Source: Paenibacillus sp. FSL K6-1330
GTDB taxonomy: Bacteria > Bacillota > Bacilli > Paenibacillales > Paenibacillaceae
Direction: 5' to 3'
NCBI RefSeq assembly: GCF_037976825.1
Contig: NZ_CP150269.1
Location: 2,865,501 to 2,929,500 of the forward strand
Length of the DNA: 64,000 nt
Positions 1-64,000 of the stretch are shown piece by piece. The position numbers and the translations under genes were made by a program. Within the stretch, counting starts at the first letter, position 1. Each line of letters starts with the position of its first letter. The notes under the pieces were generated by a model that saw only the letters and a list, made by a program, of their open reading frames with translations, was not told the origin of the DNA and did not search any database.

Positions 1-2
1 TG

Positions 3-269
3 GCTACAAGTCCGGCAGCCGTGACGATGCTATTGGACCGGATGGAGAAGAATGGATTGATCAAACGGGAACGGGACGAAAATGACAGACGGATCGTCTG
101 GGTGACGATATCCTATAAAGGGCGAGAGGAATATACGCGCGGGTTACTGGTTAGGGATGAGTACCTTTCCCAAATTCTGAATCGTATATCCTCGCATAAT
201 CAACAGCTGCTTATCTATCTATTAGGGAAGATTAATACAGCTCCAAAGGAAGTTCTGGTTGAGGCGTGA
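3..269 (+). CDS. MarR-family transcriptional regulator, C-terminal part (5' end outside window)
   Basis: The reading frame is open to the left edge and ends at 269, so only the C-terminal portion is present. The visible start of the fragment (SPAAVTMLLDRMEKNGLIKR) is the recognition helix of a MarR winged helix. It is followed by RERDENDRRIVWVTIS, the charged wing typical of the family, and then by the dimerisation helices. MarR proteins are cytoplasmic dimeric repressors or activators, often of neighbouring efflux or stress genes. The partner gene is not visible. The family call is firm; the target is unknown. Confidence 0.85.
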   Translation, partial: ATSPAAVTMLLDRMEKNGLIKRERDENDRRIVWVTISYKGREEYTRGLLVRDEYLSQILNRISSHNQQLLIYLLGKINTAPKEVLVEA

Positions 270-306
270 GTTCTTGATGCTAACGTTGACGTTGCAAACG
301 TAGAGA

Positions 307-347
307 AGCCCCCTGGGCGACTGCATACGGCAGCTACCTTGGGGGCT
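307..347. terminator. Hairpin downstream of the marR-type gene
   Basis: AGCCCCC (307-313) pairs with GGGGGCT (341-347) around an inner CTGC/GCAG hairpin. The following sequence has no strong T-run, so this is a probable but weak terminator for the MarR gene. Confidence 0.5.
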
Positions 348-654
348 ATTACATATCTTCATTCTATTGAACATCAAGATCATGGTCACACCACGATTTC
401 GAATGTTCACAAGACGTAATGGGATTAATTAAGCAACCACAAAGCCGCGACGTTGGAGGGTTCCCAACCAGGTAGGGATGTGTGGGCTTGGCGGCACTCA
501 TAGATATTTCTTCCATATGTGACTAAATCAACTAAATAATACTAAATTAATATATTTACTATTGTTTGGTATTCTTTGATAAAAGTAAAAGGATAATATA
601 ATATCATAGAGGGATAGAATATTACAATATTTTCCACGGTGAAACAGAGGCATG
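348..654. other. Intergenic stretch without a recognisable gene
   Basis: About 300 bases, AT-rich from position 520 on. I see no ORF with a ribosome binding site, no RNA gene and no repeat. It separates the end of the MarR gene from the terminator of the leftward pseudouridine synthase operon. Confidence 0.5.
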
Positions 655-688
655 AAAAAACGAAATCCAAGGATGGATTTCGTTTTTT
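655..688. terminator. Bidirectional intrinsic terminator
   Basis: AAAAAACGAAATCC (655-668) and GGATTTCGTTTTTT (675-688) form a 14-bp perfect stem flanked by A and T runs. It lies just past the stop of the leftward RluA-type gene at 710. Confidence 0.9.
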
Positions 689-709
689 GAGTTCTATTGT
701 ATAGAACCG

Positions 710-1429
710 TTATGTGGCCTCCAGCTTGTCCATGGAGAAGAGACTCCAGGGATAGACGGATGCCGGCATGGAACGGATGGCGATTTCCTCTTTGGTAACG
801 GGGTGCGGAAATCCGACCAATACGGACCATAAGGCAATCTGCTGCCCGGCTTTGTTCACCTTGCTTCCATACTTCTGATCTCCGAACAGCGGATGTCCCG
901 CATGGCTCAGCTGTACACGGATTTGGTGTGGCCTGCCCGTGTGCAGCTCGATCAGGACGAGGCTGAAGCCTTCCGCCGTTTGGAGCACGGTGTAATCCAG
1001 AATGGCCTCCTTGGCCCCGTCGGTACCTTTAGAGGTGACATGGACGGTGTTGGTTTTCACATCTTTATACAGCATATTTACGAGCCGACCTGAGGTTTTC
1101 GAAGGAATCCCGTGAACGACCGCTACATACTGCTTGCGGAAGCTGCGATTGCGGACGGCTTCCGATAAACGGGATGCGGCTTTGGAGGTCTTGGCAAAGA
1201 CCATCGCTCCGCCAACCGGACGGTCCAGACGGTGCACCAATCCCAAAAATACATTGCCCGGTTTATTGTAGCGCTCCTTGATGTCCTGTTTCAGAATCGT
1301 CAACATGTCGGGATCGCCGGTAGCATCCTCCTGGGAGGGGATGTTTACTGGCTTGGTTACACCTAACACATGATTATCCTCGAAAAGAATCGGCACTACC
1401 GGATATGCTGCTGGTTCCCGCTTGCTCAT
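710..1429 (-). CDS. RluA-family RNA pseudouridine synthase
   Basis: Predicted enzyme that isomerises uridine to pseudouridine in rRNA or tRNA. The signature HRLDRPVGG lies at residues 66-74, and Asp69 is the expected catalytic aspartate. The second conserved block GRPHQIRVQL follows in the C-terminal half. There is no N-terminal S4 domain, so this is the compact 239-residue form. Its start lies four bases after the stop of the upstream methyltransferase gene, so the two RNA-modification genes are almost certainly co-transcribed. The exact target uridine cannot be read from the sequence. Confidence 0.9.
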   Translation of the reverse strand: MSKREPAAYPVVPILFEDNHVLGVTKPVNIPSQEDATGDPDMLTILKQDIKERYNKPGNVFLGLVHRLDRPVGGAMVFAKTSKAASRLSEAVRNRSFRKQYVAVVHGIPSKTSGRLVNMLYKDVKTNTVHVTSKGTDGAKEAILDYTVLQTAEGFSLVLIELHTGRPHQIRVQLSHAGHPLFGDQKYGSKVNKAGQQIALWSVLVGFPHPVTKEEIAIRSMPASVYPWSLFSMDKLEAT

Positions 1430-1433
1430 CGAA

Positions 1434-2309
1434 TCAGGACTCCCATCGACCCAGGATGCCGCATGGCAGGTTCATACCGGAGCGGGTAATCGGCAATCCG
1501 ATTTCACCCGCACTGATGATACCGCCGTATTTCGGCTTCATGGTCATGGTCAGCATGTTATTCAGAACGGTAGGGGAGATGCCGGTCGTATAGGAGTTAA
1601 TCAGCATAAACAGCGGATTATCCGATACAATGCTCATGCAGCTTTCGAGAAATGGGTACAAGCTTTGTTCAAGCTTCCACGTTTCTCCACTTGGACCGCG
1701 GCCATAAGATGGAGGGTCCATAATGATCGCATCGTATTTGTTCCCTCGACGCTGCTCTCGTTGCACGAATTTAAATACATCATCCGTGATATAACGGATA
1801 GGACGGTCGGCGAGGCCGGACAATGCCGCATTTTCCTTGGCCCATTGAACCATCCCCTTGGCAGCATCCACATGCACAACCTGAGCTCCGGCCGAGGCGG
1901 CCGCGACGGTTGCTCCCCCGGTATAGGCGAACAGGTTCAGCACGCTGACCGGACGTCCGGCTGAGGCGATCTTATCCATCATCCAACGCCAGTTGGCTGC
2001 CTGCTCCGGAAACAAACCGGTATGTTTAAAATTGGTTGGTCGAATATGAAATTTTAATTGGTCGTATGAGATGGTCCACCGGTCCGGAAGCTGCTTTTTC
2101 ATGTCCCATTGCCCGCCGCCGGACGAACTGCGGTGATAGTGTCCGTGAACACTGCGCCATTGTTCATCTTCACGTTCAATCGGCCATATGATCTGCGGAT
2201 CCGGACGTCTGAGAATCACGTCGCCCCAGCGTTCCAGCTTCTCCCCGCCTCCGGTATCGATGACCTCGTAATCTTGCCAATCCTGAGCTACATACATGTT
2301 GAAAACCAT
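1434..2309 (-). CDS. Class I SAM-dependent methyltransferase, RlmI/RlmK-like (COG1092 type)
   Basis: A 291-residue Rossmann methyltransferase. The SAM-binding motif is in VLNLFAYTGGATVAAA, followed by an acidic residue in VVHVDAAKGMV and by the catalytic motif IIMDPPSYGRG. This layout is typical of rRNA cytosine or guanine methyltransferases of the RlmI/RlmK group. The usual N-terminal PUA domain is absent, as in many Bacillales homologues. It is the first gene of a two-gene leftward operon with the pseudouridine synthase, which supports an RNA-modification role. The substrate base is inferred only from the family. Confidence 0.8.
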   Translation of the reverse strand: MVFNMYVAQDWQDYEVIDTGGGEKLERWGDVILRRPDPQIIWPIEREDEQWRSVHGHYHRSSSGGGQWDMKKQLPDRWTISYDQLKFHIRPTNFKHTGLFPEQAANWRWMMDKIASAGRPVSVLNLFAYTGGATVAAASAGAQVVHVDAAKGMVQWAKENAALSGLADRPIRYITDDVFKFVQREQRRGNKYDAIIMDPPSYGRGPSGETWKLEQSLYPFLESCMSIVSDNPLFMLINSYTTGISPTVLNNMLTMTMKPKYGGIISAGEIGLPITRSGMNLPCGILGRWES

Positions 2310-2421
2310 CCTTCAAATAGTCATTTAGACTTTATTGTACAACATATCAGAAGCTGAATGCCACCAAGGATTGCCCGGCTTGACCAAACCTATTCGGATG
2401 ATATGGACTTTGAAGCTCGAC

Positions 2422-2940
2422 TTACCCCAAATCTTCGAATGCGGAGTGGAAACGGAATTCGCCATGCAGGTGGTTGAGTGCGCCTAGCTGAAGCTCGGCA
2501 ACCATGAACACTTCATCGGAAACCGTGAATTGCGTTAAGTCGATCCCATAGGTTCTGGCCTGAACAAAGCCGTAACGGGGATAATACGCCGGATGGCCGA
2601 ATAGAAAAACAAGGGGATAGCCATGCGAGAGGCACCGCCGTTTGCCTTCTTCAATCAAAATTCCGCCGATCCCTTGACGTTGATAATCCGGAAGCACAGC
2701 CAGTGGCCCTAGCGCAGCCACGTAATGGCTATGAATGCCGTCAATAAGGCTGGCCTGGCTGAACATAATATGTCCCTTGATGATCCCATCTTCTTCTGTA
2801 ACGATTGACAATTCCCGTTGAAAGGTTTTGTCTTCCCGCAGCCGTTGTACTAGAAGCGCTTCTTCCTGTCCGGGAAAAGCCTGAGTGAGAAGGTCCTGGA
2901 CCTTCTCATGATCGTTTATGGTTTCTGTACGTATGATCAT
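2422..2940 (-). CDS. GNAT-family N-acetyltransferase (YhbS-like)
   Basis: A cytoplasmic GNAT fold protein. Motif A is seen as LGPLAVLPDYQRQGIGGILIEEG (acetyl-CoA pyrophosphate loop QRQGIG), followed by FLFGHPAYYPRYGF, typical of the COG3153 group. I chose the ATG at 2940 because GAGGAG lies just upstream; an upstream GTG at 2958 would place the SD inside the gene. The acceptor substrate is unknown. It stands as a single leftward gene between the methyltransferase operon and the MutS2-like gene. Confidence 0.8.
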   Translation of the reverse strand: MIIRTETINDHEKVQDLLTQAFPGQEEALLVQRLREDKTFQRELSIVTEEDGIIKGHIMFSQASLIDGIHSHYVAALGPLAVLPDYQRQGIGGILIEEGKRRCLSHGYPLVFLFGHPAYYPRYGFVQARTYGIDLTQFTVSDEVFMVAELQLGALNHLHGEFRFHSAFEDLG

Positions 2941-3011
2941 CGTGATCTCTCCTCGCACGCAAATCCTGTGGATTTTTTATAGATATCCTGCGACTCATCC
3001 CAAGAGCTTCG

Positions 3012-4979
3012 TTACTCCGGCTTCGTTTCAATCTGCAGTCCTTCAACGTGCTTGCGGTTCATCAGTTTACGCTTCTTCAGGTTCTCTTTGCTCTCAAAAA
3101 CGATATCAAGATTATAATCCTCCGGGTAAAGATCCTTGGCGGCAATATAAGGTTTCAGTCGTTTGTAGTTAATCTTCAGTCGATCCTTCTGAATCATAAC
3201 ACCGATATTTCCTCTACCGTCCATGGTTTCATACACGGTTCCGCTACGTTTCAAATAAGGCACATAGACACGATCGCCAAGTTGATAGAGGGAAGAGGGA
3301 GGATCTTCATCTTCATCTACATGATCTTGAACAATCACTAGCTCATCCTGTTCGTCTGTCGGTAAGGTAACGTGTTCTGCCAGACTCGCTTCTTCTGCCC
3401 ATGCTTTGGGCTCTGAGCGAACATCATCTCTAAGGACTTTGTCGCCTCTTGCAGCTCCCGCTTCCGTGATTTCACGCGATCTGGTTATAATCGACTCCGG
3501 AATGCCCAGCTTCGCGGCAATGACAAAGGCATAACTGTGACCGGCTTCACCGATCCGCAGACGATAGAGGGGCTCAAGTGTGTCAGCGTCAAATTCCATG
3601 CGGGCATTCTCAAAGCCGGCTGTGCGCTCGGCAAAATTTTTGATTTCTGTAAAATGGGTGGTGACTACAACCGTTGCTTGACGTTGACTCAATTCCTCCA
3701 AAATGGCGATCGACAATCCAACGCCTTCACCTGGGTCCGTTCCGGACGCCATCTCATCGAGCAGTACGAGCGTGGACCGGCTAGCCGTCTGTAAAATGTC
3801 GCGGATGTTGCGTATATGTGCAGAGAACGTGCTGAGGGCATGCTCCAAGCTCTGTCCGTCTCCGATATCGACGGAAACCTCCTCAAAGATGGCGCAATGG
3901 CTGCCATCCGCTACAGGAACCAGCAGACCGGATTGAACCATGACCGTAATGAGTCCAACCGTCTTGAGCGCTGAAGTTTTGCCGCCGGTGTTAGGTCCTG
4001 TAATGATCAGGGTTTTATACCGCTTCCCGATGGTAAAGTCCAGCGGTACCATGGTGGAGCCGATTAAAGGATGCACCGCGGATTTTAAATGGATGAACCC
4101 TTCCTGGTTCAGGCTCACATTGCGCCCGCCGATGGAAATGGCATACTTTCCTCTGGCTATGATGTAATCGTAGACTCCAACAATGTCGGCATTGGTTCTC
4201 AGTTCGAATTGATATTGCTCGGCAAGTGCGGTTAAATCACTCAACACCTTTGTTTCTTCCCGAACTTCATCGGCATGGAGGAGAGTTAATTCCATCTGAA
4301 GTGCCTGCAAGTCGGAAGGCTCGATGAATACGGTCTGTCCGCTTGCCGATTCATCCAGAATCGAGCCATTCACGGATTTACGGTGTTCCTTCTTGATGGG
4401 CAGCACGTAACGTCCTCCGCGTTTGCTGATGACATGCTCTTGCATGATCCCTTTGTAACGGCTTATCAGGCTGTCGAGCTTGCGCTTGATCCGTTCCTCG
4501 GTCATGATGATTTTTTTGCGGACTTTTGCGAGATCTTTGCTGGCGCTATCCACGACACGTCCGCCGTGAATGCTGCGTTCGATTTCGGACAGAAGCGGAC
4601 GCAGTTCATGCATGGAAGAGGCGTAGGAACTGATCAATGGAGCAATGTCGTTCTTGGCATTCATATATTGAATGAGCTGGCGGCAGCTTCTCAGATATTG
4701 GACCATATTCCCGAAATCACGCTCAGACAGGACATAGCCGGTACCGAGCAAATCCAGGACCGTTTTTATTCCCTCCAGTGAAGGAATAGGTACGCTGGCT
4801 CCGGTATGGAGCAAAGTTTTGGCTTCTACCGTTTCATTCAATTTATTGTGGATGGCTTTCATCTGGGTGAGGGGGGCCATCTTCTGAATATGCTCGACTC
4901 CCAGATACGATACGGCAAAGCGTTCAAGCTCGGTGCGTATTCTCTCATACTCCAATTTGTTTAATGCGAATGGTTTCAT
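3012..4979 (-). CDS. MutS2-like ATPase lacking the C-terminal Smr domain
   Basis: About 655 residues. The N-terminal core and coiled-coil lever region (roughly residues 1-310) are followed by the MutS ATPase with Walker A TGPNTGGKTS (about 330-340), Walker B LVLLDEMASGTDPGEG (about 405-420) and the VTTHFTEIK switch. This is the MutS2 layout, but the protein ends in KKRKLMNRKHVEGLQIETKPE, where a usual MutS2 (nearly 800 residues) continues into the KOW/Smr nuclease part. MutS2 of Bacillus subtilis has been reported as a factor that acts on collided ribosomes, so a paralogue without Smr could have a ribosomal role; that is inference. The start at 4979 has AAAGGAG with 10-base spacing; the ATG at 4988 is too close to it. 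The long leader is described separately. Confidence 0.85.
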   Translation of the reverse strand: MKPFALNKLEYERIRTELERFAVSYLGVEHIQKMAPLTQMKAIHNKLNETVEAKTLLHTGASVPIPSLEGIKTVLDLLGTGYVLSERDFGNMVQYLRSCRQLIQYMNAKNDIAPLISSYASSMHELRPLLSEIERSIHGGRVVDSASKDLAKVRKKIIMTEERIKRKLDSLISRYKGIMQEHVISKRGGRYVLPIKKEHRKSVNGSILDESASGQTVFIEPSDLQALQMELTLLHADEVREETKVLSDLTALAEQYQFELRTNADIVGVYDYIIARGKYAISIGGRNVSLNQEGFIHLKSAVHPLIGSTMVPLDFTIGKRYKTLIITGPNTGGKTSALKTVGLITVMVQSGLLVPVADGSHCAIFEEVSVDIGDGQSLEHALSTFSAHIRNIRDILQTASRSTLVLLDEMASGTDPGEGVGLSIAILEELSQRQATVVVTTHFTEIKNFAERTAGFENARMEFDADTLEPLYRLRIGEAGHSYAFVIAAKLGIPESIITRSREITEAGAARGDKVLRDDVRSEPKAWAEEASLAEHVTLPTDEQDELVIVQDHVDEDEDPPSSLYQLGDRVYVPYLKRSGTVYETMDGRGNIGVMIQKDRLKINYKRLKPYIAAKDLYPEDYNLDIVFESKENLKKRKLMNRKHVEGLQIETKPE

Positions 4980-5026
4980 GGGCTTCATTCTCCTTTTGAT
5001 TTATAAAATGGATGGCATACAATGCA

Positions 5027-5067
5027 AAAAAGGACGGAAAGCGAACTACTAAGGTTCGCTTTCCGCC
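5027..5067 (-). terminator. Second intrinsic terminator in the leader of the MutS2-like gene
   Basis: CGGAAAGCGAAC and GTTCGCTTTCCG form a 12-bp perfect stem, followed on the minus strand by CC and a TTTTTT run. It sits only about 40 bases before the start of the leftward MutS2-like gene, with no gene upstream on that strand that would need it, so it is probably conditional. Confidence 0.85.
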
Positions 5068-5143
5068 CATAGACCGTTATTCCGATGGCATGGCGTTATG
5101 GGACAGCTCCAAATAACCCTTTTGCATAAAAGAGGGGAGACCC

Positions 5144-5172
5144 AAAAAATCCGCGCTGAACTCAGCACGGAT
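5144..5172 (-). terminator. First intrinsic terminator in the leader of the MutS2-like gene
   Basis: Minus-strand ATCCGTGCTGA pairs with TCAGCGCGGAT (one G-U pair) and is followed by TTTTTT. It lies downstream of the mini-ORF at 5352-5329 and upstream of the second terminator. Confidence 0.85.
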
Positions 5173-5340
5173 GACCATATCATATCTGAATAAACCCTAA
5201 AGGGGCTTCAATTGATATCCGCAGTTCTTAACTAATTCAACGGATGAAATGAAAATCCATCAAAAAATAAACATATCCCAATACAGGGAATGCCCAAAAT
5301 TTTACATTTCGATCCATATGAAATTTGGTTAGTTAAGAAC
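5144..5340 (-). promoter_or_regulatory. Candidate transcription attenuator (anti-antiterminator, antiterminator, terminator)
   Basis: On the minus strand the last codons of the mini-ORF, GTTCTTAACTAA (5340-5329), are perfectly complementary to TTAGTTAAGAAC (5235-5224). The end of that second arm continues into AACTGCGGAT, which can pair with ATCCGTGCTGAGTT, the 5' half of the first terminator. The arms are therefore mutually exclusive: a ribosome held on the mini-ORF would free the second arm to break the terminator. The pairings are seen in the sequence; the mechanism is inferred by analogy with mini-ORF attenuators of ribosome-protection genes. Confidence 0.6.
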
Positions 5341-5352
5341 GACCACCGACAT
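5329..5352 (-). CDS. Seven-codon leader mini-ORF (MSVVVLN)
   Basis: ATG at 5352-5350 is preceded by AAAGGAG (5367-5361) at an ideal 8-base spacing and reads seven codons to TAA. It is far too short for a stable product. Its position between a promoter and two intrinsic terminators, and the overlap of its last codons with a 12-base inverted repeat, suggest a translated regulatory leader for the MutS2-like gene. Confidence 0.55.
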   Translation of the reverse strand: MSVVVLN

Positions 5353-5385
5353 CAAAATCTCTCCTTTAGATAAGAGTATAGAACA

Positions 5386-5415
5386 ACTATATCCATAAAT
5401 ATGGTCCCAAGTCAA
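5386..5415 (-). promoter_or_regulatory. Predicted sigma-A promoter for the MutS2-like leader transcript
   Basis: On the minus strand TTGACT (5415-5410), an 18-base spacer and TATAGT (5391-5386). Transcription would begin near 5379, just before the SD of the mini-ORF. A TATACT at 5380-5375 is an alternative -10. Confidence 0.5.
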
Positions 5416-5449
5416 GGCCGAAAAGCGGATACGGTCCCTTGAAAAACTG

Positions 5450-5458
5450 TGATATGAT
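5450..5458 (+). promoter_or_regulatory. Extended -10 promoter candidate for oligoendopeptidase F
   Basis: TGATATGAT matches the extended -10 pattern TGnTATAAT with one mismatch. No good -35 lies at the normal distance. It is about 80 bases before the chosen start of the gene. Confidence 0.4.
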
Positions 5459-5538
5459 GGAATTGTTATGCAGTTGCTATTCATTCGTAAATGCTGTCGT
5501 CAATCACGAGAGTAAAAGACACGAGAGGAGTTGTATCC

Positions 5539-7341
5539 ATGGGGAAGTTGCTGACACGAAGTGAGGTTCCAATCGAGGCAACCTGGAATCTGGATGATTT
5601 GTTTGTCTCGCAAGAAGAATTCGAAGCGGGGTTAAAAGCGCTTGAATCGCAAGCTGCTCAATTGACACGATTCAAAGGTAGGCTGGGAGAGGGTGCATCT
5701 GTTCTTCTGGAATGCTTGAATGAACAGGAAGTTTTGATGGAAAGCATCAGCAAAGTTGGAGCGTATGCCAGATTACGGCAATCGGAGGACGGAACCAACC
5801 CGGCTAACTTGGCGAATTCGGCCAAAACGGGCGATGTTCTCTCACGCATCCAATCCTCTCTGACGTTTATTGTATCGGAGCTGCTGGATCTCGAAGATGG
5901 CGCCATCGAACATTACATAACGAAGGAAGAAGGGCTTGTTCCATATGCCCGAAGCTTGAAATTGTTGCTGGAAACCAAACCTCACCGCTTGAGCCCTGAG
6001 ACGGAGAGCGTGCTAGCATCGCTAGGAGAGGTGCTCGGGTCCCCTTACCGCATCTATTTGCGCAGCAAGCTGTCGGATATGACCTTTGACGATATTCGAG
6101 TAAATGACGAAACCAAACCGGTCTCGTTCCGTTTGTACGAGAATTCTTACGAAATGTCCGAGGATACGCAGCTTCGACGCGAAGCCTATGCTTCCTTCAC
6201 GAAGTCACTGCAGGGATCGCGCCATACCTTTGCAGAGGCTTACGCCACCGAAGTGAAGAAGCAAGTGGTGATGTCCCGGCTTCGCGGGTATGATTCCGTA
6301 ACGGACATGCTGCTGAAGCCGCAGCAAGTGACCATGGAGATGTACAACAATATCCATGATACAATTCTGACGGAGTTAGCTCCGCATATGCGGAGACTTA
6401 TGAAGCTGAAGAAGCGTGTGCTTGGGCTGGATCAAATGCTGTTCTGCGATTTGAAAGCGCCGATGGATACGGATTTCAATCCAAGCATCACTTATGAAGA
6501 AGCTTGCTCTACAATTTCCAGTGCTTTGTCGATACTGGGTCCTGAATACGGCGAGATCGTTCAATCCACGTTCTCCATGCGCTGGGTGGATTATGCCGAT
6601 AATATTGGTAAATCTACAGGCGCGTTCTGTTCCTCCGTATACGGAGTACATTCTTATATCCTGATGGCATGGGCGGACAATATGCGCAATGCCTTCACGT
6701 TAGCGCATGAAGTCGGGCATGCCGGTCATTTGATGCTGGCAGCGAAGAATCAGCGTATCACCAATGCGCGTCCTTCCTTGTATTTTATTGAAGCGCCTTC
6801 AACGATGAACGAGCTGCTGCTGGCGGATCACTTGCTCAGTCAATCCGAGGATAAGCGGATGCGGCGCTCTGTTATTCTTCAGCTTCTGAGCACGTATTAC
6901 CATAACTACGTGACTCACCTTCTGGAAGCGGAAATGCAGCGACGGGTATACAGCCATGCGATGGCTGATGAGCCGATTACCGCAGATGAGCTATCTGAGC
7001 TAAAAGGTGCCGTGCTATCCGATTTCTGGGGTGACGCGGTCGAGCTCGATGAAGGAGCGAAGCTTACCTGGATGCGGCAACCGCATTATTATATGGGTCT
7101 TTATCCATATACTTATGCCGCAGGACTGACCGCATCAACAGCTGCAGCACAATTGATTCGCGAGGAAGGACAACCGGCTGTAGACCGCTGGCTCCAAGTC
7201 CTTAAAGCCGGAGGTAGCAAGAGTCCGCTGGAATTAATGGCTATGGCGGGAGTCGATATGTCCACTTCTGAACCAATCTCCAAAGCGGTAGCTTATGTTG
7301 GCTCATTAATTGACGAATTGGAGTCTCTGTACGAGGAATAG
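5539..7341 (+). CDS. pepF: Oligoendopeptidase F (M3B metallopeptidase)
   Basis: Cytoplasmic zinc peptidase that cleaves oligopeptides. The zinc motif HEVGHAGH starts at about residue 390 (His390, Glu391, His394), and a downstream glutamate supplies the third ligand in the family. Length is 600 residues, normal for PepF. The start at 5539 (MGKLLTRSEVPIEATWNLDDLF) is chosen because AGAGGAG lies eight bases upstream; an in-frame ATG at 5491 has no SD. No signal peptide is present. The gene is monocistronic, divergent from the MutS2-like gene and closed by a terminator. Confidence 0.95.
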   Translation: MGKLLTRSEVPIEATWNLDDLFVSQEEFEAGLKALESQAAQLTRFKGRLGEGASVLLECLNEQEVLMESISKVGAYARLRQSEDGTNPANLANSAKTGDVLSRIQSSLTFIVSELLDLEDGAIEHYITKEEGLVPYARSLKLLLETKPHRLSPETESVLASLGEVLGSPYRIYLRSKLSDMTFDDIRVNDETKPVSFRLYENSYEMSEDTQLRREAYASFTKSLQGSRHTFAEAYATEVKKQVVMSRLRGYDSVTDMLLKPQQVTMEMYNNIHDTILTELAPHMRRLMKLKKRVLGLDQMLFCDLKAPMDTDFNPSITYEEACSTISSALSILGPEYGEIVQSTFSMRWVDYADNIGKSTGAFCSSVYGVHSYILMAWADNMRNAFTLAHEVGHAGHLMLAAKNQRITNARPSLYFIEAPSTMNELLLADHLLSQSEDKRMRRSVILQLLSTYYHNYVTHLLEAEMQRRVYSHAMADEPITADELSELKGAVLSDFWGDAVELDEGAKLTWMRQPHYYMGLYPYTYAAGLTASTAAAQLIREEGQPAVDRWLQVLKAGGSKSPLELMAMAGVDMSTSEPISKAVAYVGSLIDELESLYEE

Positions 7342-7360
7342 TACCATTTGAATGTAGGAG

Positions 7361-7402
7361 AAAAGGGTGGTCAACAGCTCATTTGCTGAAGATCACCCTT
7401 TT
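7361..7402. terminator. Intrinsic terminator between pepF and the histidine kinase
   Basis: AAAAGGGTGGTC (7361-7372) pairs with GATCACCCTTTT (7391-7402), 12 bp with one G-U. It can serve the converging genes on both sides. Confidence 0.8.
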
Positions 7403-7434
7403 GTTTGTGGAAGATATTGGAGAGAGTCTGAAGT

Positions 7435-10400
7435 TTATTTGTCCATGTTATCATCATTCAGCGTATGGGTCGGGATCGTAAAATAGAAGGAGGAACCAAC
7501 ATGTTCACGACTCTCGACGCCGATGACCCCTCCCATCAGCTCAACGAGTTTTTTACTGATCGCAAGCCCCAGTCCCGTACCGCCGTATTTGCGATTCAAG
7601 GAGGGGTGAAGCTGCGAGAAAGAGGTGAATAGCTGATGCTGCTGTTCAGCAGGGATGCCAATTCCCGTATCCCTTACTTGAAAAGCAAGCGTGAATTCCT
7701 GGGTGCCCGTCCTAGGCAGTCCCTCGACACTCATCATGATGCTGCCCTCATGTGTGAATTTGATGGCATTGCTGATGAGATTAACAAGCACTTGCCGCAG
7801 CCGCAGGGCATCGCCGATGATCACATCGGGTACCGTGGAGCTGTTGATGCTGCAGGATAACGATAACCCTTTTTCTTTAGCTTTGGCCGAGAATAGATCA
7901 ACGACGACCTCAAGCAAGGAACGCAAATCGATCGGTTCATGAATGAGTGTCATATTGCCGGTTTCGATTTTGCTGAAATCAAGGATCTCGTTTAGGATGT
8001 GCAGCAGCGAACTGCTGCTCTCCATCAGAATTTTGGTATAATTCTGTTGGTCCTCGTCAAGCTCGGTCGTTTTTAACAGCTCAATCATCCCGATGATGCC
8101 GTTCATCGGCGTGCGGAGTTCATGGCTCATCATGGTCAGAAACTCCGTTTTCGCTTGATCTGCCCGTTCGGCATTCTCCTTCGCCCGGATGATCTCTTTC
8201 TCATCGGTTATATCGCGGAACACCATAACGGCGCCTTTGCGCTCTCCTTGATCCCAGATTGGGTTGACCTGATAATTTGCCAGAAAGCTGGTTCCGTCGC
8301 CTCGCCAAAGCACAATTTCGGCTCTGGACAGTGGTACTCCTTGTTTGACGGCTCGAACTAGCGGAGAATCGTCCCCCCGGTAAAAAGTGCCGTCATGGCG
8401 AATTTCTTTGATAATCTGGTCGCAAGGTCTTCCGATGGTGGTAGCCGGTTCATAATCCAGCATCGCTGCGCCTGCCGGATTGATAAAAGCGACCTCTCCG
8501 TGAATGTCCAGCCCGATAATGCCTTCGGATACCGTATTCAGCAAAAGAGTGAGCTCGCGGCTAAGTTTCTTAATCTCTTCCATGGTTCGCATGCGCTCGG
8601 TAATGTCCCGGGTAATGCCATAGACGCCGACCACTTCGTCATCCACGAAAATCGGTATGTTGATGGTATTGATGTCGATAGGATGTCCATCCTTATGAAT
8701 TATCGTCAGATCATAGCTCTGCGGTATGCCTTCTGTCGCCTGATTAAAATGATACAACGTTCGAGCCATGTCATTTTCCGCTACAATCGGTCCGAAATAC
8801 ATTCCGATCAACTCGTCCAAGGAATAACCCGTCAGGTCCTGCAGATTTTGATTGGCCGTTAAGTAGTCGCCATCCAAATTCATGGAGTATACCGCCGACG
8901 GATTATATTCAAATAGAGAACGATATCGCTGCTCGCTTTCTTTAAGTTTAAATTCCATCAGCTTTCGTTCGGAAATGTCGCGGGCAATCGAAATGATTTC
9001 GTTCTTTTGGCCGTCCTGCGTGCTAATGTACCTGCAATTGACCTCAAACCAGATGTGCCTGCCATCCTTATGTATATAACGGAAGGTGATCGGTGTGAGC
9101 AATTTGCAGTCCAGGCAATTCTTGAAATAGTCCTGAAGCGGTATGATATCCTCAGCGTATACGTAATCGAATATACTGGTGCCAACCATCTCATCCGGAC
9201 GATATCCAAGCAGAGAATAACAGGAAGGTGAACAATAAAGAAACGTTGAACAGCCTATGGTGCTGCTCGATATGAAATCAAGGGAATTTTCGGTTATGAG
9301 CTTGTACTTATTTTCATTCTCCAGCGACTGCTGTTCAATCAGCACCTGCTCGGTGATATCCTGCGCCATGCCAACCATCTCCATGGGTCTGCCTTCATTC
9401 GTAACGGAGACTTCCCATTGAGCTCGAATGGTTCGGATTTGCTTGTCCTGAAGCTGGATCCGGTAGATGATTTCATTCGCCTTCCCTTGAATGGCTCTGC
9501 TCACCGCCGCCTCCAGCCGCTCGCGGTCCTCCGGAACGACCAATGACAGCAGCGTGTTATGGTTTGGCTCGGTGGCACTGATCTGATATCCGTAAATTCG
9601 CCTCATCTCATCGCTGTAGGTTAGCGTATGCGTGATCAGGTCCCAACGCCAGGAACCGATCTTGGCAATCCGCTGCGCATGGGCCAGCGTATCCTCATCC
9701 GTTTTTCGTTTGGTAATATTTCGTCCAATGGCCAGAACCTTGTTAATCTCACCCTGAGCTCCCCGAATCAGCTGAAAATACGTTTCGAACCATAAATAAT
9801 GCCCGTCCTTATGGCGAATGCGTCGAACGAAGCTGTTTTCCTCTGAAAATAGTTTGCCCGGTTCTTTTATTTGCTCGGAATCGACTTGATGATAGTAATC
9901 GATCCGGCATTGACCCGTCATTTCCTCTTGGGTGTATCCGAGTATTTCGGTCACAGAAGGTGAGATGTACTCGATGATGCCGTCAGCGTTGCTGATGGAT
10001 ATAAGATCTTGTCCGCTTTTGGAGATAAGTGCAAGCAGCTCATCATTCTTAATGGTCCGCGGCAAAGATAATTCCTCCTGTATGGTTCGGGGTTCAATAC
10101 AGCACAATATCCATGGAGTCTCTCCAGGGGCAGGATGTTTTAACAGGGAAATAGTCACTGAGACATGGACTTGATTTCCGTCACGGCGGATAAAATAAGA
10201 GTTACTTTTGAGCGTGGTCGTTTGGTTATATGTGAATGATTGCAATGTTTGTTGAATCGGTAGGTTGGATAGAATTTGGATTTCGGAAGGTTTGAGCTGA
10301 AGCAGGTCTGAACGTTTGGTTTCGCTAAGTTCGCAAAAACGATCATTAACCATCGCCACAGGCTCGTCAACCGCAGAAATCAGGATCGCCCCAATAGGCA

Positions 10401-10449
10401 ATGTATCAAACATTTGTTCCCAGACCCAATGTTCCGCTGTTTGCCTCAT
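7435..10449 (-). CDS. Cytoplasmic multi-PAS sensor histidine kinase (orphan)
   Basis: 1004 residues with about six PAS domains in tandem (roughly 15-125, 138-250, 255-372, 380-500, 505-625 and 635-750), several showing the PAS core ILGYTQEEM or LLGYRPDEM and PAC ends such as ITERMRTMEE. HisKA follows with MMSHELRTPMNGIIG (phospho-acceptor His776), then HATPase_c with NLISNAIKFTHEGS, DTGIGIP and GGTGLGLAISKKL. There are no membrane segments and no receiver domain, and no response regulator gene is adjacent. It probably reads redox, ligand or energy state inside the cell and signals to an unlinked regulator such as the sporulation phosphorelay; that last point is speculative. Confidence 0.9.
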   Translation of the reverse strand: MRQTAEHWVWEQMFDTLPIGAILISAVDEPVAMVNDRFCELSETKRSDLLQLKPSEIQILSNLPIQQTLQSFTYNQTTTLKSNSYFIRRDGNQVHVSVTISLLKHPAPGETPWILCCIEPRTIQEELSLPRTIKNDELLALISKSGQDLISISNADGIIEYISPSVTEILGYTQEEMTGQCRIDYYHQVDSEQIKEPGKLFSEENSFVRRIRHKDGHYLWFETYFQLIRGAQGEINKVLAIGRNITKRKTDEDTLAHAQRIAKIGSWRWDLITHTLTYSDEMRRIYGYQISATEPNHNTLLSLVVPEDRERLEAAVSRAIQGKANEIIYRIQLQDKQIRTIRAQWEVSVTNEGRPMEMVGMAQDITEQVLIEQQSLENENKYKLITENSLDFISSSTIGCSTFLYCSPSCYSLLGYRPDEMVGTSIFDYVYAEDIIPLQDYFKNCLDCKLLTPITFRYIHKDGRHIWFEVNCRYISTQDGQKNEIISIARDISERKLMEFKLKESEQRYRSLFEYNPSAVYSMNLDGDYLTANQNLQDLTGYSLDELIGMYFGPIVAENDMARTLYHFNQATEGIPQSYDLTIIHKDGHPIDINTINIPIFVDDEVVGVYGITRDITERMRTMEEIKKLSRELTLLLNTVSEGIIGLDIHGEVAFINPAGAAMLDYEPATTIGRPCDQIIKEIRHDGTFYRGDDSPLVRAVKQGVPLSRAEIVLWRGDGTSFLANYQVNPIWDQGERKGAVMVFRDITDEKEIIRAKENAERADQAKTEFLTMMSHELRTPMNGIIGMIELLKTTELDEDQQNYTKILMESSSSLLHILNEILDFSKIETGNMTLIHEPIDLRSLLEVVVDLFSAKAKEKGLSLSCSINSSTVPDVIIGDALRLRQVLVNLISNAIKFTHEGSIMMSVEGLPRTGTQEFTLAFQVRDTGIGIPAEQQHQLFTSFSQLHPSLNRKYGGTGLGLAISKKLVELMGGVIGVESREHVGSSFYFTIPTHTLNDDNMDK

Positions 10450-10663
10450 GATTATAGTTGCCTCCCTAACTTAAGCTATACCATTCGATCATAGAGGATA
10501 AGGTCACTCTATCGCAATCGAAAATACCTAAGTATAATTTGAACTTGGAATTAAGGCGCGTAAAAGCCAACCGATAAGAGGAGCATTCTTATGGCTGGCG
10601 AGTCTAACTTTACGAGGGGGACACCCGATTATCAATGCCATATGTTATTTTTAGCATCGTTTT

Positions 10664-10945
10664 TTATTTGTACAACAGTCCACGATCGTCGATGTTTTTA
10701 TCAAAATAATGCCCGGCATAGGAGCAAGCGGGGATGATTTTCAAATCTTCTTCCCGAGCGTACCCTATTACTTTTCGAACGAGCTCGTCGGCGATTCCTT
10801 GCCCTCGCAGGCTGGGTGAGATATAGGTGTGATCGATACTGATCACTCCATTACCTTGAGGCGAGTAGGTGATTTCGGCTACCGTTTTTCCGTCATCTTT
10901 AATGAAAAAGCTGCCCGATTTTGACTGTATATTGTGTTTGTCCAT
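10664..10945 (-). CDS. Small GNAT-like acetyltransferase (COG2388 type)
   Basis: 93 residues. The acetyl-CoA loop SLRGQGIADELVRKVIGYAREEDLKIIPACSYA is the hallmark of the minimal GNAT proteins of the YidJ/GTLF3B type. These are single-domain cytoplasmic proteins of unknown substrate. It is a single leftward gene with an AAGGAGG-type SD close to its start. Family assignment is firm, function open. Confidence 0.8.
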   Translation of the reverse strand: MDKHNIQSKSGSFFIKDDGKTVAEITYSPQGNGVISIDHTYISPSLRGQGIADELVRKVIGYAREEDLKIIPACSYAGHYFDKNIDDRGLLYK

Positions 10946-11078
10946 GGTGTTTAATCCTCCTTCATCTGGTTGTACTATACCCGTATCTACGATGCATTAA
11001 ACGGATTTCACATAGGCGAACACCCTTGAAGGGATATTTGCATACAATGCGGATAGAAGAGAACGAAGGAGGAGCATC

Positions 11079-11399
11079 ATGAACAACTATTCAACGCAAC
11101 CGCAAATGCTGTTTCAATGCGATCACCATCTGGTACATTCCATGAAGAAGCATAGAGAAAGCGCCCATGCTGCTATGAGAAATGTGATGAATCGCAAGGT
11201 AAGAGTGCATACGATGGATGATGAAGCCATCGAAGGCGTCGTCATAAACGTAGACGCAAAAAATGTGTACATTCTTGTAGAACAAGGCAACAGAGGATTC
11301 TTTCCCGGATATCCGCCCTTTGCGCCATACGGGCCCAATCCTAATGTAGTATTGCCGCTAGCATTGTTTAATCTTTTGGCTGTCAGCTTGTTGTGGTAG
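11079..11399 (+). CDS. Small conserved protein with an LSm-like core and hydrophobic tail
   Basis: 106 residues, preceded by AAGGAGGAG. The middle part (RKVRVHTMDDEAIEGVVINVDAKNVYILV) has the beta-strand rhythm of a small SH3/LSm-like barrel. It is followed by an aromatic and proline-rich stretch (GFFPGYPPFAPYGPNP) and a hydrophobic C-terminal segment that could insert in a membrane. Similar small proteins occur in spore formers, but I do not know a function. A strong terminator follows directly, so it is transcribed alone. Confidence 0.65.
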   Translation: MNNYSTQPQMLFQCDHHLVHSMKKHRESAHAAMRNVMNRKVRVHTMDDEAIEGVVINVDAKNVYILVEQGNRGFFPGYPPFAPYGPNPNVVLPLALFNLLAVSLLW

Positions 11400-11407
11400 C
11401 AAACGAA

Positions 11408-11440
11408 GAACCTGCAGTCTGGTCTGCAGGTTCTTTTTTT
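11408..11440 (+). terminator. Intrinsic terminator
   Basis: GAACCTGCAG and CTGCAGGTTC form a perfect 10-bp stem with a six-base loop, followed by a long T-run. It terminates the gene at 11079. Confidence 0.95.
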
Positions 11441-11464
11441 TATGATAAATTTTAGAAATCTGCA

Positions 11465-11493
11465 TTTACATACATACAGTATGTATGTTAAAT
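11465..11493 (+). promoter_or_regulatory. Promoter with TetR-type operator in its spacer
   Basis: TTTACA (11465-11470), a 17-base spacer and TTAAAT (11488-11493). The spacer almost coincides with the perfect palindrome CATACATAC-A-GTATGTATG (11469-11487). Repressor bound there would block RNA polymerase. The TetR gene two genes downstream is the obvious ligand, giving autoregulation of the pair. Confidence 0.7.
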
Positions 11494-11529
11494 TGGATTC
11501 ATCCCATTGTAGAAGGAGATGTTTTCCAT

Positions 11530-11985
11530 ATGAAGCTGCAAGGATTTTATCCTGTGATCATGACAGACAAGATCGCCGAAAGCGCAGAGTTTTACACACG
11601 GTTGTTTGGATTTGAGATTGTTTTTGAAGCGGATTGGTATATAAGCCTGAAGAAGGGAGACCAGGAACAAGGCGCCTATGAAATGGCCATTTTGTCCAAA
11701 GACCATCCCACGGTACCGTCCGCTTTTCAGAAATCTGTACAGGGATTGATTCTTAATTTTGAGGTGGAGGATGTGGATGCCGAGTACCAAAGGCTGATCA
11801 TCCACGAAAAGCTGCAGCTTCATCAGGAGATGCGGGATGAGGAATTTGGTCAGCGGCATTTTATTATCAGTGACCCGAATGGGGTACTGATTGACATGAT
11901 CAAAATCATTCCGCCTTCCCAGACCTTTCTGGAGCAGTATAATGAAGAAGTGTGGTCACCTAACGAGGTTGACTCCAGAGAATGA
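11530..11985 (+). CDS. VOC-family (glyoxalase/bleomycin resistance-like) protein
   Basis: 151 residues beginning [40 protein letters not shown], which is the first beta-alpha-beta-beta-beta module of a vicinal oxygen chelate protein. The second module ends in [14 protein letters not shown], with the usual acidic metal-ligand region. The start at 11530 is supported by AGAAGGAGA ten bases upstream. It is followed 25 bases later by a TetR gene under the same promoter, so it is probably the inducible effector of a detoxification or resistance pair. The substrate is unknown. Confidence 0.8.
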
Positions 11986-12010
11986 TGCATAGGGGAGAAC
12001 AACGCTAATT

Positions 12011-12601
12011 ATGAGAAGAAGCAAAAACGAAGCCCACGAGACAATACAGCTGCTGCTGAAGGTAGCCAGAACACAATTTACGGAAAAAGGCTATGCCAAT
12101 GCGGCACTAGAGGAAATTGCCGACGAAGCTAATGTTACCCGCGGCGCTCTGTATCATCACTTTAAGAATAAACTAGGTTTGTTCCTGGCTGTGCTTGAAT
12201 TAGTACAATCGGAAATTGCACAGCGCGTTGAAACGGAAGCGGGTAGCTCCGAGGATCCCTGGGAGCAGCTCCTGTTTGGCTGCCGGGCTTTCATTGCTGC
12301 TGTGGTAGAGCCGCAGAATAAGCGGATTATGCTCATTGACGGTCCTAGTGTTGTAGGTTGGGAGGCTTGGCGCGAGATGGACGAGTTGCATTCGATGAGT
12401 CATTTGCGGGAGCAGTTAACTTTGATGCAGGAGCAGGGAATGATGAAGAAAATCCCTGTTGATGCGATGACCCATGGCTTGTCTGGCGCATTAAATGAAT
12501 GCTCGCTTTGGGTCGCTCAAATGCCTGCAACCGATAAAGGCATCGAGGAAACGATGGATGTGATTGCCGGCATGTTACAAGGGTTTCGAGTAAGAGACTA
12601 A
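12011..12601 (+). CDS. TetR/AcrR-family transcriptional regulator
   Basis: 196 residues. The N-terminal TetR HTH is classical: ARTQFTEKGYANAALEEIADEANVTRGALYHHFKNKLGLF (residues about 18-57). The remaining helices form the ligand-binding and dimerisation domain and are not diagnostic. It is the second gene after the VOC protein gene, and the perfect palindrome in that promoter is of the size expected for a TetR dimer site. It most likely represses its own operon and is released by a small toxic ligand. Confidence 0.9.
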   Translation: MRRSKNEAHETIQLLLKVARTQFTEKGYANAALEEIADEANVTRGALYHHFKNKLGLFLAVLELVQSEIAQRVETEAGSSEDPWEQLLFGCRAFIAAVVEPQNKRIMLIDGPSVVGWEAWREMDELHSMSHLREQLTLMQEQGMMKKIPVDAMTHGLSGALNECSLWVAQMPATDKGIEETMDVIAGMLQGFRVRD

Positions 12602-12722
12602 AGTAAATGATAAGGTTTACCCCTATTATGGACCGGTTTTCCAACAAACCTTACAATTTGCACGAATGTTGTAAGCTGGAGAGGTACAGCAATAAATCCA
12701 TGAAATGGGAAAGGGGGTAACC

Positions 12723-13265
12723 ATGAAACCAATGAAACCGTTGAAGGAATTTTTGGAAGAGCATCAAGATCATCCAATCGAAGCCATCGGAAGCTATATT
12801 TCCGAGTACATTGAACATAACTGGCAAACCGTACTTACCGTAAATCAGGAAAAACTGATGAGGGCATACAACGAGGGTGGAGATGCAGCGTATGGGACGT
12901 TTTTGAACCTTTTATTCTTGCCCATTCATAGACAATTAAAGGAATTAGGAATACGACCTGAACCGAAATTCCCCGGTGAGTTTGGCATCTCAAGAGAATG
13001 GGGAAGCCAGGAAGGGACGGACCAACAGCGCTGGATGTGGAGCACGGTTTATTCGCCAGAGCAGGAGCGACTAGGCACCATCGTCACCGTCGTATATCAC
13101 GATCATACACAGTTTCGCGTCCCAAGGCAGCCTCGCATCATAGCTTTGCAGGAGACAGAAAAAGAGGAAGTCGTCGCGGCTCTTTCGCTCAAGTCCCCGA
13201 ATTTTAAGGAAGCACTCGAATTTACGGTTGAATATGAAGCATATCTTCGGAGTTTGCAGGAGTAG
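12723..13265 (+). CDS. Conserved hypothetical protein
   Basis: About 180 residues starting MKPMKPLKEFLEEHQDHP, chosen because AAAGGGGG lies just upstream; an earlier ATG at 12705 has no SD. The protein is soluble, charged, rich in Trp and Glu, and has no signal peptide or membrane segment. I do not recognise the family. It is transcribed alone between the TetR gene and a converging terminator. Confidence 0.65.
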   Translation: MKPMKPLKEFLEEHQDHPIEAIGSYISEYIEHNWQTVLTVNQEKLMRAYNEGGDAAYGTFLNLLFLPIHRQLKELGIRPEPKFPGEFGISREWGSQEGTDQQRWMWSTVYSPEQERLGTIVTVVYHDHTQFRVPRQPRIIALQETEKEEVVAALSLKSPNFKEALEFTVEYEAYLRSLQE

Positions 13266-13363
13266 GAAGTAACGATGCGGCGGATGCAGCGCGGATTTTT
13301 CTGCCCACCAAGGAGATGTCTTCGTCCTAGTATAAGATTTCAGATGGTTCTCATGAGCCTATA

Positions 13364-13411
13364 AAAAAGCGCCTTGAGCAGGATGAAAATATCCTGAGAC
13401 AAGGCGCTTTT
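13364..13411. terminator. Bidirectional intrinsic terminator
   Basis: AAAAGCGCCTTG and CAAGGCGCTTTT enclose an inner AGGAT/ATCCT hairpin. A and T runs on both sides suit the converging genes at 13265 and 13417. Confidence 0.9.
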
Positions 13412-13416
13412 AATAT

Positions 13417-14364
13417 TTAGATTGAAGACGGCTGATCAACCGTTAGGTCTAACCAGTCTAGTTCTGCCCTTGTCAGCTGGATGGTTGAACCCTCATCACA
13501 GGATTTTAATTCTTCGGCTGATTGCGCACCGATCAACGCACAGGTTGGGAATGGTTGGTTCAGCACATAAGCGAGTGCGATCTGTATGGCTGTCACATTT
13601 TTCGATGCGGCCAGTTGTTTGGCGCGCTCTAATCGCTCCCAGTTCTCATCGCTGTAGAACACCCGCACAAGATCCGCATTATCCCGAATTTCAGGCGTGA
13701 ATCGGCCGGTAAAGAATCCTCTCGCTTGGGAAGACCAGGAGAACAACGGGAACTGCTCGGATTCATGCCACGCAATTGTCTCTGCATCGGCAGACACGCA
13801 GCCTTTCCAGAACGGCTCGTTTGGTTTGGCCAGACTGAGATTCGGGCTGCTGAAGGAGAAACCGACCAATCCATTCGCCTCGGCATAGGCATTGGCATCC
13901 CGGATGCGCTCCCATGTCCAGTTGGATACCCCAATGGCGCCAACGCTGCCATCGGCAATGTATTCGTTCAGAGCCTCAATAACTTCGCCTGCCGGAACCT
14001 CAGGGTCGTCACGGTGAAGTGCGTACAGATCGATGAAATTCGTCTGCAGTCTTTCAAAGCTCGTTGTGATGTCACTCTTGATGTCTTTTTTATTTACGCG
14101 CGGGCCATTATGGTCATGATGAGCACCCTTGGTCAGTATGACGATCTGATCCCGGTTACCTCTTTCCTGCATGTATCTGCCGATCACTTCTTCGCTTTGA
14201 CCTCCAGCGTAGATGTGAGCAGTATCAACCGAATTGCCGCCGATGGCCAGGTATGCATCCATATTCGCGGCTGCTTTCTCATACGAATCATGATAGAAGT
14301 AGTCCGTTCCTTTCATTAGCACGGAGACGGGTTTGTTTAATCCCTTGATTGATATATATTTCAT
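13417..14364 (-). CDS. Aldo/keto reductase
   Basis: About 315 residues, NAD(P)H-dependent reductase of carbonyl compounds or sugars. The catalytic tetrad is visible: Asp49 and Tyr54 in VDTAHIYAGGQSEE, Lys81 in ILTKGAHHD and His119 in YALHRDDP (numbering from the upstream ATG at 14370). The start at 14364 is preferred because AAGGAGG is then eight bases away. It lies 17 bases downstream of a Gfo/Idh/MocA dehydrogenase gene in one operon, divergent from an AraC regulator. A role in sugar or polyol catabolism is likely but not specific. Confidence 0.9.
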   Translation of the reverse strand: MKYISIKGLNKPVSVLMKGTDYFYHDSYEKAAANMDAYLAIGGNSVDTAHIYAGGQSEEVIGRYMQERGNRDQIVILTKGAHHDHNGPRVNKKDIKSDITTSFERLQTNFIDLYALHRDDPEVPAGEVIEALNEYIADGSVGAIGVSNWTWERIRDANAYAEANGLVGFSFSSPNLSLAKPNEPFWKGCVSADAETIAWHESEQFPLFSWSSQARGFFTGRFTPEIRDNADLVRVFYSDENWERLERAKQLAASKNVTAIQIALAYVLNQPFPTCALIGAQSAEELKSCDEGSTIQLTRAELDWLDLTVDQPSSI

Positions 14365-14387
14365 TTCCATATCCTCCTTGGGTGTAT

Positions 14388-15389
14388 TTACAATACAATT
14401 CGCTTCCGTTCATGGGCAGATTGCAGGCAGGCGTCGATGACCTTCATGTTGTGAATCGCATCCTCTGCAGTGTAGCGGAGAGGTTTGTTGTTCAAAATCG
14501 CTTCGGCCATGTGGTCGCCTTGTTCACTGTATGCGTTTGCATGAGGAACCTCGATTTCTTTACGTCCTTCGCCGGTCGTTAAGAAGAAGTTCGCTCCGTC
14601 CTCAGGCAGGCTATAGGCGTAGGGGACTTCGATCAAGCCATCCGTTCCCACAATCTCAAGCGGGTTGCGATACGCCGCCCACATTCCGCAATCAAATGTC
14701 AGGGCTACATTGCCTTCAAATTCAATCAATCCGGATGCCATCATGTCGACAAAATCATGCTCGGGGGAGAAGAAAGCTTGAACAGTAACAGCTTCCGGTT
14801 CTTGACCCAGCAGGATGCGTGCGGCATTGATTGGATAACAGCCGATATCATAAATCGAACCGCCGCCCCAGTCTTTGCGAAAACGGACATTCCCGTGATT
14901 GGTGGAGCTGTTGAAGGTAAACGCGCTGCGTATGCCCCGAATGTCCCCGATGGCGCCGGCGACGATCATTTCCTTCATCAAGTCATACCGCGGGTGATAG
15001 CGGTACATAAAGGCTTCGGTCAGCACTACCCCGGCTTTAGCCGCTGCTTCTGCCATTTCAGCTGCTTCTGCTTCCGTCAACGCAAGGGGTTTTTCGCATA
15101 GAATGTGTTTACCGGCTTCCGCCGCACGGATGCTCCATTCTTTATGTAGATGGTTAGGGAGCGGAATATAGATAGCATCTATAGAAGAATCCTCGAGCAA
15201 GGACTCGTAACTGCCGTATGCAGTCGGAATATTCAGTTCCTCTGCCGTTTGCGCTGCCTTTCCCTGGTCGCGGCTCGCAATGGCAACGACATCATTGAGA
15301 CGGGATTGCTGTAAACCAGGTATGACTGAGTGTTTGGCAATGCTGGCGCAGCCAAGGATTCCCCAACGAAGTTTTTGAGTCATGTTCAT
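14388..15389 (-). CDS. Gfo/Idh/MocA-family oxidoreductase
   Basis: 333 residues. The N-terminal Rossmann motif is GILGCASIAKHSVIPGL, followed by the family signature ILCEKPLALTEAEAAEMAEAA, whose EKP lysine is catalytic in many members. The C-terminal half is the alpha/beta substrate-binding domain. These enzymes oxidise or reduce sugars, inositols or amino sugars with NAD(P). It is the first gene of an operon with the aldo/keto reductase, and the AraC regulator starts about 115 bases away in the opposite direction. Confidence 0.9.
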   Translation of the reverse strand: MNMTQKLRWGILGCASIAKHSVIPGLQQSRLNDVVAIASRDQGKAAQTAEELNIPTAYGSYESLLEDSSIDAIYIPLPNHLHKEWSIRAAEAGKHILCEKPLALTEAEAAEMAEAAAKAGVVLTEAFMYRYHPRYDLMKEMIVAGAIGDIRGIRSAFTFNSSTNHGNVRFRKDWGGGSIYDIGCYPINAARILLGQEPEAVTVQAFFSPEHDFVDMMASGLIEFEGNVALTFDCGMWAAYRNPLEIVGTDGLIEVPYAYSLPEDGANFFLTTGEGRKEIEVPHANAYSEQGDHMAEAILNNKPLRYTAEDAIHNMKVIDACLQSAHERKRIVL

Positions 15390-15505
15390 CAGCTCCTATG
15401 CAACTTATTAAGATTATATTGCGATTATAAAAGACAAGAATTAAAATTGATATAATATTATTTTGTAGTCTAATACAACAATATTGTCATTTGAGGAGTA
15501 TTATG

Positions 15506-16342
15506 ATGAAACGACAAAGTCATCTGTTAACCCTTCCGCAAATGCCATTCTTCTGTCTGCCCGAATCAGTAGGGATATACCGGGATGAACTGGACCATAC
15601 CGTTACGCGGGCAGCCGGGTCTCTGAACAATTTTAATATTCATTATGTGGCTTCCGGTAAAGGGTATGTTGAAATCGAAAATGTAGTTCATACGCTTGGC
15701 CCAGGGGAAGCCGTGCTATATTTTCCTATGCAGGCTCAGCGTTATTACACAAGCGAGGACGATCCGTGGGATGTGCGGTGGTTCCACTTTTATGGAAGCG
15801 GTCTGCAGAACTATTTCATCGAACGTGGATTTCATAAAAGCCAGCTGTGGAGCATTCGGCAGCCGTCAGCCTTTGAGGAAGCGCACGAAGCGCTGTTATG
15901 TGAGGCGGAGACCCACCGGATGCTCAAGCCAGCGCAGCTGTCCACGCTAACGTATTCCTTGTTAGCCGTATTTGTGGAGCAGGCGTCCGCATTATCGGAC
16001 AATAAATCGAACAACTCGGCCAACCGGATTCTTGAACTACTGCCGATCATGCAGCAGGAAGCGGCACAACCGTTTATTTTGGAGGAGTGGGCGGACAGAC
16101 TTGGCGTCACCACCTACTATTTCTGCAAATTATTCCGCAATGTTATGGAGATGACCCCGATGGATTTTGTGACGCGCTGCCGTCTTCAGATGGCAAAGCA
16201 GTGGCTGCTCGACCATAAAGAAAAAACCATCGGACAAATTGCAGTGGAAGCGGGCTATCCGAGCGTCAGTTACTTTAACAAGCGATTTATGGAGCATGAA
16301 GGTATGACGCCATCTTCCTATCGTCGCTTATATGGGGTATAG
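15506..16342 (+). CDS. AraC-family transcriptional regulator
   Basis: About 279 residues. The N-terminal cupin-like effector domain (IHYVASGKGYVEIENVVHTLGPGEAVLYFP) is followed by a C-terminal double HTH: the first helix pair in FILEEWADRLGVTTYYFCKLFRNVMEMTPMDFV and the second in IGQIAVEAGYPSVSYFNKRFMEHEGMTPSSYRR. GAGGAG lies seven bases before the ATG at 15506 (the ATG at 15503 is also possible). Its divergent placement suggests control of the oxidoreductase operon, probably in response to a sugar. An AT-rich intergenic region with TATAAT at 15451-15456 serves both genes. Confidence 0.9.
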   Translation: MKRQSHLLTLPQMPFFCLPESVGIYRDELDHTVTRAAGSLNNFNIHYVASGKGYVEIENVVHTLGPGEAVLYFPMQAQRYYTSEDDPWDVRWFHFYGSGLQNYFIERGFHKSQLWSIRQPSAFEEAHEALLCEAETHRMLKPAQLSTLTYSLLAVFVEQASALSDNKSNNSANRILELLPIMQQEAAQPFILEEWADRLGVTTYYFCKLFRNVMEMTPMDFVTRCRLQMAKQWLLDHKEKTIGQIAVEAGYPSVSYFNKRFMEHEGMTPSSYRRLYGV

Positions 16343-16515
16343 TTATGGATATCACGTCGCCAGGTTAGGTGAGAACTCGACTTAGGTCCAGGTTCTATTC
16401 ACACCTATAGTCGGTTATGGAAACGGCTTGCCTCTACTACAATGGAATTAACGAAGGATTTGACGAAATCCGGTTTCAATGAAATATGTAATCAATGTAT
16501 GTGGGGGAAAGCCAA

Positions 16516-17106
16516 ATGTCCGATAACCAAAATATATATGTTCTACTGACCGATACGGGTACGATGTTTACCAAACTGATTAAACGAATTACTGCCGCGC
16601 CCTATAATCATGCTTCGCTGGCGCTGGACGAGAACTTGAATGAAGTGTTCAGCTTTGGGCGCAAATGCGCCAACAATCCCTGGGTTGGGGGATTTGTTGA
16701 GGAAGATGTATACGAAGGAACCTTCCGTCACTTTCCAGGTACGCGCTGCGCTCTGCTCCGACTCGAGGTCACAAGGGAGCAATTTGAGGCGGCAAGAAGC
16801 GTGATTCAAAATTATAAGGATGAAGAGGATGCTTACGGGTACAATCTCATTGGTATGTTTGGCGTGCTGATGGGACTTGATATTATGAGAGAAAGATCCT
16901 ACTTCTGTTCACAATTCGTAGCGGAAGCGATGAAGCAAAGCAGAATCCATTTATGGAATCGCCCTTCCTCCGCAGTAACTCCGAATGATTTCTTTCAGCA
17001 TCCGGCATTCGAAGTTATTTATGAAGGCATGTTATATGACTATCCATTGCTTGATCAATCCAGGTTGGCTGGATTCCAATACCCGTTCCAAACGGCTTCA
17101 AGTTGA
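16516..17106 (+). CDS. Permuted NlpC/P60-like (YiiX/YebB-type) protein
   Basis: About 196 residues. The conserved His lies in PYNHASLALDENLNEVFSFG and the conserved Cys in RSYFCSQFVAEAMKQS, in the His-before-Cys order of circularly permuted papain-like NlpC/P60 and LRAT-type enzymes. Length and spacing fit that family. Members may be cysteine hydrolases or acyltransferases; no substrate can be assigned. No signal peptide is visible. GGGGGA eight bases before the ATG at 16516 decides the start. A perfect terminator follows, so it is a single gene. Confidence 0.7.
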   Translation: MSDNQNIYVLLTDTGTMFTKLIKRITAAPYNHASLALDENLNEVFSFGRKCANNPWVGGFVEEDVYEGTFRHFPGTRCALLRLEVTREQFEAARSVIQNYKDEEDAYGYNLIGMFGVLMGLDIMRERSYFCSQFVAEAMKQSRIHLWNRPSSAVTPNDFFQHPAFEVIYEGMLYDYPLLDQSRLAGFQYPFQTASS

Positions 17107-17140
17107 GTAACTATTGAGTTGATTTGTTGCATATCGAACC

Positions 17141-17173
17141 ATAACTTCTGCCCTCGGCAGAAGTTATTTTTGT
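17141..17173 (+). terminator. Intrinsic terminator
   Basis: ATAACTTCTGCC and GGCAGAAGTTAT form a perfect 12-bp stem with a 3-base loop, followed by TTTT. Confidence 0.9.
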
Positions 17174-17194
17174 ATGGTGCGATTCTTGAAAGCG

Positions 17195-18007
17195 TCAGTT
17201 TAATTGCGCATTTGCTCGTGCAATGATAGACTCGATTTTTTGTTCGTGACTGTAAATGCTTTTCTTTTTCATCAAGATCTGACCGGAGAGCGTCAGCAGC
17301 CTGGAAAGGGTATCGCTGGTTCTGGCCGATTCATTCGCCTTTACTGCTGCTTTGAAATTTTTCCACTCGGTTGTCATCAGTTTATTTGGCGTTGAGATTG
17401 CGCTTTTATCGCCCTTGATCTTGCTTTTGTAGGAATCAATCTCGGACAGGATAGAGCGGACCTTCGCCGCTTTGGAAGTTTTCTCTTTCTTGGCTGCCGT
17501 AAGTGCCGCCTGCTTATTTCGGATATCCTCACGTCCCAGGGTAACCAGGATCTTCATGCCACCGGCCTGTGACTGCAACATCTTGGAGAGCGTTTTGTCT
17601 TTGAGTTTCTTAGCAACGGCGATTTGCTTATTGAGAGCGGTATAGGTATTAAACAGCGGCTGGTACTTGGTTTTGGCTGCTTGGAGCTGATCCTCCAGCT
17701 TGCGGATTTTGTCCTTATCGATTTCGCTGATTCTTTTGCGGGTTTCCGAAGTTTTGGATTCATTGGCATAACGAAGGGAAGAGATTCGATCATCCCAATC
17801 CATCGCTTGCTTTCGTTCCGATTTAAAATTATCGTACTGATTGATGAGTTTGGTACGTACGGTTCCACCGGCCCGGTCCGCCGTGGCATTCAATTGGGTT
17901 TGGACCGCATCGGTGAACTCGATCGCAGCTGCATTCGCGAGAGGCATGGGGATTAAAGTGAGAAGTAGTGCCATAACAAGGGATGAGGTCAGTAATCTTC
18001 TAAACAT
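17195..18007 (-). CDS. Secreted coiled-coil protein of unknown function
   Basis: About 270 residues. It opens with a Sec signal peptide (basic FRRLL, then a long hydrophobic run ending in LANAAA). The mature part is very rich in Lys, Glu, Ala and Gln with heptad-like stretches (EIDKDKIRKLEDQLQAAKTKYQPL; LRYANESKTSETRKRISE), which predicts long coiled coils. No catalytic or cell-wall-binding domain is seen. The start at 18007 is set by AAGGAGC at normal spacing; the ATG at 18013 is very close to it. I cannot name a family. Confidence 0.7.
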   Translation of the reverse strand: MFRRLLTSSLVMALLLTLIPMPLANAAAIEFTDAVQTQLNATADRAGGTVRTKLINQYDNFKSERKQAMDWDDRISSLRYANESKTSETRKRISEIDKDKIRKLEDQLQAAKTKYQPLFNTYTALNKQIAVAKKLKDKTLSKMLQSQAGGMKILVTLGREDIRNKQAALTAAKKEKTSKAAKVRSILSEIDSYKSKIKGDKSAISTPNKLMTTEWKNFKAAVKANESARTSDTLSRLLTLSGQILMKKKSIYSHEQKIESIIARANAQLN

Positions 18008-18086
18008 AAACATCGCTCCTTAACATAACGAATAATCATCATGAGCGGCAGTCGCATCATGACAGGATGGCCGGACTCACGACAAA

Positions 18087-18133
18087 AAGCACCCGTTAGA
18101 AAGGCGCATTCAACGCCAGACTTACGGGTGCTT
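18087..18133 (-). terminator. Terminator after the DUF1796 gene
   Basis: AAGCACCCGT pairs with ACGGGTGCTT around an inner GGCG/CGCC hairpin, followed by TTTTTG on the minus strand. It separates the DUF1796 gene from the secreted coiled-coil gene downstream. Confidence 0.8.
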
Positions 18134-18197
18134 CCTTCGTAAGAGCTCCGATTCACTTTTTGTAAATATACAGGTAAATTTTGGTTTTGTCAAACGT

Positions 18198-18818
18198 TTA
18201 TTCCCCTGAAATGAGCGAAAATCCTCCAAGAATGGTCATCCAAGCCTCCAAATCTCCCTCCCATGTGGGCCCTTTCGGTATTTGCTTGATGAGCACCCGA
18301 TCCGAGAAAGAAGGAAGAGTAACAATACTTGGACTGCTGCTAAGCATGACAAATAACAGGGTTACGTTCGGATTGGAGTAAGTTTCGCGAATAACCTGAT
18401 CAATCGTCTCAGCATCCTTTTTATGCGAGATGATCCGCACGAGCAGCGTCTTTTGTTCAGAATTCAAGCAGCGGTTAAAGCGTTCGATTCTTCGATCCAG
18501 CCGTTCGCGAAAAGCGGGGTAGTCATATAGCGGCTGCTCCTCCGGGTTGTTCTTGAAATCATGGAAGGATAAACAGGAGGATCGTTTGTCGCGTACATAA
18601 TAACAGTTCACGGATTTACCATAAATGTCCAGGTTATCCCGGAGCATGAAATCACTGATTTGATGTTTAATCACTTTGCAAAATTCACGGGTCGAAGCGA
18701 AGTTGAACCAGTCCCACGGACCTGCTGCATGACGCAGCTTGTTTCTTCTTAGCTGGGCGGCAACTTGACAGTTGTGACCCAGACTGAAAATGGCATCAAA
18801 CTCCATAGGGGTTGTCAT
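18198..18818 (-). CDS. DUF1796 family protein, putative papain-like cysteine peptidase
   Basis: About 206 residues. The N-terminal block FDAIFSLGHNCQVAAQLRRNKLRHAAGPWDWFNF is characteristic of DUF1796, which is annotated as a putative cysteine peptidase with the Cys of GHNC as nucleophile. The rest (NCYYVRDKRSSCLSFHDF; LVRIISHKKDAETIDQVI) also fits. In other genomes the family is found near glycan or surface-polysaccharide genes. No such genes are adjacent here. AAGGAGG before the ATG at 18818 sets the start. Activity is untested. Confidence 0.75.
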   Translation of the reverse strand: MTTPMEFDAIFSLGHNCQVAAQLRRNKLRHAAGPWDWFNFASTREFCKVIKHQISDFMLRDNLDIYGKSVNCYYVRDKRSSCLSFHDFKNNPEEQPLYDYPAFRERLDRRIERFNRCLNSEQKTLLVRIISHKKDAETIDQVIRETYSNPNVTLLFVMLSSSPSIVTLPSFSDRVLIKQIPKGPTWEGDLEAWMTILGGFSLISGE

Positions 18819-19092
18819 GCTACCAGACCTCCTTGAATCTATCATTGGATATCATATGCAAATTGATAGAGTTGGTATGGAGTAGTGACCAAGGAAAGAT
18901 GTGGGAGAGCTTAGCCACCGTTTAAGCTTAACGGTAGAAGGGAGTGAAACTTTGAGAGAAGGGGAGTATTTAGGCGCCTTCTAAAGGTGTAAACAACATG
19001 TGAATCCTCATCTGCTACTATACCAATGTATTTTTCGTCTTCCTTATCCGTATGTTATATTAAAATCAGAATATTCAAAGGAGGATTATTGC

Positions 19093-19155
19093 ATGCGGCA
19101 AAAAAGATGGATTTGGGTACAAAATTTGAGGGAGATCGCATCATTGACCCTATAA
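19093..19155 (+). CDS. Tet(L)-type leader peptide (20 codons)
   Basis: ATG at 19093 has AAAGGAGG upstream and reads 20 codons to TAA at 19153. The peptide begins MRQKRW and ends VQNLREIASLTL. From memory, the regulatory leader peptide of plasmid tet(L) is also 20 residues, contains VQ in the middle and ends in SLTL. Its place 38 bases before a Tet(L)-like pump with a GTG start matches the known arrangement. The downstream SD GGGGG (19179-19183) can pair with CCCC (19166-19169). Translation of this leader probably controls initiation at the pump gene. Confidence 0.7.
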   Translation: MRQKRWIWVQNLREIASLTL

Positions 19156-19165
19156 ACTGCGTATT

Positions 19166-19183
19166 CCCCTAAATTTACGGGGG
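19166..19183 (+). promoter_or_regulatory. Hairpin sequestering the SD of the Tet(L)-like pump
   Basis: CCCC (19166-19169) faces CGGGGG (19178-19183) across a TAAATTTA loop. GGGGG is the only SD-like sequence before the GTG start at 19194, so the hairpin would mask it until the leader is translated. Confidence 0.5.
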
Positions 19184-19193
19184 CAACCACCAA

Positions 19194-20585
19194 GTGGAAG
19201 AGATTACTCAACCAAGTCAAAAATTACGGATCACAAATTTGAAAGGCGCGTTTGCCTGGCTGGGATTTTTGGTTTTTTTCAGCGTTTTGAATGAAACGGT
19301 GTTTAATGTGGCACTTCCGGATATCGCCAGACAATTTCATGTGGAGCCATCGACAGCCAATTGGGTCAATACAGGCTTTATGCTGTCGTTTGCCATAGGT
19401 TCGTTTGTGTACGGAAAAATATCGGATCTGTACGGGATCAAAAAAATGCTCATTATAGGCATCGTAACGTACGGCAGTGGGTCTATGCTGGGATTAGCGG
19501 CACATGCCTATTTACCTGCTGTGATTGCGGCAAGATTTATTCAGGGGGCAGGAGCCTCTGCCATCCCTGCGCTGGTCATGGTCATGATTGTGCGTTATTT
19601 CGATGCAAAATCTCGTGGAAGAGCTTTTGGTCTTATAGGATCGCTGGTTGCAATGGGCGAAGGAATCGGGCCTGTCATCGGAGGCGTTGTTGCCCATTAT
19701 GTGCACTGGTCCGTGTTGTTTGTATTTCCTCTTATGACGCTTGCAACGATTCCGTTCTTTTTAAAAGTGCTGCCGGATGAAACCGAACAGAAAGGGAACG
19801 TTGATGTTACGGGAGCAGCTCTGCTCTCCGTTGGCGTAGTGCTATTTACCTTGTTTACGACCCATGAACATTGGATGTATTTGGCAGGCTGTTTAGCAGC
19901 GCTCGTATTTTTCGCCGTACGGATCAAGCGGGCCTCAAATCCATTTATCGAACCCTATTTATTCGTAAGGAAGAAGTTCATCGCCGGAACGATCTCGGGC
20001 TGCGTCATTTTGGGCATAGTAGCCGGATTTCTGTCCATGGTTCCTTATCTGATGAGAAGCGTCCATCATTTGTCTACGGACATGATTGGCGCGGGTATTA
20101 TATTTCCTGGTGCCATGAGCGTCATGCTGTTTGGCATGTTAGGGGGGTTACTCGTCGATAAGAAAGGTCATCATTTTGTGTTCTATATAGGAGCCCTGAT
20201 GATTATCGGTGGTTTTTTAACCATGGCTGTGCTGGCGGATCAATCACCTTGGATTGTGACAGCTATGCTGATTTTTGTATTTGGAGGCCTTTCATTTGTG
20301 AAGACAGTGATTTCAACGGTCGTTTCCGATTCTCTGGAAGAGAAAGAAGCGGGAGCAGGGATGGGAATGCTTAATTTTGCATGCTTCTTATCGGAAGGGA
20401 TCGGAGTCGCAATTGTAGGAGGCTTGCTTTCCAGACGCTTGCTGGATTTCCCGCTTCTTCCGATGTCATGGAATGCTGAGGCAGACTTGTACAGCAACTT
20501 GCTACTTCTGTTTTCGTTGGTTATAGTAGCTGGAAGTATGATCTATGCATTGGCTTTTATCGGAAAAAGAAGCAGCCAAATCTGA
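19194..20585 (+). CDS. Tet(L)/Tet(K)-like MFS drug efflux transporter (DHA2 family)
   Basis: 463 residues, a 14-TM proton antiporter. Characteristic Tet(L)-like strings are FFSVLNETVFNVALPDIA, NWVNTGFMLSFAIG, motif A GKISDLYGIKKML, ARFIQGAGASAIPALVMVM, motif C GLIGSLVAMGEGIGPVIGG, GFLSMVPYLMRSVHHLST, GGLLVDKKG and AGAGMGMLNFACFLSEG. From memory these align closely with Tet(L) along the whole protein, so tetracycline-type efflux is the leading hypothesis, though the natural substrate may differ (Tet(L) also moves Na+ and K+). The start is a GTG, as in tet(L), behind the leader peptide. It is a single gene closed by a terminator. Confidence 0.85.
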   Translation: MEEITQPSQKLRITNLKGAFAWLGFLVFFSVLNETVFNVALPDIARQFHVEPSTANWVNTGFMLSFAIGSFVYGKISDLYGIKKMLIIGIVTYGSGSMLGLAAHAYLPAVIAARFIQGAGASAIPALVMVMIVRYFDAKSRGRAFGLIGSLVAMGEGIGPVIGGVVAHYVHWSVLFVFPLMTLATIPFFLKVLPDETEQKGNVDVTGAALLSVGVVLFTLFTTHEHWMYLAGCLAALVFFAVRIKRASNPFIEPYLFVRKKFIAGTISGCVILGIVAGFLSMVPYLMRSVHHLSTDMIGAGIIFPGAMSVMLFGMLGGLLVDKKGHHFVFYIGALMIIGGFLTMAVLADQSPWIVTAMLIFVFGGLSFVKTVISTVVSDSLEEKEAGAGMGMLNFACFLSEGIGVAIVGGLLSRRLLDFPLLPMSWNAEADLYSNLLLLFSLVIVAGSMIYALAFIGKRSSQI

Positions 20586-20610
20586 CGCCTAGATGCACAT
20601 ATGTGATCCA

Positions 20611-20649
20611 AATCCCGCTCTTTCTTGTAACAACGGAGAGAGCGGGATT
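20611..20649 (+). terminator. Intrinsic terminator after the Tet(L)-like gene
   Basis: AATCCCGCTCT (20611-20621) pairs with AGAGCGGGATT (20639-20649). Confidence 0.8.
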
Positions 20650-20817
20650 TATGGTAACAAGCCTTTTATACGTCATGGTTAGCTGCCACTTCTGTATTGA
20701 CTAACTCACGGATAACGCCTATATTGTACGAATAATAAATGGAAGGAGTTGTATTATTTAAAGAAAAACTGCATTTCAGTCTAATTTGCTGCCAGAACTA
20801 AATATTGGGGGAGAGCA

Positions 20818-23076
20818 ATGAGGCGTAAACGAACCAATTCTCGCTTATTCTATCAATTTCTACTGTCGCATGTACTGATTTTTGCCATACCGTTCATCAT
20901 ACTTAGCAGTGTCGTGTATTATAATGCGGTCGTACGATTCAAAAGTGAAATTGAGGCATCCAATGTATACAAGCTGAACCAGGTTAAGAATACGTTCGAC
21001 TTATTGGCACGCGGTCTGGACAACACGGCCTCAAGGATTTCGATTGACTCCGAATTGACTCCATTCGTAGTGAAGAGCGGGAAATACAAGGAAATTGAAG
21101 CGGTAGATGAGCTGGGCAAATATAAGGCAAATAATACGATAGTCGATGAAGTCGCGCTTTATTTTCATGGGGATGAGCGGCTGTATACTTCGTCCGGAAT
21201 CAACTCATTCGATACATTTGCAAAGCGTGTATACGGATTTAGTGACCTGGACGGGATTCGCCTGGACGAGGAAATGAGCCGACTTCAGATCCCAGAAATC
21301 CGTCGTATCCAGACTACGGTCACGGGCAGCAGCCAACAGCAAAACGTGCTGATGTATTTGTTCCCGATTCCACGCAATAGCCAAGCGCCTTACGGCACAG
21401 TTAGCTTCTTCATTCGTGAATCGATGCTGACCGACCTGGTTGGTCCTATTTTAGGGGACTTTAATGGTAGCGTTTACATTTTGGATTCCAAGGACAGCAT
21501 TCTGGCTTCAAGAAGCCACGAGAACGACCTGACAGAACAGGATGCTAAACAGTTACTTGTTTCCAAGACCCAGGATGGCATTCATGATGCCAAGCTAGGC
21601 GGCGAACATTATTCTCTAATGCAGGCTAAATCAAAATGGACGGGGTGGTCTTATGTCATCGTTATGCCAACCGATCAGTTTTTGGGAAGGGTACTGGAAA
21701 TGCGGACCTTTGTATTGCTCATTTGTGGTGCAGTTGTCGCCTTCGGGATTCTGATCGCCGTACTGCTCTCGACTAGACAATATCGTCCGATCCGGAACAT
21801 TGCAGACTATGTACGGACTTTACAAGTATGGACGCATGGAAACGATAACCGCCGCCATAATGAGCTCGACTTGATCCGCGATTCCGTTCAGGCTACGCGC
21901 GACCTGATGAAGAGAATTGATGAACAGCGTCCGATTGTGCGTGAGCAGTTTTTCGTCCGACTGATATTAGGTTTGATCAAGGATGAGGAGGAGACGATAG
22001 CTTTTTTGTCTCGGGAAAATTTGTCGCTTCCCGAAGAGAACTGCTTTGTGACCGTTATCCCGATGGACGGGAGTGAGTATATATCCACGCAGAACCGGGA
22101 AGAGCTGCTGCGGCTGCTGTCCGAGATATCCATGACGGATGCAGTTGGGTATGGAGTGGAACTCATACCAGATCAGTCCCTCGCCATCCTGATTAGCACG
22201 GGCTGCAACGAATCATGTCTGCGCCATGTCCAAGAGGAAATTGCAGGCGAAATTGCTCGGCTGTTCTAGCACTGCTGCGGGTTTCGGCCAACGGTCGGCG
22301 TGGGCAGCCCGGTATCCGGGCTGATTCATGCGAATCGGTCTTACATTGAAGCTTCAGCTGCTATGGAGCAAAGTGGTCGGATTCGCAAAGGGGAGATCGT
22401 ATATTTCGCTGATATGTCCGAATGGCAGGAAGGCAGTGAATGGTACCCGATCGAAGAGCAAATCCGCCTTGTGCAAAGCATGAAGCAGGGAAACAATGCA
22501 GCAGCCAAAACCGCGCTGGTTAACATCGTGCACGATTTAGAAGGAAAAGAAATATCCTTGTTTTACTTCCGCTGTATGAGTTTTGATCTGATCAACACGT
22601 TCCTTAGAACGATGAATGAACTGAAACTGAGTATTCCTCAAGAGTATCGGAGCCATTTGGCGGAATTTACGACCTTGAAACAACTGGATGCGGGGATGAC
22701 CGGACTCATTGACCTCATATGCGATTATGTGCAGGCCAATAAAGAAAGCAAGAACACCGCCATGGGAGCAGAGATTTTCCAATACATTGAGCAGCACTAC
22801 CAGGAATATGACCTGAATTTGGAGAAAATCGCCGATCACTTCCAGATGTCCATTTCCTATTTCAGCCGTTACATGAAAGACCAGACGGGTTATACGTTCA
22901 CCGAATATGTTACCCATCTTCGCATGGAGGAGGTCAAACGGCTGTTAAAGCACAGCGATCTGGCGATTAAAGATATTGTTGCCAGCGTTGGCTATTCGGA
23001 CGTCTCCAATTTTATGCGCAAATTTAAAAATACAGAAGGTATAACGCTTGGGCAATACCGGAAACTGTATTCGTGA
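20818..23076 (+). pseudogene. Membrane-anchored AraC-type regulator interrupted by in-frame TAG
   Basis: A single reading frame of about 752 codons carries a stop, TAG at 22267-22269, and resumes in the same frame. The first part has TM1 (about residues 15-35), an extracellular Cache-like sensor, TM2 (about 297-320, TFVLLICGAVVAFGILIAVLL) and a cytoplasmic linker. After the stop come FRPTVGVGSPVSGLIHANRSYIEA, a typical mid-region, and a C-terminal AraC double HTH (LNLEKIADHFQMSISYFSRYMKD; IKDIVASVGYSDVSNFMRKFKNTEG). Such proteins activate the adjacent LplB/YtcP-type importer genes. A CAG-to-TAG change would explain the break. GTG 22300 has no SD, so a separate DNA-binding fragment is unlikely. 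It may be a real mutation, a readthrough site or a base error. Confidence 0.8.
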
Positions 23077-23109
23077 GCACAAAGCTGTAAATCTTCGTAT
23101 AATCTTTCG

Positions 23110-23161
23110 ATAAAACGCGTGTTTCTACTCGAAATTTTCGATTCGAGAGAACGCGCTTTTT
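23110..23161 (+). terminator. Intrinsic terminator between the regulator and the ABC importer
   Basis: An outer stem pairs roughly GCGTGTTTCT with AGAACGCGC, an inner stem pairs CTCGAA with TTCGAG, and a seven-T run follows. Confidence 0.8.
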
Positions 23162-23411
23162 TTGTCCATTAGCTTGGGGTCAGGGTAGAGGTAATCCTTA
23201 ATAAGGAGGGCTGATACAGAATTGTAAAGAATCGACAAGCCACAGCAAGAATAACAAATTTACACGAATCCGCCTTGTCGTGGCAGGCAATGTAAAAAGT
23301 AACAACCCCAGAACAATATCTACAGATTTACGATTACATCTTCGAACAGATAGCATGAGATTTATTAACTGTGGTTCACAAGTTCAATTTGAGAAAGGGG
23401 TTGGTTGGTTC
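23162..23411 (+). other. Leader region of the ABC importer operon
   Basis: About 250 bases between the terminator and the first permease. It holds an inverted pair CGACAAG/CTTGTCG (around 23232 and 23274) that could be an operator for the AraC regulator. I see no clear -35/-10 pair and no convincing ORF. Confidence 0.35.
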
Positions 23412-24365
23412 ATGACAGCCAAGACACTGCTTGCTGCCAAAAGTATCGAACGCGGGCTCAGGAAAAGCAGATGGAAGACGGTTCTCAAAAATTGGGAGTT
23501 GTATATATTCGTTCTGCCCACGATGGCCTATTTTATTATATTTCATTATTTCCCGCTGTATGGCCTGCAGATTGCCTTCAGGGATTATGCCCCCAGTTCG
23601 GGGATATGGAACAGCCCATGGGTTGGTCTTGAGCATTTAAGGCGTTTTTTCGATTCTTATTATTTTTGGGATCTGATCGGGAACACGGTTGGCATCAGCT
23701 TGTATGAAATGATCGTTGGGTTTCCGATCCCGATTATTATCGCGTTAGCGCTTAATGAGCTGAAGAACGGGGCGTTCAAGAAGTGGGTGCAGACCGTAAC
23801 GTATGCACCTCACTTTATATCCGTCGTCGTTATGAGCGGCATGATTATCGCCTTTCTGTCTCCGGGAACCGGTTTAGTCAATTTGGCCATCAAGGCTTTG
23901 GGTGGAGAACCTGTACAATTTCTGGGCGAACCGGGCTGGTTCAAGTCTGTGTTTGTACTCTCCGGTGTATGGCAAAGTATGGGCTGGGGGACGATTATTT
24001 ACCTGGCGGCGCTGGCTGGAGTCGATCCCCAGCAGCATGAAGCGGCGATGATTGACGGAGCCACCCGGATGAAGCGCATATGGCATATCAATCTTCCGAG
24101 CATCCTGCCTACGATGGTGATCTTGCTCATTCTGAACGTAGGGAGCTTTATGTCCGTCGGGTTTGAAAAAGTATTCCTGCTGCAAAATCCACTGAATTTG
24201 GAGTCGTCAGACGTTATCTCCACATACGTATACCGAAGCGGGCTTGTGCAAGGCCAGTTCAGCTTCTCGGCTGCGATTGGCTTGTTTAACTCGGTCATTA
24301 ATTTCATATTGCTGCTTACCGTTAATCGGATCGCCAAGAGAGTAAACGAGACAAGTCTATGGTAA
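23412..24365 (+). CDS. ABC transporter permease, LplB-like (CUT1 family)
   Basis: About 318 residues with six membrane segments, starting MTAKTLLAAKSIERG and followed by the family hallmark NWELYIFVLPTMAYFIIFHYFPLYGLQIAFRDY. The cytoplasmic EAA loop is EAAMIDGATRMKRIWHINLPSI, which docks on the ATPase. A GAAAGGGG lies upstream of the ATG at 23412; an earlier ATG at 23280 would add 44 residues unlike the family. First gene of a permease-permease-lipoprotein operon. No ATPase is encoded here, as is usual for this group, which shares a general ATPase such as MsmX. Confidence 0.9.
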   Translation: MTAKTLLAAKSIERGLRKSRWKTVLKNWELYIFVLPTMAYFIIFHYFPLYGLQIAFRDYAPSSGIWNSPWVGLEHLRRFFDSYYFWDLIGNTVGISLYEMIVGFPIPIIIALALNELKNGAFKKWVQTVTYAPHFISVVVMSGMIIAFLSPGTGLVNLAIKALGGEPVQFLGEPGWFKSVFVLSGVWQSMGWGTIIYLAALAGVDPQQHEAAMIDGATRMKRIWHINLPSILPTMVILLILNVGSFMSVGFEKVFLLQNPLNLESSDVISTYVYRSGLVQGQFSFSAAIGLFNSVINFILLLTVNRIAKRVNETSLW

Positions 24366-24384
24366 AGGAAGGTGGATAACAACC

Positions 24385-25278
24385 ATGAAAAGGAAACTTA
24401 GATCGGACAGAGTGTTCGAAATCATCAATTTCATATTTCTGTTCTTCATCCTGATCATCGTCTTATACCCACTCGTATACGTTATCAGCGCTTCTATCAG
24501 TGATCCTGTCTATGTGAATCAGGGGACGATGTGGCTTTATCCCAGAGGCATTACGTTTGAAGGGTATCAGCGGGTGTTTCAAAATCCGGAGATTTGGTCC
24601 GGTTACAGAAACACGATTTTGTATACGGTTGCAGGAACAGCCATCAACCTGCTGTTTACCGTTCCAGGAGCCTATGCGCTCTCCCGCAAAGATTTGAAAG
24701 GCCGCGGGATTATGATGGGTTTGATCGTGTTCACGATGTTTTTCGGAGGCGGACTGATTCCATCCTTCCTGCTCGTCAGCTGGCTTGGAATGCTGAACAC
24801 CGTGTGGGCGCTGCTGATTCCTAATGCAGTTGCAGTCTATAACCTGATTATTTGCCGTACATTTTTTCAAACCAATATTCCGAAAGAGCTCCAGGAATCC
24901 GCCGAAATCGATGGCTGCTCCAATACCGTTCTGTTTTTGAAAATTGTGCTTCCGCTCTCTGCTCCGATCATCGCGGTCATGGCCCTTTATTATGGGGTGA
25001 CTCACTGGAACAGTTACTTTAGTGCGATCATTTACTTGAAGGACCGCAGCTTGTATCCGCTTCAATTAATATTGCGTGAAATCCTCGTACAGAATCAGAT
25101 GAACGATACGATGCTGATGACTGGAGACGACATGGAAGCGATGGCCAAACAGGCCCGGATTGCCGACATCATCAAGTATGCCGTCATGATCGTGTCCAGC
25201 TTGCCGATTATCGTCATCTATCCGTTTATGCAGCGCTTTTTCATGAAAGGTGTGCTGATTGGCTCCGTCAAGGGGTAA
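24385..25278 (+). CDS. ABC transporter permease, YtcP-like (CUT1 family)
   Basis: 297 residues, six membrane segments. The N-terminus (IINFIFLFFILIIVLYPLVYVISASISDP) and the EAA loop (ELQESAEIDGCSNTVLFLKIVLPLSAPI) match the YtcP group of carbohydrate permeases, and the conserved end YPFMQRFFMKGVLIGSVKG is complete. It starts 20 bases after the first permease with AAAGGAAGGTGG as SD. It forms the heterodimeric channel with the LplB-like partner. Confidence 0.92.
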   Translation: MKRKLRSDRVFEIINFIFLFFILIIVLYPLVYVISASISDPVYVNQGTMWLYPRGITFEGYQRVFQNPEIWSGYRNTILYTVAGTAINLLFTVPGAYALSRKDLKGRGIMMGLIVFTMFFGGGLIPSFLLVSWLGMLNTVWALLIPNAVAVYNLIICRTFFQTNIPKELQESAEIDGCSNTVLFLKIVLPLSAPIIAVMALYYGVTHWNSYFSAIIYLKDRSLYPLQLILREILVQNQMNDTMLMTGDDMEAMAKQARIADIIKYAVMIVSSLPIIVIYPFMQRFFMKGVLIGSVKG

Positions 25279-25340
25279 CGGGACATCTGGAATTTCACAA
25301 TGATCAACAATATAAGCTCATAGAGAGGGGAAATAAAGAA

Positions 25341-26939
25341 ATGAAAAAATGGTTAAAAGGCAGTTTCTGTATCATTATTAGCAGCGCAATTCTGTTAGCC
25401 GGGTGCAGCACGGGCAATAAAACGAATCATGCTGGGAATGAAAGTGGGGGAGAACCGAAAAATTTCAATACTAGCGGCTACCCGATTGTAGGTGAGAAAA
25501 TCACGTTGACGATGATGGGGGCGAAAGCGGCCATTCACGGGCCTTGGGAGGACATGGTATTATTTAAGGAAATGGAAGAAATGACAAATATCCATTTTAA
25601 TTTCAATACACCTCCAGCAGCTAACTATCAAGAGGCTAAGAATTTGGCGTTCGCAAGCCAGCAATTGCCGGATGTGTTTTTCAACGCTGGTCTTACACCT
25701 GACGATGAAGTTACATACGGCAGCCAAGGTTATCTGGTTCCGCTGGAAGGATTGATCGAGGAGTACGCGCCGAATTTCAATAAACTCATGAAGGATAATC
25801 CGGATATCAAAAAGTCGATCACCACCGTGGACGGGCATATCTACTCCCTTCCGCTCATTATCGATGAGCCTCGTGCGTTCGTTCCGAGCAGATTGTGGCT
25901 GAACGGGGACTGGATGGAGAGTTTGGGGATTACAACGGAGCCAACGACTACGGATGAACTGTATGAGCTGCTGAAGCGGTTCAAGAACGAAGACCCCAAC
26001 AAGAACGGCAAAAATGACGAAATTCCGATATCCAGTGAGAAACTGGGAGGCTTCCAGAGCGTGCTGCTGCCAGCATTCGGCTTGCTTGGCCGTGAAGTGG
26101 AGGTAAAGGACGGGAAGGTCCGCTTTAATCCGGTGCAGGATCAGTACAAGGAATATCTCACTTACTTAAACAAACTGTTCACAGAGAAGCTGATGGATGA
26201 GGAAACCTTTGTACAGACGTCCCAGCAAATGACGGCCAAAGGCAATTCGAACCAAATCGGTGCTTTCCCACATTCATCTCCAGATCTCGTCCTGAAGGTG
26301 GATAAACCGGAAGACAATTTGAAGCACCCCATGCTTGGGACGCTGACCAGTCCGGTCAACAGCGAGAAGCTGGCGATGAAATCATCGAAAATTCGCCGCG
26401 GTACATTCGCGATTACGAGTCAGAATAAGTATCCTGAGGCAACGATGCGGTGGGTCGATTATTTGTACTCCTCCGAAGGCAGCAAGCTCGGGATTTACGG
26501 AAACAGCATCAAATGGCTGGATGACGCCAAAACGAAGTGGGAGTTCGATTTTCCTGAAGGAATGAACAGTGAGGAATATCGGGCGAAGTTAACCCCGGAC
26601 TGTGGCGGACAGCTGCCATTGATCAAGGAAAGAAAATTTGACGCTATGCGTGATAACGGCAAAGGGCCGGATTATAACAAAATGGTGGATGAGAAGTTGA
26701 ACCCTTATGCGGTTCAGGCATACCCCGATGTGTATTTCAGCAATGATGAGCAAAAAAGGCTGAATATCATTAAGACGGACATTAAAACCTATGTCGATCA
26801 AATGGAAGCGAAGTTTGTCGTTGGCCAGGAGCCGCTCACGAAGTGGGACGATTATGTGAAGATGATTAACAAGATGGGTCTGGATGAAATGCTGAAGATC
26901 TATCAGGATGCCTATGACCGCTGGAACAAGTCGGAATAA
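25341..26939 (+). CDS. Extracellular solute-binding lipoprotein, LplA-like
   Basis: 532 residues. Lipoprotein signal with lipobox LLAGC (Cys22), then a Gly/Asn/Glu-rich linker and a large type 1 carbohydrate-binding protein: ITLTMMGAKAAIHGPWEDMVLFKEMEEMTNIHFNF, LPDVFFNAGLTPDDEV and FKNEDPNKNGKNDEIPIS are typical of LplA-type proteins of Paenibacillus. It captures an oligosaccharide or glycoside outside the membrane and feeds the two permeases. No glycosidase gene is adjacent, so the sugar cannot be guessed. The start has GAGAGGGG upstream. Confidence 0.92.
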   Translation: MKKWLKGSFCIIISSAILLAGCSTGNKTNHAGNESGGEPKNFNTSGYPIVGEKITLTMMGAKAAIHGPWEDMVLFKEMEEMTNIHFNFNTPPAANYQEAKNLAFASQQLPDVFFNAGLTPDDEVTYGSQGYLVPLEGLIEEYAPNFNKLMKDNPDIKKSITTVDGHIYSLPLIIDEPRAFVPSRLWLNGDWMESLGITTEPTTTDELYELLKRFKNEDPNKNGKNDEIPISSEKLGGFQSVLLPAFGLLGREVEVKDGKVRFNPVQDQYKEYLTYLNKLFTEKLMDEETFVQTSQQMTAKGNSNQIGAFPHSSPDLVLKVDKPEDNLKHPMLGTLTSPVNSEKLAMKSSKIRRGTFAITSQNKYPEATMRWVDYLYSSEGSKLGIYGNSIKWLDDAKTKWEFDFPEGMNSEEYRAKLTPDCGGQLPLIKERKFDAMRDNGKGPDYNKMVDEKLNPYAVQAYPDVYFSNDEQKRLNIIKTDIKTYVDQMEAKFVVGQEPLTKWDDYVKMINKMGLDEMLKIYQDAYDRWNKSE

Positions 26940-27090
26940 TTAGGATGAAGAACCGTGATTCATGATTTTATTTCAGGTTAATTTATTTAGTGTCACGGAA
27001 GTATTTCCATACCGGATTGGCTACCATAAGGCTAGTCGAGTGCGATCGGCACCCGCATTATAAAATGACTACCATTCTGGAGGGATAAAC

Positions 27091-27483
27091 ATATTTCACT
27101 ATACGGTAGAAACGGATAAGTCAGTAGACGATGCCATTGCTGCATTGGAACAAGCGTTGGCCGAAGAGAAGTTCGGTGTGCTATGGCGATTCAGCATTCA
27201 AGACAAATTGAATGAGAAGGGCATCGAGTTTGATCAGAAGTACGAAATACTGGAGGTATGCAATCCGGTTGAGGCGAAAAAAGTGTTGAGCGAGAATGAC
27301 TTGGCCGGGTATTTCCTGCCTTGTAAAATCGCCGTTTATGAGTTGGAAGGGGGAACGAAGATCGGACTCCCGAGACCCACGGCGCTTATTGGCATGGTGG
27401 AGAATGAATCCTTTGAATCCCTGCGGGGCATTGCCCAGGATGTGGAGAAACGGCTTATCGCTTGTATCGATAATAGCAAATAA
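27091..27483 (+). CDS. DUF302 domain protein with apparent ATA start codon
   Basis: About 130 residues. The DUF302 core is clear: FGVLWRFSIQDKLNEKGIEFDQKYEILEVCNPVEAKKVL and YFLPCKIAVYELEGGTKIGLPRPTALIGM. The family N-terminus (FHYTVETDKSVDDAIAALEQ) is present in frame from 27094, and a perfect SD GGAGGG (27079-27084) stands six bases before an ATA at 27091 where an ATG is expected. The only other in-frame candidate is TTG 27145, which would remove a conserved helix. Either the start is mutated (ATG to ATA), or ATA is used weakly, or the base is wrong. The function of DUF302 is not established. Confidence 0.7.
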   Translation: MFHYTVETDKSVDDAIAALEQALAEEKFGVLWRFSIQDKLNEKGIEFDQKYEILEVCNPVEAKKVLSENDLAGYFLPCKIAVYELEGGTKIGLPRPTALIGMVENESFESLRGIAQDVEKRLIACIDNSK

Positions 27484-27568
27484 ATTCTCGCATTTGGCGT
27501 GAGTGAAAAAGGATGCCGGCACGTTTGTGCTCTGAACGATCAAGTTGATTACATCCATGGCATTTTAC

Positions 27569-27616
27569 AGAAGAGGCCACCTTCTAAATGCTCTGACAGA
27601 AGGTGAAGCCTCTTCT
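27569..27616 (+). terminator. Long hairpin after the DUF302 gene
   Basis: AGAAGAGGC and CACCTTCT pair with AGAAGGTG and GCCTCTTCT around a 12-base loop. There is no continuous T-run, but it is very stable and probably ends the DUF302 transcript. Confidence 0.6.
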
Positions 27617-27703
27617 GCTTCTATATAAAGGGTTACAACCTGCAGACTATCATGTTGCTCCATTTATCAGCGGTTTACGGTCTTTTCCTGTGGCGTACAT
27701 TCA

Positions 27704-27732
27704 TTGACAGAACACGGGTCTGGTGGTATCCT
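27704..27732 (+). promoter_or_regulatory. Promoter of the MATE leader
   Basis: TTGACA (27704-27709), a 17-base spacer and TATCCT (27727-27732). The transcript would start near 27739 and pass through about 140 bases of structured leader before the MATE gene. Confidence 0.6.
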
Positions 27733-27762
27733 CCAATCAAAGACGGGGTTTATCCGGATCAA

Positions 27763-27801
27763 ATGAATCAATCCGTATTTGTCCCCTTGGCGAGGGAGTG
27801 A
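27763..27801 (+). CDS. Possible 12-codon leader ORF (MNQSVFVPLARE)
   Basis: ATG to TGA within the MATE leader. The SD is weak (GGGG is 14 bases away, GGA only four), so translation is uncertain. Its end overlaps the GGGAG/CTCCC hairpin. Confidence 0.25.
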   Translation: MNQSVFVPLARE

Positions 27802-27857
27802 GCTCTCCCAAGCGGAACGGTTACGGCAGCCATTTCTAAATACCGTAAGCCTTTAAG

Positions 27858-27880
27858 CTCTTCGCATGAAGAGTTTTTTT
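27858..27880 (+). terminator. Intrinsic terminator in the MATE leader
   Basis: CTCTTC (27858-27863), loop GCAT, GAAGAG (27868-27873), then TTTTTTT. It lies only 34 to about 100 bases before the possible MATE starts. Confidence 0.85.
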
Positions 27881-27914
27881 CTTTTATATTACAACGAAAA
27901 GAATGTGATGACAG

Positions 27915-29300
27915 ATGTTGGTTCGATTACGAACCCAAATGAACGGCTTGCTTCAACAGCATTTATCCGGGGAGTCGATGGACTACCGGCAGATTTTCGC
28001 TTTATTTTTCCCGATATTGATCGACCAGGCATTCATCATCGGGTTGAACCTGGTCAATACGGCCATGATCAGTTCTTCGGGCGTATCGGCGGTCAGCGCC
28101 GTGAACATGGTGGACTCCCTGAACATCTTCCTGATCAATGTGTTCGTAGCGGTGGCAACCGGGGGCACCGTCGTTGTCGCGCAGTATAAGGGAAGCGGCA
28201 ATGCCTTGATGGTATCCCGCGCTTCTGCGGCCACCGTTACATCGGTGGCGATGATCGCTTTAGCGATCGCGCTGCTGATCATTGGGCTTCACCAGCCGAT
28301 GCTGAATCTGCTATTTGGCTCAGCGTCTCCCGAGGTGCTGGAGAGTGCGCGGGTTTATCTGATCGGAAGCAGCACTTCCTTCATCGGAATTGCCATCGTG
28401 CAGGCCGTTTGCGGCGCGCTGCGGGGGATCGGAAAGACCCGCGCTTCACTTGCATTGTCGTTAATTATGAACCTGCTCTACGTTCTGCTGAACATCGTAT
28501 TCATCACCCTGTTGAATATGGGCGTTATGGGCATGACGCTGGCGATTAACATCGCCCGTTTTGCCGGTGCGGCCTGCGCGCTCTACTATCTGTTCAGAGT
28601 GGATGCAACGCTGCATATCCGTCTACGGGATTTGTTTCACTTCCCTGTATCCATGCTGCGCAAAATTATGTTTATCGGACTTCCGTTTGCAGCTGAGCAG
28701 ATGTTTTTTAACGGGGGAAAGCTCTTAACTCAAGTGTTTATTGTCAGCTTGGGTACGTACGCCATTGCAACGAATGCGATCGGGTCTTCGCTTGCGGCCG
28801 TTTTCCAAATTCCAGCCAGTGCGTTGTCCTTAACGATTGTGACCGTCGTCGGTCAATGCATTGGTCGCGGAAATATAGCGGATGCGCGCAAGTTCATCAA
28901 ATCTTTTCTATGGCTGGGTGCAATCTCGCTGGCCTTGATGGGTTTGATTTTGATGCCGCTCTACCGGCCGTTGGTCGGGCTGTTTAACCCGCCTCCGGAA
29001 ATCGTGAACGATCTGTTCGTGGTGCTGTTGATTAACACCCTTGTACAGGTTCCGTTATGGTCGATAAGCTTTATTCTGCCTTCGGCGCTGCGTGCGGCGG
29101 GCGACTCGCGTTTTACCTCGATCACTTCGATGCTGACCATGTGGCTGTTCCGGGTGATTCTCGGTTATATTATGGGGATCGTTCTGGGTTGGAGCATTCT
29201 CGGCGTATGGCTGGCCATGAACTGTGAATGGGGCGTAAGGGGAGCGGTCTTCCTATGGCGCTTCCGCGGCAAGAAATGGTATGCGCACAAGCTGATTTAA
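27915..29300 (+). CDS. MATE-family efflux transporter
   Basis: Up to 461 residues with 12 predicted membrane segments in two homologous halves. Diagnostic strings are FFPILIDQAFIIGLNLVNTAMISSSGVSAVSAVNMVDSLN and, in the second half, MFIGLPFAAEQMFFNGGKLLTQVFIVSLG. MATE pumps export cationic drugs or metabolites using Na+ or H+ gradients. The start is uncertain: 27915 and 27942 lack good SDs, and 27978 has GGGGAG but only three bases away. It follows a structured leader with a terminator and is a single gene. Confidence 0.88.
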   Translation: MLVRLRTQMNGLLQQHLSGESMDYRQIFALFFPILIDQAFIIGLNLVNTAMISSSGVSAVSAVNMVDSLNIFLINVFVAVATGGTVVVAQYKGSGNALMVSRASAATVTSVAMIALAIALLIIGLHQPMLNLLFGSASPEVLESARVYLIGSSTSFIGIAIVQAVCGALRGIGKTRASLALSLIMNLLYVLLNIVFITLLNMGVMGMTLAINIARFAGAACALYYLFRVDATLHIRLRDLFHFPVSMLRKIMFIGLPFAAEQMFFNGGKLLTQVFIVSLGTYAIATNAIGSSLAAVFQIPASALSLTIVTVVGQCIGRGNIADARKFIKSFLWLGAISLALMGLILMPLYRPLVGLFNPPPEIVNDLFVVLLINTLVQVPLWSISFILPSALRAAGDSRFTSITSMLTMWLFRVILGYIMGIVLGWSILGVWLAMNCEWGVRGAVFLWRFRGKKWYAHKLI

Positions 29301-29323
29301 GCTATTATTCATTTAATATTAAG

Positions 29324-29360
29324 CAAAAAAAAGGCTCCCGTTCTTCGGGGCCTTTTTTTG
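29324..29360. terminator. Bidirectional intrinsic terminator
   Basis: AAAAAAAGGCTCCCG pairs with CGGGGCCTTTTTTT. It separates the MATE gene from the converging CoA-disulfide reductase gene. Confidence 0.9.
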
Positions 29361-29416
29361 CATGTTTTCATATTATGCATGTCTTCTTATGCATCAGACA
29401 GATGATACAAAGCCAA

Positions 29417-31069
29417 TTATGACGGCTTATAAACCGATGCGTACGTTTTCCAGCCGCCGTCCAGGTTCTTAACGCTGAATCCATGCTCTGCCAAAATACG
29501 TGCGGCCAAATATCCACGCAGCCCAACCTGGCAGGTAACGTACAGGGTTTCATTCTCCGGCAATTCCTTCAGCCGGCTGCGCAGATCGTTAAGCGGAATG
29601 TTAATGGAACCGTGGATATAACCTGCGTCCCTCTCTTTAGGTTCACGGACGTCGATCAAGATGGCGCCGTTTTCAACCAGGTCGTCGATTTCATGCCATT
29701 GTACCGTTTCAACCAAGCCATCCATGATGTTGGCGGCAACATATCCGGCATAGTTTACCGGGTCTTTGGCGGAGGAATAAGGGGGCGCGTAAGATAGCTC
29801 CAGTTCCGTCAAGTCCCAAACGCTCAGATTCCCCTTGATCGCTGTAGCAATGACATCGATTCGCTTATCCACGCCATCTGCTCCAATCGCTTGCGCCCCA
29901 TAGATTTGACCTGTTTCCGGATGGAATAACAGCTTCAAGGAGATGGGATACGCCCCGGGGTAGTACCCGGCATGCGACGAGGGGTGAATATGGATAGCTT
30001 GATAAGGTGCATTCATCTGCTTGAGACGTTTTTCATTGATACCCGTAGTCGCGACCGTCAGCTCAAAGACCTTGGCAATCGACGAACCGAGCGTACCCTT
30101 GTAGCTATTGTTTTTACCATAGATATGATCTGCAACAAGGCGTCCTTGCCGGTTGGCAGGACCTGCGAGCGGAATAAAGGCCTGGCTCTGCAAAACGAAA
30201 TCCTTCACTTCGATGGCATCGCCGATCGCATAGATGTTCGGATCAGCCGTCTGCAAATACTCGTTCACTCGAATCCCCCCGCGATCATTGACAGGAAGAG
30301 CTGCATCTACCGCCAGTACATTCTCGGGACGAACACCAATAGAAAGCAAAATCATATCGGTTGTTATTTGTTTCCCGCTGGAAAGTTCAATTCGTTGTCC
30401 GCCGTCATGGAATGCCCGAACACCATCCTCAAGTATTAAACGGACTCCTTTTTCCTTAAGATGCGAATGGACGATAGCAGCCATCTCGTAGTCGAGAGGA
30501 GCCATAACCTGATTAGCCATTTCAATGACAGTCACCTGAATGCCGCGATCGGCCAGATTCTCCGCCATCTCAAGTCCGATAAACCCGCCGCCAACAACAA
30601 CGGCTTCCTTGGGGTTGTCATTATCTACAAATTGTTTGATTCGGTCCGTGTCCGGGATATTGCGCAATGTGAATACGTTGCGAGATTCCGACAGGCCGGG
30701 AATATCCGGCACAATCGGCTTCGCTCCGGGCGACAGGATCAGGTAATCATAACTCTCCGTGTAGGTTTCTCCGGTTTTAAGGTTTTTAATCGTAACCATC
30801 TTCTCATCACGCTGAATGGACGTAACTTCACTTAGATTCCGTATATCCAGCTGATATCGGCTGCTGAGGCCGGGTACGGTTTGAACCATTAGTTTATTGC
30901 GATCCTGTATAGTTTCTCCTATATAATAGGGCAGGCCGCAGTTGGCAAACGAAATATATTCACCGCGTTCTACTAAAATAATGGTAGAGCTCTCATCCAA
31001 TCTCCGTAGTCTGGCTGCTGCCGAGGCCCCTCCAGCTACGCCGCCGACAATGACGATTTTTTTGCTCAT
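29417..31069 (-). CDS. CoA-disulfide reductase with C-terminal rhodanese domain (CoADR-RHD)
   Basis: 550 residues. FAD-binding IVIVGGVAGGASAAARLRR, active-site SFANCGLPYYIG with Cys44, a second NAD(P)H Rossmann motif VVVGGGFIGLEMAENL, and FAD site IYAIGDAIEVKD. The C-terminal rhodanese (about 455-550) has the catalytic loop TCQVGLRGYLAA. The enzyme reduces CoA disulfide or CoA persulfide and passes or removes sulfane sulfur. It is divergent from the CstR gene, and a CstR-type palindrome (31115-31130) overlaps its probable -10, so it belongs to the same sulfide/persulfide regulon. Confidence 0.93.
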   Translation of the reverse strand: MSKKIVIVGGVAGGASAAARLRRLDESSTIILVERGEYISFANCGLPYYIGETIQDRNKLMVQTVPGLSSRYQLDIRNLSEVTSIQRDEKMVTIKNLKTGETYTESYDYLILSPGAKPIVPDIPGLSESRNVFTLRNIPDTDRIKQFVDNDNPKEAVVVGGGFIGLEMAENLADRGIQVTVIEMANQVMAPLDYEMAAIVHSHLKEKGVRLILEDGVRAFHDGGQRIELSSGKQITTDMILLSIGVRPENVLAVDAALPVNDRGGIRVNEYLQTADPNIYAIGDAIEVKDFVLQSQAFIPLAGPANRQGRLVADHIYGKNNSYKGTLGSSIAKVFELTVATTGINEKRLKQMNAPYQAIHIHPSSHAGYYPGAYPISLKLLFHPETGQIYGAQAIGADGVDKRIDVIATAIKGNLSVWDLTELELSYAPPYSSAKDPVNYAGYVAANIMDGLVETVQWHEIDDLVENGAILIDVREPKERDAGYIHGSINIPLNDLRSRLKELPENETLYVTCQVGLRGYLAARILAEHGFSVKNLDGGWKTYASVYKPS

Positions 31070-31114
31070 GGTCTATTCCTCCCTGAATTGGCGTATATTA
31101 TGAATTGAATTTGC

Positions 31115-31130
31115 ATACCCTATGGGGTAT
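31115..31130. promoter_or_regulatory. CstR-type operator for the CoADR gene
   Basis: ATACCCTATGGGGTAT, a near-perfect palindrome overlapping a minus-strand TATGAT at 31134-31129. Confidence 0.75.
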
Positions 31131-31227
31131 CATAACATATAGCAGCCATGCTGTGTGTGACAAATATCAAACAGGATAAAACAAGTGGTGAACAGACTAG
31201 TCGTTATGGATATGTGGCATCACACAC

Positions 31228-31256
31228 TTGACAATATACCCTATGGGGTATATATT
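31228..31256 (+). promoter_or_regulatory. Promoter of the cstR gene with operator in the spacer
   Basis: TTGACA (31228-31233), 17-base spacer, TATATT (31251-31256). The spacer holds ATACCCTATGGGGTAT (31236-31251), so the repressor would directly block polymerase and regulate its own gene. Confidence 0.85.
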
Positions 31257-31327
31257 AATATCATGTAAAACAATATGGATTCTAGGTTAAATATCATAAC
31301 AAAGTATATGGACAGGAGGGATTCGAG

Positions 31328-31588
31328 ATGGATTACAATGATCAGATGAAGAATCGGGTGAAACGCATCGAAGGTCAACTGCGCGGCATCCTGAAGATGA
31401 TGGAGGAGAACAAGGATTGCAAGGACGTGATCACCCAGCTTTCGGCAACACGGACGGCAATAGATCGCACGATAGGCGTCGTAGTCAGCTCAAACCTTGT
31501 CGAGTGCGTACAGAAAGCCGAAGAGAGCGGGCAGGACACAGAGAAGCTTGTGGTAGAAGCGGTAAATCTGCTCGTAAGAAGCAGATAA
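31328..31588 (+). CDS. cstR: CsoR-family persulfide-sensing repressor, CstR type
   Basis: 86-residue all-helical DUF156 protein (RVKRIEGQLRGILKMMEENKDCKDVITQLSATRTAIDR). Cys31 and Cys60 are exactly at the two CstR positions; the histidine of the copper-sensing CsoR proteins is replaced (SSNLVEC instead of the usual HxxxC context). This favours reaction with persulfides over Cu(I) binding. Its genomic setting of rhodanese, TusA and dioxygenase genes and the palindromic operators support the CstR call. ACAGGAGGG lies upstream. Confidence 0.9.
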   Translation: MDYNDQMKNRVKRIEGQLRGILKMMEENKDCKDVITQLSATRTAIDRTIGVVVSSNLVECVQKAEESGQDTEKLVVEAVNLLVRSR

Positions 31589-31638
31589 TCGAAGGACCTA
31601 ACGCTTTGATCCATATCAAGATGGAAACTACAACATGA

Positions 31639-31681
31639 TTGACACGACATTCAATATCATTTAATATACCCCTATGGGTAT
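31639..31681 (+). promoter_or_regulatory. Promoter and CstR-type operator for the tusA operon
   Basis: TTGACA (31639-31644), 17-base spacer, TAATAT (31662-31667). ATACCCCTATGGGTAT (31666-31681) overlaps the end of the -10 and the start site. Confidence 0.85.
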
Positions 31682-31726
31682 ATAATTTATAATATATTTT
31701 TTCATCACTTTTAAGGAGGAATTATA

Positions 31727-31954
31727 GTGAACGCGGATAAAGTATTGGATGCAACAGGCTTGGCATGTCCTATGCCAATCGTGAAAACGAAGAAAGAGAT
31801 GAAGGATATGGAACCAGGTCAAGTGCTTGAGATTCATACGACCGATCAAGGCGCGAAGAGCGATCTGGCCGCATGGGCCAAGTCGACAGGCAATGAATTG
31901 CTGGATCATCAAGAGGACGACGGTGTGTTAAAATTTTGGGTTAAAAAGGGCTAA
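31727..31954 (+). CDS. TusA-family sulfurtransferase
   Basis: 75 residues beginning at a GTG with AAGGAGG upstream. The TusA signature LDATGLACPMPIVKTKKEMKDMEPGQ carries the persulfide-forming Cys14 in CPMP. It acts as a small sulfur relay protein in the cytoplasm. It is the first gene of a run with the DsrE-family protein and two rhodaneses, behind its own CstR-type operator. A second TusA domain lies at 33365. Confidence 0.93.
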   Translation: MNADKVLDATGLACPMPIVKTKKEMKDMEPGQVLEIHTTDQGAKSDLAAWAKSTGNELLDHQEDDGVLKFWVKKG

Positions 31955-31972
31955 ATTTTTTTAAATCCCATC

Positions 31973-31987
31973 ATACCCATGGGGGTA
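31973..31987. promoter_or_regulatory. Degenerate CstR-type operator before the DsrE-family gene
   Basis: ATACCCATGGGGGTA resembles the other sites with a shorter centre. No strong promoter elements are seen around it. Confidence 0.4.
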
Positions 31988-32042
31988 AGGGTAAGGTGGA
32001 TGTCCGAATTTCATTAATCATTTCACAGGGGGAGATCATAAC

Positions 32043-32528
32043 GTGACAGAACCAAAAAAGACAACGATCGTATTATTTAGCGGCGATTATGATAAAGCCA
32101 TGGCTGCCTATATCATCGCAAACGGCGCTGCCGCGTATGACCATGAGGTAACGATATTCCACACCTTCTGGGGGTTGAACGCACTGCGTAAGGAAGAGGA
32201 TGTGCTGCTGCCTAAGAAAAAGAGTTTTATGGAGAAAATGTTCGGGAAAATGATGCCGCGCGGGTCCGATAAAATGGGACTCTCCAAAATGAATTTTGCC
32301 GGAATGGGTCCCAAAATGATTAAGGGTGTGATTAAGAAGCACAATGCCGTTCCGCTGCCGCAATTAATTGAGATGGCACAGGAGCAAGACGTGAAGTTGG
32401 TCGCATGCACCATGACGATGGATCTGTTAGGTTTGCAAAAGGAAGAATTGCTTGACGGCATTGAGTACGCGGGTGTTGCGGCGTATTTGGGTGATGCCCA
32501 GGATGGGAATGTGAACTTGTTTATCTAA
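32043..32528 (+). CDS. DsrE/DsrF/DrsH-family sulfur relay protein
   Basis: 161 residues, GTG start with GGGGGAG upstream. KTTIVLFSGDYDKAMAAYIIANGAAAYDHEVTIFHTFWGLNAL is the N-terminal DsrE-like fold; a conserved Cys lies in KLVACTMTMDLLGL and the end is YLGDAQDGNVNLFI. Such DsrE2-type proteins carry sulfur as a persulfide on that Cys and work with TusA and rhodanese. The Met/Lys-rich insert (MEKMFGKMMPRGSDKMGLSKMNF) is usual in the subfamily. Part of the tusA operon. Confidence 0.88.
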   Translation: MTEPKKTTIVLFSGDYDKAMAAYIIANGAAAYDHEVTIFHTFWGLNALRKEEDVLLPKKKSFMEKMFGKMMPRGSDKMGLSKMNFAGMGPKMIKGVIKKHNAVPLPQLIEMAQEQDVKLVACTMTMDLLGLQKEELLDGIEYAGVAAYLGDAQDGNVNLFI

Positions 32529-32571
32529 TGGAATAGAGGCGATTATGCCTCTATAAAGAGAGGAATTCAAG

Positions 32572-32931
32572 ATGAATATACTCAATATCATGTTCATTGC
32601 ACTAATTGTCCTGTTTTTCGTATGGAGAACTCTCCCGGCCAAGGGAGTCAGACAAATTACCGCGTCACAGCTGAAGCATGAGCTGAAGGACACAAACAAA
32701 CAGTTCATTGATGTCCGTACACCGGGTGAATTCAAGGGAAATCACATTCGGGGTTTTCGAAATATTCCGCTGGATCAGCTTCTGCAGTGCAGCGATTCGT
32801 TTTCCAAGGATCAGGAAGTCGTATTGATCTGCCAGAGTGGTATGCGAAGCAATAAAGCCAGCAAATCTTTGAGGAAGTCAGGTTTTAAGAAGGTGACCAA
32901 TGTCAAAGGCGGCATGAGTGCCTGGTCCTAA
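32572..32931 (+). CDS. Membrane-anchored single-domain rhodanese
   Basis: 119 residues. One N-terminal membrane segment (ILNIMFIALIVLFFVWRTL) followed by a rhodanese domain with the loop ICQSGMRSNKASK. It carries sulfane sulfur at the membrane, possibly linking uptake or export to the soluble carriers. It is 43 bases after the DsrE-family gene and 27 bases before the next rhodanese. Confidence 0.9.
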   Translation: MNILNIMFIALIVLFFVWRTLPAKGVRQITASQLKHELKDTNKQFIDVRTPGEFKGNHIRGFRNIPLDQLLQCSDSFSKDQEVVLICQSGMRSNKASKSLRKSGFKKVTNVKGGMSAWS

Positions 32932-32958
32932 ATTTGTAATAGGGAGTTGTTTATCAGC

Positions 32959-33255
32959 ATGAGAGAGATTTCTCCAAAAGCAGTTAAGCAGAAGCTGAAT
33001 GATGGGGTTATTATGAATATTATCGATGTGCGAGAAACGGAAGAAGTCGCAGAAGGGAAAATTCCGGGCGCCATCAACATTCCGCTGGGTTTGATTGAAT
33101 TTCGCAAGCAGGATCTTGATCCATCAAAGGAATATATCATGGTTTGCCGATCCGGTGGCCGCAGCGGCCGGGCAACCGAATACTTGGAGGGTCAAGGCTA
33201 TCAAGTCGTCAACATGACGGGCGGCATGCTTGCATGGGAAGGCAAAACAGAGTAG
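32959..33255 (+). CDS. Single-domain rhodanese
   Basis: 98 residues starting MREISPKAVKQKLNDG. Catalytic loop VCRSGGRSGRATEYL with an active-site Cys, and conserved NIIDVRETEEVAEGKIPGAINIPLG. Soluble thiosulfate or persulfide sulfurtransferase. It is the last gene before an intrinsic terminator, closing the tusA-dsrE-rhodanese-rhodanese operon. Confidence 0.92.
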   Translation: MREISPKAVKQKLNDGVIMNIIDVRETEEVAEGKIPGAINIPLGLIEFRKQDLDPSKEYIMVCRSGGRSGRATEYLEGQGYQVVNMTGGMLAWEGKTE

Positions 33256-33278
33256 CTGTATTCACATTGAGAAAGAAT

Positions 33279-33304
33279 AGGTGTGTTTGGCGCACCTTTT
33301 TTTT
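33279..33304 (+). terminator. Intrinsic terminator closing the tusA operon
   Basis: AGGTGTG pairs with CGCACCT across a five-base loop, then an eight-T run. Confidence 0.85.
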
Positions 33305-33333
33305 GAAATAAAATATACCCCCTGTGGTATATG
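33303..33333 (+). promoter_or_regulatory. Promoter and CstR-type operator for the TusA-rhodanese gene
   Basis: TTGAAA (33303-33308) and TATATG (33328-33333) flank ATACCCCCTGTGGTAT (33315-33330). The spacer is a little long, so the promoter assignment is tentative; the operator is clear. Confidence 0.6.
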
Positions 33334-33364
33334 AAAAATAAATATGATGGAGGTTCGATGTTAA

Positions 33365-33940
33365 ATGACAGCAATTGAATCCAATGTAAAGCTTGACGCA
33401 AAAGGGCTGGCATGCCCGATGCCCATCGTCCGCACGAAAAAGGTGATGAAGGATCTGGAAGCGGGTCAAGTGCTGGAGGTGGAGGCAACCGACAAAGGGT
33501 CCAAGGCCGACATGAAGGCATGGGCTGAAAGCACAGGACACCAATATCTCGGAACGATTGAAGAGGGTGATGTTCTGAAGCACTATTTGCGCAAAGCTTC
33601 CGGAGAAGAAACGGCAGAACGAACCTATCCGCATGTAGCGGATCATGCACAGCTGGAAGAGAAACTGCAGTCCGGTGCACCAATCGTTGTTCTGGATGTG
33701 AGGGAAGCGGCGGAATTTGCCTTTGAGCATATTCCGAATGCGGTATCCATGCCGCTTGGTGAACTGGATAAACGTATGGATGAACTGAACAAACAGGATG
33801 AGATCTACGTCATCTGTCGTACCGGAACCCGCAGTGACATGGCAGCTCAAAAGCTTGCAGCTAACGGCTTTACAGGCATTGTGAACGTCGTGCCGGGCAT
33901 GAGCGGTTGGGGTGGACAAACGAAGAGCTTGAACGATTGA
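33365..33940 (+). CDS. TusA-rhodanese fusion protein
   Basis: 191 residues with two sulfur-carrier modules. Residues 8-76 are TusA-like (LDAKGLACPMPIVRTKKVMKDLEAGQ, persulfide Cys17), closely resembling the separate TusA at 31727. Residues 90-188 are a rhodanese with catalytic loop VICRTGTRSDMAAQ (Cys151). Fusion suggests direct hand-over of sulfane sulfur from rhodanese to TusA. It has its own CstR-type operator and a GGAGG SD. The linker LRKASGEETAERTYPHVADH is short and charged. Confidence 0.92.
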   Translation: MTAIESNVKLDAKGLACPMPIVRTKKVMKDLEAGQVLEVEATDKGSKADMKAWAESTGHQYLGTIEEGDVLKHYLRKASGEETAERTYPHVADHAQLEEKLQSGAPIVVLDVREAAEFAFEHIPNAVSMPLGELDKRMDELNKQDEIYVICRTGTRSDMAAQKLAANGFTGIVNVVPGMSGWGGQTKSLND

Positions 33941-34052
33941 TCAAATGGTTAAGAAGCCCGCCTGTTAAAGCATGCTGCGTGATTCCGAGCTTTAAAACGC
34001 AGGTTGAAGCATTTATAGATGATTACTGAACTTACGGAGGAGGAATAACAAC

Positions 34053-35180
34053 ATGACAGTAAGAGAAATGAAAGTACAAGAGGTGGCCATGAAGGCGATT
34101 CAGAAAGAGAGCCTGTTCATATTGGACGTAAGGAACCCTTCGGATTTCGAAGATTGGAAGATTGAAGGCGAACGAATTCAGCATTTGAATATCCCTTACT
34201 TTGATTTGATTGACGGGGTGGAAGATATTCTTGATCGGATTCCGTCCGATCAAGAAGTACTCGTAGTATGCGCCAAGGAAGGATCGTCGGTGATGGTGGC
34301 TGAGATGTTGGCCGAGCACGGCCGGAATGTCGCGTACTTGAAAGGCGGAATGAAAGCCTGGAGTGAACACCTTGTACCACTGAAAGTCGGCAACTTGGCA
34401 GACGGCGGCGCGCTTTATCAGTTCGTTCGAATAGGAAAAGGCTGTTTGTCTTATATGGCGGTATCGAACGGGGAAGCAGCATTGTTTGACCCAACCCGCA
34501 TGACGGAGGTTTATCTTGAATTTGCTGAGAGCATTGATGCAGAAATTAAACATGTGTTTGATACCCATCTGCATGCGGACCATATTTCCGGTGGTCGAAT
34601 GATTGCCGAGCAGACGGGGGCAGTTTACTGGCTTCCGCCGAAGGATGCCGGCGAGGTGGTGTATAAGTACGAACCGCTGGAGGATGGTAACGAGGTGATG
34701 ATTGGCAGCACAAGAATCCGTATTGAAGCGCTCCATTCCCCGGGGCATACCATTGGCTCCACTTCGTTTGTTATCGATGATCAGTACCTGCTGACAGGCG
34801 ATATTTTGTTTATCGATTCCATTGGCCGCCCGGACCTGGCAGGTCTTGCAGAGGATTGGGTTAGCGATTTGCGGGAGACGCTTTATGCCCGTTATACCGA
34901 ATTATCTGATGATTTGATCGTGCTGCCAGCCCATTTTATGATCATGGAAGAACTGAATGAGGACGGAACGGTTGCGAAGAAACTTGGGGAACTTTACCGG
35001 GAAAACCATGGTCTGAATATAACCGATGAAGCAGAGTTCCGAACGATAGTAACGAAGAATCTGCCGCCACAGCCTAATAGCTATCAGGAAATCCGTCAAA
35101 CGAACATGGGGAAATTGAATCCTGACACGGACCGGCAGCGCGAGATGGAGATCGGACCGAATCGGTGTGCGGTGCGTTAA
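34053..35180 (+). CDS. Rhodanese-metallo-beta-lactamase fusion, persulfide dioxygenase (CstB-like)
   Basis: 375 residues. An N-terminal rhodanese-like domain (residues 5-108, candidate Cys73 in VVCAKEGSS) precedes an ETHE1-type metallo-beta-lactamase domain with [12 protein letters not shown] (His172, His174, Asp176, His177), HSPGHT (His228, His232) and LLTGDILF (Asp250), the usual mononuclear Fe(II) ligands. It likely oxidises persulfides to sulfite and may combine this with sulfur transfer. The rhodanese comes first here, whereas CstB and ETHE1-rhodanese fusions place it after the dioxygenase. The sulfite product fits the TauE/SafE exporter downstream. Confidence 0.9.
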
Positions 35181-35288
35181 TTCTGACCAGATCATCCGTT
35201 CTTTATAGATGGATTAACAAAATATGCACGAAGGATGCTCAGTTCAGAAGTCAGAACAAGATGGAGCCTGGAACAACACAGATTAAAA

Positions 35289-35321
35289 AGAGAAGGGGAA
35301 CCAGTATGGGTTCCCTTTTCT
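35289..35321 (+). terminator. Intrinsic terminator before the TauE/SafE gene
   Basis: AGAAGGGGAACC pairs with GGTTCCCTTTTCT across AGTATG. It stands directly upstream of the SD of the next gene, so it may only partly uncouple it. Confidence 0.7.
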
Positions 35322-35343
35322 AAAGAAGTAAGGGGGCAACAGG

Positions 35344-36126
35344 GTGGAACTGAATATAACCTTCATTATCACGATATTTTTAATCGGATTCATTGGCTCA
35401 TATATTTCCGGAATGGTTGGGATTGGCGGCTCGATTATCAAATACCCGATGCTGCTGTATATCCCGCCGCTGTTCGGTCTTGCGGCATTCACGGCACATG
35501 AAGTGTCGGGTATAAGCGCCGTACAGGTATTCTTTGCCACGATCGGCGGCGTTTGGGCGTACCGTAAGGGCGGATATCTGAACAAGACGCTTATTATCTA
35601 TATGGGGTCAGCCATATTGCTGGGCAGCTTTATCGGCGGCTTCGGCTCCAAGATGATGAGTGAAGGCGGTATCAACCTCATCTACGGAATACTGGCACTT
35701 ATTGCAGCCGTTATGATGTTCATCCCGAACAAGGGGGTGGACGATATCCCGCTGGATCAGGTCAAGTTCAATAAATGGCTCGCCGCTGGACTGGCTCTTG
35801 CGGTCGGAATCGGAGCCGGTATCGTCGGAGCGGCGGGAGCGTTTCTGCTCGTTCCGATCATGCTGGTTGTATTGAAAATACCGACACGGATGACCATTGC
35901 AACCTCGCTTGCGATCACCTTTATCTCATCCATCGGTTCAACGGTAGGCAAGCTGACGACGGGACAAGTGGATTATATCCCTGCCCTCATCATGGTTGTT
36001 GCCAGTCTCATCGCTTCGCCGCTTGGAGCAGCCGCAGGAAAGAAGATGAACACGAAGATCCTGCAGATCATTTTGGCTGTGCTGATCATGGCAACGGCTA
36101 TCAAAATTTGGCTGGACATCCTATGA
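35344..36126 (+). CDS. TauE/SafE-family sulfite exporter-like permease
   Basis: 260 residues, about eight membrane segments. [28 protein letters not shown] and the second-half repeat [42 protein letters not shown] are the paired signature of the family. The start is a GTG with AAGGGGGC upstream. Following the persulfide dioxygenase, it probably exports sulfite or a related organosulfur anion; the same gene pair occurs in the cst operon of Staphylococcus aureus. Confidence 0.9.
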
Positions 36127-36187
36127 TTGCGGGTTCTGGATAGAGCCTGGATCATTCTGACCCCGTGCGGCAGATACTGCACGCCAT

Positions 36188-36224
36188 AAGGCTGATCTCC
36201 CGAGTCATTCAGGGAGCCTTTTTG
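36188..36224 (+). terminator. Intrinsic terminator after the sulfur island
   Basis: AAGG and CTCCC pair with GGGAG and CCTT, followed by TTTTT. Confidence 0.75.
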
Positions 36225-36354
36225 GCATTTTAAGGGGAAAGGCAGGGGGGGATCACATAAGGCGTGATGCTGAATCTATGTAACAGGCATGGTATTATGG
36301 TGATATGTCCACTCTCATTCAAGATAACTGATGATTAATAGAGGTGATCAAACG

Positions 36355-36960
36355 ATGAATCCATGGAATGAACGGTTTAAGGGGGAAGATTACGTATTTG
36401 GAACAGAACCGAATGTATTTATAGCCGATATGCATAAGAAGTTGGCATTAACGGGGGATGCGCTGGCGATCGCGGAGGGGGAAGGGCGGAATGCGGTGTT
36501 CCTGGCACGGGAAGGCATGAACGTAACCGTATGGGATTATGCGGAGTCCGGCCTTAATAAAGCCAATAAACTGGCTGAAGCCAGCGGCGTTGAGATTCGC
36601 TCTGAGCTTGTGGATCTGCACGATGCGAAGTGGACGAAGGAGCAATGGGATGAGATTATTTGTGTGTTTGGACATTTTCCCAAGGCATTGAGAACGAGGA
36701 CTTTAGAAGGCGTGAAGAGAGCGGTGAAGCCGGGAGGATATTTCCTCACCGAAGTGTATTCACCGTACCAGATTCCTTATCGCAGCGGGGGGCCGCAAGA
36801 TCAGCAGTTTTTATACGTACCTGAGGATTTCCTCGAAACTTTTGCCGAATGGCGGATTGTCCATTTTTTCATGGGTGAGGTCATCAGGCAGGAAGGGCAG
36901 GGGCATCAAGGTTTGTCTCATGTCATTCAGTTTGCGGGACAAAAGCCGCTGATGAAATGA
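36355..36960 (+). CDS. Class I SAM-dependent methyltransferase
   Basis: 201 residues. MNPWNERFKGEDYVFGTEPNVFIADM is the typical start of a TehB-like small-molecule methyltransferase group. The SAM site is DALAIAEGEGRNAVFLAREGMNVTVWDYAESGL, then DEIICVFGHFPKALRTRTLEGVKRAVKPGGYFLTEVYSP. ATG 36355 has AGAGGTGAT upstream; an ATG at 36331 lacks an SD. These enzymes often methylate toxic small molecules, which would suit its place beside the sulfur island, but no direct evidence links them. Confidence 0.82.
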   Translation: MNPWNERFKGEDYVFGTEPNVFIADMHKKLALTGDALAIAEGEGRNAVFLAREGMNVTVWDYAESGLNKANKLAEASGVEIRSELVDLHDAKWTKEQWDEIICVFGHFPKALRTRTLEGVKRAVKPGGYFLTEVYSPYQIPYRSGGPQDQQFLYVPEDFLETFAEWRIVHFFMGEVIRQEGQGHQGLSHVIQFAGQKPLMK

Positions 36961-36981
36961 ATGAAAGCAAGTGAATAAGGA

Positions 36982-37785
36982 TCAGATGAAGAGCTTGGAT
37001 ACATCGGACTGATCGCCCTGCTGCACATAGTCGGAGGGTGACAGGCCGGTGTATTTTTTAAACATCCGATAAAAATAGGACGTGTCATAATAACCCAAAT
37101 AGTGGGCGATATGGGCGATCGTCATGTCCGAATGTAGCAGCAGGCTGCACGCTTCCAGCACGCGCAGCTGATGCATATACCGAATCGGGGAAAGACCGTA
37201 GACCTCTTTGAAGAGGGCTGCAGCATAGCTCGGAGAGCGATGGATTAGCTTCGCTAATCCATCGATTTCGATAGGTTCGCGGTAATGCTCCAACAGAAAC
37301 GATTTGATGGTATCCGCGTAGTTACGTTTGCTGGGTGCCAGCTCGGTTTTCTCAAGTTCACGGGCCAACGTGCCGATGAGCTCCTGCATAATGCCCTGAC
37401 AGATCATGGTGCGGTAGCTTTTGCCTCCCCGCATTTCCTCGTACAAACGCTCGCAACGATGGTAGGCATATTGGATATGGGATAGATTGAATTTCATGCA
37501 TTGACCCGCATCCAAAAATGGAATGCCTGTGGAACCTTGATGATCCAATGTAAAGAGAATGGTATGTTTCTGATGGGGAATGCCATTCCAGTTGCTGCCG
37601 CTGCGGCGCGTCGTTCGGGGAATAAAGAGCACGTCTTCTTTTTCGGCAATGATTTCTTCCCCGTTGATCTCATATTTCACTTTGCCTTCTCTAACCACAA
37701 CCAGAACATTGTACTCAATCGTCTCCAGCTGTGTCCGCCAATTCGGAATGTAATCATCAAAATTTACGCTCATCAATTGGATCAT
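36982..37785 (-). CDS. AraC-family transcriptional regulator
   Basis: 267 residues from the ATG at 37785, which has GGGGTG eight bases upstream. The longer open frame to 38205 overlaps the divergent sulfatase and is not credible. The N-terminal cupin-like domain (YNVLVVVREGKVKYEINGEEIIAEKEDVLFIPRTTRRSG) precedes a double HTH (IEIDGLAKLIHRSPSYAAALFKEVYGLSPIRYM; MTIAHIAHYLGYYDTSYFYRMFKKYTGLSPSDYV). Divergent placement predicts control of the sulfatase-FGE genes by a sugar or sulfated glycan signal. Confidence 0.9.
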   Translation of the reverse strand: MIQLMSVNFDDYIPNWRTQLETIEYNVLVVVREGKVKYEINGEEIIAEKEDVLFIPRTTRRSGSNWNGIPHQKHTILFTLDHQGSTGIPFLDAGQCMKFNLSHIQYAYHRCERLYEEMRGGKSYRTMICQGIMQELIGTLARELEKTELAPSKRNYADTIKSFLLEHYREPIEIDGLAKLIHRSPSYAAALFKEVYGLSPIRYMHQLRVLEACSLLLHSDMTIAHIAHYLGYYDTSYFYRMFKKYTGLSPSDYVQQGDQSDVSKLFI

Positions 37786-37971
37786 AGAACAACACCCCGT
37801 AGTGATTTTATACCTATAGCCTAGCACAATAATACTTCTGATGAGTAGCTGTTCATAGCTTTTAATAATCTTCCTAATTGAAAATGGAGTAGAATCGTAC
37901 AACTTTTTATGAAATGTACATCGACTACGAATAGATGAGTAGCCTATAATTTCAGACAATTGCAGGATTAT

Positions 37972-37985
37972 TGTAAACGCTGACA
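37972..37985 (+). promoter_or_regulatory. Candidate catabolite-responsive element (cre)
   Basis: TGTAAACGCTGACA fits the CcpA consensus TGWNANCGNTNWCA at every defined position. It lies 55 bases before the sulfatase start, downstream of a TATAAT at 37945-37950, suggesting carbon catabolite repression of the sulfatase. Confidence 0.5.
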
Positions 37986-38039
37986 TGAGTCCTAAGGAAG
38001 GGTAAGTGAATTCGACAAGAGGAAGGAAACGATGACGAT

Positions 38040-39500
38040 ATGAGAGTATTATTACTGGATTTGGATTCGACCAGGCCGGATCATTTAGGCTGTTATGGCT
38101 ATCATCGGAATACGTCGCCGAATATTGACCGAATCGCGGCGGAAGGCGTGCGTTTTGACAATTACTATACCTCGGATGCTCCATGTTTTCCTTCAAGAAC
38201 CGCATTAATGACGGGGAAGTTTGGCATTCATAACGGTGTTGTGGGTCATGGAGGCACGGCTGCTGATGTCCGGCATGAAGGCATGACCAGGGACTTCCGC
38301 GACAAGCTGGGGTCGGAGAGTTTTCCCGCTATATTCCGCCGGGCCGGCATGAAAACCGCCTTGATCAGTCCGTTTGGAGAACGACATTCCGCCTGGACCT
38401 TCTACGCGGGCTTCAATGAAATGTATAATACAGGTAAGGGCGGCTTGGAGTCGGCAGAAGAAGTATCTCCAGTCGTGCTGGATTGGCTGGATCGTAATGC
38501 CGATGAAGATAACTGGATGCTCTATGTGAACTTCTGGGATCCGCACACACCATATCGCGCACCCCAGTCTCTGGGAAATCCTTTCGAACATGCGCCGCTT
38601 CCCGATTGGATTACCGAAGAGGTGCTTCAGGAGCATCAGAAGAAGGTTGGCCCGCATGGGGTGAACGAAATTAACATGTATAATAGTGAAGTTTCCCCTG
38701 ATTTTCCGCGTCATCCCGGAGAGATCAGGACGATGGAGGATTTGCGGACGATGGTGGATGGCTATGATTGCGGCATTCGGCATATGGACGAGCACATCGG
38801 CGCCATTTTTGAATTGCTGGAGAACAAGGGAGTAATGGATGATCTGATCGTTATCATTACAGCGGATCATGGCGAGAACATGGGAGAGCTTGGGATTTAT
38901 GGTGAACATGGCACAGCGGATCAGGGAACCTGCCGCATCCCGATGATTATCCGGGGACCTGGCATCATGAAAGGGATATCGGATCGCAATCTCCACTATC
39001 ATCTGGATCTTCTGCCTACGATGGCGGAATATTTGAACGTTGCACCGGTTCGAAGCTGGGATGGCATCAGTTATGCGAAGAGCCTGCGAAGCGGAAAAGG
39101 CAGCGGCAGGGAGTATTTGGTGGTCTCTCAATGCGCCCATGTCTGTCAGCGAAGCGTGCGGTTTGGAGAATGGCTCTACATTCGAACATATCATGACGGC
39201 TATCATCTGTTTGACAAAGAAATGCTGTTCCATATCACCGAGGATGTCCACGAGCAAGACAATCGGGCAGCCCAAAGACCGGATCTTTGCAGAGAGGCCG
39301 TATACCTTCTGAATGAATGGCATGATCATATGATGTCAACGATGCCATATGACGTGGACCCGTTGTGGACGGTCATGAAGGAGGGAGGACCTTACCATGC
39401 CAAAGGTCATCTGCCCCGGTATATCGAACGTTTGAAGAACACAGGCCGCGGGGAAGCCGTTCCGGAATTGATGCGCCGCCACCCGCAGGAATTCGTATAA
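38040..39500 (+). CDS. Sulfatase (type I, formylglycine-dependent)
   Basis: 486 residues, alkaline-phosphatase superfamily. Metal ligand region LLLDLDSTRPDHLGCYGY, then the sulfatase signature CFPSRTALMTGK with Cys49 in Cys-X-Pro-Ser-Arg. That Cys is the one converted to formylglycine. Further metal residues lie in IITADHGENMGELGIYGEHGT. No signal peptide is visible, so it is probably cytoplasmic and acts on imported sulfated sugars. Its maturase gene follows directly, and an AraC regulator is divergent. Confidence 0.93.
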   Translation: MRVLLLDLDSTRPDHLGCYGYHRNTSPNIDRIAAEGVRFDNYYTSDAPCFPSRTALMTGKFGIHNGVVGHGGTAADVRHEGMTRDFRDKLGSESFPAIFRRAGMKTALISPFGERHSAWTFYAGFNEMYNTGKGGLESAEEVSPVVLDWLDRNADEDNWMLYVNFWDPHTPYRAPQSLGNPFEHAPLPDWITEEVLQEHQKKVGPHGVNEINMYNSEVSPDFPRHPGEIRTMEDLRTMVDGYDCGIRHMDEHIGAIFELLENKGVMDDLIVIITADHGENMGELGIYGEHGTADQGTCRIPMIIRGPGIMKGISDRNLHYHLDLLPTMAEYLNVAPVRSWDGISYAKSLRSGKGSGREYLVVSQCAHVCQRSVRFGEWLYIRTYHDGYHLFDKEMLFHITEDVHEQDNRAAQRPDLCREAVYLLNEWHDHMMSTMPYDVDPLWTVMKEGGPYHAKGHLPRYIERLKNTGRGEAVPELMRRHPQEFV

Positions 39501-39596
39501 TATTATAGTTAAGTGAAGCAGGATAACCGCTCCGGTAGTGGTTGTCCTGTTCTCTGTATCAAGCATAGGACTGGTTAAGCATAGGAGGAACAGAGC

Positions 39597-40580
39597 ATGG
39601 GAGAACAACATTCTTGCTGCGCAGGCGTGAGAGCGAAAGTGCAATTAGGAGATGCCGAACAGAAGGATCATCAAGGAAGTCTAAGAGAAGGCCAATATCA
39701 TGACCAGCCTCATCCTGAGCTCCATGCCAACATGATCAAGATCCCAGGAGGGACGTTTACGATGGGGACGAGTTCACATGAAGGGTTCCCGCGTGACGGC
39801 GAGGGGCCGGCTCGCAGCGTAACCGTTTCCGGATTTGAGATCTCACCGTATGCCGTTACGAATGAACAGTTTCAACGCTTCGTGGAAGCCACCGGTTATG
39901 TCACGGAAGCGGAGCATTTTGGATGGTCGTTTGTATTTGAACTGCTGGCTTCGGAGGAAACCAAGGCAAGAGTTGCACAAGTCCCGCAAGAAGTGCCTTG
40001 GTGGCTGGTGGTCGAGGGTGCATACTGGGCTGCACCCGAGGGAGCGGATTCGAGCATCGAAGACCGGATGGATCATCCAGTCGTACATATATCCTGGAAC
40101 GATGCAAATGCATACTGCCATTGGGCCGGCGTGCGGCTTCCTACGGAAGCGGAATGGGAGTATGCAGCGCGCGGCGGTTTGGAGGGCAGAACCTATCCTT
40201 GGGGAGATCTGCTGAAACAGGACGGAGAACATCAATGCAACATATGGCAGGGTAAGTTTCCAGTTAAAAACAATGCAAGTGATGGATATATCGGTACCGC
40301 GCCGGTGGATGCCTATAAACCGAATGGTTACGGATTATATAACATGTCCGGCAACGTATGGGAGTGGTGCGGGGATTGGTTCAGCCCGTCCTATCATCAA
40401 GTGACTTCGGCCACCAATCCGTTCTTTGGTGAGTCTACCGGCAGAAGGTCGATGCGCGGCGGCTCGTACCTGTGCCACAGATCCTATTGCAACCGTTATC
40501 GAGTCGCGGCACGCAGCGGGAATACACCCGACAGTTCGACGGGCAATTGCGGTTTTCGTGTGGTTAGGGAGAAGAGGTAG
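39597..40580 (+). CDS. Formylglycine-generating enzyme (FGE/SUMF1 family)
   Basis: 327 residues. The FGE-sulfatase fold begins at about residue 46 (MIKIPGGTFTMGTSSHEGFPRDGEGP) and contains SWNDANAYCHWAGVRLPTEAEWEYAARGG, NMSGNVWEWCGDWF and the active-site strand GGSYLCHRSYCNRYRVAARS with Cys293 and Cys298. This spacing equals the two Cys of aerobic copper-dependent FGE. It oxidises the Cys of the CXPSR motif in the neighbouring sulfatase to formylglycine using O2. The extra N-terminus has a CC pair of unknown role. SD AGGAGG. Confidence 0.95.
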   Translation: MGEQHSCCAGVRAKVQLGDAEQKDHQGSLREGQYHDQPHPELHANMIKIPGGTFTMGTSSHEGFPRDGEGPARSVTVSGFEISPYAVTNEQFQRFVEATGYVTEAEHFGWSFVFELLASEETKARVAQVPQEVPWWLVVEGAYWAAPEGADSSIEDRMDHPVVHISWNDANAYCHWAGVRLPTEAEWEYAARGGLEGRTYPWGDLLKQDGEHQCNIWQGKFPVKNNASDGYIGTAPVDAYKPNGYGLYNMSGNVWEWCGDWFSPSYHQVTSATNPFFGESTGRRSMRGGSYLCHRSYCNRYRVAARSGNTPDSSTGNCGFRVVREKR

Positions 40581-40675
40581 AATATGCCATCGGTTGTATT
40601 GTGATGATGGAGCGTCTTCCAAGGATGTTTCGCGCCTAAAAATGCATATAAATGAACAAAACCGAAGGAAAATAC

Positions 40676-40704
40676 TTGATAAACGGAACGATAACGAATA
40701 TAAT
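40676..40704 (+). promoter_or_regulatory. Sigma-A promoter of the DeoR-type regulator
   Basis: TTGATA (40676-40681), a 17-base spacer and perfect TATAAT (40699-40704), 46 bases before the gene. Confidence 0.8.
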
Positions 40705-40750
40705 GGAGGTATAAAGCGGAAAACTTTGGAATAAACAGGAGGATAAGAGT

Positions 40751-41554
40751 ATGGTGCAAGATCAATCAGGAATGTTTGCCGAGGAACGTCGTCAGAAAAT
40801 TCTTGCTTTGCTGCATCAAGATAAACGGGTGATTGCCAAGGACTTGGCCGAGCGATTTGAAATATCGATTGATTCGATTCGTCGGGATTTGACAATGATG
40901 GAGGAGCAAGGTTTACTCCAGAAAACGCACGGAGGCGCAATTCCTTCCATGAAAGTCAGGCAGCCGCACGTGGCTCCGGAACAGCGGTATAGTGAAGGCT
41001 CCCCGGAAGGGAACGCCATTGCTCAATTAGCCGTTTCATACGTCCGAGAAAAAGATACGTTATTCATTGGCAGCAGCTCGCTTACCTATTTACTGTTGAA
41101 GCATCTTCCGGAGCAAATGCCCTTGACAATCGTGACCAACTGCATGCGTGTAGCAGAAGCTCTGCGCGAACGCGAATGGATTGACACCTATTTGATTGGT
41201 GGACGGGTGAAACCTTCCGGAAATATCACAGACGTGCTTGCTAACGAATTTATTCGTCAATTTAAATTTGATATCAGTTTCGTTAGTGGAGGCGGGATTT
41301 CCGATGAGGGAATATACGTGGCTACTCCTGAAGTTGCCGCTTTTGGACGCGCGGTCTCTGCCGTATCCCGCCGCAGAATTGGCATGGCAACGCATCGGAT
41401 TCTCGGACAGGATGGCTTTGCCAGAGCTGGCGCCATCGAAGATCTGGATGTGTTAATTACCGATCAGAAGGCAGATCAGCACGTTATGGATCGGATCCAG
41501 GAGCTTGGCGTAAAGGTCATTGTGGCGAAAGCAGAAGAAGCTGCACCAAAATGA
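40751..41554 (+). CDS. DeoR/GlpR-family transcriptional regulator
   Basis: 267 residues. N-terminal DeoR HTH (RRQKILALLHQDKRVIAKDLAERFEISIDSIRRDLTMMEEQGLLQKTHGGAI) and a C-terminal DeoRC sugar-phosphate-sensing domain (TLFIGSSSLTYLLLKHLP; SFVSGGGISDEGIYVATPEVAAFGRAVSAVSRRRI). SD AGGAGG. Such repressors sense a phosphorylated sugar. It has its own strong promoter, and the kinase-like gene 60 bases downstream may be in the same transcript. Confidence 0.92.
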   Translation: MVQDQSGMFAEERRQKILALLHQDKRVIAKDLAERFEISIDSIRRDLTMMEEQGLLQKTHGGAIPSMKVRQPHVAPEQRYSEGSPEGNAIAQLAVSYVREKDTLFIGSSSLTYLLLKHLPEQMPLTIVTNCMRVAEALREREWIDTYLIGGRVKPSGNITDVLANEFIRQFKFDISFVSGGGISDEGIYVATPEVAAFGRAVSAVSRRRIGMATHRILGQDGFARAGAIEDLDVLITDQKADQHVMDRIQELGVKVIVAKAEEAAPK

Positions 41555-41613
41555 TGAACCATTCGATATAACTTTATATAACTTTTGATTGAAAAGGTAA
41601 GAGAGGTATAAAC

Positions 41614-42615
41614 ATGATTCAGCTTCTTCTGCAAGCGCACTGGCCAGAGTGGAACGGTGAACTGGTTGATGGTCCTACAGGCTGGAACAATACGACCCAT
41701 TTTATCCATAACGAGCAGCGCAGTTCGGTCATGCGCATTTATAATACACATCGAGATAAGGCAAGAATCGAATTTGAGTTTGCCGTTCTGGAATCGCTGC
41801 AGCGGGTTCCGCTGAGCTTTAAGATTCCCGCTCCTCTTCCTTCCGTGTCTGGCGATAGGATGGTTCAGGTTCAGGATGGGAGCGATCGTTATGCTTGCCT
41901 ATTTGCATATATTGAAGGAGAACGTCCGGAAGAAGGCAGCACTCAAGCAGCGTATTCTTTCGGGGAGAAGACGGGGGAACTGGTAAATGCCCTTGCGGGT
42001 TGTTCAATCGGAATGAGGCCGGTGTATCCGCCTTATTACGAGCTGCTTCAGTCTTATCCTGCATGCAGCGAAGCATTCATTCTAGATTTTTGCAAGCAAC
42101 CGCCATTGGAGTTCAAGGATCAAGGAGAGGCACTTCATATACTAAAAGAAGCATACGCCGATATTTGCAACAGCCTTGAATCTCTAAAAAGTCTGCCCCA
42201 ACAGCTGGTTCATGGCGATCTGAACTTTTCGAACCTGCTGGTAAACGCAGAGCAACCGCATACGGTCACCGCTTTGCTTGATTTTGAATTTTGCACACGG
42301 GATGTGAGAGCGATGGAGCCTGCGGTTGTCATCTCGGGATTTTTGGGAATCGCGGACGAGAGGAAGGCCATAAAGCAGTTTTGCGAAGGATTTGCCAGCC
42401 GCGTTCAACTGAGCGCAGAGGAGATTGTCGCGATTCCGGTTCTCATAAGCTTGCGTATGGTGGATGTATTTCTGCATTTTTTGAGCCGCTATCGGGAAGG
42501 GACCGATGAGTCTCAAGTGTTAAGGGAACAGGTGGATATGCTAGCTGCTGGATTTAAGCGGATGGAATACAGCCAGGAGTGGCTGGATGATATGTTGTTT
42601 CAGTATTTGATGTAA
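41614..42615 (+). CDS. APH-family phosphotransferase (homoserine kinase type II-like)
   Basis: 333 residues of the aminoglycoside phosphotransferase/choline kinase fold. The catalytic loop is QQLVHGDLNFSNLLVN (His-Gly-Asp) and the metal-binding DFE-type motif is ALLDFEFCTRDVRAMEPAVV. The N-terminal region (GWNNTTHFIHNEQRSSVMRIYNTHRDKARIEFEFAVL) is the nucleotide-binding lobe. The substrate could be an amino alcohol, homoserine or a drug; the sequence does not decide. It lies behind the DeoR regulator and ends at a hairpin. Confidence 0.82.
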   Translation: MIQLLLQAHWPEWNGELVDGPTGWNNTTHFIHNEQRSSVMRIYNTHRDKARIEFEFAVLESLQRVPLSFKIPAPLPSVSGDRMVQVQDGSDRYACLFAYIEGERPEEGSTQAAYSFGEKTGELVNALAGCSIGMRPVYPPYYELLQSYPACSEAFILDFCKQPPLEFKDQGEALHILKEAYADICNSLESLKSLPQQLVHGDLNFSNLLVNAEQPHTVTALLDFEFCTRDVRAMEPAVVISGFLGIADERKAIKQFCEGFASRVQLSAEEIVAIPVLISLRMVDVFLHFLSRYREGTDESQVLREQVDMLAAGFKRMEYSQEWLDDMLFQYLM

Positions 42616-42638
42616 GAAATGGGTGCTGATCAGAAAAA

Positions 42639-42665
42639 CCCGGCTCTCTAAGAGACCGGGCCTTT
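42639..42665 (+). terminator. Hairpin terminator after the APH-like gene
   Basis: CCCGG and TCTCT pair with AGAGA and CCGGG with one bulged C, followed by CCTTT. Confidence 0.6.
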
Positions 42666-42722
42666 CCGATGTTTTTGGACAGGTTAACCATAAATTAGGA
42701 AAGTAAGAGTTTCTAATCACGG

Positions 42723-43319
42723 TTATTTTTTCAGCAGATTAATATGGTCAAGCTCTGTGCTACTGTTAAAGATGAACTCCAATTTGTAATCTCCCCGGTT
42801 GTAAGTGAGCTTGGTTTGCTTGACTTTTCCGGTTTTGAAAGTGGTTGTAGCATTCGGTGCAAACCAGTTCTGCTTCAGCATTTTCATGGTGATGCCACCG
42901 ATGTTCGTCTGCCGTTCCACGTTCGTACCAAAATAACGCATCTCGCGGATTTTGTTCAGTTTATAGGAAAAGGCGTAGCCTGGATTCCCCATGTTGGCCC
43001 CGTATACATCGAAGGCATCGGCATCCTTGCCTGCCACGGAAGGCTCGCCAATGGCTTTATAAACGTCCTGCTTTGTGCTTTTACCGATCGTTAAACCGCT
43101 GACGGCACCAGGGAATTGTCCCTTTAATGCAGGTTTATAGAAGCTGTTGAGTGTCTTAAGCGCGTACTCTGCAGCATAATCGCCGGCATTTGCTGCCGTG
43201 GCAGCTTCTGCTTGCTGCAGCGGAAAAACAGCATGATTTACGCCGATAGCACTTACGCCGAGGACTCCTGCCATAGTCAAGGTGATGATTGCTTTTTTTG
43301 CTGGTTGTTTCATGTTCAT
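42723..43319 (-). CDS. Secreted YjgB-like protein (DUF4309)
   Basis: About 198 residues. A Sec signal peptide (KKAIITLTMAGVLGVSAIGV, ending near AEAATA) is followed by a DUF4309 domain: FPGAVSGLTIGKSTKQDVYKAIGEPSVAGKDADAFDVYGANMGNPGYAFSYKLNKIREMRYFGT. The domain resembles YjgB of Bacillus subtilis; its role is unknown, possibly in the cell wall or spore envelope. AAAGGAGAGG sets the start near 43319. Single leftward gene. Confidence 0.82.
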   Translation of the reverse strand: MNMKQPAKKAIITLTMAGVLGVSAIGVNHAVFPLQQAEAATAANAGDYAAEYALKTLNSFYKPALKGQFPGAVSGLTIGKSTKQDVYKAIGEPSVAGKDADAFDVYGANMGNPGYAFSYKLNKIREMRYFGTNVERQTNIGGITMKMLKQNWFAPNATTTFKTGKVKQTKLTYNRGDYKLEFIFNSSTELDHINLLKK

Positions 43320-43591
43320 GTTGTATCCTCTCCTTTGTAACAACTAATTACCACATGCGCTGTGCATCAAACAAGTGTGCCAGACTTATCTTCCCATGAT
43401 AGTGGAAGCTAAGCGGCATTGGGTTACGATTCTGTGAAGATGAAATATCAGATTTGATACCGGGACGCGAAATCGATTTCAGCCCTCCATGAATGTTTCG
43501 TCAGGGGAAATGGGGTAATGATACATAAGGTGATATGAATTATTGGAAAAATCGTGTAATCTATATAGAACCGACTTTTTCAGGAGGAATT

Positions 43592-44389
43592 ATGGAAACC
43601 GAATCATTACTCAAGGTGGAGCAGCTAGCTCTCAAAAAACACAAAATCTTCAAACAAAGCCATCTTCGTTACATCGCCCGCTCCATGCTCGCCAGCATGT
43701 TTATCGGCTTTGGCGTCATTGTTGCTTTTAAGACAGGCAACTTCTTTTATTTGGAGCATTCCCCTCTGACTTACCCGATGGCCGCCATTACGTTTGGCGC
43801 GGCGATCATTCTGATCGCGTATGGGGGAGGGGACCTGTTTACGGGAAACACGTTCTACTACACGTATGCCGCTCTGCGGAAGAAACTAAGGTGGCTCGAG
43901 GTCGTCAAGCTGTGGGTCTTCAGCTACGCGGGGAATATCTTAGGGGCGTGCACGTTTGCGCTGCTGATTTTCTTAACGGGACTATTTATGGATTCATCCG
44001 TGAACGGATTCCTGCTCGATGTGGTTGAGCACAAAATGACCACCCCGACAGTGCAGCTGTTTTTCAGGGCAATTCTGTGCAACTGGCTCGTATGCCTTGC
44101 CTTTTTTATCCCGATGTCATTGAAGGGCGACGGGGCCAAAATGTTTGCCATGATGCTGTTTGTATTCTGCTTCTTCATTTCCGGATATGAGCACAGTGTT
44201 GCGAATATGTGCACCTTTGCCATTGCGCTTGTGCTGAATCATCCCGGCACGATTTCACTGGAGGGCGTACTGCATAACCTGATCCCGGTAACGATTGGCA
44301 ATTTGGTTGGCGGCGTGCTCTTGATGGGCTTTATGTATTATTTTGTGAACAAACCGTTTCTGGACGCCAAGGAATCTCCGGGTGAATGA
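43592..44389 (+). CDS. Formate/nitrite transporter (FNT) family channel
   Basis: 265 residues, six membrane segments plus re-entrant helices. Typical strings are MFIGFGVIVAFKTG, FGAAIILIAYGGGDLFTGNTFYYTYAAL, NWLVCLAFFIPMSLKGDGAKMFAMMLFVFCFFISGYEHSVANM and TIGNLVGGVLLMGFMYYF. The motif GYEHSVANM holds the central histidine of the pore. It moves formate, nitrite or hydrosulfide; which one is unknown. The ATG at 43592 follows AGGAGG; an ATG at 43535 has no SD. Single gene. Confidence 0.9.
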   Translation: METESLLKVEQLALKKHKIFKQSHLRYIARSMLASMFIGFGVIVAFKTGNFFYLEHSPLTYPMAAITFGAAIILIAYGGGDLFTGNTFYYTYAALRKKLRWLEVVKLWVFSYAGNILGACTFALLIFLTGLFMDSSVNGFLLDVVEHKMTTPTVQLFFRAILCNWLVCLAFFIPMSLKGDGAKMFAMMLFVFCFFISGYEHSVANMCTFAIALVLNHPGTISLEGVLHNLIPVTIGNLVGGVLLMGFMYYFVNKPFLDAKESPGE

Positions 44390-44426
44390 AGCTTAGAGGT
44401 TTATGTAGAACCCCTAACGCAAGTGG

Positions 44427-44954
44427 TTAGTTTTTTAATAATGAGTACACCCGCGTATCGTGTGCCACGCCGTTTTGATATATATATTGGCGTAGGATAC
44501 CTTCCGCTTCAAAACCGAGTTTGGTCAGCAGCGCGTGGGACGCCTGGTTCTCGATAAAAACAACGGCACCGATGCGCGTCAGGCCAAGCTCCAGAAAACC
44601 ATATGCGATGACGGCGGAAGCAGCTTCGTTTGCATAACCTTGCTCCCAGAACTCAGGATGTAATTCATATCCGATTTCGGCCCTCTTATGCCGCGGAGAC
44701 CATACGTTATACCCAATCGTGCCAATGAGACCTTGCGCATCTTTCCTTTCGATACCCCATCGAATCCCGCGTTTCTCCTTGTAGTTGTTTGCGAAGAGCT
44801 CAACGATTTGATGAGCCTGCTCGAGGGTAGTCAACGTGTCTTGTCCGTAATATCGAGTGACCTCATCATTCGAGAAGCAGCTATAGATAGCCTCAGCGTC
44901 CTGATGTTGGATTTCCCGCAGCGTTAAACGTTTAGTCTCTAGTATTGGAAACAT
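44427..44954 (-). CDS. GNAT acetyltransferase, RimJ/RimL type
   Basis: 175 residues. LETKRLTLREIQHQDAEAIYSCFSNDEVTRYYG at the N-terminus and AEIGYELHPEFWEQGYANEAASAVIAYGFLELGLTRIGAVVFIENQASHALLTKLGF are the hallmarks of RimJ/RimL-type N-terminal alanine or small-molecule acetyltransferases. SD GGGAGGAAG. Single leftward gene between two rightward ones. The acceptor is unknown. Confidence 0.88.
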   Translation of the reverse strand: MFPILETKRLTLREIQHQDAEAIYSCFSNDEVTRYYGQDTLTTLEQAHQIVELFANNYKEKRGIRWGIERKDAQGLIGTIGYNVWSPRHKRAEIGYELHPEFWEQGYANEAASAVIAYGFLELGLTRIGAVVFIENQASHALLTKLGFEAEGILRQYIYQNGVAHDTRVYSLLKN

Positions 44955-45074
44955 ATTCTTCCTCCCAGGTAGATATAGTAATCATTATATTGAGATTTAT
45001 TTAGGAAGAGAAGAGGGCTCCTGACAGGGAGCTCTTATTTCGCGTTTGTATAAGAAATGATTTGAGAAAATGTA

Positions 45075-45138
45075 TTGTTTGATCACATGGAGTGAGATAC
45101 AATGTTCCTGAACGAAATGAGAATGATTATCATAATCA
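45075..45138 (+). promoter_or_regulatory. Promoter with Fur box for the siderophore-binding lipoprotein
   Basis: TTGTTT (45075-45080), a 17-base spacer and TACAAT (45098-45103). A Fur box with core GAATGATTATCATAATC lies at 45118-45138, just downstream of the expected start site. Iron repression is predicted. Confidence 0.8.
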
Positions 45139-45197
45139 GTATAAACAAAAGAATCTCTTTCGTACCTTTTAACAACAGGCAAGGGGAGAAACGATTT

Positions 45198-46205
45198 ATG
45201 GCAAGGTCATATCCTAAGAATACCCGATGGATGATAGCATTACTTGTACTGGTGATTGCTCTGGCTGGATGCGGAACACCGCAGGACAAGGAGGGTGCAG
45301 CACCTTCCGGGCAATTCACGGAAAAGGTTGGGGAGCAGGTCGCTCAGGACGAGACAAAACAAGGGGCTGTTGATACCAAAATGATGAAGGATGAGTTCGG
45401 TGAGGTCGAAATACCAGTAAATCCGAAGAGGGTAGTAGGGATCTATCTGGAGGACTATCTGCTGGCTCTAGGAGTTACACCTGTTGTACAGTGGTATCAT
45501 CCAAGCTGGGGGAAACAGGATTACTTGGGGCTGGAAGTCCCGACCTTTGATATAACGGGAAGTATAGAATCGCTGCTGGAGGCAAGTCCGGATTTGATCA
45601 TTGTCGACGGAGCAGCAGATTCGGCAAAATATGAGCTTTATTCCAAAATAGCTCCTACTTATCGGCTGCCCGAGTCTATTTTACAAAATCCGCCGGACAT
45701 TATGAAAGCGATAGGGGATGTGCTTGGCATACCTGAGGAAGCCGAAGGCGTGTTGAGCGACTATCATAAGAAAATCGAGGAAACGAGGATGAAACTGCAA
45801 CAAGCTGTCGGGGAAGAGACCGTGGCGGTGCTCCGGTTAAATGTCGGAGATAAAACGCTAGCCCTGTTTGGTATCGAGAACCGGTTTATCGGCAATATCT
45901 ACAAAGAAATGGGATTGACTCCACACCCGTTTGCGCGTGACATGACCGATTTTCAAGCTATTCTATCCGAAGAGAAAATCCCGGAGTTAGATGCGGACCA
46001 TATCATTATTTTGCCTTCGAACGGCAGCTGGGACTCGGAAGAGAATCAAGAAGCAATGCAGGTATTTGACAGTCCGTTGTGGAAATCTGTACCCGCCGTC
46101 AAAAACGGTCATGTGTACAGAGCGGATCGAACCCACTGGCAATCGGGCGCAATTAAAGCCAATATGATGAAAGCCGACGATCTCTTGAAGTGGTTTGTCC
46201 AATAA
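45198..46205 (+). CDS. Iron-siderophore ABC transporter substrate-binding lipoprotein (FecB/FepB type)
   Basis: 335 residues. Lipoprotein signal with lipobox LAGC (Cys25), then a class III periplasmic-binding fold: DEFGEVEIPVNPKRVVGIYLEDYLLALGVTPV, ESLLEASPDLIIVDG and YSKIAPTYRL. It binds a ferric siderophore at the cell surface. The start at 45198 has AGGGGAG; the open frame from 45102 includes the Fur box. No permease or ATPase genes are adjacent, so it must use transporters encoded elsewhere. The neighbouring regulator carries a related domain. Confidence 0.9.
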   Translation: MARSYPKNTRWMIALLVLVIALAGCGTPQDKEGAAPSGQFTEKVGEQVAQDETKQGAVDTKMMKDEFGEVEIPVNPKRVVGIYLEDYLLALGVTPVVQWYHPSWGKQDYLGLEVPTFDITGSIESLLEASPDLIIVDGAADSAKYELYSKIAPTYRLPESILQNPPDIMKAIGDVLGIPEEAEGVLSDYHKKIEETRMKLQQAVGEETVAVLRLNVGDKTLALFGIENRFIGNIYKEMGLTPHPFARDMTDFQAILSEEKIPELDADHIIILPSNGSWDSEENQEAMQVFDSPLWKSVPAVKNGHVYRADRTHWQSGAIKANMMKADDLLKWFVQ

Positions 46206-46226
46206 GGAGATGATCTCCGTATTGGA

Positions 46227-46275
46227 ATAGAAACAGGAAGCTGTCAACGGCGTTGACGAGCTTTCTGTTTCTTTG
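46227..46275 (+). terminator. Intrinsic terminator after the binding lipoprotein gene
   Basis: GAAACAGGAAGCT and GTCAA pair with TTGAC and CTTTCTGTTTC around a GC-rich loop, followed by TTT. Confidence 0.8.
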
Positions 46276-46314
46276 CACTATGTATGAATAGATTCTCGGG
46301 TAGGGGTAGATGAA

Positions 46315-47943
46315 ATGAAGGCGGAAACCAGCTCGATTAACCGAACTTCTTTATTTTATGTGTTGAAGGATATTCAGCTTCATACGCAATCTATGGGTTG
46401 GCAGCAAGAAATTCTGGTTGACAACGAGCACACACTGCTGATTTTGACGGCCGGCACGGGGCGACTGCACTTGGAGGAAACGGAGTTTCACATGCGGCAA
46501 GGTCGAAGTTATCACATAACCCCCGGCTCAACAGCACTTATTCATTCTGAAACGGACGGCATGGGTTTCTATCTGTTAACCTATGAACTTTGGGGGATGG
46601 AGGGAACTCCCTCTGGACAGGCATTGCCTGTACGAAACCCTCAATTTGCTCCGTACCAGCATCAGGCCGAATGGTCATGTCTCCCGTTCTCTCAATGTAT
46701 TGAATACCTGGAGGGCATTTATCGGCAGCGCGATACCTATAGCGAGTTGGAATCCTTCGACATTCATGTGCGTTTTCAGGCGTTCATGCTGTTTTTATAT
46801 CGGCAGAATCAGAACGCTGCTCACCATACGAATATGCGCCAGGCTGTTGAGAAATCGATTCAACATCTACAAGAGCACTATCGAAATAATTGGACTGTGG
46901 AGCAGTTGGCAGAGCTTGCGAACGTTGCACGCTGGCAATATACTCGGATTTTTAAAAAGATCACGACCAAGTACCCCCTTGATTATCTGAACGGGGTCCG
47001 GATTGACCGGGCAAAACAGTTGCTGCTGGCGACAGATGATCGGCTGCTGGATATTGCACAATTTGTTGGTTTTAACAACGAATATTATTTTAATCGTCGA
47101 TTCAAACAAACCGTGGGGATTTCGCCCGGACAATATCGCCGTCAACGTCATCAGGAGAAGATGCGGGTATTTGCGCCATTCCTTGAAGATTTTTTGGTAG
47201 CCCTCGGCATAACACCGGTCGTGCAATGCGCTCACTACAGATGGGGGAGACAGGATTACCTTGGTCTGCATGATGTCCCTGTAATTGATATTGAGCAGGA
47301 GGATATCGATGAACTTGCTCGTCACAAGCCGGACTTAATTATGATGGATAGGGGGTTCAGGCGCTGGATGTCTGACGACGGCTTGGGACGGCTAGCTCCA
47401 ACGTATGAGTTCCCGCATGCGAGTGAGGATTGGCGCATGACACTGCGTAAATCGGCGGACCTGCTGGGTAGGAAGGACCGAGTGCAGGATGTCATCTCAC
47501 AATACGAATATAAAGCTAGTGAAGCCAGGAGACTCCTTAAGCGCTCTGTCCATGCCCAAACCGTGGCCTGTCTTCGTATATCGGCGCTTGGAATCAGTTT
47601 ATATTCGGGTCCGTATCATGGGTATACGGGGCCAATCCTGTACGGGGATCTGGGTCTGACCCCGCATCCACTTGTTCAGCAGTTGTCCAGGGATGCCCGG
47701 AATGCGATCTTGTCCAGGAAATATCTGAAGCTGCTGGATGTCGATCATCTGTTTATTACGTTCGACAAGCGTCATTCTTCCTGGGAAGGCGAGGAACGTT
47801 GTTTGCTCGATGCCCCAGAATGGCGATCACTTCCGGCAGTTAGGAGCGGCTGCGTGTATGAGGTTGATTTTCTGACCTGGATGAATTATGGGGTGATCTC
47901 TCATGGGAAAAAGATTGAGGATGTGCTGAGGGTGCTGACATAG
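46315..47943 (+). CDS. Btr-like AraC regulator fused to a siderophore-binding domain
   Basis: 542 residues in three parts: an N-terminal cupin-like arm (about 20-110), a double AraC HTH (about 175-275: WTVEQLAELANVARWQYTRIFKKITTKYPLDYL; LLDIAQFVGFNNEYYFNRRFKQTVGISPGQYRR), and a C-terminal FecB-like binding domain (about 285-540). Layout and length match Btr (YbbB) of Bacillus subtilis, which activates siderophore uptake genes when it binds ferri-bacillibactin. The C-terminal part shares LEDxLxALGxTPVVQ and WGxQDYLGL with the lipoprotein encoded just upstream, so one likely derives from the other. It probably activates iron uptake. Confidence 0.9.
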   Translation: MKAETSSINRTSLFYVLKDIQLHTQSMGWQQEILVDNEHTLLILTAGTGRLHLEETEFHMRQGRSYHITPGSTALIHSETDGMGFYLLTYELWGMEGTPSGQALPVRNPQFAPYQHQAEWSCLPFSQCIEYLEGIYRQRDTYSELESFDIHVRFQAFMLFLYRQNQNAAHHTNMRQAVEKSIQHLQEHYRNNWTVEQLAELANVARWQYTRIFKKITTKYPLDYLNGVRIDRAKQLLLATDDRLLDIAQFVGFNNEYYFNRRFKQTVGISPGQYRRQRHQEKMRVFAPFLEDFLVALGITPVVQCAHYRWGRQDYLGLHDVPVIDIEQEDIDELARHKPDLIMMDRGFRRWMSDDGLGRLAPTYEFPHASEDWRMTLRKSADLLGRKDRVQDVISQYEYKASEARRLLKRSVHAQTVACLRISALGISLYSGPYHGYTGPILYGDLGLTPHPLVQQLSRDARNAILSRKYLKLLDVDHLFITFDKRHSSWEGEERCLLDAPEWRSLPAVRSGCVYEVDFLTWMNYGVISHGKKIEDVLRVLT

Positions 47944-48010
47944 GACGCTTTTAATAGATTGCGCATGATGAACCAACTATCATCCATATAACGTCCCGTA
48001 TAAGAAAAAC

Positions 48011-48057
48011 AAAGGCTGATCCCAAAGTCAATATGACTAAGGACCAGCCATTTTTTT
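48011..48057 (+). terminator. Intrinsic terminator
   Basis: GGCTG and GTCA pair with TGAC and CAGCC, followed by seven Ts. It ends the Btr-like gene. Confidence 0.85.
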
Positions 48058-48107
48058 ATTTCATCCTATAGGCGGCTGCTAGAAGAACTCTAAAAGCTCG
48101 TTTGGGT

Positions 48108-49946
48108 TTAACGTAACTGAATCCGACTTAAACTGCCTCCGTCCGCAAATAAACGCTTGATGCTGCGTTCAACCTCTTCATCCGGTATTAATGGCGGAGC
48201 CTGATGCGGTTTTGTACGGGCATCGATAATGACCGTATCACAGCCCCAATGCTTATGCTCATAGCGGCTGTTCACGCCGTGAATGTCATGGGAAGGATTG
48301 CTGCGCGTAAAGGTTGCCCACAGGAAATTACTTACTGTCGCACTCATGAATTCACTGTCATCGCACAGAATGATCATCGGACAGGAGGAGAGGGAACCTC
48401 TCGCACGGATCGTCTCGTTTAGACGCTCCATTTCCTGCCGCACTTCGGCATAACTCGTAAAAGCGGCTCCCTGGATCGCGACAATGCCGGGCATGATCCA
48501 TTTGGCTGGCGAGTATCCGGGCAGATCCGTCAAGGCTTCAGGCACCTCTTGGCACAAATCCCTTTTTTTATCCCCGACCGCCGCGAATACGACCTTGCTC
48601 CCGGTGTTAAGCCCGGTCCCGGAATAATCGAGTGTATCGATCGTAGTATTGGTCTGAAAATGGATATCCCGGTGCAGATCGATTCGTTCCAATATATAGG
48701 CCAAGAAATCCTCGATCTGATGCGTGTCTAAGGTTTGGTTCTCCTCGGCCGCTATGAACAGATACTTGGCTAAACTCAATTGGCCCGTGCCCAATATCCG
48801 ATTGGCAATCGTGAGAAGCTCAGCCGGCTGTTTTACTTGTTGATAAGGGGTATAGCGTTCGCTGCCGATGGCAAAGAGCAAGGGGTGTACCCCAGCAGCG
48901 TCCACCGCATGAACCTCTTTGACACCCGGGATTTCTTGCCGGATGGCCCCGCCAGTCAGCTCATGAATCAGTTCGCCGAAGGACGTATCTTCCTGTGGAG
49001 GTCTTCCAACGACCGTAAATGGATAGATCGCCTGTTGTTTGGCGTAGACCTTGTGCACTCGCATGACGGGAAACGGATGGATAAGGCTGTAATAGCCCAG
49101 ATGATCACCAAAAGGACCTTCCGGCTTGGTTTCACCCGGGTAGATTTCCCCTGTAATGACGAAATCCGCATCGTGGCTAATGCAGTAGCCGTCAACATAG
49201 CTGTACCGGAAATGGCGTCCGGACAGCAAGCCGGCAAAGGTTAGCTCGCTCATGCCTTCCGGCAGCGGCATAACCGCTGAAATCGTATGCGCAGGGGGAC
49301 CCCCGATGAAACAGCTTACTTTAAGCGGCTGCCCCAATTTATTGGCCTTCGCTTGATGGATGCCGATGCCCCGGTGGATCTGGTAATGGATGCCAACTTC
49401 CTTGTTTATTTCATATTCGTTGCCTGTGAGCTGCACCCGATACATGCCCAGATTGGAATTCATGACGCCCGGCTTCTCCGGATCTTCCGAATAGACTTGA
49501 GGCAGCGTGACAAAAGCACCGCCATCATCCTTCCAGTGCTTAATTAACGGCATATCGGAAATTTGGATTTCCTGAAATCCGGGTGGCAATGCCCCCGTTT
49601 TTTTGATAGGTAACGCGGTTTTAGCTGCTAATCCCGTCCCGATATATTTGAACGGATTTTTGAGCGCCTTCATCGGATCGTTGCGCAGCGCGATCACGTC
49701 TTGTGTGGATTCGAAGGTTTCCCGAAAAATGAATTTGCTACGCTCGATCGTACCGAACAGGTTGGAGACCGCGCGGAACCTTGAACCTTTAACATTTTCA
49801 AATAACAGCGCCGGGCCGCCTGCGGCATAGACCTTCATATGTATGGCTGCCATTTCCAAATGTGGATCAACCTCTTCATGTATACGAACCAAATGGCCAT
49901 GTTTCTCCAGATCTATGATGCATTCTTCCAGATTATGATATTTCAT
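48108..49946 (-). CDS. UbiD-family decarboxylase (prenylated-FMN dependent)
   Basis: 612 residues starting MKYHNLEECIIDLEKHGHLVRIHEEVDPHLEMAAIHMKVYAAGGPALLFENV, the UbiD N-terminal domain. The central part has the flavin and metal region (QIHRGIGIHQAKANKLGQPLKVSCFIGGPPAHTISAVMPLPEGMSELTFAGLLSG) and the conserved GEIYPGETKPEGPFGDHLGYYSL, whose Glu-containing loop holds the catalytic residues. Reversible decarboxylation of an aromatic or unsaturated acid, possibly in quinone synthesis. The flavin prenyltransferase UbiX is not in the window. GGAG nine bases before 49946 sets the start. Confidence 0.92.
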   Translation of the reverse strand: MKYHNLEECIIDLEKHGHLVRIHEEVDPHLEMAAIHMKVYAAGGPALLFENVKGSRFRAVSNLFGTIERSKFIFRETFESTQDVIALRNDPMKALKNPFKYIGTGLAAKTALPIKKTGALPPGFQEIQISDMPLIKHWKDDGGAFVTLPQVYSEDPEKPGVMNSNLGMYRVQLTGNEYEINKEVGIHYQIHRGIGIHQAKANKLGQPLKVSCFIGGPPAHTISAVMPLPEGMSELTFAGLLSGRHFRYSYVDGYCISHDADFVITGEIYPGETKPEGPFGDHLGYYSLIHPFPVMRVHKVYAKQQAIYPFTVVGRPPQEDTSFGELIHELTGGAIRQEIPGVKEVHAVDAAGVHPLLFAIGSERYTPYQQVKQPAELLTIANRILGTGQLSLAKYLFIAAEENQTLDTHQIEDFLAYILERIDLHRDIHFQTNTTIDTLDYSGTGLNTGSKVVFAAVGDKKRDLCQEVPEALTDLPGYSPAKWIMPGIVAIQGAAFTSYAEVRQEMERLNETIRARGSLSSCPMIILCDDSEFMSATVSNFLWATFTRSNPSHDIHGVNSRYEHKHWGCDTVIIDARTKPHQAPPLIPDEEVERSIKRLFADGGSLSRIQLR

Positions 49947-50426
49947 TACATAGCTCCAATCCCTTGAAGATAGTGAATTTATTCTACTATCTACTATTAT
50001 CGACAATCTCACAGCACAGGTCAATGATACCTAATATAGACGGGACGAATGGACATATCATAAAAAATTACCCTGTCCCAGAGTGTGAAGCAAAGGACAA
50101 GGCGATCTCATCATTTCAATCGAGCTCTTTATTTATTTTGTTTGAACCAGCTAACAATCATTGTTCTTGTCGCGTTCTCTGTTGTATAGCAGCTCAGTTC
50201 CTTCCGGGATAAGGTCACATCCATAGGCGGCCCCAATGCTGACAAAATTTAAATTATATCAAAAAGGGCCGCAATTACTTAATTTACTACTGTAATGTCA
50301 TGTGTTCCTGCAATCCCTTCGCAACATGAAAACCCGTGTAATTAGAATCTAACCTTTGGTCTAGATTCGCGATCTAATAAATATAAGCAAACTGAAAAAA
50401 TCATAGAAGAAAGAGGCGAGGTTCAA
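49947..50426. other. Intergenic region between the ubiD-like and sigma factor genes
   Basis: About 480 bases. It contains GCGGCCC (near 50228) opposite GGGCCGC (near 50265), too far from a T-run to be a clear terminator, and a perfect pair GAATCTA (50345-50351)/TAGATTC (50362-50368) upstream of the sigma factor gene, a possible operator. I see no convincing ORF. Confidence 0.4.
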
Positions 50427-50966
50427 TTGTTATCAGAAATGGAGCAAGAGGTCGTATCGGCCCAAGCGGGTGACCGTGAAGCGTTTATTCGACTCTTGCA
50501 AGGAGTAGAATCAACCCTCTATTCCATTGCCCGCTCAATGCTCAGACAAGACGAGGATTGTGCGGATGCGATTCAGGAAACGATGCTGAAAGCCTACAAA
50601 GCCATATATGGCTTGAAAAAACCTGCTTATTTCAAAACGTGGATATGTCGCATACTGATCAACCAATGCAACGAGATATTACGACAGAGAGCTCGTACCC
50701 AAACGATGGCAGACATTCATGTCCTATCTTCCGATGTCAAAGAGTATGAAAAAATCGATTTGCGCGAAGCAGTTGATCAGTTGGATGAATCCCTTCGAAT
50801 TGTCGTCGTACTGCACTATCTACAGGATATTCCCATTAAGGATGTCGCCCACATCCTCGACATATCAGTAAACGCCGTAAAAAATCGCCTGTATCGGGCT
50901 CGCAATATCCTTCTTGCATCGTTAGATCAATCTCGGGAAAGGAAGTTGAATTATGGAGCGTTTTGA
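50427..50966 (+). CDS. ECF-type RNA polymerase sigma factor
   Basis: 179 residues, probably starting at TTG 50427 with GAGG five bases upstream; the next ATG (50439) is too far from an SD. Region 2 is CADAIQETMLKAYKAIYGLKKPAYFKTWICRILINQCNEILR and region 4 is LRIVVVLHYLQDIPIKDVAHILDISVNAVKNRLYRARNIL. It directs polymerase to a small stress regulon, usually cell-envelope related. The stop overlaps the start of the DUF4179 gene by 14 bases, the usual sigma/anti-sigma coupling. Confidence 0.92.
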   Translation: MLSEMEQEVVSAQAGDREAFIRLLQGVESTLYSIARSMLRQDEDCADAIQETMLKAYKAIYGLKKPAYFKTWICRILINQCNEILRQRARTQTMADIHVLSSDVKEYEKIDLREAVDQLDESLRIVVVLHYLQDIPIKDVAHILDISVNAVKNRLYRARNILLASLDQSRERKLNYGAF

Positions 50967-52095
50967 AGTCGAAATGGAAACCTTGAAACGGAAGGAACAA
51001 AGTCAAATGCCCGAAATGGTTCGAAACCGGATCGACGAGACGTACCATACCATCGTCAATATGGAGATGCCTGCAAGACGCCGCTATATAAGGAGAGAGA
51101 GAGGCCGGGGAGTTAAAATCGCTATGTTATCCGTCCTGACTGTTGCCGTTCTGGGGTCGACCGTCATCGCATCCGGGTTCATTTCACCAGCCCTTGCGCA
51201 ATCTCTCCGGCAAATCCCCTTGATCGGCAGTATATTTCAAAATCAGGATGCCGGCTTGCAGACTGCTGAAAGTCAGGGGTTCGTTACGCCGGTCGACATC
51301 AAGGATACGCATGATGGGGTTACCATGAAAATTACGAATGTCATATATGACGGAGTACGGGTAGCGATGGTGGCCACCCGTGAATCGAGCAAGAACTTCG
51401 AAGAGCCTTTGTATGAACCCATAAGGCCTGAGGGTCATTTTTTTTCATCTCGGGGGATTGAACATTATTACATGGAATATCAAGGAGAGACTCTACCAGC
51501 TGGAATGAGCGCTACGGGGGAAAAAGATTCTGTACTGATCTTTACGGATGATTCGAGTTACGCCGAGGAAAACGCCCCATTCCCCGATACGTTCCATTTG
51601 TCTGTAACATTGATAATTAAAGGAATCAAAGAACCTTTCAATTTCAACGTGCCTGTCGTTAAGAACACATCGAATACCTTTTATGTCGAGGACCCGGGTT
51701 TATCCAAAACGCATGACAACCTGAAGTTAACGATCGAAAAAATTGGACTTACTCCCATTACGACTGAAGTAGTTATCAATGTAAAGGCTGACCTAAATCT
51801 TGTTCCTGAAAAATATTTGACTACAGGTTTTCTGAATATGGAATATGAACTGGTGGATGATCAAGGTGTTTCCATGAAACCAATCGGTGCCAGAGGCAGC
51901 TCCAAGGACCCGGAGAAATACGGCATCTATTCAAAAACAATGTATGAGCCGTTTACACACATCCCAAAAGCAATAACCATAAAGCCTTATATCAGCAACA
52001 CAAAAAACGGGTTTAAGAAGGAATATATTAAGGAATTAGAAATAACCGTGCCTGTTGAAACCAAAGCTGTAGGCAAAAAATTGAACAATGATTAG
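50953..52095 (+). CDS. DUF4179 membrane protein, putative anti-sigma factor
   Basis: 380 residues. A basic cytoplasmic N-terminus (about 50 residues) precedes one membrane segment (IAMLSVLTVAVLGSTVIASGF, about 56-76) and a large extracellular DUF4179 domain (QSLRQIPLIGSIFQNQDAGLQTAESQGFVTPVDIKDTHDGVTMKITNVIYDG) followed by an Ig-like C-terminal part. Translational overlap with the ECF sigma gene suggests that the N-terminus holds that sigma factor at the membrane and that the outer domain senses envelope stress. The family role as anti-sigma is inferred from such pairings. Confidence 0.85.
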   Translation: MERFEVEMETLKRKEQSQMPEMVRNRIDETYHTIVNMEMPARRRYIRRERGRGVKIAMLSVLTVAVLGSTVIASGFISPALAQSLRQIPLIGSIFQNQDAGLQTAESQGFVTPVDIKDTHDGVTMKITNVIYDGVRVAMVATRESSKNFEEPLYEPIRPEGHFFSSRGIEHYYMEYQGETLPAGMSATGEKDSVLIFTDDSSYAEENAPFPDTFHLSVTLIIKGIKEPFNFNVPVVKNTSNTFYVEDPGLSKTHDNLKLTIEKIGLTPITTEVVINVKADLNLVPEKYLTTGFLNMEYELVDDQGVSMKPIGARGSSKDPEKYGIYSKTMYEPFTHIPKAITIKPYISNTKNGFKKEYIKELEITVPVETKAVGKKLNND

Positions 52096-52120
52096 CATTT
52101 GAATAAATGCAAAACGAAAG

Positions 52121-52148
52121 AAAGGCCGGTCTACTAGACTCGGCTTTT
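52121..52148 (+). terminator. Intrinsic terminator after the DUF4179 gene
   Basis: AAGGCCGGTCTA pairs imperfectly with TAGACTCGGCTTT, followed by a T-run. Confidence 0.8.
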
Positions 52149-52301
52149 TCTGTTTCTAACTACACTTGAAATTCCCCTGCTACGGGGGGGATAATCCGAG
52201 CATTCGATATGATGCTCATCTTTGTTGGAATAAGCAAAGTCGCACCACGAACAGCGTTGATATGTTTATAATAGAAATAGCCCCCACCCATGATCTTGGT
52301 G

Positions 52302-52532
52302 TTACTTTTCTTTCTTGCTGTGATTACGCTTTGCAATGTCAGTCTGGCCAAGTATGTAATCAATGCTTACGTCATGGAAATCCGCTAGTTTAATCAATAC
52401 TGAGCTAGGAACATCCAAATTTCCACTTTCGTATCGAGAGTATGTGGTTTGGGAAATGTGCAGATAATTCGCCATCTGCTGTTGTGTCAGATCTCTGTCT
52501 TCGCGTAGTCCTCGAATTCGTTTATACATCAT
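52302..52532 (-). CDS. XRE-family transcriptional regulator
   Basis: 76 residues, single lambda-repressor-type HTH: RIRGLREDRDLTQQQMANYLHISQTTYSRYESGNLDVPSSVLIKLADFHDVSIDYILGQTD. It has no effector domain, so it is regulated by level or by an unlinked partner. It is divergent from a run of small genes (52681 on) that includes a bacteriocin-immunity-like protein. A perfect palindrome at 52580-52600 and a third half-site lie between them and probably bind this protein. Confidence 0.9.
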   Translation of the reverse strand: MMYKRIRGLREDRDLTQQQMANYLHISQTTYSRYESGNLDVPSSVLIKLADFHDVSIDYILGQTDIAKRNHSKKEK

Positions 52533-52554
52533 ATATCACCCATGCAAAGTTTAG

Positions 52555-52600
52555 TTTATGCGAAAATTGCATATTGATATTTATGCGTTTTTCGCATAAA
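52555..52600. promoter_or_regulatory. Palindromic operator with an extra half-site, probably for the XRE regulator
   Basis: TTTATGCG (52580-52587) and CGCATAAA (52593-52600) are perfect inverted half-sites around TTTTT. A further TTTATGCGAAAA at 52555-52566 is also a perfect inverse of TTTTCGCATAAA. The cluster lies in the AT-rich divergent promoter region between the XRE gene and the immunity-like genes. Confidence 0.7.
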
Positions 52601-52680
52601 ATTTATGAAAAAATGGTTGAGGAGTAAAGAAATCTTAGATAGAGAAAAAAACGAAGGCAGCTGAGCCCGAAGGGAAGTTA

Positions 52681-52926
52681 ATGATTGATGTTATTCTAAG
52701 TTCAGAAATTATCGTAGATAGTTATGGGAAACTAACGTATGCAATTAAGGAAGCTATCTCTGTTGGCGAAATAGAGAAGCTAAAACAACTTCATTCAAAG
52801 TATCTGTATTTTTTTGAAAATTCACTTAAACGGTTGAATAAGTCTGAGAAGGAATTTATTCGGCGTTGGATCGATGACAAGAAAGGAGCCGTACATGAGC
52901 GAATTAACGAGAGCGCAGATCGTTGA
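52681..52926 (+). CDS. Small helical hypothetical protein
   Basis: 81 residues, predicted mostly helical and charged (LTYAIKEAISVGEIEKLKQLHSKYLYFFENSLKRLNKSEKEFIRRWIDDKK). A moderate SD (GAAGGGAAG) precedes the ATG. Its end overlaps the start of the immunity-like gene by 32 bases, suggesting translational coupling. Base composition is more AT-rich than the genes around it. I do not recognise the family; it may be an antitoxin or immunity-type protein, judged only from neighbours. Confidence 0.55.
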   Translation: MIDVILSSEIIVDSYGKLTYAIKEAISVGEIEKLKQLHSKYLYFFENSLKRLNKSEKEFIRRWIDDKKGAVHERINESADR

Positions 52927-53131
52927 TCTGGTGACAAGACTGTATAATGGAGAAGGCAGCGAAGAAGAGGTGGAGGAATGGATCGAATTGCTGCAGCGGA
53001 ATGTTCCCCACCCCGACATCAGCAATTTGATTTTTTGGCCGGAAAAAGATATGACGCCAGAGGAAATCGTTGAAGAAGCTTTCCATTACAAACCGATATA
53101 CATAAATACATACAGGGGGGAACGCGAATGA
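52895..53131 (+). CDS. Colicin E/pyocin immunity-like protein (bacteriocin immunity family)
   Basis: 78 residues from ATG 52895 with AAAGGAGC upstream. The pattern LTRAQIVDLVTRLYNGEGSEEEVEEWIELLQRN followed by HPDISNLIFWPEKDMTPEEIVEEAF matches the Im7/Im9 four-helix immunity family: the acidic EEE helix, HPxxSxLIxxP and the final PxxIV helix. The Im9 tyrosine pair that contacts the DNase (LIYYP) is FW here. It would bind and block an HNH-type nuclease toxin. No toxin gene is nearby, so it looks like an orphan immunity gene. Its stop overlaps the next start by ATGA. Confidence 0.75.
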   Translation: MSELTRAQIVDLVTRLYNGEGSEEEVEEWIELLQRNVPHPDISNLIFWPEKDMTPEEIVEEAFHYKPIYINTYRGERE

Positions 53132-54429
53132 GTTGGTTGGACCGGAAAACAGCGGAAGAGTGGCGCGCGGAAGGCAAACGTTATGCCGCCGACGTTAATG
53201 AATATGTACGCATAGGGATGGAGACCAATTGGCAGGAGGAACCGCCTGCGATCGAAGAGGATCGGCGCCAGGCCATGGCCCAAGAAGTGGTTAAGATGAT
53301 CGCTGCCGCCAATGAAGCCGGTGAAACGGCTCTGCTTCGCGAAGAGCTGCCGCCCGCGTCCTGGCCATTGACAGGAGAGTTCAAGGAGGAGACACAGGCG
53401 GTGAAGCCCGTATATGCATGGGAAAATGGTCACGTGCTGCTGCAAACTGGAGCTTCATGGGAGCGACGGTTCACCTATGTCGTTGGTAGTGATAGCATAA
53501 CCGAGTTAACGGGAATCGGCTGTGCAGGAAGCTCCGTAGATGGACAGTACTTGGCAGTAGCCGATGAGAATGGGGTGCGGACGATATTTTTGCCGGGTAC
53601 TTCCTTGAACGGGCAATTGGTTGCGAAGTTTACATGGCAGGATATTTGCAGCCGCCTGAAGGCCGATCTCAAAGATCTTGAATCACTGGCTGATGAAGAG
53701 AGACCTTATGATATTCTCGATGAAATCATTCCGTTCAACGATGGGCGGCAGGTTCTGCTCGTTGGCGCGTATGGCATTTACCTGCTGGGAGACTCGAAGG
53801 CGCAATTAATGCATCCGGATGCCGGGGAGCTTCGAGAGGACGAGCTTGAAGATACCAGAATCGATATGGCTCACGGCGCAATCTCGCGGGATGGCAGGTG
53901 GCTGGCATATGGCAGCCAGTCCAGCGAGCATCTGCTGATGGACCTGGAAGGGCAGCAGTTGTACAGAATAGAGCCTCATTCCAGTTATCCACACTATAGC
54001 CTGTTCACGCAGGATGGTCGTTCCGTGTGGTTTAATGCCTGCCATTTTTACAATGGGGATACGATATCCGTACCGCTGCATGCTGTAGAAACGAGAGCCT
54101 TTGCAGAAGGACTGCCGATAAATGAAGAAATGCGCGTGTACGCCGGCGTCGCGCTGAAGGAGGGAGGCATTCTTGGCGATGCTTATGGGTACCTCCGTTT
54201 TATCGATTATGAGGGCAAGGAAATATGGCGTTATTTTGTAGGTAGCACGATTTCCGGGCTGATCGCGACGCCGGATGAGAATTTCCTGCTGGTCGGCACC
54301 TATGGCGGTATGCTGCACCGGATTAACCTGGCAAGCGGCGTCAGGGATGAGTACAGTATTGGCACAGCCCCGATTTGTGAAACCAACCGCTGGATATTCT
54401 GGAAGAACTCAGAGCCCTTGTCTTGGTAA
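53128..54429 (+). CDS. Beta-propeller-like protein of unknown function
   Basis: 433 residues. After a helical N-terminus (about 1-90) the sequence shows repeated beta-strand blocks such as GSSVDGQYLAVADENG, DGRQVLLVGAYGIYLLGD, AISRDGRWLAYGSQSSEHLLMDLEGQQLYRIE, TQDGRSVWFNA and TPDENFLLVGTYGGMLHRINLASG, the rhythm of WD40/PQQ-like propeller blades. No signal peptide, so cytoplasmic. The four-base overlap with the immunity-like gene means tight coupling. It could be a second immunity or binding protein; that is inferred from context only. Confidence 0.7.
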   Translation: MSWLDRKTAEEWRAEGKRYAADVNEYVRIGMETNWQEEPPAIEEDRRQAMAQEVVKMIAAANEAGETALLREELPPASWPLTGEFKEETQAVKPVYAWENGHVLLQTGASWERRFTYVVGSDSITELTGIGCAGSSVDGQYLAVADENGVRTIFLPGTSLNGQLVAKFTWQDICSRLKADLKDLESLADEERPYDILDEIIPFNDGRQVLLVGAYGIYLLGDSKAQLMHPDAGELREDELEDTRIDMAHGAISRDGRWLAYGSQSSEHLLMDLEGQQLYRIEPHSSYPHYSLFTQDGRSVWFNACHFYNGDTISVPLHAVETRAFAEGLPINEEMRVYAGVALKEGGILGDAYGYLRFIDYEGKEIWRYFVGSTISGLIATPDENFLLVGTYGGMLHRINLASGVRDEYSIGTAPICETNRWIFWKNSEPLSW

Positions 54430-54478
54430 AACCGTAAACAATCCTGCGTCATTTACGCGACTCCTAAAGGGGGAAGAG

Positions 54479-54931
54479 ATGTCCATTATGCTTACAAAAC
54501 AAGAAATGATTGATCGAATCCTTCATCTGCTTCATAAGACTTCCATGTATGATCCTGAATACGAGAGAGTGGCCACTCTACCTTTTGAAGAAGGTTATAT
54601 AGGTGATTTGAGTCCGGTTGTTCGGGTTGGAGAGCAGGAATATGAGCTCGCTATGTATGAAAGAGGCGTGCAGATGCTCAGCAAGAGGACCAAGGATACC
54701 GATGAAGTGATCTTCTGGATCCTGGAGGATACCATTCATACGATTGCCCATATTAAGCTTCTGCAAAAATACAAGGTGGATAATGTAAACACCCATTTGA
54801 AGTATACCAAGGACGAAATCCGAGAAATGACGGATATGATCCATGAATCCTTCCTTCAGATCGGTGGACAGTATGAGGAATGGCATAAGGCGGGCAAGCG
54901 GAAAGAGCTGGAGAACCCGAATTCGGGATAG
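54479..54931 (+). CDS. Helical hypothetical protein in the immunity-like cluster
   Basis: 150 residues from ATG 54479 with GGGGG at good spacing. It begins MSIMLTKQEMIDRILHLLHKTSMYDPEYERVATLPFEEGYIGDLSPVVRVGEQEYELAMYERGVQ and is helical towards the C-terminus with many His, Glu and Tyr residues. I cannot place it in a family with certainty; an Imm-type immunity protein is possible given the neighbours. It is 50 bases after the propeller gene and likely in the same transcript. Confidence 0.6.
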   Translation: MSIMLTKQEMIDRILHLLHKTSMYDPEYERVATLPFEEGYIGDLSPVVRVGEQEYELAMYERGVQMLSKRTKDTDEVIFWILEDTIHTIAHIKLLQKYKVDNVNTHLKYTKDEIREMTDMIHESFLQIGGQYEEWHKAGKRKELENPNSG

Positions 54932-55080
54932 AACGACGCAGGCACGGGTACTGCGATAAGCCAAGACAATGATGGCCGTGTTGCTCGTATATTAGAGAGG
55001 GGCGCCAATATGGTTGAAGCGCTTTTCTTGGACGGAACCTTTGCGCACTGTACGAACTGATCCTATTGTTTGTAATCAAA

Positions 55081-55114
55081 GAGCAGCCGCTTCGCATAGT
55101 AGCGAAGCGGCTGC
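55081..55114. terminator. Strong terminator hairpin
   Basis: AGCAGCCGCTTCGC and GCGAAGCGGCTGCT form a perfect 14-bp stem around ATAGTA, usable by the converging transcripts. Confidence 0.85.
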
Positions 55115-55131
55115 TTTATCGATTCATCAGG

Positions 55132-55410
55132 TTATTGCTGAACGATGGCGATAATTTCGTCTTCCAGCTCAAGTCGTACTTGTTCGCTGTAAGCGCGGAT
55201 ATTGTACTCGGAGTACAGGTAGCGGAGAATGGCTTCGATGAGGTTAGCCTCAATCAAATATTGATTCCTACCGCTGACCCATACTTCACCTGTATATCCG
55301 GTATCTTCATCCCAGCTAAGCTCAAGCGATACATCGGTTGGTTTGACGCCTCTGCGTTCCGCCTGATGAAGGCAGACTGCATTGACGATTTCGTCCATGC
55401 TCAAAATCAT
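55132..55410 (-). CDS. DUF2653 (YxcD-like) protein
   Basis: 92 residues: MDEIVNAVCLHQAERRGVKPTDVSLELSWDEDTGYTGEVWVSGRNQYLIEANLIEAILRYLYSEYNIRAYSEQVRLELEDEI matches the YxcD family of small acidic cytoplasmic proteins. Function unknown. Its start lies only three bases after the stop of the upstream membrane protein, so the two are co-transcribed and perhaps act together, as is usual for yxcD-type pairs. Confidence 0.8.
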   Translation of the reverse strand: MILSMDEIVNAVCLHQAERRGVKPTDVSLELSWDEDTGYTGEVWVSGRNQYLIEANLIEAILRYLYSEYNIRAYSEQVRLELEDEIIAIVQQ

Positions 55411-55413
55411 GGA

Positions 55414-55860
55414 TTAGTACCGATTGTTGTTATTGTTGTTGTCGCGAGGTTCGTTTTGTTTACGACGATTCTTCACGGAGCGTACAACAGCCATAACGAT
55501 CATAATCAAAGCCCAGATAGCGATCAGGTTAATGAGGAGTCCCATGATTTCGCCCATGAAGCCCATACCCCCGAACATGCTGCCGAAGAGCAAACCAGCT
55601 AGACCACCGATCATAAGTCCTTTCATCAAGCTGCCGCCGCTGAAGAATCCGCGTTTTGCCGTGCTGCCGGCCGCCCCTGTCGTATTGGAACGGTTGTTCG
55701 ATTGTTGAACATTATTGTTATTATTCTTTTTCGGAGTGCTGTTGTATGTCTTGGTCCCGGATTTGAAACCTCCGCCGCCTCTGCGGGCATCTGCGGAATC
55801 AGGTGTCAGTGCTACAAAGAACAATGTAATCGCTACAAGAATAGTCAATACTTTTTTCAT
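55414..55860 (-). CDS. Membrane protein with signal sequence and Asn-rich linkers
   Basis: 148 residues. Signal or anchor segment (KKVLTILVAITLFFVALTPDSADA), Gly/Arg-rich RRGGGGFKSG, an Asn-rich linker (KKNNNNNVQQSNNRSNTT), a Gly/Met-rich hydrophobic hairpin (GSLMKGLMIGGLAGLLFGSMFGGMGFMGEIMGLLINLIAIWALIMIVMAVV) and another Asn-rich tail. This resembles the N-terminal part of Tim44-like membrane proteins of Bacillales without the Tim44 domain. Role unknown. Operon with the DUF2653 gene. SD GGGAGG. Confidence 0.7.
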   Translation of the reverse strand: MKKVLTILVAITLFFVALTPDSADARRGGGGFKSGTKTYNSTPKKNNNNNVQQSNNRSNTTGAAGSTAKRGFFSGGSLMKGLMIGGLAGLLFGSMFGGMGFMGEIMGLLINLIAIWALIMIVMAVVRSVKNRRKQNEPRDNNNNNNRY

Positions 55861-55916
55861 CGTGTTCTGTCGAACCTCCCAGTAAATTTAGAGTAATAAA
55901 GAGTAATACGGACGAG

Positions 55917-56495
55917 TCACGATAAGGTTTCAAAATTTGTACGACCATGTTTTGAGGCTGTTGTGTGCTGCTGCTGTCTCAGTAATTCCAGTACCCAATC
56001 ACACCATTTCAGCTCGGTTTCAGCCATCATCAGCCCTTTGGTAGCGAGTACGTAATTGCTGAAAGCCTTGCTTCCAATCTCGCGGGTATCCTCCGGAATT
56101 CCCTCTAAAATCTGCTCATAATAACGTTTTTTCTCCAAATACCCAATTCTGCGGTCCTCGAAAATATCGACGGCGATGCCGATCTCCGTCAGCCACAGGC
56201 AAAAGGTCCGAAGAGAAAGCTCATCCTTGGTGACTGCAGGCGCGATAGGTTGGTACATCCATTCACGCAGCTTCTGCATGCCTTTTTCTGTAATCGCATA
56301 GATTTTCTTGTCCGGTTTATCACTTTGCTGGACCCAGTGCGAGGACAATAGCTGCTTCTCCTCCATGCTGGACAGCAAGGGATAGATTTGACTGTGTTTG
56401 GCTTGCCAAAAGGGCTGTATTCGAAGCATCAAATCATATCCTGATGATTCTCTTCTTGCTAGTAATCCTAACAAGCCGTATGACAACGTATTCAT
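55917..56495 (-). CDS. PadR-family transcriptional regulator
   Basis: About 192 residues. The winged helix is MNTLSYGLLGLLARRESSGYDLMLRIQPFWQAKHSQIYPLLSSMEEKQLLSSHWVQQSDKPDKKIYAITEKGMQKLREWM, the PadR signature (short first helix, YPLLSSME, basic wing). The C-terminal half is the Vir_act_alpha_C-type dimerisation helix bundle. ATG 56495 has GGGAG eight bases upstream; the longer frame to 56684 has none. The target is unknown, probably its own gene or a nearby transporter. Confidence 0.88.
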   Translation of the reverse strand: MNTLSYGLLGLLARRESSGYDLMLRIQPFWQAKHSQIYPLLSSMEEKQLLSSHWVQQSDKPDKKIYAITEKGMQKLREWMYQPIAPAVTKDELSLRTFCLWLTEIGIAVDIFEDRRIGYLEKKRYYEQILEGIPEDTREIGSKAFSNYVLATKGLMMAETELKWCDWVLELLRQQQHTTASKHGRTNFETLS

Positions 56496-56648
56496 GGACA
56501 TAACTCCCTTTGAAACGCATATCGTGGACGCTAAAGCGTGGATGGTCATTCGCCTATCGGTCCGGTTGTTAAAAAGTGTACACTGAAACTGTATGGTTTG
56601 ACAACCGGGGGAGGGGGCTTTCTCTCTGCTTTTGGCAAAATTGTGACT

Positions 56649-56680
56649 AAAAAAGCACAAACGCGTAAGCGCTTGTGCTT
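56649..56680 (-). terminator. Terminator after the carbonic anhydrase gene
   Basis: AAGCACAA and CGC pair with GCG and TTGTGCTT; on the minus strand a T-run follows. Confidence 0.8.
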
Positions 56681-56699
56681 CCATTTGACTTTGATTGAT

Positions 56700-57269
56700 T
56701 TATTCGTTCTCGTAACCTTCTACGACCAGATCCAGCGCGCCGGTGTTGGGGTCGATGACCATGCCATGAACGGGTACGTTTGGAGGAAGAAGTGGGTGGT
56801 TTTTGATCAGGTTTACGGTATTTTTTACGCCGTCCGTAATGTTATCGAATCCGCGAAGCCATTTGGATAACCGGATGCCGGAGTTTTCCAGCGTGGATAA
56901 CACTTCATCGGATATGCCGCGGTCTCTCATATGCTGGATCATGTCCTCGGCGTTTAGGGAAGCCATGCCGCATTCGTAGTGACCCACAACGATGACTTCT
57001 TCGGCGTGCAGTTCGTACAGTGCAACCATGACGCTTCGCATAACACTTCCGAAGGGCTGTGAAATGATCGCGCCGGCGTTTTTAATGATTTTGACATCGC
57101 CATTTTTGAAATTCATCGCTTTAGGGAGCAGTTCGACCAATCGTGTATCCATACAAGTGATAATGACGAGTTTCTTCTCAGGAAAACGCCCTGTCAGGTA
57201 GGATTCGTACTCTTTATTCTCTACAAAGCTGCGATTGTGTTCCAGAATGCTGTTAAGGTGTTTTTCCAT
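56700..57269 (-). CDS. Beta-carbonic anhydrase
   Basis: 189 residues. Zinc ligands Cys39 and the Asp41/Arg43 dyad in CMDTRL, His97 and Cys100 in VVGHYECGMA, all present. It interconverts CO2 and bicarbonate in the cytoplasm. Length and the sequence MNFKNGDVKIIKNAGAIISQPFGSVMRSVMVALYELHAEEV fit the short Bacillales type (YtiB-like). Leftward gene, just downstream of the HesB-like gene with only 40 bases between, so possibly co-transcribed. Confidence 0.95.
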   Translation of the reverse strand: MEKHLNSILEHNRSFVENKEYESYLTGRFPEKKLVIITCMDTRLVELLPKAMNFKNGDVKIIKNAGAIISQPFGSVMRSVMVALYELHAEEVIVVGHYECGMASLNAEDMIQHMRDRGISDEVLSTLENSGIRLSKWLRGFDNITDGVKNTVNLIKNHPLLPPNVPVHGMVIDPNTGALDLVVEGYENE

Positions 57270-57309
57270 CGATTTTCTCTCCTTTGTATCTATTGTTTAT
57301 TTGTTGTTC

Positions 57310-57639
57310 TTATGCTCTGGCATCTAATACTTGAATGTTAGTACCGTAGTTCTGTCCGCTGCTGTCCAGGCGAAAGGAGTAGGTGGCTGGATCGGCGTCG
57401 AGCCTCATCTTCTCTTCGAAAAAAACGGCCTGCTTGCGGTTCATGATAAACGGCACCGGGCTGCCTGTCTCGATAGCGATATCTTCCATCGTCGGCTCAT
57501 CTACAATACGCAGGCCTGGGAAGCCGTTGACGGCACATCCACATCCCTCCGTGTCATAGATCAGCCTGATTGCGCCCGGTTTGTCCCCAAGTTTGTCCTT
57601 CAGCTTCAGCTCTGCTTGCGGGGTGAGTTGAATTTTCAC
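57310..57639 (-). CDS. HesB/IscA-like (iron-sulfur cluster biosynthesis family) protein
   Basis: 109 residues probably starting at a GTG (VKIQLTPQAELKLKDKLGDKPGAIRLIYDTEGCGCAVNGFPGLRIVDEP). The motif EGCGCAVNG corresponds to part of the Cys set of HesB-like proteins, but the C-terminal Cys pair of true A-type carriers is missing, as in the YneR/YqkB group. A direct role in Fe-S assembly is therefore doubtful. AAGGAGTG lies upstream. Divergent from the M32 carboxypeptidase gene. Confidence 0.8.
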   Translation of the reverse strand: MKIQLTPQAELKLKDKLGDKPGAIRLIYDTEGCGCAVNGFPGLRIVDEPTMEDIAIETGSPVPFIMNRKQAVFFEEKMRLDADPATYSFRLDSSGQNYGTNIQVLDARA

Positions 57640-57768
57640 GGCATCCTGACACTCCTTTATATGTATATTATTATTTATTCTTTCTGGAAGTTGATTATAT
57701 ACCTTGTAAAAAGTATCATCAATAGAGTATAGAAGAATCCTATTATAAAAAAAAGAAGGTGTGCCGGA

Positions 57769-59286
57769 ATGGCAGTACAACATTTACCACAATGGGAACA
57801 ATTTGATCGATTGGTTCGCAAAATCATGAGTTATTACGAAGCTATTGGCCTACTTCATTGGGATTTACGGACGGGTGCTCCACGCAAGGGAACCGAAATT
57901 CGTTCGGAAACGATCGGGGTTCTATCCACAGAAGCATTTAAACTGCAAATATCGGAAGAAATGGGACAGCTGTTATCGTTTTTTGCGGAGCCGAAACAGG
58001 CAGAACAGCTCGATGACCGCAAACGCCGCATGATTGCCGAAGTACGCAAGGTGTACGATCAGAGCAAATCCATCCCGCCTGAACGCTTCCAGGAGTATTC
58101 CATTCTCGCTGCCCAATCGGAGACGAAGTGGGAGGAAGCGAAGAAGAACAGCGATTTTGAAGGCTTCGAACCTTACTTAACAAAGATTGTTGCGTTCAAG
58201 CAAGAGTTTATTGAATATTGGGGTGTGAAAAATACCAGATACGACACACTCCTTGACATGTACGAGCCGGATTTAACAGTGGAAAAGGTGGATGCCATCT
58301 TCGAGCGCCTGAAAGCACGTCTGGTACCGCTAGTTCACGCGATTCAGGAATCGCCCTTCAAGCCGAAAACGGACTTCTTGAAACAGCTGTTCCCGAAAGA
58401 ACAGCAGGAGAAATTCAGCTTGTTCCTGCTGGAGCAAATGGGCTACGACTTTGAAGCGGGACGTTTGGACGAGAGTGTGCACCCGTTTGCGACGGGCCTG
58501 AACCCAGGTGACGTACGCATCACGACCATGTATCTTCCGGATGATGTGTTAAGTGCGGTATTCAGCTCTTTGCATGAGGGAGGGCATGCCCTTTACGAGC
58601 AAAATATCGATAAGGAGCTTGCGGGTACGCCGCTCTCCGGCGGTACCTCGATGGGCATCCATGAATCTCAATCCCGTCTGTGGGAAAATATGATTGGTCG
58701 CAGCCGTCCGTTCTGGCGCCGTTATTTTGCGGATCTGCAGCAGCATTTCCCTGAACAATTGAAGGGAGTGGACATCGAGGATTTCTATTTGGCCGCGAAC
58801 AAGGTAGAGAATTCTCTCATTCGAATTGAGGCGGATGAGCTTACTTATAACCTGCATATCATCATTCGTTATGAGATCGAGAAGAAACTTTTTAACGAAG
58901 GTTTGGCCGTGAAGGATCTGCCGGAGACTTGGAACGCGAAGTATAAAGAATACCTCGGCATTATGCCACCAAATGACGGAATGGGCGTTCTGCAGGACGT
59001 TCACTGGTCCGGCGGCGATTTCGGATATTTCGCTTCGTATTCCCTGGGCAACATGTATGCGGCTCAGATGCTTCATACGATGCGCAAAGAACTGCCGAAC
59101 CTCGATCAGCTCATCGAGGAGGGGAATCTGGCTCCGATAAAGGAATGGCTGACAGACAAGGTTTACAAGTACGGAAAGAGCGAGAAGCCGTCCGAGATTA
59201 TCGTACGCGTCACCGGAGAAGAACTGAATCCGGACTATCTGGCCGATTATCTCGAAGAGAAGTATAAAGAGATTTACAAACTTTAA
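57769..59286 (+). CDS. M32-family metallocarboxypeptidase (thermostable carboxypeptidase 1)
   Basis: 505 residues. The zinc motif HEGGHALYEQ begins at His269 (Glu270, His273), followed by GTSMGIHESQSRLWENMIGRS, where the Glu of HES is the third ligand. The C-terminal signatures RYEIEKKLFNEGL and QDVHWSGGDFGYFASYSLGNMYAAQ are typical. Cytoplasmic, broad-specificity removal of C-terminal residues. Full family length. SD AGAAGGTG. Single gene with a strong terminator. Confidence 0.96.
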   Translation: MAVQHLPQWEQFDRLVRKIMSYYEAIGLLHWDLRTGAPRKGTEIRSETIGVLSTEAFKLQISEEMGQLLSFFAEPKQAEQLDDRKRRMIAEVRKVYDQSKSIPPERFQEYSILAAQSETKWEEAKKNSDFEGFEPYLTKIVAFKQEFIEYWGVKNTRYDTLLDMYEPDLTVEKVDAIFERLKARLVPLVHAIQESPFKPKTDFLKQLFPKEQQEKFSLFLLEQMGYDFEAGRLDESVHPFATGLNPGDVRITTMYLPDDVLSAVFSSLHEGGHALYEQNIDKELAGTPLSGGTSMGIHESQSRLWENMIGRSRPFWRRYFADLQQHFPEQLKGVDIEDFYLAANKVENSLIRIEADELTYNLHIIIRYEIEKKLFNEGLAVKDLPETWNAKYKEYLGIMPPNDGMGVLQDVHWSGGDFGYFASYSLGNMYAAQMLHTMRKELPNLDQLIEEGNLAPIKEWLTDKVYKYGKSEKPSEIIVRVTGEELNPDYLADYLEEKYKEIYKL

Positions 59287-59301
59287 TTATCACTCACGAC
59301 A

Positions 59302-59330
59302 AACGCAGCCAAAGTGGCTGCGTTTTTTTT
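59302..59330 (+). terminator. Intrinsic terminator
   Basis: AACGCAGCC and GGCTGCGTT form a perfect stem around AAAGT, followed by a long T-run. Confidence 0.95.
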
Positions 59331-59456
59331 GTAGGTAGGACAGTCCATAATGCCACTCAACATCCACCAGCATACTCTATCAGGCATTTAACCTTTGGGC
59401 AGGCGCTTGCATATGCTGAAAAGAAACATTGGGTCAATGGGGAATGGAGGGTTACG

Positions 59457-60461
59457 ATGAAGCGTCAAAAATGGTGGGGGCTGGCGTTAACCATGCTGCT
59501 TGTTTGCGGAGTGGCGCTTGCCGGGTGCGGTGGCGGCGGATCGGCTACGAAGGTCAAGATTGGCGAAGTGACGCGCTCGATCTTCTACGCGCCGCAGTAT
59601 GTCGCATTGGAGAAAGGATTTTTTAAGGAAGAGGGGCTTGATGTCGAGCTGCAGACCACCCCTGGCGGAGACAAAACGATGACGGCACTGCTGTCGGGAG
59701 CCATCGATGTGGCACTTGTCGGCTCGGAAACTTCGATTTACGTGTATCAACAGGGCTCAGAAGATCCGGTCATTAACTTCGGACAGGTGACGCAGACAGA
59801 CGGGACATTTTTGATGGCAAGAGACGGATCGGGTGCTTTTGACTGGAACAACCTGAAGGGTAAAGTATTCCTCGGTCAGCGCAAAGGCGGAATGCCGCAG
59901 ATGGCAGGCGAGTTTACCTTGAATAAAAAAGGAATCGATCCGCACGCGGATCTGGAACTGATTCAGAATATCGATTTTGCGAATATCGCCTCTGCCTATG
60001 CTTCCGGCACCGGTGAATTTGTTCAGCTCTTTGAGCCGCAGGCCTCCATCTTTGAAAAAGAAGGCCGAGGCAAGGTGGTTGCTTCTTTTGGCGTTGAAAG
60101 CGGACGTCTGCCATATACCGTATTCATGACGAAGCAGAGCTACATCAACAAAAACGATGCAACGGTGCAGAAGTTTACGAATGCCCTTTACAAGGCACAG
60201 CAGTGGGTGGATGCGAACAGCCCGGAAGATATCGCGGATGCGATCATGCCTTATTTTAAGGATAGCGACCGCGACATCGTGGTGTCTTCCGTTAAACGTT
60301 ACAAAGAGCAAGGCAGCTATGCAACCGATCCGATCGTGGACGAAGCGGAATGGAACAATCTGCTGGACGTGATGGAGCAAGCCGGGGAGCTGAAAGAACG
60401 GGTAGCGCCTGACACGATCGTCAACAACAGCTTTGCCGAGAAAGCAAAACAAGCTAAATAA
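59457..60461 (+). CDS. NMT1/THI5-like ABC substrate-binding lipoprotein
   Basis: 334 residues. Lipobox LAGC (Cys24) after a hydrophobic signal. The fold is that of NitT/TauT-type binding proteins: VKIGEVTRSIFYAPQYVALEKGFFKEEGLDVELQTTPGGDKTMTALLSGAIDVALVG, then GGMPQMAGEFTLNKKGIDPHADLEL. Ligands of the group include taurine, alkanesulfonates, nitrate and pyrimidine precursors of thiamine. No TPP riboswitch is visible upstream, so the substrate stays open. First gene of a complete importer. Confidence 0.9.
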   Translation: MKRQKWWGLALTMLLVCGVALAGCGGGGSATKVKIGEVTRSIFYAPQYVALEKGFFKEEGLDVELQTTPGGDKTMTALLSGAIDVALVGSETSIYVYQQGSEDPVINFGQVTQTDGTFLMARDGSGAFDWNNLKGKVFLGQRKGGMPQMAGEFTLNKKGIDPHADLELIQNIDFANIASAYASGTGEFVQLFEPQASIFEKEGRGKVVASFGVESGRLPYTVFMTKQSYINKNDATVQKFTNALYKAQQWVDANSPEDIADAIMPYFKDSDRDIVVSSVKRYKEQGSYATDPIVDEAEWNNLLDVMEQAGELKERVAPDTIVNNSFAEKAKQAK

Positions 60462-60502
60462 TGAAGTGCTCCTAATCCATAGAACGAAAGGAGAGAGCAC
60501 CA

Positions 60503-61276
60503 ATGGTACCGGTAGTTGAATTGAACGATATCGCTCACGTATATGTTACTGATCGGGAAGCCTCTCTGGCTGTGGAAGGAATTCAGTTGAAGGCGGAACC
60601 GGGGGAGTTTATTAGCCTGGTTGGACCCAGCGGTTGCGGCAAGACAACGATCTTGTCTGTCATTGCCGGCTTGCTGCAGCCATCCAAAGGAACCGTCTAC
60701 GTCAATGGAAAACCGGTAAACGGACCGTCACCGGCGGTCGGGTATATGCTGCAGCAGGATTATTTATTTCCATGGCGCACGATCATGGATAACGCATTGA
60801 TCGGCTTGGAACTGACGGAGAGATTAAATCCGGAAAGCCGTAGCAACGTTCATAGCTTGCTCAAGGAGATGGGGCTTGGGGAGAGCGGCAATCTCTATCC
60901 GGCTCAGTTGTCTGGCGGAATGAGGCAGCGGGTTGCCCTCGTAAGAACCTTGGCTACGGACCCGGGCTTGTTGCTGCTGGATGAACCTTTTTCCGCACTG
61001 GATTATCAGACGAAGCTGCAGCTTGAGGATCTGATTGTGGAGACTTTGAAGGAGCGGGGGAAGACCGCCATCCTGGTCACCCATGATCTGTCCGAAGCGA
61101 TTGCGATGAGCGATCGGGTCATCCTTCTGAACCGCAACCCGGGAAGGATTCACCGCATGTTCTATATTCCGGAGAACATCCGCCGGGCGCAGCCATTCTA
61201 CGCTCGTAAGGAGCCAGGGTTCAACGAATTGTTTCATGAGATTTGGGGCGAAATGCAAACCATCGGGAAGGAGTGA
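60503..61276 (+). CDS. ABC transporter ATP-binding protein (NitT/TauT type)
   Basis: 257 residues. Walker A GPSGCGKTT, Q-loop MLQQDYLFPWRTIMDN, signature LSGGMRQRV, Walker B LLLLDEPFSALD, and switch His in VTHDLSEAIAMSDRVILL. SsuB/TauB-like. It energises the permease encoded six bases downstream. SD AAAGGAG. Part of the three-gene importer with the lipoprotein and permease. Confidence 0.95.
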   Translation: MVPVVELNDIAHVYVTDREASLAVEGIQLKAEPGEFISLVGPSGCGKTTILSVIAGLLQPSKGTVYVNGKPVNGPSPAVGYMLQQDYLFPWRTIMDNALIGLELTERLNPESRSNVHSLLKEMGLGESGNLYPAQLSGGMRQRVALVRTLATDPGLLLLDEPFSALDYQTKLQLEDLIVETLKERGKTAILVTHDLSEAIAMSDRVILLNRNPGRIHRMFYIPENIRRAQPFYARKEPGFNELFHEIWGEMQTIGKE

Positions 61277-61281
61277 AGCTT

Positions 61282-62112
61282 ATGTCATCAAGGGATGAGC
61301 CTGCAGCTTCTTCTTCGAAGGGCTGGCTCCAGGATATTTATGTACAGCATATGAAGCGAAAGAAAAGCATCCGCACACGCGTGCTGGCGGTTCAGCTCAG
61401 CTTGCTGCTGTTATTCTTTATCTGGTGGGAAGCGGCGGGCAGATTCAAATGGATTGACGTGCTGCTTTTCAGCTATCCGACCAAGATATTCTCCAATATA
61501 TGGGGGAATATGATCAGCGGCGAGTTATGGGGGCATTTGGGGATCACGGTAGGGGAGACAGTTGTCGGATTCCTGCTTGGTACGCTGGTAGGTACACTGC
61601 TGGCCGTATTTATCTGGTGGTCCCCGTTTCTTAACAAGGTGCTGGATCCCTATATGGTTGTGTTCAACAGTATGCCGAAAGTGGCGCTGGGTCCTATATT
61701 TATCGTGATGTTTGGCGCGGGATTTACCGCGATTGTTGTCACTACGTTATCCATCACGGTCATCGTGACCACGCTTGTTGTTTACAACAGTTTTCATGAG
61801 GTGGATTCCAATCTGATCAAGGTCGTTCGGACCTTCGGCGGATCCAAGCGCCAGGTGTTTCAGCGAGTTATTTTGCCGGCTTCCTATCCGACAATCGTGT
61901 CAACGCTCAAGGTCAACGTGGGCATGGCATGGGTCGGCGTCATTGTCGGAGAATTCCTGGTCGCCAAATCGGGTCTTGGCTACTTGATTATGTACGGCTT
62001 TCAGGTATTCAATTTCACGCTTGTCCTGTCGAGTCTGCTCATTATCGCCGTTGTGGCAACAGCTATGTATCAAATGGTGGTATATATAGAACGGATCCTG
62101 ATGCGAGGCTAA
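61282..62112 (+). CDS. ABC transporter permease (NitT/TauT type)
   Basis: 276 residues from ATG 61282 with AAGGAGTGA upstream; a longer start at 61243 would overlap the ATPase gene. About six membrane segments and the BPD_transp_1 region VVRTFGGSKRQVFQRVILPASYPTIVSTLKVNVGMAWVGVIVGEFLVAKSGLGYLI, with the ATPase-docking loop in the first part. SsuC/TauC-like. It completes the importer. Confidence 0.93.
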   Translation: MSSRDEPAASSSKGWLQDIYVQHMKRKKSIRTRVLAVQLSLLLLFFIWWEAAGRFKWIDVLLFSYPTKIFSNIWGNMISGELWGHLGITVGETVVGFLLGTLVGTLLAVFIWWSPFLNKVLDPYMVVFNSMPKVALGPIFIVMFGAGFTAIVVTTLSITVIVTTLVVYNSFHEVDSNLIKVVRTFGGSKRQVFQRVILPASYPTIVSTLKVNVGMAWVGVIVGEFLVAKSGLGYLIMYGFQVFNFTLVLSSLLIIAVVATAMYQMVVYIERILMRG

Positions 62113-62180
62113 CTGAACTGGGTATTCAACAAGCTGAGAATCTTGCAGAATTTCTCACAGGTAAAGATCGTGATTTTAAT
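62094..62180 (+). pseudogene. Fragment of a histidine phosphatase (phosphoglycerate mutase-like) gene
   Basis: In the frame starting at 62094 the sequence reads DPDARLTELGIQQAENLAEF and continues LTGKDRDFN, the second conserved block of histidine phosphatases. The RHG catalytic motif and the rest of the protein are missing. It abuts the end of the permease gene and stops before a terminator hairpin, so it is a remnant left by a deletion or insertion event. Confidence 0.55.
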
Positions 62181-62187
62181 AGAGTAG

Positions 62188-62220
62188 AGAACCCTTCCGA
62201 CTAGCGGAAGGGTTCTTTGT
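62188..62220 (+). terminator. Intrinsic terminator after the ABC importer and phosphatase fragment
   Basis: AGAACCCTTCCG and CGGAAGGGTTCT form a perfect 12-bp stem around ACTAG, then TTGTTTT. Confidence 0.9.
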
Positions 62221-62522
62221 TTTAATGGGGAATTATGGTAGCGTTGTTGAGTTGAGAGCGATACAGAAGGAGGCGCTTATCGTTGGAAGAGGTGTTGGTG
62301 ACGTTGCCGGAAAAAGGAAAGAGAGAGAAGACGCTATTACACGATTGAGTCATGTGGAAGCACTCCTTTATCTTGCCCACCATGAGAAAGGGAAATGCAA
62401 AAAAGCGGCGTTAATGGTCTTGGTTGGGGATACTGTTAAGATAGTTATTGTGTACAATTGGAAAGTTTGGAGGTTGACATGTTCTTCACTATTTTGCTAG
62501 TATGTATCACGAAATAAATTTT
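62221..62522 (+). other. AT-richer intergenic stretch
   Basis: Contains an open frame at 62225-62500 (91 codons) without an SD and without a recognisable domain, probably not a gene. The composition shift from the ABC genes begins here. Confidence 0.35.
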
Positions 62523-62634
62523 CCTTTAATACAGTCCAGAGAGGCTGAAAAGGGCTACGTGATATTTCTAGGCTAATAATATCTATGTCTTCGCATGCCC
62601 TTTTGCCCTCTGTGCAAGAAGGGCTTTTTATTTT
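62523..62634 (+). promoter_or_regulatory. PyrR-type transcription attenuator
   Basis: The PyrR RNA-binding motif AGTCCAGAGAGGCT is at 62533-62546 in a hairpin closed by CCTTT/AAAGG and CAG/CTG (62523-62553). AAAAGGGC (62548-62555) is fully complementary to GCCCTTTT (62597-62604), the antiterminator. The same GCCCTT pairs with AAGGGC (62619-62624), forming a terminator followed by TTTTTATTTT. This is the standard three-way switch of pyr operons: UMP-bound PyrR favours termination. Confidence 0.9.
62597..62634 (+). terminator. Terminator of the PyrR attenuator
   Basis: GCCCTT (62597-62602) with AAGGGC (62619-62624) and a T-rich run to 62634. Confidence 0.85.
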
Positions 62635-62761
62635 GCTTAAGTACCTCTTTTAAAGGGAGTCCTGTGAGGCTTCAAAAGAGAATGGAAAAGTCTTGTGTAA
62701 TCCATTCCCTCAAACACGCTAAAAGAGAGTTTTATCATCAAGAATTTGGAGGAACGCTAGA

Positions 62762-63982
62762 ATGGATTATCGTAAGAAGACAGTAGTAGCTTCAGTAGCT
62801 GGTTTAACGTTGGAAGGAATGGACATTATGTTTGTTTCCTTTGCGATGACAATGATTATTTCAGAATTTAACATTGACTTCGCAACGGGTGGACTGATTT
62901 CTTCCATAACGAATATCGGCATGCTGCTAGGCGGTATTATTTTTGGGATTTTAGCTGATAAGTTTGGACGGGTAAAGGTGTTTGCGAATACCGTCTTGTT
63001 GTTTGCAATTGGAACAGCTTTAACGGGATTAGCAGCGAATATTGAACAAGTATATATTTTCAGATTTATCGCAGGTCTTGGCGCAGGGGGCGAATATGGA
63101 ATTGGTATGGCTCTCGTTGCTGAGGCTTGGCCGAAAAACAAACAAGGAAGAGCTTCCTCGTATGTGAGTGTAGGTGCACAGTACGGAGTTATTTTAGCAG
63201 CGTTGCTAAGTGCTGTCATTCTTCCGTTCTTGGGATGGAGAGCTTTATTCTTTGTTGGAGTGGTACCTGTCATTTTCGCCGTTATTGTGCGAAAGAAACT
63301 TGAAGAATCTCCAGAGTGGCTGGCTGCCCAAAAAAATAAAGAAACCAACAAACAACATGAAAAAGGCAAGCTGGCTCAACTATTTGAAACGCCTAGAACA
63401 TCGCTGACAACAATTTCATTGATTATTATGGCAACGGTGCAAATTGCCGGCTACAATGGTTTGATGATTTGGCTGCCATCCATGCTGCAGAAATCTCAAG
63501 GTTTATCCGTTTCAAGTTCTGCTCTTTGGACCATTAGTACAGCGGTTGGCATGATTATTGGGATGCTTGCGTTCGGCCTGTTTATGGACCGATTTGGTGC
63601 AAAGCGTGCTTTTGGCATCTTCTTGCTTGCCTCTGCATGTGCTGTGTTTTTATACTCCTATGCTGCTGGAAGTGTTGCCATTTTAATCGGTGGCGCGATT
63701 GTCGGTTTCTTCTCGAATGGCATGTTTGCTGGGTATGGAGCTTTAATTAGCAGCTTCTATCCTGTGCAAATTCGAAGTACGGCGACAAATACGATTTTTA
63801 ACTTCGGTAGAGCCATTGGAGGGTTTTCGCCAATCTTTGTCGGCTATATTCTTCAAAGTTATGATATGACGGTCGTCATGATCTACTTAGCCGCCTTATA
63901 CTGCATTTCCCTTATCGTCATGTTGACTCTAAAAAAAGAGCCAAGTGAGGTTTTGCAACCCGTTGAAGTTAAAATAAATTAA
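62762..63982 (+). CDS. MFS transporter (AAHS/sugar-porter-like), predicted pyrimidine-related substrate
   Basis: 406 residues, 12 membrane segments. Motif A GILADKFGRVKVF, then RFIAGLGAGGEYGIGMALVAEAWPKNKQGRASSYVSVGAQYG and the second-half GLFMDRFGAKRAFG are typical of aromatic-acid:H+ symporters. GGAGG lies nine bases before the ATG. The PyrR-type attenuator upstream predicts repression by UMP, hence uptake of a pyrimidine or precursor such as orotate or dihydroorotate; this is inferred from regulation, not sequence. Codon use is more AT-rich than in most of the window, suggesting transfer from a lower-GC Bacillales. Confidence 0.85.
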   Translation: MDYRKKTVVASVAGLTLEGMDIMFVSFAMTMIISEFNIDFATGGLISSITNIGMLLGGIIFGILADKFGRVKVFANTVLLFAIGTALTGLAANIEQVYIFRFIAGLGAGGEYGIGMALVAEAWPKNKQGRASSYVSVGAQYGVILAALLSAVILPFLGWRALFFVGVVPVIFAVIVRKKLEESPEWLAAQKNKETNKQHEKGKLAQLFETPRTSLTTISLIIMATVQIAGYNGLMIWLPSMLQKSQGLSVSSSALWTISTAVGMIIGMLAFGLFMDRFGAKRAFGIFLLASACAVFLYSYAAGSVAILIGGAIVGFFSNGMFAGYGALISSFYPVQIRSTATNTIFNFGRAIGGFSPIFVGYILQSYDMTVVMIYLAALYCISLIVMLTLKKEPSEVLQPVEVKIN

Positions 63983-64000
63983 AGCATGAAAGAACGAATT

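Follow-up and report, generated by a model that had tools for sequence, protein, structure and literature searches.

A conserved leader with the features of a ribosome-mediated attenuator precedes an Smr-less MutS2-like gene in Paenibacillus

The vmlR leader of Bacillus subtilis controls a ribosome-protection ATPase (PMC9226507), and in the msrDL leader macrolides cause a stall at the stop codon (PMC10314930). In Listeria, the hflXr/rli80 attenuator precedes a copy of a ribosome-splitting factor, which belongs to another protein family than the MutS2-like protein described here (PMC6310831, PMC8632094). In the consulted sections of the open-licence literature, searched without bioRxiv, we found no attenuator described before a MutS2-like or a BpsA-like gene. 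The initial annotation of the DNA studied here likewise knew of none for the MutS2-like family.

We analyzed a 64,000-nucleotide stretch of the genome of Paenibacillus sp. FSL K6-1330, referred to as the window. The region upstream of a MutS2-like gene in the window is very probably a ribosome-mediated transcription attenuator. It is best read as an attenuator of a known kind, belonging to a conserved family with new targets. This reading draws on computed elements, their conservation and covariation, a conditional switch in the folding of partial transcripts, and the targets that the leaders share. Two alignments of related leaders were used, A1 (82 of 105 non-redundant leaders) and A2 (a diverse choice of 50 leaders, including 13 that a model built from A1 had detected). 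The features are as follows.

5386..5415, minus strand: sigma-70-type promoter TTGACT-18-TATAGT (-35 TTGACT at 5415-5410, -10 TATAGT at 5391-5386)
5361..5367, minus strand: Shine-Dalgarno sequence AAAGGAG (5367-5361) of the mini-ORF, both G of its GG at least 90% conserved in A1
5329..5352, minus strand: mini-ORF of seven codons, ATG TCG GTG GTC GTT CTT AAC TAA (MSVVVLN*)
5329..5340, minus strand: arm 1 of stem P1, the putative anti-antiterminator, GTTCTTAACTAA; 12 bases, codons 5-7 plus stop, from pair counts on A1 and A2
5317..5325, minus strand: AAUUUCAUA, conserved directly 3' of the mini-ORF stop (A1 consensus AAUUnCAUA)
5262..5292, minus strand: hairpin followed by UUUAUUUUUU, a candidate NusG-type (TTNTTT) pause site from motif enrichment and position
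5224..5235, minus strand: arm 2 of P1, TTAGTTAAGAAC, continuing into TGCGGAT; from P1 pair counts on A1 and A2
5217..5227, minus strand: putative antiterminator strand GAACTGCGGAT, overlapping arm 2; from the swap test and partial-transcript folding
5144..5172, minus strand: intrinsic terminator T1, stem 5172-5149 plus Ts, its 5' side the putative partner of the antiterminator
5026..5068, minus strand: intrinsic terminator T2, stem 5068-5032 plus Ts, upstream of the gene
3012..4979, minus strand: Smr-less MutS2-like ATPase gene, 655 aa, start at 4979; from TIGR01069, PF00488 and fold
2422..2940, minus strand: GNAT acetyltransferase, a possible operon partner; Pfam Acetyltransf_9 with an earlier start codon

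The initial annotation had described a leftward promoter, a seven-codon ORF with a Shine-Dalgarno sequence, a 12-base inverted repeat (5340-5329 and 5235-5224) whose first arm is the last codons and stop of that ORF, a second arm running into bases complementary to the first terminator, and two intrinsic terminators ahead of the gene. All of these are present at the positions above, and TGCGGAT after arm 2 complements bases on the 5' side of T1. By number alone, neither promoters (2 sites versus 2.7 expected in the 1.5 kb tested) nor terminators (2 versus 1.3 expected) exceeded chance. The folding energy of the leader was -133.4 kcal/mol versus -99.4 kcal/mol for shuffled sequences (z -6.0). 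In the predicted fold, P1 extends outward past the 12-base arms and takes in two further elements: the start codon, where 5355-5348 pair with 5219-5212, and most of the Shine-Dalgarno sequence, where 5369-5361 pair with 5205-5197. A known Rfam RNA was ruled out: no family reached its gathering score in the window, and the best score in the leader stretch was 22.7 bits versus a cut-off of 66 for that family.

In the proposed mechanism, arm 1, within the mini-ORF, would by default pair with arm 2 in the long stem P1, T1 would form and transcription would end. A ribosome held on the mini-ORF, if it is translated and stalls as we infer, would cover arm 1. While the 3' side of T1 is still to be transcribed, arm 2 and the bases that follow could then pair with its 5' side, and this antiterminator pairing would let RNA polymerase read through T1. 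The hairpin between the arms and its UUUAUUU probably pause the polymerase, letting a ribosome load before arm 2 is transcribed. The likely signal would be slowed or stalled translation, caused for example by a ribosome-targeting antibiotic, and T2 presumably plays a part.

We found the leader to be conserved. Ranking by protein similarity gave 30 top loci, the window's own included, and each of them has the mini-ORF, arm 2 and a terminator. The mini-ORF pattern (at most 2 mismatches) was found in 108 of 150 genomes searched, again including its own, with 0 control matches. Within the source's order it occurred in 257 of 392 genomes, and within its class in 56 of 398, with 0 reversed-pattern controls among the matches listed in either search. 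Leader relatives occur in named Bacillaceae, Brevibacillus and Clostridia. The initial annotation had staked its proposal on conservation next to homologous genes; the mini-ORF and both arms are kept there, in Bacilli and in the Clostridia examined. Chance pairing was rejected because the leader is conserved and the pattern controls are empty.

In total, 207 leaders with arm 2 were collected, 197 of them with a T1 call. Six of the 197 were removed, four because arm 2 had been misplaced, one as a read of the reverse strand and one because it was truncated at the end of its contig, leaving 191. In 177 of these 191, arm 2 and T1 are no more than 100 nt apart, and 169 of the 177 have a second terminator-like hairpin by a loose criterion. 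Of 195 leaders, 150 have a promoter-like site at most 80 nt upstream, compared with a mean of 7.9 after shuffling. Diverged leaders occur in L044 and L050, and no U-run follows T1 in L223. A single match in viral contigs (L283) lies inside a phage ORF on the other strand and was taken as chance. MISAVLN reads, found in 6 of 10 leaders without a recognised target, were arm 2 on the reverse strand and were excluded from later sets.

To characterize stem P1, we counted pairs in both alignments, which place the mini-ORF inside the anti-antiterminator stem. On A2, 96.0% of cells were paired and 10 cells in 4 pairs carried double changes; 0 of 500 shuffles reached either value. The covariation score was 0.100, versus 0.039 for shuffled and at most 0.027 for slid versions. 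Slid versions on A2 equalled P1 in the number of double-change pairs (at most 6 pairs and 8 cells, with only 32% of cells paired), and for two of the five measures on A1, 66 and 71 of 500 shuffles did as well. P1 has a nearly invariant core of 9 bp, and most pairs therefore show little covariation. The mean pair probability of P1 was 0.97 in the folded leaders. The covariation supports P1, the stem that contains the mini-ORF.

Conservation also bears on an alternative in which a protein or metabolite is bound by the leader RNA and the mini-ORF is untranslated. Both arms, AAUUnCAUA and the tip of T2 are conserved beyond what pairing needs, as such binding would predict, but the Shine-Dalgarno sequence, its spacing and the start codon are kept across the leaders of A1. 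In L268 and L277, the Leu codon CTT has changed to CTG and CTC, respectively, arm 2 has changed with it and V-L is retained, while in L073 the Leu codon has changed without a matching change in arm 2. We consider binding without translation very unlikely.

We then compared antiterminators and terminators across leaders. The duplex of antiterminator and T1 scored -10.94 for native pairs, -9.20 (sd 0.15) for swapped pairs and -6.89 with shuffled T1; 0 of 200 permutations reached the native value, in statistics that ignore the kinship of the leaders. Antiterminator and T1 therefore fit one another. T1 is atypical in 28 leaders; in 27 of these the native pair exceeded the duplex of a typical antiterminator with the same T1, but in only 21 did it exceed the duplexes of the leader's own antiterminator with typical T1s.

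The ribosome-mediated reading predicts that covering the mini-ORF changes the fold. We folded 170 of the 177 leaders with T1 within 100 nt of arm 2. At equilibrium, in leaders that include the whole of T1, this terminator persisted (0.94 free versus 0.92 with the ORF covered), and its probability dropped by more than 0.2 upon covering in only 5 of 170 leaders. Antitermination would therefore have to be kinetic. Transcripts cut at the T1 loop, chosen after equilibrium folding gave no switch, formed 4 or more antiterminator pairs with the ORF covered in 159 of 170 leaders, compared with 12 of 170 when uncovered and 13 of 170 when the loop was covered instead. For the window leader, covering the ORF raised the antiterminator pairs from 0 to 9.3 in the cut transcript. 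The attenuator logic of the initial annotation is thus borne out as exclusive structures in half-made leaders, but not at equilibrium in the complete leader. Visual inspection suggested that T2 pairs with the Shine-Dalgarno sequence of the mini-ORF in some leaders; judged not to be general, this pairing was set aside.

TTNTTT was found in 133 of 190 loops between the arms, versus 76.6 (sd 4.8) in dinucleotide shuffles, and in 94 of those 133 loops it starts 29-37 nt upstream of arm 2. A stall-codon scan of 60 of the 170 leaders pointed to no single codon: covering worked from codon 1 in 57 of 60 and from codon 7 in 33 of 60. A trp-type attenuator, in which the mini-ORF senses the charging of Val, Leu or Asn tRNA, could account for the three Val codons and one Leu codon of MSVVVLN. 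However, relatives differ widely at codon 4, have mainly V, A or G at codon 3 and in some cases carry Ile or Lys in place of Asn, and no identified target makes or charges these amino acids. Since neither peptide variation nor targets fit, this extremely unlikely explanation was rejected.

The product of the gene behind the leader scored 571.6 bits against TIGR01069 (MutS2; cut-off 400), PF00488 was its sole Pfam family above cut-off, and the closest fold to its model was MutS2. The same genome encodes a canonical MutS2 elsewhere; the Smr domain is found in that protein and not in the window protein. The initial annotation was right to call the gene MutS2-like, but it is the second, Smr-less one and not the canonical MutS2. 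No Pfam match to KOW/SH3 was found in the window protein. MSSS matched weakly in the relatives L236 (E 0.008) and L277 (E 0.052), alignment matched the window protein to the MSSS region in the canonical MutS2, and its model has four strands at 570-604 in a block with pLDDT 85-88. Judged by sequence and model, the product is a MutS2 paralog with a predicted ATPase, a putative KOW/SH3-like region and no Smr. By analogy with HflXr and HflX, the Smr-less MutS2 may split or clear stalled ribosomes as an inducible counterpart of MutS2.

Targets were assigned for 195 leaders (197 less 2): 145 mutS2-like (including the mutS2-like remnant L037), 42 BpsA-like and 5 GNAT genes. A second leader copy in the same genome lies upstream of a putative branched-polyamine-synthase-like gene, the second target; PF01861 (BpsA_C) matched the L223, L150 and L035 proteins with E 2.4e-43, 5.2e-46 and 1.4e-44. 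In Tissierella (L150), an AdoMet decarboxylase is the next gene. These genes raise the alternative of a polyamine sensor, in which a shortage of polyamines slows ribosomes within the mini-ORF or at its end and turns on the BpsA-like and AdoMet-decarboxylase genes, with the MutS2-like protein as an accessory. In animals, polyamines govern termination at a hexapeptide uORF. The 145 mutS2-like genes speak against such a sensor, as do exporter and ABC-F targets, and we regard it as unlikely.

The search for remote relatives gave 20 places, 12 of which were fetched with downstream genes. Among the genes behind remote relatives are an ABC exporter, present as a pair in genus g269, and, at two weak matches, ABC-F ribosome-protection genes (per-genome E values of 2e-4 and 0.005 in a search of 398 genomes). 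The leader-associated GNAT is weakly similar to ribosomal-protein acetyltransferases, and the GNAT at 2422..2940 is identical at 36 of 105 positions to the second of the GNATs that follow the leader in L227. The GNAT, exporter and ABC-F targets would fit a role in translation stress, as the initial annotation had suggested. We tentatively propose, at slightly less than even confidence, that leaders with an M[ST]-x-x-VLN-stop mini-ORF and a pause hairpin form a translation-stress switch spread across Bacillota. Its scattered regulon would comprise an inducible, stalled-ribosome-clearing Smr-less MutS2, a branched-polyamine synthase, a RimL-like acetyltransferase, ABC-F and an exporter, uniting collision rescue with polyamine chemistry under one attenuator as responses that protect ribosomes. 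If true, a translation-stress regulon absent from the literature and databases searched exists in hundreds of Bacillota genomes. It could then be tested whether the MutS2 paralog protects ribosomes, like HflXr, and whether attacked ribosomes lead to more branched polyamines. The leader is common to unlinked genes and could therefore serve to search for more ribosome-protection factors.

Based on the consulted sections of the reports, B. subtilis MutS2 (PMC10897456; structures 7qv3 and 8qpp) shares the MutS core ATPase with the window protein and is among its closest sequences and folds, whereas the window protein has no Smr, another C-terminal tail and, as a paralog, a position behind a probable attenuator. 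The hflXr/rli80 leader (PMC6310831; motif uORFC-6-1, PMC8632094) likewise has an anti-antiterminator, an antiterminator and a terminator, but its peptide has 14 aa with RLR, which was absent from our mini-ORF peptides among the matches listed. The msrDL leader (PMC10314930) shares a very short leader peptide (MYLIFM) and an intrinsic terminator; its target is an ABC-F gene, found here only behind the two weak remote matches. In B. subtilis, bmrB-bmrCD (PMC4191407) is described as a ribosome-mediated attenuator ahead of a pair of ABC exporter genes; in genus g269, too, the leader precedes such a pair. The vmlR leader has a uORF of three codons (MIN), whereas the mini-ORF here has seven. By architecture it resembles the window leader in its uORF within an anti-antiterminator stem, its antiterminator and its intrinsic terminator, and its NusG TTNTTT pause has a candidate counterpart in the motif found here (PMC9226507).

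Every element claimed in the initial annotation, namely the mini-ORF, the complementary arms, the antiterminator bases, the two terminators and the promoter, is present on the minus strand from 5415 to 4979:

Between 5415 and 4979, minus strand: sigma-70-type promoter and strong Shine-Dalgarno (SD) sequence, read from the sequence
Between 5415 and 4979, minus strand: mini-ORF ATG TCG GTG GTC GTT CTT AAC TAA (MSVVVLN*)
Between 5415 and 4979, minus strand: arm 2, TTAGTTAAGAAC, exactly complementary to the final codons and the stop of the mini-ORF
Between 5415 and 4979, minus strand: antiterminator strand, GAACTGCGGAT, complementary to terminator 1 (T1) on its 5' side
Between 5415 and 4979, minus strand: two intrinsic terminators, the second (T2) at 5068-5032
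4979, minus strand: start of the mutS2-like gene, SD well placed, product of 655 aa

The folding energy of this leader was -133.4 kcal/mol versus -99.4 for shuffled sequences (z -6.0). In the predicted fold, the stem formed by the end of the mini-ORF and arm 2 (P1) is extended, so that the mini-ORF's start codon and the greater part of its SD are also paired. Directly 3' of the mini-ORF stop, AAUUnCAUA (5325-5317 in the window) is strongly conserved. T2 is often conserved across leaders as well, with the type GGCAGAGAATGA..GTTCATTCTCTGCC and a GAAC/GTTC-like tip in 93 of 177 leaders.

The initial annotation had suggested looking for the leader beside homologs in other Paenibacillus genomes, and the mini-ORF, arm 2 and a terminator were found in all 30 of the loci ranked highest by protein score (L001, which is the window's own, and L004-L032). 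The closest homologs of the mutS2-like protein are from named Paenibacillus. Allowing up to 2 mismatches, the mini-ORF pattern was detected in 108 of 150 genomes; allowing up to 3, it was detected in 257 of 392 genomes and 26 of 49 genera from the order of the window's genome; a looser pattern with up to 1 mismatch matched 56 of 398 genomes of the class. All three samples contain the window's genome, and their reversed-pattern controls gave zero among the matches listed. A scan of named genomes returned at least 119 stretches. The 21 inspected were all from non-Paenibacillus genera, including Brevibacillus, Bacillus, Halobacillus, Thalassobacillus, Cytobacillus, Clostridium, Petroclostridium, Geosporobacter and Tissierella. 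Eleven further homologs were inspected, 9 of which had escaped the 2-mismatch pattern; a recognisable mini-ORF was present in 9 of the 11 (e.g. MAEVVLN, MARVVLI, MSGVVLN, MSAVTLN) and the other two (L044, L050) had diverged ones. A mutS2-like gene with upstream mini-ORF and arm 2 was also found on plasmid pHD01 of Paenibacillus sp. IHB B 3084 (L284) and on a Cytobacillus spongiae plasmid (L285). The one viral-contig match of the pattern lay within a phage ORF on the opposite strand and was taken as chance.

The P1 arms are almost invariant across 82 diverse leaders, in which 94.8% of cells of the 12-bp stem pair, versus 24 to 49% in slid versions. The 6 double-change cells and the covariation score exceeded all 500 shuffles, while 66 of the 500 reached the 2 pairs with double changes and 71 reached the 7 further pair types. 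A set of 50 leaders that takes in remote ones has 96.0% of cells paired and 10 double-change cells in 4 pairs; its covariation is 0.100 versus 0.039 in shuffles, none of 500 of which reached any of five measures. Slid stems in this set scored 0.027 or less and had no more than 49% of cells paired, yet gave up to 6 double-change pairs. Compensatory changes include AAC to ATC with GTT to GAT (L046), CTT to CTG with AAG to CAG (L268), CTC with GAG (L277), and AAC to AAA with GTT to TTT in the genus g269; in L073 the Leu codon is altered and arm 2 has no matching change. Because the changed codon in L268 and L277 still encodes Leu, the sequences hint that selection acts on the peptide too. As a consequence of the stem, arm 2 read on the reverse strand gives a mirror of the mini-ORF, ATGATATCCGC..GTTCTTAACTAA (MISAVLN*), e.g. 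in L090, L132 and L183.

The strand after arm 2 binds the 5' half of its own T1 with a mean of -10.94 kcal/mol (144 unique combinations), versus -6.89 for shuffled T1 and -9.20 (sd 0.15) when T1 is swapped among leaders; 0 of 200 permutations reached the native value, in a statistic that ignores leader kinship. For 28 leaders whose T1 is atypical, the native pair was the stronger in 27 when a typical antiterminator was put on that T1, and in 21 when the leader's own antiterminator was put on typical T1s. In several Bacillaceae, T1 GCTATG is matched by antiterminator CATAGC. We folded transcripts cut at the T1 loop, scoring at least 4 antiterminator pairs as success. This was reached in 12 of 170 leaders when free, 159 with the mini-ORF masked as if by a ribosome, and 13 with the loop covered instead; the window leader went from 0 to 9.3 pairs with the mini-ORF covered. 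On leaders complete to the T1 end there was no equilibrium switch: T1 was kept in both states (0.94 free, 0.92 covered), and the switch must therefore act during transcription. The antiterminator opened whichever of codons 1-7 the masking began at, most often with an early start (57 of 60 leaders for codon 1, 33 of 60 for codon 7); the scan therefore does not point to a drug class.

Between the arms, TTNTTT (consensus GGTTTATTT) occurs in 133 of 190 leaders, which are related, versus 76.6 (sd 4.8) in dinucleotide shuffles, and starts 29 to 37 nt ahead of arm 2 in 94 of the 133. TTNTTT is a NusG-dependent pause motif in the passages on vmlR in PMC9226507 and is also noted for msrD in those of PMC10314930. 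We infer that polymerase may pause at this motif in the leader.

The 655-aa protein scored 571.6 bits against the MutS2 model (cut-off 400), with MutS domain V as its sole Pfam family above cut-off. A canonical MutS2 of 792 aa, which has both Smr and MSSS domains, is encoded elsewhere in the same genome, and the leader model found no match near its gene. All 120 proteins retrieved via the C-terminal part carried PF00488 alone. The AlphaFold2 model (pLDDT 80.8) was nearest to structures of MutS2, among them MutS2 in complex with collided disomes, and has four predicted strands at 570-604, the position of the canonical protein's MSSS (SH3/KOW) region. Passages of PMC10897456 describe the ATPase of B. 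subtilis MutS2 as most important and Smr mutants as just modestly erythromycin-sensitive, which makes a Smr-less copy plausible as a ribosome-splitting factor. An inducible copy would make sense by analogy with HflXr relative to HflX, as portrayed in passages of PMC6310831. In-frame stops were flagged within the aligned range of homologs in five genomes (G076, G046, G110, G102, G131) and may reflect upstream extension or decay.

Among 195 leaders, a set biased by the deliberate choice of unusual ones, the first recognised downstream gene was mutS2-like in 145, a branched-polyamine synthase (BpsA)-like gene in 42 and a GNAT acetyltransferase in 5 (about 2 kb from the leader in L057); two had no recognised target (L040, L167) and one was cut off. 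The target of L040 is gone, and L167 has a gene judged methyltransferase-like by eye. Behind six leaders a BpsA-like gene follows the mutS2-like one. The window's genome has two strong leader-model matches, the window leader and L223 (G000 C1:1132262-1132419, E 6.4e-14), which lies outside the window ahead of a BpsA-like gene and has a T1 without and a T2 with a U-run. In Tissierella (L150), BpsA is followed by AdoMet decarboxylase. The leader-associated GNAT belongs to Acetyltransf_3 and resembles RimL and RimJ weakly, below cut-off. At E 0.01, a search of 398 genomes from the phylum with the covariance model gave matches in 19, where about 4 could be expected by chance. Of the 20 matching places, 12 were inspected; they preceded mutS2-like (5), ABC exporter (4), ABC-F (2) and serine hydrolase (1) genes. 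The exporter leader was present in 9 of 9 genomes of g269, among 37 genomes of that class, and the one exporter tested was MsbA-like. The two ABC-F proteins scored 463 and 502 bits (NF000355 cut-off 380) but stand behind weakly scoring leaders (E 2e-4, 0.005).

Apparent gene loss behind a retained leader was seen in L037 (G126), where a mutS2-like remnant precedes a BpsA-like gene, and in L040 (G045), without recognised target. HAD genes, FkbH-like by eye, lie behind the BpsA-like genes of L037, L038, L060, L064 and L067; most of these loci also hold a GNAT, and L037, L038 and L067 an acyl-carrier protein-like gene. The Pfam test of these neighbours covered L037.

Most likely, translation stress would hold a ribosome on the mini-ORF, the antiterminator would then form, and the ribosome-directed genes would be made. 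No Rfam family matches the leader, and searches of an open-licence library turned up no attenuator upstream of a gene of the MutS2-like or BpsA-like type. Ribosome-mediated attenuators are established upstream of ABC-F, hflXr and msrD genes, as passages of PMC9226507, PMC6310831 and PMC10314930, among others, report. The attenuation mechanism is of a known kind, while the leader family and its targets appear to be new; the uORFs that these papers name (MIN, MR[I/M], MK[L/Q], MAGN, the RLR peptide and MYLIFM) are unlike the MSVVVLN mini-ORF.
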